A stretch of 27,935 nucleotides of DNA, from IMG/VR virus record IMGVR_UViG_3300025168_000497, positions 1-27,935 of that record, one strand, 5' to 3'. Below the pieces are notes generated by a model that worked only from the letters and a program-made list of their open reading frames with translations, did no database searches and was not told the origin of the DNA. Of this stretch, positions 1-27,935 are shown one piece after another. How positions within the stretch are numbered: the stretch's first letter is position 1; every line of letters begins with the position of its first letter. Source of the stretch: a virus. The position numbers and the translations under genes were made by a program.

Positions 1-112
1 AAATTACGTCGGTAGGGTCTTTACTCTCGCTAGTCTCTACGTAATTTTGGTAGTTACCTAGTGTTACCTCGCCCCAATTTTGGGGTACGTTTAGTATTAC
101 TTCTTTTTTCAT
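1..112 (-). CDS. Tail assembly chaperone, 5' fragment (duplicate of the gene ending the window)
   Basis: The start codon is at 112 and the reading frame runs off the left edge of the window. It duplicates the first 37 codons of the gene at 27275-27886 because the contig ends overlap. It is not a second gene. On the circular map TerL (stop at 148) lies directly upstream with a gap of 35 bp. Confidence 0.85.
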   Translation of the reverse strand, partial: MKKEVILNVPQNWGEVTLGNYQNYVETSESKDPTDVI

Positions 113-161
113 TCTATATATACAAAGGTTATTTTAGTTAAAAGTTATTAAATTATAGCAT
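3..161. repeat. Terminal direct repeat, left copy
   Basis: This segment recurs at 27777-27935, identical by eye except C at 35 against T at 27809. The difference is synonymous (GAG/GAA, Glu) in the overlapping chaperone gene. The overlap most simply means the contig is circular, from a circularly permuted or circular genome, with a unit length near 27,774 bp. It contains the start of the chaperone gene, the gap before it and the last codons of TerL. Confidence 0.93.
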
Positions 162-1470
162 AGTCGCCGTAGTTACCTTTAGCCTCATACCACCACCGCA
201 TTATTATAGCGTCTGCAAAGTCGGGGCTACGTCCTAACTTACTCTTTACTATATCTTTACTCTCTATAGCTAGCTTTTGGGTGTCCTTGTCTACCTTGTC
301 GCGTTTAACTACCTCTAGCTCTTCTATTATCTCTTTACGGTATTTAGTGTTAGTTATGTATACCCTACCGTTATTTACGTCCTCGCTAAATTTAAAGTAG
401 CATTGTGTTTTAAGGTTTTGGTAGTTCTGACCCTTTAGAGCTTTCGACCCGTTTACAAATGATACGCACCCGCTTAACATATCTACCACGCCACCCCCTA
501 CGCCGTCCGCGTCTATTACTATTTTACTCATAGGTACGCTATGCTCGTTAGCCATATCTTTAATACGTTGGGCTAATTGTGTTATAGTGTTCTTATCTAT
601 TTTTACTATATGCTCTAAGCGTTTGCCGTTCCATACACAAATTATACTTTTATCGCTACCTAAACGGGCAACGTCTACGCTTATAAACTTACTACCCCCC
701 TCTATAAAGGTATTAGTAAATAAGTCCCCTAGGGCGTTATAATTAAATAGTAGGGCGTCGTCGTCTGCGTATTCCCAATTACCATACAATAGCCTAGACT
801 TTGTTAGAGGGTCTAGCTTTTCTAATTGGCTTATATAGTGAGGGCTTAAATATTTGTTATCAGTAGCTAACGCTTTTATAAACTTCCTATAGTCGGGTAG
901 CTTACCCTCTACTTCGGGGCGGTAGTACTTTGTATATAGCCACCCTTTAGACGGGTTACACGTTAGTAGTATCTTAGGTATTAGATTATTTTCGGTTAGC
1001 TTATAACGTATTCTACTCTTTAGTATATCTACTGCCTTTTCTGTAACCTCTGCGCTCTCATCTATAAAAGCGTCGGTAATTTCTAACCCCCCTAGGCTTG
1101 TAAATTCGGGGTCGCTTGGTTGTTTAAATAAGTCCTTTAAATATATTATAGAGCCGTTAGTAAATGTTATAGTACTGTCTTGACCGTTATACCTAAAGTC
1201 TACGTTAGGCTCTAACCCTACTAGCTCGCTCATCTCAAAAAACGTATTTAGAGTAGTGGCTTTTAAGTTCTTTAAAACCGACCTACCTATAACCGACCTA
1301 GTACCCGCATATTGTAGCCGTCTAAATATTTGCCATAAGCACCCTAGAGCACTTTTACCCGAGCCCGCCCCACCGCCATAAAGTAACTCGGTCGTCGTAC
1401 TATCCTCTAATACTTTTAGAGCTCTTAACTGTTTAGGGAATAGCTTAATATTTACGGCTTGGGTTTCCAC
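148..1470 (-). CDS. terL: Terminase large subunit
   Basis: ATPase-nuclease motor that packages DNA into the prohead. The 440-residue length is normal for the family. A Walker A motif GGGAGSGKS lies at residues 32-40, a Walker B strand ending in DE (ITDAFIDE) at 131-138, and a coupling motif LLTCNP at 168-173. The C-terminal RNase H-like nuclease shows its acidic residues at D266 (SVDVARLG), D320/D322 (VIDADGVGGG) and near 420 (SPDFADAI). It starts 5 bp after the TerS stop, consistent with cotranscription, and the next gene in the direction of transcription is the tail chaperone across the circular junction. Function is certain from the motifs. Packaging type (pac or cos) cannot be told, though the circular overlap fits pac headful packaging. 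Confidence 0.97.
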   Translation of the reverse strand: METQAVNIKLFPKQLRALKVLEDSTTTELLYGGGAGSGKSALGCLWQIFRRLQYAGTRSVIGRSVLKNLKATTLNTFFEMSELVGLEPNVDFRYNGQDSTITFTNGSIIYLKDLFKQPSDPEFTSLGGLEITDAFIDESAEVTEKAVDILKSRIRYKLTENNLIPKILLTCNPSKGWLYTKYYRPEVEGKLPDYRKFIKALATDNKYLSPHYISQLEKLDPLTKSRLLYGNWEYADDDALLFNYNALGDLFTNTFIEGGSKFISVDVARLGSDKSIICVWNGKRLEHIVKIDKNTITQLAQRIKDMANEHSVPMSKIVIDADGVGGGVVDMLSGCVSFVNGSKALKGQNYQNLKTQCYFKFSEDVNNGRVYITNTKYRKEIIEELEVVKRDKVDKDTQKLAIESKDIVKSKLGRSPDFADAIIMRWWYEAKGNYGDYAII

Positions 1471-1474
1471 TTGT

Positions 1475-1753
1475 TTAGTCCTCGGTACTAGTTACGTTTA
1501 TTACTACTTGTTTGTCTCTTATTTCGTGCTCTATCTCTTGGCGTTGTAGTTTAGGTACTAGGAACTCGCTCATCTTTAATAAGATATTTAGAGCTCTCTC
1601 GGGGTCTTCCTCGGCTACGTCAGATAGCCAAACTTTCATATTAGGTAAATTATCCTCTACCAATAATTTAAAAGCCTCGCGTATTTCTTTAGTAGCTTTA
1701 TTAGGTACACCCTTACGACTACCCGCTAACTTATTACCTACTTTAAAACTCAT
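1475..1753 (-). CDS. terS: Terminase small subunit (putative)
   Basis: A 92-residue protein directly upstream of TerL. The N-terminus (GNKLAGSRKGVPNKATKE) is the basic stretch often seen at the start of small terminase and DUF5681-like proteins, and is likely to contact DNA. The rest (about 25-75) is predicted helical with heptad-like spacing (LNILLKMSEFLVPKLQ), which could form the oligomerisation core. Position and size support recognition of the packaging site. Sequence alone gives no unique TerS signature, so the call depends partly on synteny. Confidence 0.8.
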   Translation of the reverse strand: MSFKVGNKLAGSRKGVPNKATKEIREAFKLLVEDNLPNMKVWLSDVAEEDPERALNILLKMSEFLVPKLQRQEIEHEIRDKQVVINVTSTED

Positions 1754-1756
1754 AGC

Positions 1757-1834
1757 TTAATCTTTATTTAATAGTTTGTAGGTATATACATATACAGCTA
1801 TAGTAAGCGGTATTAAAATAAATATATATATCAT
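1757..1834 (-). CDS. Hydrophobic micro-ORF (25 aa)
   Basis: ATG at 1834 to TAA at 1757, reading MIYIFILIPLTIAVYVYTYK followed by LLNKD. Almost the whole peptide is one hydrophobic helix with a short charged tail. It fills the only gap between the Cys-rich gene and TerS and stops 3 bp before the TerS start. Such one-helix membrane peptides are common in phage genomes, but at 25 codons chance is a real alternative. Confidence 0.45.
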   Translation of the reverse strand: MIYIFILIPLTIAVYVYTYKLLNKD

Positions 1835-1872
1835 AGCTTTAGGTTTGTGTCAAATTGTGTCTCTTTGACGTG

Positions 1873-2286
1873 TTAGTCTTCGTACTGTTCTACAACTTTA
1901 TGTAGGTCATTAATTAATTTTACAACGCAAGGCGCACAACTAGACGGGCTAGCGTTACTGTTTAAATACTTTCTATGTAGCATAGCTATACGTCTATTTT
2001 GCTCTCTTGTTACTTTATCAACTGTATAGCTTAATAGTTCTTTTAGTTCTTTGTATTCTGCCTTTGTTATGTTTGCCTCTTTGCTCCATTTACCTAGGGG
2101 GCATTGTGCAAACTTTAACCTAGTCTTTATATTCATAAAGCACCCGCAAAGTTTATACTCCTTTTTTCTATACTTTACCGTATCGCCTACTATTGGCGTA
2201 CCGCAAGTATTACTTTTCTTTTTAAAAAACTTACATTTACGGCAAGTTTTTAGCCTCTGGTTTTGTACGTCAGTCGGTGCAAACAT
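1873..2286 (-). CDS. Cys-rich, probably zinc-binding phage protein
   Basis: A 137-residue protein. The first half holds a run of paired cysteines (CRKCKFF near 15-21, C28, LCGCFM near 47-52, CPLGKW near 62-67), which looks like two interleaved zinc sites. A second pair lies near residue 117 (SSCAPC). The C-terminal half is helical and charged. Proteins with this CxxC...CGCFM...CPLGKW pattern occur in Bacteroidota phages without a known role. It overlaps the 3' end of the sigma-like gene by 17 bp and precedes the terminase genes, so it may act in late regulation or packaging; that is inference. Confidence 0.8.
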   Translation of the reverse strand: MFAPTDVQNQRLKTCRKCKFFKKKSNTCGTPIVGDTVKYRKKEYKLCGCFMNIKTRLKFAQCPLGKWSKEANITKAEYKELKELLSYTVDKVTREQNRRIAMLHRKYLNSNASPSSCAPCVVKLINDLHKVVEQYED

Positions 2287-2809
2287 TTACTTTGTCTTTT
2301 AGTTGTTTCTTTACCTTTCTTACTGTATTAAAAATAGATATTTTAGGTATGCCCGTCTCTTCTGCTAATTCGTTATACGTTAGGTTACTCTCATAGTATA
2401 ATAAAAATAGGTTACGCTCGTAATAGTTAAACGTCTCTAGGGTAGTGTCTAGGGTTTGTTTTAAACGCTCTTTATAGTCTTGGGGTGTATCTATTACCTT
2501 TACATTTAAAAAGTGCTCTAAATCGCTTATATCTGTTTTTACCTTGTTTTTATTATATAGTATTCTCTTACGGTAAAATTGAGACTTTTTACTAAGCACT
2601 CTAACGGCTATTATTTTCTTTAGATAATTTAGACCGCCACCCTCTGCATATATCCATAGTAAGCGGTTAGTATCACTAGTTAATAGTTGTAGGTATACGT
2701 CTTGTACTACGTCCTCGGCTAGCCCCTTATCTCTTGTTAGTGGAGTAGCAAAGTGTACGAGCGCTTTAAAATGCTCGTAAAGTGCCTCTATTATCGTTTG
2801 CCTTTTAAT
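2270..2809 (-). CDS. Sigma-70/ECF-like sigma factor with probable ATT start
   Basis: The open frame encodes both conserved sigma regions. Residues 9-43 contain LYEHF...GLAEDVVQDVYLQLL, the region 2 signature with the AEDxxQ motif. Residues about 128-170 contain a region 4 helix-turn-helix (ERNLFLLYYESNLTYNELAEE, then a recognition helix near ISIFNTVRKVKK). The first ATG/GTG/TTG in frame is GTG at 2599, which would remove all of region 2. Upstream of that the frame is open to a TAG near 2830, and the best start is ATT at 2809 (reading I/MKRQTIIEALYEHF), overlapping the stop of the 52-aa gene by 19 bp. About 179 aa is normal for an ECF sigma factor. A programmed -1 shift from the upstream gene is an alternative. 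Probable role: redirecting host RNA polymerase to late phage promoters. Confidence 0.8.
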   Translation of the reverse strand: MKRQTIIEALYEHFKALVHFATPLTRDKGLAEDVVQDVYLQLLTSDTNRLLWIYAEGGGLNYLKKIIAVRVLSKKSQFYRKRILYNKNKVKTDISDLEHFLNVKVIDTPQDYKERLKQTLDTTLETFNYYERNLFLLYYESNLTYNELAEETGIPKISIFNTVRKVKKQLKDKVNVCTD

Positions 2810-2949
2810 GGTTTTAGTTTTAAACGGCTACTACATATAGCTAGCCTTTGTTTTTCGTTCTTATATTCGCTAGTCATTACCTCGTCAATCATACAACGCT
2901 CTATAAACTCTTTATTACTCTCGTTAGCTTTTGGTTTAGGTATAGGCAT
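2791..2949 (-). CDS. Small conserved phage protein (52 aa, MPIPKP family-like)
   Basis: ATG at 2949 to TAA at 2791. It reads MPIPKPKANESNKEFIERCM, then DEVMTSEYKNEKQRLAIC and a basic tail. The pattern FIERCM.DEVM...KQR.AIC is one I recognise from small phage proteins and from segments at the ends of virion proteins in many tailed phages. Its role is unknown. It starts 3 bp after the VRR-NUC stop and its 3' end overlaps the sigma-like gene in the -1 frame, so the two are probably translationally coupled. Confidence 0.8.
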   Translation of the reverse strand: MPIPKPKANESNKEFIERCMIDEVMTSEYKNEKQRLAICSSRLKLKPLKGKR

Positions 2950-2952
2950 ATA

Positions 2953-3327
2953 TTAGCGTTTTAAATAGTTGTCTATTGTTTCTAGTGTTTGCTCTAGCCC
3001 CGTACATACTACCGCCTTATATCCTTTAGCGTTTAGTATCTCTAGTACTTTTTTTTGGTTAGTGCTTGGGTAGTTACCTTTTACTTTCAGCTCTAAAGCT
3101 AGACCGTTATATAGTACCCCGTCAATAGTGCGAGGCTCATATATAAAAAGGTCGGGAAAACCCGACTTGTAACCGCAAGCCTTATTTTTTACTCTCTGGC
3201 TTACGTATTTTTGATATTGACCGCCCGCGCTACCGTTATAGAATACGTTTTTATACTGCAAGTCTAAGTATATACAAACGTTTTTTTGTAGTGTATACTC
3301 GTCAGCTTTACGGCTCTTAATTTTCAT
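2953..3327 (-). CDS. VRR-NUC domain nuclease
   Basis: A 124-residue single-domain protein with the PD-(D/E)XK order of VRR-NUC nucleases: E10 in the first helix, GFPDLFIY with D59, LELKVK with E79 and K81, then Q91 (STNQKK). Stand-alone VRR-NUC proteins are common in phages and are related to Holliday-junction or flap nucleases. Here it would resolve branched replication intermediates before packaging. It follows a terminator at 3390-3420, so it may open a new transcription unit with the sigma and terminase genes. Confidence 0.92.
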   Translation of the reverse strand: MKIKSRKADEYTLQKNVCIYLDLQYKNVFYNGSAGGQYQKYVSQRVKNKACGYKSGFPDLFIYEPRTIDGVLYNGLALELKVKGNYPSTNQKKVLEILNAKGYKAVVCTGLEQTLETIDNYLKR

Positions 3328-3425
3328 AGCGGTAAAATACTACAAAAATTATACCCTTACAATAGCTAAACGCTTAATTTTTAGGGCATAAAAAAACCCC
3401 TACCGTTTAAAGTAAGGGTTTAATA
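3328..3425 (-). promoter_or_regulatory. Intergenic gap between methyltransferase and VRR-NUC
   Basis: About 98 bp without a gene. It holds the terminator at 3390-3420 and an AT-rich stretch before the VRR-NUC start. Since transcription would end at the terminator, a promoter for VRR-NUC, sigma and terminase genes is expected in 3328-3390, but I see no convincing consensus match. Confidence 0.35.
3390..3420 (-). terminator. Rho-independent terminator after methyltransferase
   Basis: On the minus strand AACCCTTAC (3420-3412) pairs with GTAGGGGTT (3403-3395) around an 8-nt loop, with one G-U pair, and is followed by a T run. It starts a few bases after the methyltransferase stop at 3426. Confidence 0.85.
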
Positions 3426-4025
3426 TTAAAATATACGTAACTGCGCTTTATGTTGTTCTATACGCTCTATAGCTTTGTCGTAGTAGTCTTTATCTAATTC
3501 GCAAGCCGTAAGGTCGTACCCTAAGTTATGGCAAGCTATAGCTATACTACCGCTACCTAGGTGAGTGTCTAGTATTTTGTCGCCCTCTTTTGCGTAGTTA
3601 ATTAGTAGCCACTCGTATAGTTTTACGGGTTTTTGTGTTGGGTGTATTCTTATATTATCTGCGTTTTGCGGTCTTAAATAAAATGTTTTAGCGCTTTTAT
3701 CAAAATTAGTATAAGCATACTCGCAAGATGCAAAAGAAACGCCCTCGGGTTGTTGTTTATCCCAAATTAAAAAACATCTAGTAGGAGGTAGTCTAAAATA
3801 ATTACCGCCCCATATAATAGTATTTTTAGATACTCTAAATAACTCTTTAAAATATTTATCGTTTGGCGTTTCATTATCCCACTTTTTACCCTTACCTCCG
3901 TAATGCCCTAACCTACCGCTAGAATTAATATTAATACCGTAAGGCGGGTCTACTATTGCTAGGTCAAAATAGTTGTCCTCATACCTAGCCATTAATTTCA
4001 TATTACACTCGTTAGTTATTTCCAT
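3426..4025 (-). CDS. DNA methyltransferase, beta-type (N6-adenine or N4-cytosine)
   Basis: A 199-residue protein. Catalytic motif IV DPPYG is at residues 26-30, and the SAM-binding motif I (DTHLGSGS) follows at 153-160. That order, IV before I, defines the beta group, and HPTQKPVKLYEWLL is the usual element just before motif I. The region between them is short, so any target-recognition domain is small. DPPY fits adenine-N6 or cytosine-N4 methylation. No cognate restriction enzyme gene is present, so it is an orphan enzyme, likely masking sites from host restriction or regulating transcription. It overlaps the upstream gene by 14 bp, and a terminator follows immediately. Confidence 0.95.
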   Translation of the reverse strand: MEITNECNMKLMARYEDNYFDLAIVDPPYGININSSGRLGHYGGKGKKWDNETPNDKYFKELFRVSKNTIIWGGNYFRLPPTRCFLIWDKQQPEGVSFASCEYAYTNFDKSAKTFYLRPQNADNIRIHPTQKPVKLYEWLLINYAKEGDKILDTHLGSGSIAIACHNLGYDLTACELDKDYYDKAIERIEQHKAQLRIF

Positions 4026-4599
4026 TTAGATAGTCTTTTATAGTTGTTTCACTACTACGCTCTCTAAAGGCTTGTTTATGTAGTGCGTTCTCTTGTTCTC
4101 GTATTGTAATTATGTTACCCGTTCGGTCTATATCGTACCTAGTTAGCCACTCAAATAATATACCCCCGTCTATACGGTCGTATACTTTACCATACTTACC
4201 CGTTTTACCTCGGTTAAAGCATAGCCCTATATCGTATAGGTTAAACCTTTTAAACTCGTTATATATCATATATGCGACGTCTACTATCTGCGTGTCGCTC
4301 ATAGAGTTCTTAACATTAAACCACTCTAGTACCTCTATAATAAGTATACTAATTAGGTCTACTACCTTTTCGTTGCTTTGCTCTTTAGCTATTTTTTGTA
4401 AGCTCTTAGGTTTATGCTTTAATATTATATGTGCTAGGCTAGTTTCGTCTAGGTTTAGTACTTGCATTTTAAAAGCTCTGGGGTTATCTACTAGGCTAAC
4501 CTCGTTAAAGGTTGTAACCGCGCTAGGTAAATTACTTGTACTTTGCTCGGAGCTTGTCCCTAAGAGCGCTACCGCTTGCTTTATTTTGTCCGCGTCCAT
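4012..4599 (-). CDS. Conserved Bacteroidota phage protein (DUF6633-like)
   Basis: A 195-residue protein between the replication initiator and the methyltransferase. The C-terminal half (about 95-165) has a pattern I recall from DUF6633 proteins of Bacteroidota phages: helical, with LCFNRGKTGKYGKVYDRIDG followed by ILFEWLTRYD. No catalytic motif is visible. Its first 68 bp overlap the end of the initiator gene in another frame, so the two are probably translated in a coupled way. The context suggests a replication or helicase-loading accessory, which is inference. Confidence 0.75.
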   Translation of the reverse strand: MDADKIKQAVALLGTSSEQSTSNLPSAVTTFNEVSLVDNPRAFKMQVLNLDETSLAHIILKHKPKSLQKIAKEQSNEKVVDLISILIIEVLEWFNVKNSMSDTQIVDVAYMIYNEFKRFNLYDIGLCFNRGKTGKYGKVYDRIDGGILFEWLTRYDIDRTGNIITIREQENALHKQAFRERSSETTIKDYLNGNN

Positions 4600-5305
4600 T
4601 TTTTAAGTCGTTTATTATGTTAGTTAAGTTACTGTTAATTTGGGTTAGCTTAATCTGTTTTTGTAGAAACGGCTCGAGCTTGTCCCAACTGTTAAGTATA
4701 TATTTAAAACCGTCTATAGTAGTTTCGTCGTTTAAACCTTTTGAGCTCGCCGACTTTTTTAAGTACGCTATAATCTGTTTTAAAGCGTTACCCTCTGCCC
4801 CGTTAATCTTTGCGGGCATATCTAACCTATTTTTAATAAAAGCGTCGTAGACGCTAACACACTCTTTATATATGTTATTATTATTAGGTTTACTATATGT
4901 AGTTTTAGTATATGGTATAGGTTTTACCTTTTGGTTATTTGCTTTTAACGGTTTGGTAAATTCCTTTTTACCGTTCGGTAAGTTGCTTTTTACCGTTTGG
5001 TATATTGTTTGGTAGTCTACAAACGCGTACCATTTAGTACGGTCGTACTTAGCCTTATTATAGTTACCTACTTTAATTACGTTTTGAGTTTCTAGGCTTT
5101 TTAGTATTCTACCTATTTGTCGTTCACTCCAGAACGGAAACAAAGACCTAAACGCGTTTATAGAGTTGTAGGTATATGTACTACCGTCGTACTCGTTTTT
5201 ATTGTTGGCTTTGTTCTTAGCTATCCAAAACAATAAATTATAGATTACTATAGCTTCATCTACCCCGTAGGCTTTTGCGTGGTCTGTATGGAAACTATAA
5301 ACCAT
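4532..5305 (-). CDS. Replication initiator-like winged-helix protein
   Basis: A 257-residue protein. Residues 1-100 (FHTDHAKAYGVDEAIVIYNL, then SERQIGRILKSLETQNVIKV) form a winged-helix DNA-binding domain of the type found at the N-terminus of phage replisome organisers and DnaD-like initiators. A polar Asn/Lys-rich linker (about 105-145) leads to a helical C-terminal domain. It lies downstream of the SSB-like and HTH genes and upstream of the DUF6633-like gene. I infer that it recognises the origin or loads the host helicase, since the phage carries no helicase or polymerase of its own. It overlaps the HTH gene by 11 bp. Confidence 0.82.
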   Translation of the reverse strand: MVYSFHTDHAKAYGVDEAIVIYNLLFWIAKNKANNKNEYDGSTYTYNSINAFRSLFPFWSERQIGRILKSLETQNVIKVGNYNKAKYDRTKWYAFVDYQTIYQTVKSNLPNGKKEFTKPLKANNQKVKPIPYTKTTYSKPNNNNIYKECVSVYDAFIKNRLDMPAKINGAEGNALKQIIAYLKKSASSKGLNDETTIDGFKYILNSWDKLEPFLQKQIKLTQINSNLTNIINDLKNGRGQNKASGSALRDKLRAKYK

Positions 5306-5510
5306 TGTTTACGTATCTAATAACCTTTTTAAAAGGTCGTTTTGTTGCCTCTGCTATACGGTCGGCATACTTAATAAAGTAGCTAGGGTCATTACATATC
5401 TTATCGACTGTAGGGCGCGTTAGTTTTAGCGCTTTAGATATATCCGTCTTACTCTTGTAATACTTAAAAAGGTATACCTCTTGTTTATTTCTAGGTTTGT
5501 ATAAGTTCAT
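5295..5510 (-). CDS. Small helix-turn-helix regulator
   Basis: A 71-residue protein starting at ATG 5510 (MNLYKPRNKQ). A start at 5549 is possible on frame but would lie inside the terminator hairpin at 5529-5562, so I reject it. Residues about 17-45 (SKTDISKALKLTRPTVDKIC) form a helix-turn-helix, and the tail is helical and basic. It could be a Cro/repressor-like regulator or a replication accessory. The placement after a terminator suggests its own promoter or read-through expression. Confidence 0.8.
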   Translation of the reverse strand: MNLYKPRNKQEVYLFKYYKSKTDISKALKLTRPTVDKICNDPSYFIKYADRIAEATKRPFKKVIRYVNNGL

Positions 5511-5528
5511 TTTGATATAGTTTAAATT

Positions 5529-5562
5529 AAAAAAAGAGTAAAGCCCCACTAGGGGGCTCTAC
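5529..5562 (-). terminator. Rho-independent terminator after SSB-like gene
   Basis: On the minus strand GTAGAGCCCC (5562-5553) pairs with GGGGCTTTAC (5547-5538) around loop CTAGT, with one G-U pair, followed by a T-rich run. It separates the early small-ORF/SSB operon from the HTH/initiator genes. Confidence 0.9.
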
Positions 5563-5585
5563 AATAACCTACAATAACTAACTAA

Positions 5586-6092
5586 CTAAAAAGGTAGGTT
5601 ATCCTCTTCTAAGTCTTTAGGCTTTGCCTCTGGCGTTGCTGACGGCGTCGTAAACTCCTTAGAGAATTGTACCGCGTCGTTGCCCTCTACAAATTGAACA
5701 AACCTTTCGGCGGTTTTCATAACGTCCTCTATAGTTGGTTTTAGTTTTGGGTCTATAGCCCAAAAGTCTACCGAGGCTTTTAACATACTTTGTCTAACTA
5801 TCTTTACTTGTACGTCGTCAGACTTACCAAAGCTACGCGAGGGGTTACCATAAGGTACGCTAGGTTTAGCGTATACGGGTTTAATCTTAGGAAACTTACC
5901 ACCTATATACTCATAGTCTAGGGTAGCCCCTACCTCGAATTTGTTTTGCTCTTTATGAATACTAGAGTATTCCCCTACCGTACCGTCGTCAAATGATACC
6001 TCGAATTTATAAAAAATTTTACTTCCGTCTTTAGTACTCCAAGTACCGTTTTGTTGTACGCTTTCTACCGTACCGTTTTTAATTTCTGCCAT
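5586..6092 (-). CDS. Single-stranded DNA-binding protein-like
   Basis: I choose ATG 6092 (MAEIKNGTVESVQQNG), because the alternative start at 6110 overlaps the previous gene. The N-terminal ~60 residues alternate beta strands as in an OB fold (GTWSTKDGSKIFYKFEVSF). The C-terminal tip is acidic and ends EEDNLPF, the hallmark of SSB proteins that recruit replication partners. The middle (about 85-150) is helical and not typical of bacterial SSB. It lies at the end of the small-ORF operon and just before a terminator, in the replication region. It should coat single-stranded DNA during replication or recombination. Confidence 0.85.
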   Translation of the reverse strand: MAEIKNGTVESVQQNGTWSTKDGSKIFYKFEVSFDDGTVGEYSSIHKEQNKFEVGATLDYEYIGGKFPKIKPVYAKPSVPYGNPSRSFGKSDDVQVKIVRQSMLKASVDFWAIDPKLKPTIEDVMKTAERFVQFVEGNDAVQFSKEFTTPSATPEAKPKDLEEDNLPF

Positions 6093-6093
6093 T

Positions 6094-6348
6094 TTAATAG
6101 TTTTTAGCAATTAGTTCTAAATAGTTGTTTAAATCGGCGTAACTGTTTTTATGCAACCCCGAGAGGCTAAATTTAGTTAGCGCTTTGTCTTTAAAGTCCG
6201 TAGCTACTTGTACGTCTCTAGCGTGTAGCTGAAACTCTAGTAGGCTTACTACGTCTTTTATATTAAAATTAGGTTTGTCTTGTACCTCGCTAATCATTGA
6301 TAGCATACGGTAAATAAACTCTTTACGCGTTTCAGTCATAGCTTGCAC
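6094..6348 (-). CDS. Hypothetical protein, helical
   Basis: An 84-residue protein, start at 6348 or at the second Met, three codons in (MTETRKEFIY). The composition suggests four amphipathic helices and no metal-binding residues. I do not recognise it. It overlaps the preceding gene by 17 bp and stops 1 bp before the SSB start, so it belongs to the early replication operon. Confidence 0.7.
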   Translation of the reverse strand: MQAMTETRKEFIYRMLSMISEVQDKPNFNIKDVVSLLEFQLHARDVQVATDFKDKALTKFSLSGLHKNSYADLNNYLELIAKNY

Positions 6349-6736
6349 GTTCTATATAATCGTCGTTAATACCTAGTCTTTCGTTTTGGCGGTGTTCTTG
6401 TTCTGCCTCCCACCTTATTAGCTCTTGTTCTATATCCTCTTTAACTGTATAGGGTATATCGCTTACGTTATCGTTATACATTTTATTAAAGTGGTATATA
6501 TCCGTTAGCGTTTCTATAAGGTCGTCTTTGCCTTGTAAAAAGTTATTAGATACTACAAGGTCGTAGTATAGATACTCTTCTTTATCGCAGTTAATATACT
6601 TACTACTCTCTACGGGAGTTAAAACGCTCTTACTTTTAGGTACAAATACCATATCCTTACCCGACTTTACCGCCCACGCTTTAGGGGTCTCGCAATTATG
6701 TACGAGCCCGCGCTTACTTCTTAGTCTTACTTTCAT
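6332..6736 (-). CDS. Hypothetical protein
   Basis: A 134-residue protein that I do not recognise. The N-terminus is basic (MKVRLRSKRGLVHNC) with beta-like segments to about 60. The rest is acidic and helical, with a charged C-terminal helix (EQELIRWEAEQEHRQNERLG). Adjacent genes overlap by 4 bp upstream and 17 bp downstream, typical of a tightly packed early operon. Confidence 0.7.
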   Translation of the reverse strand: MKVRLRSKRGLVHNCETPKAWAVKSGKDMVFVPKSKSVLTPVESSKYINCDKEEYLYYDLVVSNNFLQGKDDLIETLTDIYHFNKMYNDNVSDIPYTVKEDIEQELIRWEAEQEHRQNERLGINDDYIERASYD

Positions 6737-6951
6737 AGGTTAGGGTTTTTAGGTCTACCAAGTGCTACCCATTCCTCTACAGTACCACCGTTTAAAAGCG
6801 TTACCGTTCCATTTTGCCAGAGTATAAGGCGCTTTTGTCGGTGTTTGTATTCTTGTTCTTGTACGTCTAGCTCTTTTTGTACCTCGTCGGCGTACGCGTA
6901 CGGGTTGTTAGCAAATACTTGCTCTACGAATTGTTCAAATAATCGGCTCAT
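6733..6951 (-). CDS. Hypothetical protein, Glu/Gln-rich helix
   Basis: A 72-residue protein. Residues 20-42 (ADEVQKELDVQEQEYKHRQK) look like one long charged helix, followed by a short beta-rich tail (GTVTLLNGGTVEEWVALG). Unknown function. It starts 2 bp after the stop of the previous gene and overlaps the next by 4 bp. Confidence 0.65.
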   Translation of the reverse strand: MSRLFEQFVEQVFANNPYAYADEVQKELDVQEQEYKHRQKRLILWQNGTVTLLNGGTVEEWVALGRPKNPNL

Positions 6952-6953
6952 AA

Positions 6954-7160
6954 TTATAGTTTAATATTTGGTTTTAGTTCATTTAGTTTATTAATACAAT
7001 ATTTAAGTTTAGTTTTATTAATTGTATTTTGTATGTATACATTTTCTAAACTTTCTACGGTAGTTTCATTTTCTAGCGTTTCGTTTAGCGTGTTTTTTTG
7101 TATAGTCTCTAGCAAAAATACTATGTTTTCTACTAGCCCTTTTTTTTCTTGTTGTGTCAT
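6954..7160 (-). CDS. Hypothetical protein, Asn/Leu/Thr-rich helix
   Basis: A 68-residue protein of mostly helical character, with evenly spaced Leu/Ile (VENIVFLLETIQ, NKTKLKYCINKLNEL) that could form a coiled coil. It starts within the stop of the HTH gene at 7160, suggesting coupled translation. Base composition is more AT-rich than in the genes around it. Function unknown. Confidence 0.65.
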   Translation of the reverse strand: MTQQEKKGLVENIVFLLETIQKNTLNETLENETTVESLENVYIQNTINKTKLKYCINKLNELKPNIKL

Positions 7161-7492
7161 TACTTAATATTTAAAGAATTAATAAGGTCGTTTACTTCGC
7201 CTACGGGGTCATAGTCTGAGTTAAAAATATGTTTAGCCTTAGAGACTAATTTATACTCCGCTACCGTAGTTACTTTAAGGCTACCGTCTTTAGTTCTAAA
7301 CCTTGTAGGTACTTTACGCGGTAAACTTATTATAGTTAAGTCGTCCCCGTTTTTTTCAAAGTGTCGGTTAAGTTTAAATACTGTAGACGCTAGCCTAGTG
7401 TTACCTAGTTCGTCCGTACATTGTTTTTGAGTAATACTATCGTTGTCTCTAAGATACGCTAGTAGTCTGGTTAGGTGCGTGTTTTCTCGCAT
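7160..7492 (-). CDS. Helix-turn-helix protein (HTH_39-like) downstream of hammerhead ribozyme 2
   Basis: A 110-residue protein. Residues about 5-40 (LTRLLAYLRDNDSITQKQCT, then ELGNTRLASTVFKLNR) match the winged-helix-like domain seen in small phage proteins, where the second helix is followed by RL..TVFKLN. Probably a DNA-binding regulator. If ribozyme 2 (7511-7568) cleaves, the mRNA for this gene and those after it starts at 7516 with a 24-nt leader and a 5'-OH. That could alter its stability and the ratio of proteins from this operon. The start at 7492 is supported by the leader, which closely resembles that of the gene at 8420. Confidence 0.8.
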   Translation of the reverse strand: MRENTHLTRLLAYLRDNDSITQKQCTDELGNTRLASTVFKLNRHFEKNGDDLTIISLPRKVPTRFRTKDGSLKVTTVAEYKLVSKAKHIFNSDYDPVGEVNDLINSLNIK

Positions 7493-7510
7493 AATAATAA
7501 ATTTTAATTA

Positions 7511-7568
7511 GTTAAAGACCCTAGCAACTCGTACTAGGGTTTCGCTCTTTTGAGCTCATCAGTTTAAC
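7511..7568 (-). ncRNA. Hammerhead ribozyme 2 (type I)
   Basis: Minus-strand elements in order: stem I GTTAAA (7568-7563), core CTGATGA, stem II GCTC-AAAA-GAGC, core GAAA, stem III CCCTAG/CTAGGG with a 9-nt loop, cleavage triplet GTC (7519-7517) and stem I TTTAAC (7516-7511). All invariant core positions are present and all three stems pair perfectly. Predicted cut between 7517 and 7516. The 5' strand of stem I contains the TAA stop of the upstream 94-aa gene, and the downstream gene starts 24 nt after the cut. Compared with copy 1, stems I, II and III differ by compensating base changes, which is strong evidence for selected RNA structure. Confidence 0.93.
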
Positions 7569-7848
7569 ATTCGTCTAAACGCTCGCCGTACCCGTCGTAC
7601 TCGATAGTAGCGTAGCGTTCTTTTTTATACGGGTAGTTATTCTCGTAACAGTCGTTACAATAATGCCCCGTATATATACCGTACCAATCGGTACGCTTTT
7701 CGGTGTCGGGTTTAAAGTCTCTACACCCTTTACAAGAGTGCTCTTTATAATCTATAAACCAAATACCCCTAGTCTCGTCTAACTCGTCTAGGTGGTCTAC
7801 CGTTACCGTCTCGTCGGTGTTGTCTAGTGTACATACATATCTTACCAT
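7564..7848 (-). CDS. Small zinc-ribbon-like protein
   Basis: A 94-residue acidic protein. CKGC (about residues 39-42) and CNDC (about 65-68) with nearby His suggest one structural zinc site. The rest is rich in Asp, Glu and Tyr. I do not recognise a family. It is the last of three ORFs between the two hammerhead ribozymes, and its stop codon lies inside stem I of ribozyme 2, so translation to the end could interfere with ribozyme folding. It overlaps the previous gene by 1 bp. Confidence 0.75.
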   Translation of the reverse strand: MVRYVCTLDNTDETVTVDHLDELDETRGIWFIDYKEHSCKGCRDFKPDTEKRTDWYGIYTGHYCNDCYENNYPYKKERYATIEYDGYGERLDEC

Positions 7849-8204
7849 TAGTCTAAGTTTTCTAGTATTAAGTCTATTATATACTCGTTTAATTTAGCGC
7901 GCTTATCGTTGCTTATTTCTACTTTAGTACGTAAGTCTATAAAATGTTTGTTAGAATATACTATAGTGTCTACCGCTACGTCTACTATTTGGCTCGGCAT
8001 TTCTACGGGCTCTTCGGTGTCGTAACTCCATACTACCCACTCGTCCATATATTTACATATACCGTCTTTAAGGTTTTTAGGTCTACTATCTTTAGTACAG
8101 TCTTTTAGTATTTCTCTACTTAGTACGCTCTTAGCTAGTTCTTTTAAATTGGTAGGGTTTTTAAACCTAGTTAATTTACCCCCCTCTAATATTCCGTATT
8201 TCAT
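7848..8204 (-). CDS. Hypothetical protein between the ribozymes
   Basis: A 118-residue protein that I do not recognise. The N-terminal half is basic and helical (NLKELAKSVLSREILKDC), then WVVWSYDTEEPVEMPSQIV, and the C-terminal part is a charged helix (KRAKLNEYIIDLILENL). It is the second of three ORFs on the predicted 928-nt RNA released by the hammerhead ribozymes. Confidence 0.72.
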   Translation of the reverse strand: MKYGILEGGKLTRFKNPTNLKELAKSVLSREILKDCTKDSRPKNLKDGICKYMDEWVVWSYDTEEPVEMPSQIVDVAVDTIVYSNKHFIDLRTKVEISNDKRAKLNEYIIDLILENLD

Positions 8205-8207
8205 TGT

Positions 8208-8420
8208 TTATTGTTTTTTAGCGTCCTCTACCCAATTTTCTAAATTTGGTTTAGAGACTGTTAGTACTTCTAGTAATTGGTCGCCTATCGTTTGTTTAAC
8301 GTCTTGTATAGCGTGCTTTATAGCTCTCTCTAGTGCGCCGTCTCGGTAGGCGTCTATTCCGTCGTCGGCAGTTTCTAAACCTTTGGCAAATACAAATAGT
8401 CTTTTTTCTAAGTCAGTCAT
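8208..8420 (-). CDS. Hypothetical protein directly downstream of hammerhead ribozyme 1
   Basis: A 70-residue helical acidic protein (MTDLEKRLFVFAKGLETADD and onward) with no recognised domain. The ATG at 8420 is 24 nt after the predicted ribozyme 1 cut, and the sequence just before it (AATTTTATTATT) nearly equals that before the gene at 7492. It would be the first ORF on the released RNA. It stops 3 bp before the next gene. Confidence 0.72.
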   Translation of the reverse strand: MTDLEKRLFVFAKGLETADDGIDAYRDGALERAIKHAIQDVKQTIGDQLLEVLTVSKPNLENWVEDAKKQ

Positions 8421-8438
8421 AATAATAAAATTTAGTTA

Positions 8439-8497
8439 GTTATAGACGCTAGCAACTTGCTACTAGCGTTTCGCCTTTATAGGCTCATCAGTATAAC
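8439..8497 (-). ncRNA. Hammerhead ribozyme 1 (type I)
   Basis: Minus-strand elements in order: stem I GTTATA (8497-8492), core CTGATGA, stem II GCCT-ATAA-AGGC, core GAAA, stem III CGCTAG/CTAGCG with a 10-nt loop, cleavage triplet GTC (8447-8445) and stem I TATAAC (8444-8439). The open ends are in stem I, so it is type I. Predicted cut between 8445 and 8444, leaving a 24-nt leader on the gene at 8420. It sits at the 3' end of a long structured leader and downstream of the best promoter of the window. The 59-nt size is typical. Confidence 0.93.
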
Positions 8498-8499
8498 GG

Positions 8500-8722
8500 G
8501 TATTTAGGTACGCCCCCTATGGCGTCAGCTTGATAAGTTAAAAACGTCCTAACGATTAAAGTACTTAGCGTTTGTACTCGTATAGCATTACTCTAACCTC
8601 AAAGCCTCCCGCGTTCCGCGTTTGGGTTTCCCTTACCCCTAGGTTAGTACTATAGCCGTCCGTAGCATTTTACGTATATAACTATATCAATATGTCAAAC
8701 AACGTGCCCCCTATCTCGAAAG
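8500..8722 (-). ncRNA. Structured 5' leader RNA upstream of hammerhead 1
   Basis: No ORF. Several pairings nest on the minus strand. The outer stem is 8650-8654 with 8581-8585, and the inner 7-bp stem CTAACCT/AGGTTAG is 8641-8647 with 8593-8599. This encloses two small hairpins, GGG-AAA-CCC (8624-8632) and CGCG-GAA-CGCG (8610-8620). Further down are AGTAC/GTACT (8574-8578 with 8560-8564) and ACGCC/GGCGT (8521-8525 with 8510-8514). I do not recognise a known riboswitch or ribozyme. If transcribed from the promoter at 8729-8759 and cut by ribozyme 1, it becomes a separate RNA of about 280 nt. Confidence 0.6.
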
Positions 8723-8728
8723 CATACG

Positions 8729-8759
8729 CAAATGTAAATTAAAATTTACAGTTACGCAA
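8729..8759 (-). promoter_or_regulatory. Bacteroidota-type promoter for the early operon
   Basis: Minus strand TTG (8759-8757), 20 bp spacer, then TACATTTG (8736-8729), matching the Bacteroidota -33/-7 consensus TTTG/TTG and TAnnTTTG. Transcription would start near 8722 and run into the structured leader, ribozyme 1 and the small-ORF/replication operon. No other non-coding stretch that I checked on this strand gives as good a match. Confidence 0.6.
8733..8750. promoter_or_regulatory. Palindromic operator candidate
   Basis: Perfect inverted repeat TGTAAATT-AA-AATTTACA, lying between and partly over the -7 and -33 elements of the promoter at 8729-8759. This placement is ideal for a dimeric repressor. 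Candidate binders in the window are the HTH proteins at 5295-5510 and 7160-7492. Confidence 0.55.
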
Positions 8760-8780
8760 GCACGCAAGCAATATTTTTTT

Positions 8781-8996
8781 TACGTTTGAATTTCTGCGCC
8801 GTAAATATGTAGGGGTGCGTAGGTGCGTATACGAAATATATTTTACATATACAAACACCGCGCTACAACCCTAGTGTTTATGCGGTTTTTTATTATCTTT
8901 TGTTTTTGATGTACTCGTACTAGAGAAAGTACAAAGTCTCTTAGAGAGGCTAAAAATAGCCTAAAATAAAATATATAATATTTTACATTTGAATTT
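8781..8996. repeat. Pair of 13-bp direct repeats TACRTTTGAATTT
   Basis: TACGTTTGAATTT at 8781-8793 and TACATTTGAATTT at 8984-8996 are 203 bp apart in the same orientation. Each contains TAnnTTTG, the Bacteroidota -7 motif, reading on the plus strand. No plus-strand gene follows and no clear -33 partner is present, so a protein-binding repeat is as likely as antisense promoters. Confidence 0.4.
8830..8995. other. Gene-free region between phosphoesterase and early promoter
   Basis: Part of the 575-bp gene-free region. It includes hairpin AGGCTA-AAAA-TAGCCT (8947-8962), which lacks a T run on either strand, and AAACAC/GTGTTT pairing near 8858-8884 that overlaps a CCGC/GCGG pairing. I see no ORF. 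It may end late transcription or belong to an origin. Confidence 0.35.
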
Positions 8997-10087
8997 TAAA
9001 AGTAGTGGGTAAGTCGGGCTATTTGACCGTCTTTTTTAGAGTGAATAAAACCCTCTACGGCTTTTTTACTGCCCGTATATCCTTTACGAGAGTGCCAACT
9101 ATCCGACCCCGAGGGGCTACGCAAGTACTCAATAGTTACCCCTATATAGTCTTTAGCGTCTCTATATTTATACTTTATTTTGTGGTGCAAATGGTGTAAA
9201 TACCAATACCTATATAAGGTACTAGACCAATCTGTAGGGCGTTCGTTAGCCATAAGTAGGGGTAAGTTATCTACTTTAGCCCCGTCGCCATGCTCTAAAC
9301 CTATTAAGCTATTACCGTACTTATAGTATTTTCTATGCGACGCGCCCGCGTCTACTCTTACGTCTTTAGTTTTTCTAAACCAAGCCTTTATAGTCTTGGC
9401 TAGGTAGTGCCCGCTCTGGTAGTCATGGTTACTCATAGAGTGTACGCAATCAACGGGGGCTATATGGCGTAGCATCTCTATAACTTTTACGTAGAGCTCT
9501 AGGGCTACGTCGTAAAACTCCCACCATTTACCGCCGTCGGTGTCTTGGTGCGTTCCTTTTGTAGTAGTGTTATATACGTTATCAATATGTAGTATATCGT
9601 TTCCTAAGCATAATAAAACCCTATCTATATTAAAGCCCTTAGACTTATCTATAAGCCCTTGTACGCCCTCTAAAACGCGTTTTACTGCTATATCTACGTT
9701 ATACTCGTCGCCCGTTTCTAAAGCGTTAGCGTATTTACCTATATGAACGTCGGCGGGGTTTATAACTAATAAGTGTCCGTCTTTAGCTTTACGTTGTATA
9801 TACTTGTAAGTAGGTGCGTGGGCGTTTACGTAGTCTTGTACCTTTTTAAATATCTGTAGGTCGTCGCGGTTTTGTTTTGTAACAATGCTAAAACGTGGCT
9901 CGCCTTTAAAGTTCTGCCAATGCTTAACGCTTACTACGTCTTTTTTATGTATTCCCCTCTCTTTAAGGTGTAGCTCTAGTAATGAGTTATCGTTTATATT
10001 TTCGACGTACTCGCCCCTATGTTTTTTTATAAGGTCTACCTCTTCGGGTGCTAACCTCATACGGTTAAAGCTATCGGGCTTACTCAT
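8996..10087 (-). CDS. Calcineurin-like metallophosphoesterase
   Basis: A 363-residue protein with the ordered metal-binding motifs of the superfamily: DVH (113-115), GND (162-164, in place of GD), NHD (220-222, the GNHD position), EHGD (265-268, in place of GHxH) and HHLHH (298-302). The N-terminal ~100 residues have a helix-rich region (APEEVDLIKKHRGEYVENIN) that may bind DNA. Phage members of this superfamily are often Mre11/SbcD-like nucleases or phosphatases; substrate cannot be told here. It is the last gene of the late transcription unit before the large gene-free region and overlaps the preceding membrane-protein gene by 8 bp. Confidence 0.88.
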   Translation of the reverse strand: MSKPDSFNRMRLAPEEVDLIKKHRGEYVENINDNSLLELHLKERGIHKKDVVSVKHWQNFKGEPRFSIVTKQNRDDLQIFKKVQDYVNAHAPTYKYIQRKAKDGHLLVINPADVHIGKYANALETGDEYNVDIAVKRVLEGVQGLIDKSKGFNIDRVLLCLGNDILHIDNVYNTTTKGTHQDTDGGKWWEFYDVALELYVKVIEMLRHIAPVDCVHSMSNHDYQSGHYLAKTIKAWFRKTKDVRVDAGASHRKYYKYGNSLIGLEHGDGAKVDNLPLLMANERPTDWSSTLYRYWYLHHLHHKIKYKYRDAKDYIGVTIEYLRSPSGSDSWHSRKGYTGSKKAVEGFIHSKKDGQIARLTHYF

Positions 10088-10292
10088 TTTTAAAAACGCT
10101 AAAGCACAAAGGTAATACCGCTATAAAAGATAGTAATACGTTGTACTCGGTTAGTCCGTTGGTCGCCATATCGGTAACGCTTGCCGTAACAAGTACACCA
10201 GATACGCTACGCTTTGCGCTCCATTTTTTATTTCGTTGCCCCTCTTTAAATACGTCAGCTACTTTACCTATGTTTTTAAGTAGCGGGTGCAT
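10080..10292 (-). CDS. Small membrane protein (holin-like)
   Basis: A 70-residue protein. A basic N-terminal half (GQRNKKWSAKR) is followed by two hydrophobic stretches, VSGVLVTASVTDMA and YNVLLSFIAVLPLCFSVF. The ATG overlaps the stop of the 52-aa gene (TAATG). Together with the M15 peptidase and the other one-helix peptides it fits a lysis cassette. Which of the small membrane proteins is the holin cannot be decided from sequence. Confidence 0.72.
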   Translation of the reverse strand: MHPLLKNIGKVADVFKEGQRNKKWSAKRSVSGVLVTASVTDMATNGLTEYNVLLSFIAVLPLCFSVFKNE

Positions 10293-10450
10293 TATTTAAG
10301 GCGGTCTTTTACTAATAGGTTTACTAAGCCGTCTAGCTTGGCAAATACTTTGTTGTCTTTTTTAGTTGGCGTAATATTTACTACAACTTTAGCAAATGCT
10401 AGCAAGCCTATAACAAGCTCGCCCCAATTATTACTAATAAAATCAATCAT
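10292..10450 (-). CDS. Small membrane protein (52 aa), lysis region
   Basis: ATG 10450 to TAA 10292, reading MIDFISNNWGELVIGLLAFA then KVVVNITPTKKDNKVFAKLD and a short basic tail. It has one N-terminal membrane helix and a charged C-terminus. This WGE..LGLLAFAKVVVN.TPT..D..VF pattern is familiar from small proteins of Bacteroidota phages. It overlaps its neighbours on both sides (TAATG downstream; the previous stop lies inside its start), showing tight coupling. Confidence 0.8.
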   Translation of the reverse strand: MIDFISNNWGELVIGLLAFAKVVVNITPTKKDNKVFAKLDGLVNLLVKDRLK

Positions 10451-10577
10451 TATATAAGTCTAAACAAATGAAACAAAAAGGCATATATACATAATGCCCC
10501 GTACCGTCTTGGTATCTTTGAGAGTATACCCCTAAGAGTATACCCGTATAAAACCCTATAGAAATTTCCCACCCCAT
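10443..10577 (-). CDS. Small conserved phage protein (44 aa)
   Basis: ATG 10577 to TGA 10443, reading MGWEISIGFYTGILLGVYSQ then RYQDGTGHYVYMPFCFICLD. The pattern WEISIGFYTG.L.GV......Y..Y.PF..ICLD recurs in Bacteroidota phages near lysis genes, function unknown. Its start overlaps the M15 stop and its stop overlaps the next start. Confidence 0.8.
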   Translation of the reverse strand: MGWEISIGFYTGILLGVYSQRYQDGTGHYVYMPFCFICLDLYND

Positions 10578-10930
10578 TAATAAAGCCACGTAACGCCGTC
10601 GGGTAGGCTAGGGTCGTTATCTACGTGTATAAAAGTTTTAGCTATTCCTATGCGTTTAAAACCTACGCTAATTAAAGCGTCTAACATAATAAACCTATCC
10701 GACGAGTTAGTGCATTTAATATCTACCGCATAGCCCCGTAGGTGGCTCGAGTTTTTACTTCCTTTTACGGCTTTATTCTTAGCCTCTGACCGCCAACTAG
10801 AATTTATAATAAAAGGTATACCCGCAGTCTGGCGCGCCATATCTAACATTATTAAAAGCTCGTCGTCCATTTTGCTAAAACATTCTACGCCGTCGCAATT
10901 AAACTCTTTAGGGCTAAAGTGCTTTATCAT
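10577..10930 (-). CDS. M15 peptidase endolysin
   Basis: A 117-residue single-domain protein of the peptidase M15 family (M15_3 type). Zinc ligands are H63 and D70 in SSHLRGYAVD and H102 in FIHVD, with D104 close by as in the family. The length is typical for the catalytic domain alone, with no cell-wall-binding domain and no signal peptide, so a holin should be needed. It would cleave peptide cross-links of peptidoglycan for host lysis. It overlaps the 48-aa membrane-protein gene by 4 bp (ATGA) and the following 44-aa gene by 1 bp. Confidence 0.93.
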   Translation of the reverse strand: MIKHFSPKEFNCDGVECFSKMDDELLIMLDMARQTAGIPFIINSSWRSEAKNKAVKGSKNSSHLRGYAVDIKCTNSSDRFIMLDALISVGFKRIGIAKTFIHVDNDPSLPDGVTWLY

Positions 10931-11073
10931 TTGTCTAATAGCTTTTTAATGTTATATAGTAAAGCCGTACTTAATAGTAATATAGTAAGCGCTTGCTCTA
11001 TATCTACAAAGGTAATACCTACCGCGCCCGCGTTTATAGTATTAAATACTATAGTGTCTATTTTGTGTTGCAT
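10927..11073 (-). CDS. Small membrane protein (48 aa), holin candidate
   Basis: ATG 11073 to TGA 10927, reading MQHKIDTIVFNTINAGAVGI then TFVDIEQALTILLLSTALLY and basic tail NIKKLLDK. One strong membrane helix (ALTILLLSTALLY) with a positively charged C-terminus. Directly upstream of the M15 endolysin with ATGA overlap, which makes it the best holin candidate. Confidence 0.78.
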   Translation of the reverse strand: MQHKIDTIVFNTINAGAVGITFVDIEQALTILLLSTALLYNIKKLLDK

Positions 11074-11156
11074 TTTTTACCTTTTTTTTCTAGGTAGAGC
11101 TTTAGCAATTTCTCGTATTGCTCTTTATTATTTTTACTGCCTTTAGGTCGCCCCAT
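11058..11156 (-). CDS. AT-hook micro-protein (32 aa)
   Basis: ATG 11156 to TAG 11058, reading MGRPKGSKNNKEQYEKLLKL then YLEKKGKKCNTK. GRPKGSKN is an AT-hook-like minor-groove-binding motif, also seen at the N-terminus of many small terminases. The stop overlaps the next start by 16 bp, and the ATG overlaps the connector stop. Very short, but the motif and packing support it. Confidence 0.62.
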   Translation of the reverse strand: MGRPKGSKNNKEQYEKLLKLYLEKKGKKCNTK

Positions 11157-11710
11157 TATTTTTTAGGTTTTATCCACATATACGGGTTATAGGTCGGAGC
11201 TCCAGAAATAGTTAAACCGTTCTCGTAGTATATTGTAGTAATAGGGCTCATATCCGCACCGCTACCCGCGTTATATTCTGCTAGGGTGCTATTGTTATTT
11301 TGTAAATAGTCTATTAAACGCTCGCTATAAAATTGCGCGTTGTTGCGTTCTTTAGCTATTAGACTATCTACCTCGCTTTTACTTATTGGCGTTGCGTTAT
11401 CCCCGCTAATTTGCGATATAGAGCTATTTAAAACCTTATTAGATAAATAAGGGTATAACTCTACTAAAGACCAATACATAACCGTACGCCTAATATAGTC
11501 GTCCATAAGCGTAGCGTATGCAGTTGGTAAACTAGCTACATTTGTTTTAAGATACTTATACAAATTAGTACCTAGTATTGGTTGTATGTATTTGTCTTGG
11601 GCTGTTAGTATAGCGGGTAAAAAATATTTTTCGTCTATACTGCCCCCTACTTGACTATATGCTTTTATATAGTCAGCATCTACAAAAATTACTTGAGTAG
11701 GTAAAGCCAT
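11156..11710 (-). CDS. Head-tail connector (DUF6712-like)
   Basis: A 184-residue protein, mostly helical in residues 10-145 (FLPAILTAQDKYIQPILGTN, then YIRRTVMYWSLVELYPYL), with a beta-rich tail. It resembles the DUF6712 head-tail connector family that follows the portal in Bacteroidota phages, equivalent to HK97 gp6-type adaptors. It would ring the portal at the neck. It lies downstream of the portal and the 88-aa virion protein in one operon. Confidence 0.75.
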   Translation of the reverse strand: MALPTQVIFVDADYIKAYSQVGGSIDEKYFLPAILTAQDKYIQPILGTNLYKYLKTNVASLPTAYATLMDDYIRRTVMYWSLVELYPYLSNKVLNSSISQISGDNATPISKSEVDSLIAKERNNAQFYSERLIDYLQNNNSTLAEYNAGSGADMSPITTIYYENGLTISGAPTYNPYMWIKPKK

Positions 11711-11720
11711 AGTTAAAAAT

Positions 11721-11987
11721 TTAGTGTATTGCTATAATATCGGCGGCGGTTGTGCCTCTAGCGTGTACTTTATTTACTTTTATAAAATCTATATAAGTAC
11801 CGCTAGTTATATTTTTTAAAGTTATAGTTTGCCCGTCTATTGTATCTACCTTTAAGTCTCCGCCCGTACCTACAAAAATATTAAAAGGTACGTCGCTTAC
11901 TTTTGCGCTATCGCTTGGTCTTACTGTTTGGGCTACTTCGCCTCTTGTGTATCTTGCTTTACTTTTTTGTCTTGTATCTAACGCCAT
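11721..11987 (-). CDS. Small beta-rich virion protein (decoration/stabilisation type)
   Basis: An 88-residue protein. Residues 34-88 (FNIFVGTGGDLKVDTIDGQ, then NITSGTYIDFIKVNKVHARG and TTAADIIAIH) follow a pattern of small phage head proteins in which a strand-rich core ends in V.RV.ATGTTA..I.AL. These are usually encoded between portal and connector or near the capsid gene. Exact role (head decoration or stopper) is uncertain. Confidence 0.68.
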   Translation of the reverse strand: MALDTRQKSKARYTRGEVAQTVRPSDSAKVSDVPFNIFVGTGGDLKVDTIDGQTITLKNITSGTYIDFIKVNKVHARGTTAADIIAIH

Positions 11988-11992
11988 TTTAT

Positions 11993-14002
11993 TTACTTGT
12001 TTTTATGTTTTAAACTTCCTCTATTTGGTAAATCTATTGTAGGGGTACTAGACTTACGCCACCCTCTAGGGTTTGTTATACCCGTACCTCTTGTATTTGG
12101 GCTTACTTCTGTATCATTATTTAGCCCGTCGTTTGGTAAAAATTGCCCGCTAGCGTTTCGCTTACGTTTCCATACTTGCCGTATAAATTTATGGTGGCAA
12201 TATACCCCGCCTTTCCATTCCCAAATTGAGTACGTGCTTTTACCCTCTGGGGCAAACTCGCCATTTATACCCTCTTTACCCATTTGTACAATATCCTCGT
12301 ACCTATATGATACGCCTAGCTTTGCGTTTGCTACCATATTCTTACAGAATAAACGGCTATTCTTACTTAGGTTTCTACTATATCTATAACGTACTTTAAA
12401 TAGTCCCTTATCGGTTTTACTCTTTTCCTCGGGGTTAGCGTATCGTTTAAAAAACTTATACGGCTCGTTATGATATTGCGCCTCTAGTTGCGTGTCGTCT
12501 ATCTCTGTCTCTTCTACAAGTTCCCAACTATTAGTATTTACTACCTCGCCTACTTTGTCTAGGTGTTCTAGCCATTTGTGAGCGTCCTCGTCGCATAGTT
12601 CTACGTTTTCTTTACCCTTTTTTTTTTCAAATAAAGAAAGACTTAGGGCTAAGTCGTCAGACTTAAAAAAACCCTTTGCAACTTCTAGCGGTAACTGTAA
12701 AAACTGTATTAAAAATACTATCGCTTGCTCTTCGGTTAAAACGCCCTCTTGTACTTTAGCTATAATATCTATAGCGCTACTAATTTGAGCACCGTTATAG
12801 CTTGCGTCTACTTGTTCTATTTCCTCTTCGCTTACCTCTTCCTCTACTATAGGGTTATTTACTTCGGTGTTATCCTCTACTATTTCCTCTTCTGCGTACT
12901 CTTCCGTAAATGGTTGCGCGCTTTCAAACTCTAGCTTTATGCCCTCGCCCGCTTCAAACATTATAAGCTCTAGCGCCTCGGTTAATAAGTCCCTATAACC
13001 CGTTACTACTGTCTCTTCAAATAATACGCTAGCCGTTTTTAATTCGTCGGCATTGTTACCAAGTCCGCCACCGTCAGAGTTTACCCCAAATAAACGAGGG
13101 CTTACTACTCTATGGCTTACCATAATTTTATTAGTTATTTCAGTACTTAAAAATTGGTATTGCTTGTCAGCGTCAGAGAGTGCAAAGCTAGTAATCTCGG
13201 GGGCGTTTGCTCGGTCGTCTGAAAATGAAAGTATAAACTTACCCGCGTTTTTAGACCCGCTTAACTCGTTTTCTATTTGGCGTTTTACCTCTCGGCGTTT
13301 CTCTTCGCTAGGTATACCTTGGTTAAATGATAGTAAAAAACTAGGGGCTAGACCGTTTTGTATGTTTGCTAGGTGGTACTCGCTTACGTTCTTATCTAGG
13401 TTAATATAATTTAGTCCCCCTTGATAGTCTGGCTTTGGGTAATAATAAGACCCTACGCTATACATTTTAAAACAAGCTATTTGACTAGGAAAAGCGTGTT
13501 TTTGTTCGGGGTCAAAGGCTTTTACTTTGTCATATCCCGCCTTTTTTACGTTAGCCCAATCTTTAGAATAGTAGTAAAAATCTACTTTGCCGTCGGTCTC
13601 TTCGCCCGTTCTCATATTCTCGTATGGTATATGCTCGACGTCTGTTATAGTAGTGCGGTCTAGGGAATAAGATAAAGACAAATAAAAACCGCCTTGTACT
13701 TTAAGGTCTAAAACGCATTTTTGTATAGTGTTTTTACCTACGCCCTTGTCGAATAGTTGTAAAAACTTAGCCCATGCCTCTACCTTTACGTCTTTGTCGG
13801 GGCTTGTTACCCCCTCGCCATATATCCAAGAGGCTATAGAATTACAAAGCGCATTGTGTACGCTTGACTTTTGGTATAAGTCTATAAGATAACTAGGGTA
13901 GTCGTTATTTTGCCCGTAGCTAACGTACTCGTCGGAGCTCTTTACTACTTCGCTATCGTCTGTATACTCGTAAGAGTTATTAAATGTATGTAGCTTACTC
14001 AT
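11993..14002 (-). CDS. Portal protein with extra C-terminal module
   Basis: A 669-residue protein. Residues about 20-390 have the features of Bacteroidota phage portals (YGQNNDYPSYLIDLYQKSSV near the start; SHRVVSPRLFGVNSDGG in the stem region). An acidic linker (EEEIVEDN...EEEVSEEEIEQVD, about 375-405) follows. Residues about 500-620 form an additional module (FKVRYRYSRNLSKNSRLFC, then YSIWEWKGGVYCHHKFIRQV) with a possible metal-binding Cys-His-His group, followed by a disordered polar tail. The portal forms the dodecameric ring for DNA entry. The C-terminal module is not in classical portals and could be a MuF-like morphogenesis or ejected domain. It overlaps the previous gene by 8 bp. Confidence 0.85.
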   Translation of the reverse strand: MSKLHTFNNSYEYTDDSEVVKSSDEYVSYGQNNDYPSYLIDLYQKSSVHNALCNSIASWIYGEGVTSPDKDVKVEAWAKFLQLFDKGVGKNTIQKCVLDLKVQGGFYLSLSYSLDRTTITDVEHIPYENMRTGEETDGKVDFYYYSKDWANVKKAGYDKVKAFDPEQKHAFPSQIACFKMYSVGSYYYPKPDYQGGLNYINLDKNVSEYHLANIQNGLAPSFLLSFNQGIPSEEKRREVKRQIENELSGSKNAGKFILSFSDDRANAPEITSFALSDADKQYQFLSTEITNKIMVSHRVVSPRLFGVNSDGGGLGNNADELKTASVLFEETVVTGYRDLLTEALELIMFEAGEGIKLEFESAQPFTEEYAEEEIVEDNTEVNNPIVEEEVSEEEIEQVDASYNGAQISSAIDIIAKVQEGVLTEEQAIVFLIQFLQLPLEVAKGFFKSDDLALSLSLFEKKKGKENVELCDEDAHKWLEHLDKVGEVVNTNSWELVEETEIDDTQLEAQYHNEPYKFFKRYANPEEKSKTDKGLFKVRYRYSRNLSKNSRLFCKNMVANAKLGVSYRYEDIVQMGKEGINGEFAPEGKSTYSIWEWKGGVYCHHKFIRQVWKRKRNASGQFLPNDGLNNDTEVSPNTRGTGITNPRGWRKSSTPTIDLPNRGSLKHKNK

Positions 14003-14513
14003 TCTTATATGATATTACCGTAGGTATAGTTTGCCTATCGGGGTTATAATATGTATTAGTGAAGTCGTAACTATCGTAAACCATAGCTACCCCCTTATCT
14101 ATAAGTATACGCGCGTTTTGGTCGCTCTTACCTTGCACCGTTGCGGGGTAGTCTACGTTTTCTAGTACGCCGTATATATTATAGTCGTATTTTCCCGCGT
14201 TATCTAAGCCTATTACACCGTTGCGCGTTGGGGTTTCTAGCGTAGCTAAATCTATACGTAGGTTAAAAGTAATGTACCTAGCGTTACTACTCTCTTTAGA
14301 CTTTTGTAGTAGTGTATCGTATACCTTGCCCGTAGTTTGTTCTATTAATTCTATTAAATAGTGAGTAGGCGTACTTAATACCTTAGGTACTTGGTGCGTA
14401 GAATTAGGTATAAATACGGGTTTACTCTTGTTTATTGAATTACTAAACAAATTACTAGAGTAATTAACCGTTATTTTATTCCGATAGTTCGGTATTTTTT
14501 TTAGGCTTAACAC
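13995..14513 (-). CDS. Hypothetical structural protein
   Basis: A 172-residue beta-rich protein between the tail-tube-like gene and the portal. It contains YLIELIEQTTGKVYDTLLQ, RYITFNLRIDLATLETPTRN and a Tyr-rich C-terminus. I do not recognise it. Context suggests a minor virion component, perhaps of the neck or tail. The gene starts inside the end of the 55-aa gene and ends inside the portal start, so it is translated with them. Confidence 0.7.
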   Translation of the reverse strand: MLSLKKIPNYRNKITVNYSSNLFSNSINKSKPVFIPNSTHQVPKVLSTPTHYLIELIEQTTGKVYDTLLQKSKESSNARYITFNLRIDLATLETPTRNGVIGLDNAGKYDYNIYGVLENVDYPATVQGKSDQNARILIDKGVAMVYDSYDFTNTYYNPDRQTIPTVISYKNE

Positions 14514-14643
14514 TCTCGAATAAATTAGGGTTAATATTATAAATAGCGTTTATAGTATGCTCGTCTAAATTGTTACTTAATATAGTTTTTTTAGGGCAAT
14601 AAACTACGCTACCTATAAACTTCTTTTTAAACTTTTTTTTCAT
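14476..14643 (-). CDS. Small basic protein (55 aa)
   Basis: I choose ATG 14643 (MKKKFKKKFIGSVVYCPKKT). A longer frame from 14679 would start within the terminator hairpin. The N-terminus is Lys-rich, the C-terminus polar. Composition and size suggest a small structural or connector accessory; I recognise no family. It lies between the terminator at 14656-14693 and the portal operon and overlaps the next gene by 38 bp. Confidence 0.62.
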   Translation of the reverse strand: MKKKFKKKFIGSVVYCPKKTILSNNLDEHTINAIYNINPNLFESVKPKKNTELSE

Positions 14644-14655
14644 AACTGTAAATAT

Positions 14656-14693
14656 AAAAAAAGGCGGTAAGGCTTTCAACTCCTACCACCTTT
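14656..14693 (-). terminator. Rho-independent terminator after tail-tube-like gene
   Basis: On the minus strand AAAGGTGGTAGG (14693-14682) pairs with CCTTACCGCCTTT (14672-14660), with one bulged base and one G-U pair, followed by a T run to 14656. Confidence 0.85.
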
Positions 14694-14713
14694 TATTTAA
14701 CTAATTATAGATG

Positions 14714-15283
14714 TTAAATTTGACTGCTTGATATTTCTATCATATCGTCAGTACCCGCTACATTCTTTAAAGTAGTAGGCGTCGACGTCATATTTATAGC
14801 GGGTATCGTTCCCATAGCGCTAAACTGTAAAGTGAAACCAATAGGGTCAGCTAGTGCCGTATCGCCGTTATGAATAAAAGAGCCACCCGTACAACGTACG
14901 TTTCTTTTGTTGTCTAGTAAATAATATATACCGTTATTATCTCTTACCATAATTTGCCATATACCCGCTACTATATCCTCGAATAAATCAATAGTAGTCC
15001 CTTGTACACCTCTGCAAACTATCTCTAGGTCTTGTTGGTATGCTACCCCGCTATCGCTTGTTACTATAGTTTGGTTAAAGTTACTTTGATATTTATCTAG
15101 GTCGATTTGAAACCATGTACCTACATCGCCGTCGCTTGTTGTTACATTAGCCGCAACGCCACTAGCTACGCCTACGCTTATAATTCTATGGTCATCTATA
15201 CCACTTAATAGTAGTATTTGGTCTATACCGCCTACGTCATTTTGGCAAAGTATACCTTTACCCGTCGTTATTCCACAACTCAT
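14714..15283 (-). CDS. Major tail (tube) protein, putative
   Basis: A 189-residue beta-rich protein starting MSCGITTGKGILCQNDVGGI. The N-terminal pattern (CGIT.GK...C...GGI) and the hydrophobic-alternating strands (GFTLQFSAMGTIPAIN) are like tail tube subunits of Bacteroidota siphophages. It sits between two terminators, just after the capsid gene, which suits a highly expressed structural protein. A role as another abundant virion protein cannot be excluded. Confidence 0.65.
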   Translation of the reverse strand: MSCGITTGKGILCQNDVGGIDQILLLSGIDDHRIISVGVASGVAANVTTSDGDVGTWFQIDLDKYQSNFNQTIVTSDSGVAYQQDLEIVCRGVQGTTIDLFEDIVAGIWQIMVRDNNGIYYLLDNKRNVRCTGGSFIHNGDTALADPIGFTLQFSAMGTIPAINMTSTPTTLKNVAGTDDMIEISSSQI

Positions 15284-15305
15284 ATTTTTATATTTTAAAG
15301 GTTAT

Positions 15306-15331
15306 AAAAAGGTAGGGCATAAAGCCCCACC
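15306..15331 (-). terminator. Rho-independent terminator after major capsid gene
   Basis: On the minus strand GGTGGGGC (15331-15324) pairs with GCCCTACC (15318-15311) around loop TTTAT, with one G-U pair, followed by TTTTT. Located between the capsid stop and the tail-tube-like start, it probably reduces transcription into later genes. Confidence 0.87.
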
Positions 15332-15348
15332 GTAATAAGTCGTACTAA

Positions 15349-16320
15349 CTATGATATAGTTTGATTTACTGCTAGAATACAATCAGATTTTAGACCTACT
15401 TGTACACCAATACCGAAACGCATAACTAACTGTATAAAGTCGCTACCGTCGTATTGGTATCTTGGTATTACTTGCATCTCTGTCATATCAGTACCTAAGT
15501 TAGTACCTACAAATAAGTTAGACGCTCTACATAATATAATAGCGTCGTCTGGCATACCTTGTGCCATATTAACCGCTACGCCTAAGTAAGATACTGCGCC
15601 GAATTTTTGGTTATATCCTCTTTGCTCGTAACCGCCACCGTTAGACGCTAATTTACCTAAGTATAAAGCGTAAGTTTTAGGGCTTACTAAGAATTGACAG
15701 TCGTCATGCGTTAAGATACCCGCGCATTGGTCTACGGCTTTGTCGTATGCCGCTTGCATTTTAGCTAAAATATTACCCTCTGCAAGTGCCGCCCCTAAGT
15801 CGATATAGTTAGCCGCTAGGTATAATTTACCCGCTTGAATACCCGCATTATCTACAGTACCGTCGTTAGAAATAAGACCCGTACCTAAAGACGTAGACCC
15901 TTTATAAATAAATTGTTCTACTTGTTGAGCTGACTGACCCGCAACAACTGACGCCGCAAAGTCAATAAAGTCTGTAGGCTCGCCGTTTCTTGACCCGTTC
16001 ATTTGAGACGCTACCCAAGTAGGGTACAGTTTACCTCTACATAATGCTTCGTTTACCATTACGTCAGTAGTCGTAAGTACTGCCTCGTCTAAAGTTAAGC
16101 TATCGCCGTTAGTTACACCACAAGCCGATCCTACGATAGGGTCAGCTGATACTAAAGAAGAAACTACTGCTTTGTTACGTACACCCGCTAAAGATGTTAA
16201 GTACCCGTTTTCTATTGAGTTAGATGCTACCGCGCTTGTAATGTAAGGTAGTGCCAACTCGCCCGCGTAGGTATTGTTTGTTACTGCGGGATAGTTAAAT
16301 TCGTGTTTTTTATTTGCCAT
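15349..16320 (-). CDS. Major capsid protein
   Basis: A 323-residue protein of the HK97-fold kind found in Bacteroidota phages. It has an N-terminal arm (about 1-50), a long alpha/beta core with small-residue-rich stretches (DFAASVVAGQSAQQVEQFIY), and a C-terminal beta segment with FIQLVMRFGIGVQVGLKSDC. It directly follows the acidic scaffold gene by 4 bp and the protease lies further upstream. Base use is richer in GAT, GCT-type and other codons than elsewhere, and it holds the only GATC I found (16127-16130). A terminator follows it. Confidence 0.88.
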   Translation of the reverse strand: MANKKHEFNYPAVTNNTYAGELALPYITSAVASNSIENGYLTSLAGVRNKAVVSSLVSADPIVGSACGVTNGDSLTLDEAVLTTTDVMVNEALCRGKLYPTWVASQMNGSRNGEPTDFIDFAASVVAGQSAQQVEQFIYKGSTSLGTGLISNDGTVDNAGIQAGKLYLAANYIDLGAALAEGNILAKMQAAYDKAVDQCAGILTHDDCQFLVSPKTYALYLGKLASNGGGYEQRGYNQKFGAVSYLGVAVNMAQGMPDDAIILCRASNLFVGTNLGTDMTEMQVIPRYQYDGSDFIQLVMRFGIGVQVGLKSDCILAVNQTIS

Positions 16321-16324
16321 TTTA

Positions 16325-16888
16325 TTAGTTGTTTTTAGCGTTTAAAATAATATCTAAATGCTTGTTACCCGTTTCTATTTTACTAGGGCTTGTTGGTGCA
16401 TTGTGTTTAAGTGGCTTTACTGCCGATAATTTACTAAGTTTTTGTACAGTCTCTTTAAGTTCTGTATTCTCATTAGTAAGACCCTCTACGGTGTCTTTAA
16501 ATTCAGAGCGTAAAATCTCTAAGGCGTCTACTAGGTTTTCGTTAGTAACGTAGTTAGATAAGTCTACGGTTTCCGCGCTCATCTCTTCCTCTTCTTTTTC
16601 GTCCTTTTTAAGGTCTGCCTCTTCGCCGTCCTCTTCGGGTTGCGTAAGGCTTGTAATTTCTCCGTCGCTTACTACCATTTTAGCGCCGCCCTCTACTTCA
16701 TATTCGCCCGTAGGTAGTGGCATTTTTTCGCCGTCTTCACCTACTACGAATACTAGAACGCCGTCCTCAAATTTTTCAGCATCTGTACCAATTTTAGTAC
16801 CGTCCACTAGCATAGCCTCCGCCATAAGCTCGACCTCGTTAGTTTCCATTCCTAAAATGGCTTTAATTTGGTTAATAGTGTTTTTCAT
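16325..16888 (-). CDS. Capsid scaffold-like protein
   Basis: A 187-residue protein. The N-terminal half is beta-rich with DGTKIGTDAEKFEDGVLVFV, then KMPLPTGEYEVEGGAKMVV. A very acidic stretch (EEDGEEADLKKDEKEEEEM, about 85-103) and a coiled-coil segment (about 115-155) follow, then a basic tail. Acidic, coiled-coil proteins just before the capsid gene are usual scaffolds, removed by the protease encoded upstream. The cleaved N-terminal domain pattern recurs in Bacteroidota phages. A late promoter candidate lies directly upstream. Confidence 0.75.
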   Translation of the reverse strand: MKNTINQIKAILGMETNEVELMAEAMLVDGTKIGTDAEKFEDGVLVFVVGEDGEKMPLPTGEYEVEGGAKMVVSDGEITSLTQPEEDGEEADLKKDEKEEEEMSAETVDLSNYVTNENLVDALEILRSEFKDTVEGLTNENTELKETVQKLSKLSAVKPLKHNAPTSPSKIETGNKHLDIILNAKNN

Positions 16889-16894
16889 ATTTTA

Positions 16895-16935
16895 GTATAA
16901 GTTACACCTATACAAAGATGCTTTTTATAAAAGTT
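16895..16935 (-). promoter_or_regulatory. Late (ECF-like) promoter candidate, head genes
   Basis: On the minus strand TAACTTTT is followed 15 nt later by GTATA, inside the longer string CTTTGTATA. The same arrangement (TAACTTTT, 16 nt, GTATA) precedes the tail chaperone gene. The AAC in the upstream element is typical of ECF sigma -35 elements, so these may be targets of the phage sigma factor. Only two examples, hence low confidence. Confidence 0.35.
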
Positions 16936-16955
16936 AGTTTATCTTTAAATAAAAA

Positions 16956-17210
16956 ATGAAACGTAGAAAAAAGACGGGCGAGAAAGCCCTATTTTTTAAG
17001 ATATGGCAAACACGCCCGCACGTATGTACTAACTGTAAAGAGCATTTAGGTAACGAGGCTAAAGCGTGGCACTTTGCCCATATAAAACCTAAAGGCTTAT
17101 ATCCCGAGTTAAGACTAGACCCCGACAATATTAGACTACTCTGTTACGAGTGTCATTATGCCCTAGACTTTCAAAGTAAAGATAAGTTTATAGCCCGCTC
17201 TCGCGAATAA
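16956..17210 (+). CDS. HNH endonuclease, only plus-strand gene
   Basis: An 84-residue protein. A zinc-binding CxxC pair (C24, C27), the HNH core (HFAHIKPKG with H39 and H42, N58 in LDPDNIRLLC) and a second CxxCH (C63, C66, H67) are all present, so it should be active. Small HNH proteins act in packaging or as homing nucleases. It is inserted between the protease and the scaffold, in opposite orientation, with its 3' end overlapping the protease gene by 23 bp. AT-rich sequence precedes its start, but no clear promoter is visible. The isolated orientation suggests a mobile insertion. Confidence 0.9.
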   Translation: MKRRKKTGEKALFFKIWQTRPHVCTNCKEHLGNEAKAWHFAHIKPKGLYPELRLDPDNIRLLCYECHYALDFQSKDKFIARSRE

Positions 17211-17901
17211 CTTTACGTATACGGTTTAGTATAACTTCATCTTCTGAATATTTACTGTGCTTTTTACCACACATATACGAGCCGTCGGGCATTTTGTGTT
17301 CGTAGCCGTCGGGACAACTAGCGTTTTTTCTTACCTCTAAGTCTATTTTTTCTTCGCTTAGTGTTGTCTGCTTATCTGTAAAATAACCCTCAATACTAAA
17401 GCCTTGAACCTTACCGCTCTTAACGTATTTATCCCATACCGTACGGTCGTTTACTTTTACCGATACAAACCATGTCCCTATAGGCAAGTCTTTAAAACCG
17501 TACTCATGGCTTTTATCTATTTTACTTGTCTTTATCCAACTCTCTACTACTGTTAGGTTAGTTATATCTTTATTATGCTCTAGCGTGTGGTTATGTTGTT
17601 TATCTCTCATAAAAAAGAGCTCGCTAGCTTTTCGTATTGTTTCCTTACTAAAGTATACGTAGTAGTCTTTACCGTCCTCGTCTACTCTTAGTATTTGCTT
17701 GTTAGGTATCAGTACCGCGCCTATTAGTAGTTGTTGCTCTTTATCTAGGTCGTTAAATTGTACCTCTATATTTTTGCTAGCTTGTTTTAGTGCTATAAAA
17801 TTTTCTTGTATAGCGGGTTGGTTTACTAGGCTTATAGCAAATACGCCGTCTTGGTTTTCTAGCGCCTCGTCGTCTATAATAAGTTCTACTATTTTAGTCA
17901 T
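17188..17901 (-). CDS. Prohead protease, XkdF-like
   Basis: A 237-residue protein. His in QHNHTLEHN (about 103-110) and Ser169 in GFSIEGYF (168-174) match the catalytic His and Ser of phage serine proteases of the XkdF/S78 type. The core spans about 60-175. A C-terminal Cys-containing extension (ASCPDGYEHKMPDGSYMCGK, about 195-213) could bind a metal. It processes the scaffold and capsid during maturation. It follows the tape measure gene by 9 bp and is separated from the scaffold only by the opposing HNH gene. Confidence 0.85.
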   Translation of the reverse strand: MTKIVELIIDDEALENQDGVFAISLVNQPAIQENFIALKQASKNIEVQFNDLDKEQQLLIGAVLIPNKQILRVDEDGKDYYVYFSKETIRKASELFFMRDKQHNHTLEHNKDITNLTVVESWIKTSKIDKSHEYGFKDLPIGTWFVSVKVNDRTVWDKYVKSGKVQGFSIEGYFTDKQTTLSEEKIDLEVRKNASCPDGYEHKMPDGSYMCGKKHSKYSEDEVILNRIRKVIRESGL

Positions 17902-17910
17902 AATTTTAGT

Positions 17911-19626
17911 TTATAAAGTTGCTCTTTCTTGTATTTGTGTACTTACTTGTTGTTGCTCTTCTACGTCTTGTTGTACTACGTACGCTTGTATAGGACTATC
18001 GCCCCCAAACGCGTCGAGGCTTTGCCCTAGGTTAAAGTCTGCGCCTTGTTGTAGTTGGTTTATACCACTATGTACACCGCTCATATTTATACCTTGCCTT
18101 TGTCCGCCAGACCCCGCACTAGCACCACCACCGCCACCGCCACCGCTAGGCGCTTTAGGGCTTTTAGGGTCTACTTTCATTATTTCCTTAACATTTTTAA
18201 GACCCATAGCTAAACTTATACCCGCTTGTATATAACTAAACGGGGGCGGTGCACTAGATAACGCCATATTTACGGCTTTGTAAGTGTCCATAACCGCACT
18301 AGCTACGGCAAAACCTTTTTGAGCTACGCTACCCTCTTCAAATAAAGCGCTCGCCATTTTTATAGTCTGACCTAAAGCGTTTACGTTTGCTTGCCTTTGC
18401 TTTATAGCTTTTTGGTCTAGTGCTTTTTGTGTGGCTATATCCTCTAGTCTAAACTTTTTATTTGCGTCGTTTACTTGCTTGTTATACTCTTCGGTAATTG
18501 CTACCGTATCTACTCCGCTTTTACGTGCTAAGTCTAGTTTGTGTTGGTAGTCTTGGTTTAACTGTTCTAGTTCTGCCTCTCGCTCGCTTAGTCCCGCTAC
18601 CCTTAACTCGTTTATAGCCTCGGCTTGTTCTTTTATTAGGGCGTTAGTGTTTGTTAGTTGCTCTGACCTTTGCCCCGTTATACGCTCTTCTATATCTACT
18701 ATTTCTGTCTCTGCCTCTATTACTGCTTTTTGTAGGTCTAGGTTATCCTCGTTTACCGATAACTCTAATTTAGCTAAATCTAGTTTTTTTTGTGCTAGGC
18801 TTTGCTCTTCTGCTAGTTGCTTATCTAATATTTGCCCTAGTTCCTCGTTTGCTTTTATACGTTCTGCAAAGGTTAGGCTTTCGTCGTCTCTTATTTGTCT
18901 TTGTAACTCTGCTTGGTTTTGAAATTGTAGCATTAGTTTTTGTTGCCCCGCCTCTAATAGTTCTACTTGTTTACGTTGCTCTACTAATACGTCGGCGGTC
19001 TTTAATGCCTTTTTACTTTCTTCTACTATTGTGTTAAAAGTAGATACTGCTACGTCTGTTACTTTTTCATATACTGCGGTAGCGTCTTCTTTAAAGTCGT
19101 TAAAGTCGCCCTTTACCTCTTCTAGTCCCGACTTTATCATATCCATATCAAAGCTAAAAATACCCGTAAGTATTGTACCTACTCCGCTAAACTTATCTAC
19201 TATATAATCTTTAAAGCCTATTAGCTTTTCTTTTATACTATCTATAGTTTTTTGCGGTTGTAAAAATGCGTTAAATATTTGTTGTCCTAAATTACTTACA
19301 AAGTCTGCCACTTGATTAAATACAATACCTAACGCGGTAGTACCTTTTTCTAAGGCATCTACTACGGGTTGGTTTTGCATTATAATCTCTTTTAGCATTT
19401 TAAAAGCCTCGTTAAGCAAAAGTAAGCCCGTCCCTTTCATAGCCAAACCTAGACCCTTAAAGCCACCCGCTAAACCTTTTATAGCGCCTAAACTAGCTTT
19501 ACCTACCTTACTCATAGCGCTAGTACTCTCGGCTATTTTTTCGGTTTGGTCTGCTACCTCGCTTAGTTGGTCTATAGCCTTGTCTAGCTTGGTGCGTATC
19601 TCTATATCAAATACTAATTGCTCCAT
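17911..19626 (-). CDS. Tape measure-like protein
   Basis: A 571-residue protein. Residues about 45-85 are hydrophobic and Gly/Ala-rich (GLAGGFKGLGLAMKGTGLLL), and about 205-400 form a long charged coiled coil (KQVELLEAGQQKLMLQFQNQ and onward). A second hydrophobic segment lies near 420-480. A poly-Gly hinge (seven Gly then ASAGSGG, near 505-525) precedes a Gln-rich tail. This layout is that of a short tail tape measure. It overlaps the 82-aa gene by 13 bp. If it is the length ruler, it would specify a tail of the order of 85 nm, an estimate from about 0.15 nm per residue. Confidence 0.78.
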   Translation of the reverse strand: MEQLVFDIEIRTKLDKAIDQLSEVADQTEKIAESTSAMSKVGKASLGAIKGLAGGFKGLGLAMKGTGLLLLNEAFKMLKEIIMQNQPVVDALEKGTTALGIVFNQVADFVSNLGQQIFNAFLQPQKTIDSIKEKLIGFKDYIVDKFSGVGTILTGIFSFDMDMIKSGLEEVKGDFNDFKEDATAVYEKVTDVAVSTFNTIVEESKKALKTADVLVEQRKQVELLEAGQQKLMLQFQNQAELQRQIRDDESLTFAERIKANEELGQILDKQLAEEQSLAQKKLDLAKLELSVNEDNLDLQKAVIEAETEIVDIEERITGQRSEQLTNTNALIKEQAEAINELRVAGLSEREAELEQLNQDYQHKLDLARKSGVDTVAITEEYNKQVNDANKKFRLEDIATQKALDQKAIKQRQANVNALGQTIKMASALFEEGSVAQKGFAVASAVMDTYKAVNMALSSAPPPFSYIQAGISLAMGLKNVKEIMKVDPKSPKAPSGGGGGGGASAGSGGQRQGINMSGVHSGINQLQQGADFNLGQSLDAFGGDSPIQAYVVQQDVEEQQQVSTQIQERATL

Positions 19627-19862
19627 AAAGCCCCTCTATTTTTCCATTGTTTTAGCCTTACCTCGTAGTTGCGTTTTAGCTTGTCGTAATAGTCCATAAT
19701 GTTACTAGGTGTATAATGCTCTTTAAAATCTGGCAATATATCCAACGTAGGGGCTATTACTTTTATACACTCGTTAAGGTGTTTAGTTAAGTCCTCATAA
19801 GTATAAAGATACTCTAGGTCTAAAGTTTGTTTTTCCTCTGTTAGTTCTACTGTATATTCCAT
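19614..19862 (-). CDS. Hypothetical protein upstream of tape measure
   Basis: An 82-residue acidic then basic helical protein (MEYTVELTEEKQTLDLEYLY, C-terminus VRLKQWKNRGALWSN). I do not recognise it. It overlaps the large tail protein by 16 bp and the tape measure by 13 bp. The position just before the tape measure is one where chaperone genes usually sit, but here the chaperone pair is elsewhere. Confidence 0.65.
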   Translation of the reverse strand: MEYTVELTEEKQTLDLEYLYTYEDLTKHLNECIKVIAPTLDILPDFKEHYTPSNIMDYYDKLKRNYEVRLKQWKNRGALWSN

Positions 19863-22800
19863 TTGTTTTTTAGGTAAAATATTAGTTTGTCGCGGTCTGC
19901 GTCGCTTATCTTATTGTCATAACAAATAATTTCGTATACGTTCCCCTTAAACTCGGCAAAGTCTATAGACCCGTTAAACCTACCGCCTATAGTAAAATAA
20001 TGCGCGTCTGTTGGGTTGCTTGCCGTTGTATAGGTGTCGGTGTTCTCGTTCTCGTCTATTATATCTAGGTTAGCGCCGTCTCTTCTACCTACTACTATTT
20101 TTTTATCTGTTACGCCCGCGCTAGCTATGTTACATTGAAACATATTTGTAGTAGTATTTTCGTTATAATAGCTAACGCTATCAGCTCCCGCACCGCCAAA
20201 AGTAGAGTTATTATTTATAGATATACCCGCCCTTGGTGTACCCGTAATAGTGTTTACACCTAGTAAAACTTGCCCGTATGTTTCTTGCGTTGTTATTTGA
20301 CTTTCAAATACTACTATAAAAGTATTATTGCTACTGGCTAACCCTACTAAGTCTACATCTGTATTAAACATAAAGGCAGTAGTACCGTCAAAAGATACAA
20401 AAGGACGCCCGCCCCCCGCTCCCGCACCGCTAACCCAACGAGGCATATACGTACTTTGGTTTTGTAAAAGATTATTAGCGCCTCCGCTTAAATCGTTCCA
20501 TTGTGTAATAGGTTGCCCGCTACCTACTGTAGAGTTAAAACTAAAGCTACCAAAGTTTGTACTATCTAACCATAGCTTTAATCCCGTAATATCGCTCGGT
20601 AATATATTAGTAGTTACCGTACCACTTAAAACGCTAGAGGTGTATTTTGTTTTTATTACATAACTAGTATCATTTACTAAAGTATTAAAGGGTAAACGCA
20701 TATATAATAAATAAGCGTTATACAAATAAGGTATATTACTTGTAGGGTGTAGGTCAAGAGTTGCACCACTAAAAGCCGTAGTTTGTCTTTGGCTTACTTG
20801 GTTACTAGATAAAACTATAGGGGCAGTTCCGCTAAGTATTTTAAACTCTTTTACCAATTCCCAACTTTCAGTATTTAAAGTATTTGTAGAGCCCCCCGTA
20901 GTAGCTTGTAGTGTTACAGTTAATTTTATTAAAGTCTTAGCGGGTAGTCTAAAACAATTTGTACCTAGGTCGCCGTTATAGGTTGTACCTACGGGGTACG
21001 TAGTAAACGCGCCTAGCTGACCTACCCAAGCCTCACGTCTACCGCCCGCCGTTGTTGTTCTTATTATGTTTTCTGCGGTTTGGCTTGTACCTTGTTGATT
21101 TTCTTCTGACGTGCTTACTATTACTTCGTTGTTATTTAAAGCTAGCCCGTAGTCGCCCGTTATACGTATGTTATTTAAAGAGTTATTATATACAACGTCT
21201 TGAAAGTTTACGGTAAAATTATCGCTAGCGGGTCTAACCATATTACCCTTACCTATAATAGTTACGTCTGTAGACTTTTCAAAAACTATATTTTCGTCGC
21301 CCGTTATATCTACTTTAGATACTGCCGACCTTATTACGTTTTCGTTCCCGTTTACTTTAATATCTCTACCGCCGTTTACTATTTGGTTACGGCTACCTTG
21401 AATTGTACCGCCTTGGTTAAAATTAAAGTTGTTTTCTACTCCTACTACTTTATTGTTTATTGGTGTTTCTACTCTTCTTACTCGCCTTTGTTGGTCTAAA
21501 TAACATTTATTATTAAAGAAAAACCCTATACTACCGTTATAGGCTTGATTAAATAAAGAGCAACAACTTTCATTTAAAGATAGTTGAGTAAAACTGTCAT
21601 ATACTACCCCGTCTGAAACATACATAGTGCCAACTTCGGGGCAGTTATCCGCGCTTACGGGGTCGTAGTCTGGCGGAAAACTACCAAAGGTTATATAGGT
21701 TTTTAAGAGCTCTACCTTACAAATACTAGTTGAGTTTATATTATATCCCTTTATACTATTTACTATGTAGTCTTCGCCGTTAATATGTATAACGTCGTTA
21801 AATTGAAAGTCTTCTATATCGCTAGCGCTAAGTCTCATATAAGCCGTAAGCATACGGGCGTTCTTATCAAAGTTTGTTCTTATATAACTAAGCCAATATT
21901 TATACGCTAAACCGAAAAGAGGTATTTGTTCCCATAGCCCTAATTGTTCGCTAAGAGTACACCCCCAATTTACAGAAAATACTGTTGTACTAGTTTGAAA
22001 ACCTACCTCGCTAAATGCACTAAAGTACGGTACTATTTGTTTATTGTTGAGGTAGTCCCCGTCATAAAATAAAGCATATTTTAAGCCGTTGCTTACTACT
22101 TGCGTACCATGATAAAAACTTAATCTTATACCCCCTACGTTTTTATAGCCGTCCTCGTCTATATTTATAATAGGACTAGTATATATCCCCGCGTCTTGTA
22201 TAGGGTAATTTATAGTAGGACTAAATACGCTAGTAAAATTATTAGTAGTTTCGCTAAACTCGTTACCTATATTATAGTCGTACTCGCCGTACGTAAAACT
22301 ACGAGACTTTAATATACTTTGGTAAACATAGTCATCGCTTGGGGTATCTTTAAACAAAGCGTTTCGCCCGCTTATTTTACTCGGCGGTATTATTTGCACG
22401 TCTTTAGTAAAGTCTATTTTTTTACTCCAATCTTTAGCACCTCTTGACGCGCTCATAAAGTCGTTATAAGGCTCAATAAATACGTGCTTACTATTTGTTT
22501 TATCTGGTATTACTGTAAGGTTAAATTTACGTATAACACTACTAAATAAGTCTATAGCTTTTAGGTTGCCAAATAGTTGGTTAATACTAATTTGCGCGCC
22601 CGTTATGTTTGCACCTATCAAATCAACTTGTATGGACGCGTCGGTTATTTCTATATTATCGCCAACGGGGTACGCGTTATTTGTTTGAGTAATTAACCTT
22701 ACTACTATATTGGACGCCGAACTTAACTGTAGTTGTCCGCCATTTACTAAATATATAGGTACAGACGTATCAAAACCCGAGGTAATAGTTTGCGTAGTAC

Positions 22801-23875
22801 CCGCGCCTATATTAAACTCATTCCCCGCGTAGGTTATTAATAAATACGTATTTGCCCCCGTTTTTAAATATAAACCAAACCTAGCGGGGCTATTTGTCCC
22901 CATGTCGCCCGCTTGCCCGTTTAAAGTTGCCCTTACAGTAACTTGATACACACCACCAAAAGGCGGGCTATATATATTTGTTGAGGGGTCAAAGCTATTG
23001 CTTAGGTCTAAATTTTCGGTAGGGGTGTTTAATATGTTTAGCGTGCTACCGTACTCTATTATTTGACTACTAGTATTATTTGCTTTTACTTTGTAAAAAG
23101 ATTCGGGCGTATTACTTACTAGGCTATCGCCACCGCTATAATTTATATCACAAAAAATTTTACTACCTAAAGCACCGCTAAAAAATTGACTTTCATAGGT
23201 ATAACCTTTATGCTCTAGTATTCTATTTAATAAAGCCGAAAGTCTAATTTGTGGGCGTAAGTGCTCTATATCTATTCTATTATATTGTGGAAAAGGAAAG
23301 CCCGTTGTAGTAGGTACAAAAAACTCCGAGCTTTGACTAGTTGCCATACCCGTACCATAGTCAAAAAATGAATATACTAAGTCGCCGTTTGCTATACTAT
23401 TAGTTGCGTAACTATTATGAATATTGTCTACTGTAGGGGTGTGGTCGTAAGCGCTATAATCTAGGTCGCTCATTTTAACGCCTTTAAGTTCGTCCATTAG
23501 TGAAACGTCAGCGCTATACAAAATTACTTCGTACTCGTAACTATTGCCGTCTCTTAAAAATACGTTTACTAATTGTAGGTAACCGCTAAAGACTTCTATA
23601 GTGTCTTGTAATAGGTAAGCCTCTGCTTTAAAGTAAGGGTTAAAATTACCGTTTGTACCGTCGTCGGCGCAATAGCTACCTACCATAAAGTAAGTAGAGA
23701 AATAGCTATCATTATTAGGTGTACTAGGTAGCCTAAAGTTATAGGTATGGCTACCCTTTGTTTTAAGGTCGGTAATATCTTTAAACTTAAAATCAGCCGT
23801 AATAGGTTGCCCTTGTAATACGTCTAGGTAAAAACTATTACCGTCTTTGTCTATTGCTACTAAAGTACTAGCCAT
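19847..23875 (-). CDS. Large tail-tip/receptor-binding protein with beta-helix and lectin-like C-terminus
   Basis: A 1342-residue protein in at least four parts. The N-terminal ~720 residues are a baseplate-like region (DLKTKGSHTYNFRLPSTPN near 35-55; a Cys-containing join near 745-790 with SCCSLFNQAYNG). Residues about 810-900 are an Asn/Gly-rich repeat region (GGTIQGSRNQIVNGGRDIKV, then NGNENVIRSAV, GDENIVFEKS and GKGNMVRPA), suggesting a beta-helix. About 930-1100 is a beta-rich linker. The last ~220 residues (LKLWLDSTNF... to ...DADRDKLIFYLKNKWNIQ) follow the pattern of concanavalin A-like/LamG lectin domains. It probably binds host surface glycans. Confidence 0.78.
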   Translation of the reverse strand: MASTLVAIDKDGNSFYLDVLQGQPITADFKFKDITDLKTKGSHTYNFRLPSTPNNDSYFSTYFMVGSYCADDGTNGNFNPYFKAEAYLLQDTIEVFSGYLQLVNVFLRDGNSYEYEVILYSADVSLMDELKGVKMSDLDYSAYDHTPTVDNIHNSYATNSIANGDLVYSFFDYGTGMATSQSSEFFVPTTTGFPFPQYNRIDIEHLRPQIRLSALLNRILEHKGYTYESQFFSGALGSKIFCDINYSGGDSLVSNTPESFYKVKANNTSSQIIEYGSTLNILNTPTENLDLSNSFDPSTNIYSPPFGGVYQVTVRATLNGQAGDMGTNSPARFGLYLKTGANTYLLITYAGNEFNIGAGTTQTITSGFDTSVPIYLVNGGQLQLSSASNIVVRLITQTNNAYPVGDNIEITDASIQVDLIGANITGAQISINQLFGNLKAIDLFSSVIRKFNLTVIPDKTNSKHVFIEPYNDFMSASRGAKDWSKKIDFTKDVQIIPPSKISGRNALFKDTPSDDYVYQSILKSRSFTYGEYDYNIGNEFSETTNNFTSVFSPTINYPIQDAGIYTSPIINIDEDGYKNVGGIRLSFYHGTQVVSNGLKYALFYDGDYLNNKQIVPYFSAFSEVGFQTSTTVFSVNWGCTLSEQLGLWEQIPLFGLAYKYWLSYIRTNFDKNARMLTAYMRLSASDIEDFQFNDVIHINGEDYIVNSIKGYNINSTSICKVELLKTYITFGSFPPDYDPVSADNCPEVGTMYVSDGVVYDSFTQLSLNESCCSLFNQAYNGSIGFFFNNKCYLDQQRRVRRVETPINNKVVGVENNFNFNQGGTIQGSRNQIVNGGRDIKVNGNENVIRSAVSKVDITGDENIVFEKSTDVTIIGKGNMVRPASDNFTVNFQDVVYNNSLNNIRITGDYGLALNNNEVIVSTSEENQQGTSQTAENIIRTTTAGGRREAWVGQLGAFTTYPVGTTYNGDLGTNCFRLPAKTLIKLTVTLQATTGGSTNTLNTESWELVKEFKILSGTAPIVLSSNQVSQRQTTAFSGATLDLHPTSNIPYLYNAYLLYMRLPFNTLVNDTSYVIKTKYTSSVLSGTVTTNILPSDITGLKLWLDSTNFGSFSFNSTVGSGQPITQWNDLSGGANNLLQNQSTYMPRWVSGAGAGGGRPFVSFDGTTAFMFNTDVDLVGLASSNNTFIVVFESQITTQETYGQVLLGVNTITGTPRAGISINNNSTFGGAGADSVSYYNENTTTNMFQCNIASAGVTDKKIVVGRRDGANLDIIDENENTDTYTTASNPTDAHYFTIGGRFNGSIDFAEFKGNVYEIICYDNKISDADRDKLIFYLKNKWNIQ

Positions 23876-25377
23876 TAAAATACTATATTATTGTTAGTTG
23901 GTACGCTATACCTAAAAGTTAACTGATAGCTTACTTGCTCGTATTGTTTACTACTATCAAATAGACGCGGCGGGGTTGTTTCTGGCGTTGCTTTTACTAT
24001 GCTATTTACTGCGTTTATAGTAGAGTTTTCTAGTATAACCGCTCTCGCCGACCCGTCGTCATTTATATAACTAATTTTATTACTTAAAAACATATCTTTA
24101 ACCTTTTGTATATCTCCGTCGCTTAAAAACCCCGTATTTACTGTAAAGGTTTCGTTAAAGTTTGTAGCAACTGTTTTTTCTCCTCTATGCGCTACGTCGG
24201 GTATATATCCTATTTCTTTATAATTTTTATTTGAGCTCGTAAGGTCTTCAAAATTACCGTCATAATTAAATACTGACCCTTTTATATTTGTAGGGTTACT
24301 ACTTATATTATCTCTACGGAGCTCGGTAAATGTAATATATTCCCATACGCCAAAATTATTAATGTAGGCAAACCTTTGGCGGTTGTATTTTCTGCAAAAC
24401 TCTATACCTTGTCCAAATGCGTTATTTTGTTTAAATCTTTCAGTCAATACAAATCTATATTGTTGACTTAATACAGACCCTACGCCCGCGCTAGTATCAC
24501 TTGCGTAAATTTCGTAGTAGGCTAAAGTAGAGCCAAAACTTGCGGGTCTATTACCGCTATCCAATTTATTAAGATTTTGCGGGTAAAGTCCTATAGTAGT
24601 TATTAAACCCTCTGTAACTGCTGACGTTGTGTTAATTCCGCCTATAGATAAACTACCTAGTAAAGTATCGCTATCATTATAGTACCTTACTATTATAAAG
24701 TCTGCTATTTGTTGGTTAAAAAAAGTAGGTCTAAACATACTCATTGTACCCCAATCATAATATGAACAATATATAGTGTAATGACTACCGCCTTGAGGGT
24801 TTCGTAAAAAATTAAAGTTGTTGTTTAAAAATTCAGATTTAACGTCGTCTAAATAATACGGGGAATAATCTACGTTTATTAAGTCAGTAGCTTTGTCGTA
24901 ACCGCATATAGCATATATATAACTAAATGATGAGCCCGCCGTTCGTTTAGTTGGTACTACCGTAGCGGAGTCGCCGTAAAAATCAAATAGTTGTGCCGAT
25001 ATTCTAAAAGTATTATTATTTACGCTTGTTAGAGCTTGAGTTGTAGCCGTAGCCTTATAGGGCATAGCGTGTATATTTTGTTTAAATTGTGCAATGTTTA
25101 AATTTGTTGCCCTTGTTGGTACTGTTAACGTTTGTTGTACGTCGCCTATATCTTTTATATGACTTTGTAATATTTTAGTAATATTTATAAAGCCGTAGTT
25201 CTCATTATTAGGTCTAAAAGTGTAAGAGTATACTGTACCGCTTATATTTAGCTCTAACAAAAACCTATAATTAAATACGTTCGCCGTTCCAATTTTATCA
25301 CTACTACATGTTATTATTCTTTTGCCCGAGGCTTTTACAAAGTCTGAGTTGTTAAAATTTGAATTAGTTATTGCCAT
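23875..25377 (-). CDS. Tail protein, probably distal tail/baseplate
   Basis: A 500-residue beta-rich protein (NVFNYRFLLELNISGTVYSY near 30, NYGFINITKILQSHI near 60-75). It has a C-terminal domain with FNETFTVNTGFLSDGDIQKV and YEQVSYQLTFRYSVPTNN, reminiscent of distal tail hub proteins. It lies between the gp10-like protein and the large tail-tip protein, and overlaps both neighbours by one base. I recognise no family with certainty. Confidence 0.65.
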   Translation of the reverse strand: MAITNSNFNNSDFVKASGKRIITCSSDKIGTANVFNYRFLLELNISGTVYSYTFRPNNENYGFINITKILQSHIKDIGDVQQTLTVPTRATNLNIAQFKQNIHAMPYKATATTQALTSVNNNTFRISAQLFDFYGDSATVVPTKRTAGSSFSYIYAICGYDKATDLINVDYSPYYLDDVKSEFLNNNFNFLRNPQGGSHYTIYCSYYDWGTMSMFRPTFFNQQIADFIIVRYYNDSDTLLGSLSIGGINTTSAVTEGLITTIGLYPQNLNKLDSGNRPASFGSTLAYYEIYASDTSAGVGSVLSQQYRFVLTERFKQNNAFGQGIEFCRKYNRQRFAYINNFGVWEYITFTELRRDNISSNPTNIKGSVFNYDGNFEDLTSSNKNYKEIGYIPDVAHRGEKTVATNFNETFTVNTGFLSDGDIQKVKDMFLSNKISYINDDGSARAVILENSTINAVNSIVKATPETTPPRLFDSSKQYEQVSYQLTFRYSVPTNNNIVF

Positions 25378-25955
25378 TACTCTACTATATCTTTAAAAGT
25401 TTTAAACGTGTCTTTTATCATGCCTTGCGCTAAGTCCATTACAAAGCGGTTTTTAGTTTCCTCTATAGCGTCTTTAAAAAAGTGCCTAGGTGCTATACCC
25501 TTATTAGCTATACTTCTACCTATCAAATACGATGCTTGCTTTTTTGCTTGTTCTGTAGGGCTTATAAATTGGTTAGTCTTTAAGTCTCTTAGTTTTATAG
25601 GCTTTGTATTTATCCACTCTTCAACTACCCCGCTAGCTAGGTTTTGGCTCTTAAATTTAAAAGGGCTTTTACTCGCTGACGCATAACTAGAGGTACTACC
25701 TTTTACACCTTGCTCTATAAAGTCGGCGTAAGGTTGGTTACTTGTAAAACGCATATTAAGAGTATTCTGACCTTTAACCAATTTATAGCTAAGACCTTTA
25801 GCTAGAGCTCCCGTATTATCGGTTATTCTAGCTTTACCCTCTATTTTCTTTTTTATTTTAAGGTTACGCTTTGCTCTTTTTACTACCTCTTTGGCGTATA
25901 AGTTCATAGCGTCAATAGTATTATTATCTATTACCCCTATTTTGCGTTTAGCCAT
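25377..25955 (-). CDS. HK97 gp10-like head-tail joining protein
   Basis: A 192-residue basic protein with the gp10 hallmarks: DNTGALAKGLSYKL (about 46-60) followed by NQPYADFIEQGVKG (about 73-87), and a C-terminal APRHFFKDAIEETKNRF helix. Such proteins join head and tail. Its gene lies next to the tail-terminator-like gene (19-bp overlap), the standard pairing in siphophages, but far from the connectors. Confidence 0.85.
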   Translation of the reverse strand: MAKRKIGVIDNNTIDAMNLYAKEVVKRAKRNLKIKKKIEGKARITDNTGALAKGLSYKLVKGQNTLNMRFTSNQPYADFIEQGVKGSTSSYASASKSPFKFKSQNLASGVVEEWINTKPIKLRDLKTNQFISPTEQAKKQASYLIGRSIANKGIAPRHFFKDAIEETKNRFVMDLAQGMIKDTFKTFKDIVE

Positions 25956-27148
25956 TCTATAGTATTTTCTATTGTTGTATCGCTCATAGTACCGTTAGTA
26001 TATATAACCTCTTGTACGTTAAAGTTGGTTTTTAATACAGTAGATGTATCTAGCCTATTGCCTATGTAAAAAGTACCTAACCCCGTTATATTGCCTATTG
26101 TAGTTAGTTCAGCGTATTCAGTACCACCGTAGTATAGACGTACTTTATTACTGTCTTGTATTTTAATAGCAAAAGTATACGGCGTATCTCTTATTATTGC
26201 GTTATCGTCTAATAGTTTTGGGTTGCCCGTTTGTAGTCCCGTTATATCGCCACTAGGGGACAAAGGCACTAAATAACCGTTTTCATTTTTTAACCCTATA
26301 ACTCCGTTTGTTATAACTAAGTCAGCGTAGCCCGTAGCTGAAACTATAGAGAAAATTTTATTTGTGTCTCCCGTAAATTGGTTTATTTTAATAAAATAAA
26401 TATCGTTTGAAGCTATTGTAGTTTGACTAGCTGTAAATACTACGGGGTCTATACCTTTAATATTAATAGCCTTATTTTTAAATTGATACTCTATACTTCC
26501 GTCGGTTGTTGTACTGCCAAATAATGTTCCTATGCTTTTACCGTCTATTATTGGTTTCCATTCTCTTACGTACTCATTAGTAGCGTAGTCTATATTACCC
26601 TCTTGTTTTTCTGTAGCACTATACCAAGTATAACCGCTCGTATTTAATTTACCTATAGGCGGGGTTGGTGTTTCATAGTCCCAACTAAGTAAAGGCATAT
26701 AAGGTATATTACACGCCTCGCTTTCGTTAGCGCCCTCTATAGTCATTACAGTAGACCACCCTACTACGCGGTTATTGTAGTTACCCGTTATAGGGGTACA
26801 ACTTAGAGCGTTACCCGTTAGCTTTGTGTCTGGGGTTACTATGCTACTACCTTTTAAAAATTCAGTTTGTAAGTCTTGTAATATTTGGAGCGTATTAGAT
26901 AGGGCGTATTTTTCGTTATCCTTGCGCTTGTCTTTATCGTCTACTATTTCTATTAACATTATATTAATATCGTAGCTTATTACTCGCTCGTCTATATTTG
27001 CACCCGTAACGCCAACGTGTAATAGTGGGTACTCTTCTATTTTCTCTAGGTCGGCGTCGTCTATATCGCCAAAGCTAAAGCTATTTATTTGGGTGTGCTT
27101 ATTAGCGACCTCTTTAAAATACTCTATTATTCCGTTGTACGTTATCAT
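25937..27148 (-). CDS. Tail terminator-like protein fused to lectin-like domain
   Basis: A 403-residue protein. Residues 1-150 (ITYNGIIEYFKEVANKHTQI, then YDINIMLIEIVDDKD, and RVVGWSTVMTIEGANESEAC) look like a gpU/HK97-type tail terminator, which is normally 120-150 residues long. Residues about 165-403 are an added beta-sandwich with DTPYTFAIKIQDSNKVRLYY, GTFYIGNRLD and NVQEVIYTNGTMSDTTIENT, the pattern of a concanavalin A/LamG-like lectin domain. A neighbouring gp10-like gene supports the terminator call. It overlaps the chaperone ORF by 35 bp. Confidence 0.7.
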   Translation of the reverse strand: MITYNGIIEYFKEVANKHTQINSFSFGDIDDADLEKIEEYPLLHVGVTGANIDERVISYDINIMLIEIVDDKDKRKDNEKYALSNTLQILQDLQTEFLKGSSIVTPDTKLTGNALSCTPITGNYNNRVVGWSTVMTIEGANESEACNIPYMPLLSWDYETPTPPIGKLNTSGYTWYSATEKQEGNIDYATNEYVREWKPIIDGKSIGTLFGSTTTDGSIEYQFKNKAINIKGIDPVVFTASQTTIASNDIYFIKINQFTGDTNKIFSIVSATGYADLVITNGVIGLKNENGYLVPLSPSGDITGLQTGNPKLLDDNAIIRDTPYTFAIKIQDSNKVRLYYGGTEYAELTTIGNITGLGTFYIGNRLDTSTVLKTNFNVQEVIYTNGTMSDTTIENTIEWLNAK

Positions 27149-27365
27149 TTTTTTTACGCTTGCGTTTTAGTTCTCTGTTTTTATCTATATCGTAACATAG
27201 TTTTAGTAGGCATTGTTTAAACGGTAGCTTTGTTATATCGTCGTATTTGCTTACGTCGTTATTAGCTAAACTATCTATGATACCAAACCACCCGTAGGCT
27301 CTGGCAACGTCTGACCCGTCGGGGTCGGTGTTTCCACTATAGAGGCTTGAAAAGTTAGCAAGCAC
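27114..27365 (-). CDS. Tail chaperone T-domain (expressed by -1 frameshift)
   Basis: The frame holds the conserved-looking YGWFGIIDSLANNDVSKYDD, then LPFKQCLLKLCYDIDKNREL and a basic tail. The only start in this frame is GTG at 27365. The frame, however, is open upstream to the T9 run at 27382-27390, so the natural product is a fusion with the upstream chaperone: 168 residues plus 89 residues, 257 in total. This corresponds to lambda gpGT or the HK97 equivalents. Confidence 0.75.
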   Translation of the reverse strand: MLANFSSLYSGNTDPDGSDVARAYGWFGIIDSLANNDVSKYDDITKLPFKQCLLKLCYDIDKNRELKRKRKKNDNVQRNNRVF

Positions 27366-27886
27366 TTGCTCCCTAAATTGTAAAAAAAAACCGTAAGCCC
27401 GTTTACTACGTCCATATTAACCGCCTTAAATTTCTCGGCGTTCGCTTGGTGTCTAACCTCGTACGGCTCTATATTATATTTACCGTTTTCCTCTTCCGTT
27501 ATTGGTCTATATAATACTGCTAATACTTTATGAAAACCTCCTATATTTTCTTTGGTAAACTCTTCAACGTCTACATACTCGCCAAAAGTCATACTATCCA
27601 AATTAGGGTGCATACCATAGGTTACACCGTCTAACTGTATTTTATTTATTAAGGCTTTGTTAAGCTCTACCTTTATTAGTTTGTTTAAACTGTTATATAC
27701 TGTTTTTAAGTCCTTTAGTTTAAAACGCTTTACTACTTCCGTAGGTACGTTACAAAAGCTACTTATAGTATTATATATTACGTCGGTAGGGTCTTTACTC
27801 TCGCTAGTTTCTACGTAATTTTGGTAGTTACCTAGTGTTACCTCGCCCCAATTTTGGGGTACGTTTAGTATTACTTCTTTTTTCAT
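27275..27886 (-). CDS. Tail assembly chaperone (G-type)
   Basis: A 203-residue protein, starting at ATG 27886 (MKKEVILNVPQNWGEVTLGN). Predicted mostly helical (about 50-160), with the Trp-Gly and acidic features of tail chaperones, and a Pro/Thr-rich C-terminus (TPTPTGQTLPEPTGG) after the slippery site. Ribosomes that do not slip give the short form, those that slip -1 at 27382-27390 give the fusion with the T-domain. In other siphophages this pair coats the tape measure during tail assembly. It follows TerL across the circular junction. Confidence 0.75.
   Translation of the reverse strand: MKKEVILNVPQNWGEVTLGNYQNYVETSESKDPTDVIYNTISSFCNVPTEVVKRFKLKDLKTVYNSLNKLIKVELNKALINKIQLDGVTYGMHPNLDSMTFGEYVDVEEFTKENIGGFHKVLAVLYRPITEEENGKYNIEPYEVRHQANAEKFKAVNMDVVNGLTVFFYNLGSKCLLTFQASIVETPTPTGQTLPEPTGGLVS
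27382..27390 (-). promoter_or_regulatory. Programmed -1 frameshift site (T9) in tail chaperone gene
   Basis: On the minus strand the codons are GTT TTT TTT TAC, containing a perfect T-TTT-TTT heptamer. A -1 slip enters the T-domain frame as TTA CAA TTT AGG, which is open through to 27114. The position, about 35 codons before the stop of the first ORF, is as in known tail chaperone pairs. No strong downstream hairpin is obvious. Confidence 0.7.
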
Positions 27887-27935
27887 TCTATATATACAAA
27901 GGTTATTTTAGTTAAAAGTTATTAAATTATAGCAT
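27777..27935. repeat. Terminal direct repeat, right copy
   Basis: Right-hand copy of the 159-bp overlap with positions 3-161. It carries the 5' part of the tail chaperone gene, the intergenic stretch and the last bases of TerL. See the left copy for the single mismatch. Confidence 0.93.
27898..27933 (-). promoter_or_regulatory. Late (ECF-like) promoter candidate, tail genes
   Basis: On the minus strand TAACTTTT, 16 nt and GTATA precede the chaperone ATG at 27886, and the gene starts a few bases after the GTATA. This matches the arrangement before the scaffold gene (16895-16935). The same sequence also appears at 124-159 because of the terminal overlap. Tentative. The very short distance to the ATG (about 8 bases) would give an unusually short leader. 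Confidence 0.33.

Follow-up and report, generated by a model that had tools for sequence, protein, structure and literature searches.

Gene organization of the locus

The stretch of viral DNA that we analyzed, hereafter the window, spans all 27,935 nucleotides of IMG/VR record IMGVR_UViG_3300025168_000497. Among the early genes of this marine bacterial virus, two predicted hammerhead ribozymes, HH-A and HH-B, are located at gene boundaries on the minus strand. The features of the region are listed here from high to low coordinates, with the ORFs being mechanical calls.

8658 to 8703, minus strand: conserved TTTGACATATTGATATAGTTATATACG, a possible early promoter (low confidence), kept in contig L004 and nearly so in L008
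8510 to 8525, minus strand: hairpin ACGCC/GGCGT just upstream of HH-A, resembling the extra hairpin of RAGATH-1 hammerheads
8439 to 8497, minus strand: predicted type I hammerhead ribozyme A (HH-A), based on sequence, fold, covariance model R2, and its retention in L004, L005, L006, and L008
8421 to 8444, minus strand: 24-nt A/T-rich leader after predicted cut A, ending at the ATG of the 70-aa ORF; homology among relatives stops here
8208 to 8420, minus strand: 70-aa ORF, the variable slot behind HH-A
7848 to 8204, minus strand: 118-aa ORF, function not assigned, with no preceding hammerhead in the window
7564 to 7848, minus strand: 94-aa ORF with a CxxC...CxxC pattern, function not assigned
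7511 to 7568, minus strand: predicted type I hammerhead ribozyme B (HH-B), based on sequence, fold, R2, and the same downstream gene in L004, L005, L006, and L008
7493 to 7516, minus strand: 24-nt A/T-rich leader after predicted cut B, ending at the ATG of the 110-aa ORF
7160 to 7492, minus strand: 110-aa winged-helix-like protein (weak Pfam HTH_39 match; phrog_4973)

The 70-aa ORF retrieved no Pfam match and no significant PHROG match, and the promoter candidate yielded no significant model. The hairpin upstream of HH-A reads GCGCC/GGCGC in L008, a compensating change. Within the early leader, a possible branched structure (CTAACCT...AGGTTAG) lies at 8590-8650 on the minus strand; it is also found in L004, and L008 has a short, different sequence in its place. 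A piece of about 140 bp (8835-8971), flanked by the early leader and the exonuclease-like gene, has the opposite orientation to its counterparts in contigs L007 (1100-1237) and L009 (7025-7151), with 75-77% identity, and the L007 copy contains a terminator-like hairpin followed by a T-run. This difference in orientation may reflect an inversion or the re-insertion of a terminator. Elsewhere in the window, an 84-aa ORF at 16956-17210 on the plus strand, opposite to its neighboring genes, carries an HNH-like pattern (CTNC...HFAHIKP...LLCYECH) and is possibly an inserted HNH endonuclease.

Sequence and structure of the two hammerheads

On the minus strand, HH-A (8497-8439) reads GTTATA-CTGATGA-GCCT(ATAA)AGGC-GAA-ACGCTAG...CTAGCGT-C^TATAAC and HH-B (7568-7511) reads GTTAAA-CTGATGA-GCTC(AAAA)GAGC-GAA-ACCCTAG...CTAGGGT-C^TTTAAC, with predicted cuts (^) at 8445/8444 and 7517/7516, respectively. 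Both copies contain the type I core, CTGATGA and GAAA, together with a GTC cleavage triplet of the NUH form, and both form three helices, open at stem I and backed by covariation, i.e., a 6-bp stem I, a 4-bp stem II, and a long stem III closed by an A-U pair. The copies differ from each other by compensating changes at one pair of stem I, several of stem II, and one of stem III. The 94-aa ORF ends in a stop codon that overlaps stem I of HH-B.

The pattern CTGATGA-N12-GAAA, with at most one mismatch allowed, has two matches in the window against 0.11 expected, and none of 100 shuffles contained two or more, which excludes a chance pattern. A search of the window for a further degenerate hammerhead returned nothing above chance. 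By their sequences, HH-A and HH-B are genuine type I hammerheads, and self-cleavage is predicted for both. The original prediction, which had placed two such ribozymes on the minus strand at these positions, is confirmed for both copies; its cut sites, its two 24-nt leaders, and its 928-nt interval between the cuts (8444-7517) are all correct, and the compensating changes it described are present in all three stems.

Covariance model searches

To avoid circular reasoning, the covariance model R2 was built from unrelated phages alone, with the window and its close relatives left out. In the window, R2 matched HH-A (53.9 bits, E 1.6e-12) and HH-B (52.1 bits, E 4.9e-12) and nothing else. At the curated gathering thresholds of Rfam, no family matched in the window and both ribozymes were missed. 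Below those thresholds, three hammerhead families match at the two sites, the best match being Hammerhead_HH9 (RF02275) at HH-B with 32.1 bits and an E value of 1.1e-5. One copy in L004 passes the Hammerhead_1 model (RF00163), at 34.2 against a cut-off of 34, and the gathering thresholds gave only four matches across 11 related sources with more than 50 copies. The window copies share the catalytic core and three helices with Hammerhead_1 and Hammerhead_HH9 but score below their curated cut-offs, a cut-off being a curation threshold rather than a biochemical property. A sub-threshold score for both copies had been named in advance as evidence against the prediction; the Rfam cut-offs give exactly that result, yet it is overruled by the independent model R2, which finds both copies with E values of about 1e-12. 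HH-A also aligns to the full RAGATH-1 hammerhead model (RF03152), upstream hairpin included, but its 29.2 bits fall far short of the cut-off of 56.3 and do not place it in that family; HH-B has no counterpart of the extra hairpin and no RAGATH-1 match. The Rfam cut-offs hide most copies of this sub-type, which has consequently been overlooked in phage annotation.

Hammerheads and accessory ORFs in close relatives

The same operon is found in IMG/VR contigs L004, L005, L006, and L008, all of which retain HH-A and HH-B, and in all four HH-B precedes the same gene. L008 has two hammerheads and the other three contigs each carry a third, and the layout is not a fixed pair around a cassette. This third hammerhead (C) precedes the 118-aa ORF in L004 (where the ORF has 115 aa) and L006, and in L005 it precedes an additional 56-aa ORF that is absent from the other relatives. 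The window lacks hammerhead C, and its 70-aa ORF runs straight into the 118-aa ORF. Behind the 56-aa ORF of L005, at 8978-9160, there is a bare leader (TTTAACTAACTAAAATTTATTATT-ATG) in front of the 118-aa ORF, with the ribozyme lacking.

The slot behind HH-A holds an ORF of 70 aa in the window versus 79, 99, 80, and 143 aa in the relatives, and only the 99-aa and 143-aa ORFs are related to each other (E 1e-8). DNA homology among the relatives is lost at most a few bases from the slot ORF's start codon. The 94-aa ORF is missing from L004 and L005. The closest hammerhead-free relatives are L007, whose exonuclease-like protein is 96% identical, and L009; neither has hammerheads or accessory ORFs, and in both the next gene after the exonuclease-like one encodes the homologue of the 110-aa winged-helix protein. 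In the small set compared, the ribozymes and the accessory ORFs thus come and go together, and close relatives that differ in the number of ribozymes (zero, two, or three) around the exchanged ORFs offer a natural comparison.

When the model was run on 39 other relatives, no hammerhead of this type was found in any (0/39), which would make the function dispensable, with the reservation that many of these contigs are fragments and such absences are weak. By terminase, the nearest named relatives are Flavobacterium and Cellulophaga phages. Flavobacterium phage 11b, Cellulophaga phi10:1, snork6-1, and Polaribacter P12002L, which are similar in terminase or exonuclease, have no such hammerhead, and as a result no cultured host is at hand. 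DNA searches of isolated phages with window positions 6900-8900 and with the array contigs described below returned no match.

A hammerhead sub-type in IMG/VR and its placement between genes

Scans of IMG/VR retrieved at least 212 distinct members of this hammerhead sub-type in at least 116 loci; since the loci were picked by a sequence core pattern, and some are related to each other, these are minimum numbers rather than frequencies for all phages. In the first scan, only the core, the cleavage triplet, and the 3' strand of stem I were fixed, and the free 5' strand of stem I pairs at 6/6 positions in 39 of 40 distinct matches. In the second, only the core and loop II were fixed; among the matches listed away from contig ends, the two free stem II pairs are kept in 87/87, and 84 of the 87 matches listed are complete hammerheads. 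An alignment of 96 model matches (82 distinct) has 97.9% of its cells paired and contains 403 double-sided changes versus 113.5 in shuffles, with 15 of 17 pairs changing on both sides, and no covariation signal remained when the partners were slid. This alignment was fitted to the model, whereas the two pattern scans were not.

Stem I is exactly 6 bp long in 98/106 copies and has a G+C content of 25%, and in thermodynamic folds with long flanks it often does not form. The sub-type includes a 13-nt stem II form with a conserved U-N-A-A-U loop II and a 12-nt form to which the window's group belongs; an A/A flank is present in 74/106 copies, and those of the window have other flanks. The constant length of stem I, the A/A flank, and the loop II consensus are the features that would bear on a tertiary contact between the stem I and loop II regions, the kind of contact found in fast natural hammerheads. 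The number of hammerheads per contig ranges from 1 to 14, the largest array being that of the 39.8-kb contig G007 (IMGVR_UViG_3300042884_000166), with 14 hammerheads on one strand between 10944 and 35329.

The placement of these ribozymes relative to genes is narrow. In the first set, an ATG lies 15-45 nt past the cut in 70/87 cases versus 16% at random sites, and among the matches listed from the second scan an ORF-opening ATG lies 10-45 nt past the cut in 69/81, with a median of 26. In 109/212 cases, versus 6.4% for random positions, the upstream ORF ends with a stop codon located in the ribozyme's 5' part. Together, the stop overlap and the short distance from cut to ATG indicate that the ribozyme occupies the interval from one gene to the next. 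Hammerheads on both strands of one locus were seen in none of the 116 loci listed. The resulting rule is testable: the ribozyme begins at a stop codon, cuts some 26 nt ahead of the following start codon, and is always on the coding strand.

In contigs L095, L155, L156, L157, and L158, a hammerhead stands directly before a single-subunit RNA polymerase gene (PF00940; 517-519 and 794 aa), and L095, L157, and L158 also have one before an ATP-dependent DNA ligase gene; these junctions occur in diverged contigs. Annotation of the genes behind hammerheads as defense genes gave just weak or isolated matches.

Probable intercistronic cleavage and alternative explanations

We consider it probable that HH-A and HH-B act as intercistronic cutters of a polycistronic transcript. 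What is observed is that the ribozymes have the hammerhead structure, that covariation conserves it, and that they lie between a stop codon and a start codon, and the proposal of tandem type I hammerheads in an early-side phage operon, positioned to dissect a polycistronic RNA, is supported. The early transcript would start upstream of about 8600. HH-A would then trim a structured leader, which would measure roughly 200 nt should the promoter-like site be correct, and HH-B would split off the accessory ORFs (70, 118, and 94 aa), leaving the winged-helix and replication-side genes on the downstream RNA. The two ends made by a hammerhead are a 2',3'-cyclic phosphate and a 5'-OH. Assuming cleavage in the cell, each cut would produce a downstream mRNA that opens with a 5'-OH and an A/T-rich leader of 24 nt (across the family, about 26 nt would precede the start codon) and an upstream mRNA ending in the stem II and III hairpins of the ribozyme with the cyclic phosphate. 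Each piece might thereby gain independent stability and translation, separating the fates of neighboring cistrons, and accessory ORFs might be easily exchanged because a new gene would come behind a standard ribozyme-leader junction. The weakness of stem I fits fast product release and would speak against ligation. The short A/U-rich stem I and the lack of a hammerhead in the 39 other relatives are points against the cutter reading; in the 2011 study of phage hammerheads, 4 of 18 consensus-conforming candidates failed to cleave in vitro (PMC3088659).

The exchange of ORFs could also be read the other way around, with the hammerheads mainly serving to spread accessory genes, ribozyme and leader forming a conserved seam for ORF swaps by homologous recombination and cleavage being secondary or limiting the harm of an inserted gene to its neighbors. 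The different slot ORF behind HH-A in each relative, with DNA homology ending near its ATG, would fit such a seam, as would the bare leader of L005, which recombination in the leader would leave behind, and the lack of both accessory ORFs and ribozymes in L007 and L009. Covariation, however, keeps RNA pairing, whereas a DNA seam would keep sequence, and the ribozymes of other phages precede core genes (RNA polymerase, ligase), so that we regard this explanation as unlikely. It is quite unlikely, in our estimate, that cleavage is regulated, i.e., that the ribozyme is kept open by a ribosome halting within stem I (or by a ligand or protein), so that cutting would reflect whether the upstream gene is being translated. 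The overlap of upstream stop codons with the 5' part of the ribozyme in about half of the 212 copies and the weakness of stem I are both compatible with such control; compact phage genomes, however, tend to put stops there anyway, HH-A has no translated ORF directly upstream, and no aptamer-like domain was seen.

Cuts at both sites would free a piece with three complete ORFs, and hammerheads are also able to ligate; one might therefore suppose that the HH-A/HH-B pair excises a 928-nt RNA (8444-7517) that is possibly ligated to a circular mRNA. We hold this to be very improbable. Against the pair bracketing the cassette as a functional unit, as first proposed, stand the three ribozymes at other spacings in relatives, the range from one to as many as 14 per contig elsewhere, and the tie of each ribozyme to its own junction. 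As for a circle, the GTTAAA strand of HH-B meets the TATAAC from cut A with one mismatch (A-A), the stem I difference between HH-A and HH-B is preserved in L004, L005, L006, and L008, stem I is weak, and in 2011 circular or spliced products were looked for in similar arrays without success (PMC3088659). Excision of the 928-nt RNA is possible, and its circularization, part of the original prediction, is unsupported. That the copies are inactive relics, or hammerhead-like sequences without present function, is scarcely credible: their scores below the Rfam thresholds and their patchy distribution would suit decay, but the core is invariant and the stems change in compensation across 82 sequences, the 6-bp stem I persists in 98/106, and loop II is conserved in the 13-nt form.

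Beyond the window, intercistronic cutting might be a widespread phage strategy in which many accessory and core early genes are carried as ribozyme-ended modules, hammerhead arrays at the stop-to-start junctions replacing processing by host RNases, with 5'-OH mRNAs escaping 5'-end-dependent decay and genes interchangeable between phages; we put this forward as a tentative and somewhat doubtful extension.

Comparison with known systems

Hammerheads had been taken to occur singly in phages, but this premise does not hold, as clustered prophage hammerheads were already published in 2011. Perreault et al. described prophages in which several hammerheads border genes or short blocks of genes and proposed that these ribozymes cut long phage transcripts into operon- or gene-length mRNAs; three prophage arrays were cleaved in vitro and one of them, a triple array, also in E. 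coli, and circular, spliced, or ligated products were sought and none detected (PMC3088659). The window likewise holds two equally oriented hammerheads bordering phage genes, and its system is a further example of these clusters, sharing with them several hammerheads per transcript unit, the flanking of genes, and the same processing hypothesis. It differs in its lineage, an IMG/VR phage, and in a uniform sub-type with a 6-bp stem I that mostly lies under Rfam cut-offs, as well as in the quantified stop-to-start placement, arrays that reach 14 copies, and a slot whose ORF can be exchanged. In haloviruses HF1 and HF2, the HHphage variant cuts 13 nt before the start codon of the first gene of an early operon, and an RNA 5' end maps at most 3 nt from the cut (PMC3088659). 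The likeness is a hammerhead shortly before an early-operon gene; the HF1/HF2 ribozyme differs in having a variant core and belonging to an archaeal virus, with no array reported (PMC3088659).

A 2017 review called the roles of prokaryotic hammerheads an open question (PMC6155905), and a 2023 paper stated that it is unknown why ribozymes are enriched near phage genes (PMC10085705). A literature search that covered only a minority of subscription journals found no published description of the stop-to-start placement, of arrays this large, or of exchanged slots, and we therefore claim no priority. The sub-type bears on the open role of prokaryotic hammerheads through its sharp placement rule and its natural comparisons.

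The T7 early transcript is cut by host RNase III at comparable gene junctions. Here the likeness is functional only: both systems cut between early cistrons, and the hammerheads of some array phages would cut before RNA polymerase and DNA ligase genes, T7-like in function. In contrast to the RNase III sites, the hammerheads would be RNA that cuts itself, leaving a 5'-OH instead of a 5'-phosphate and needing no host enzyme.
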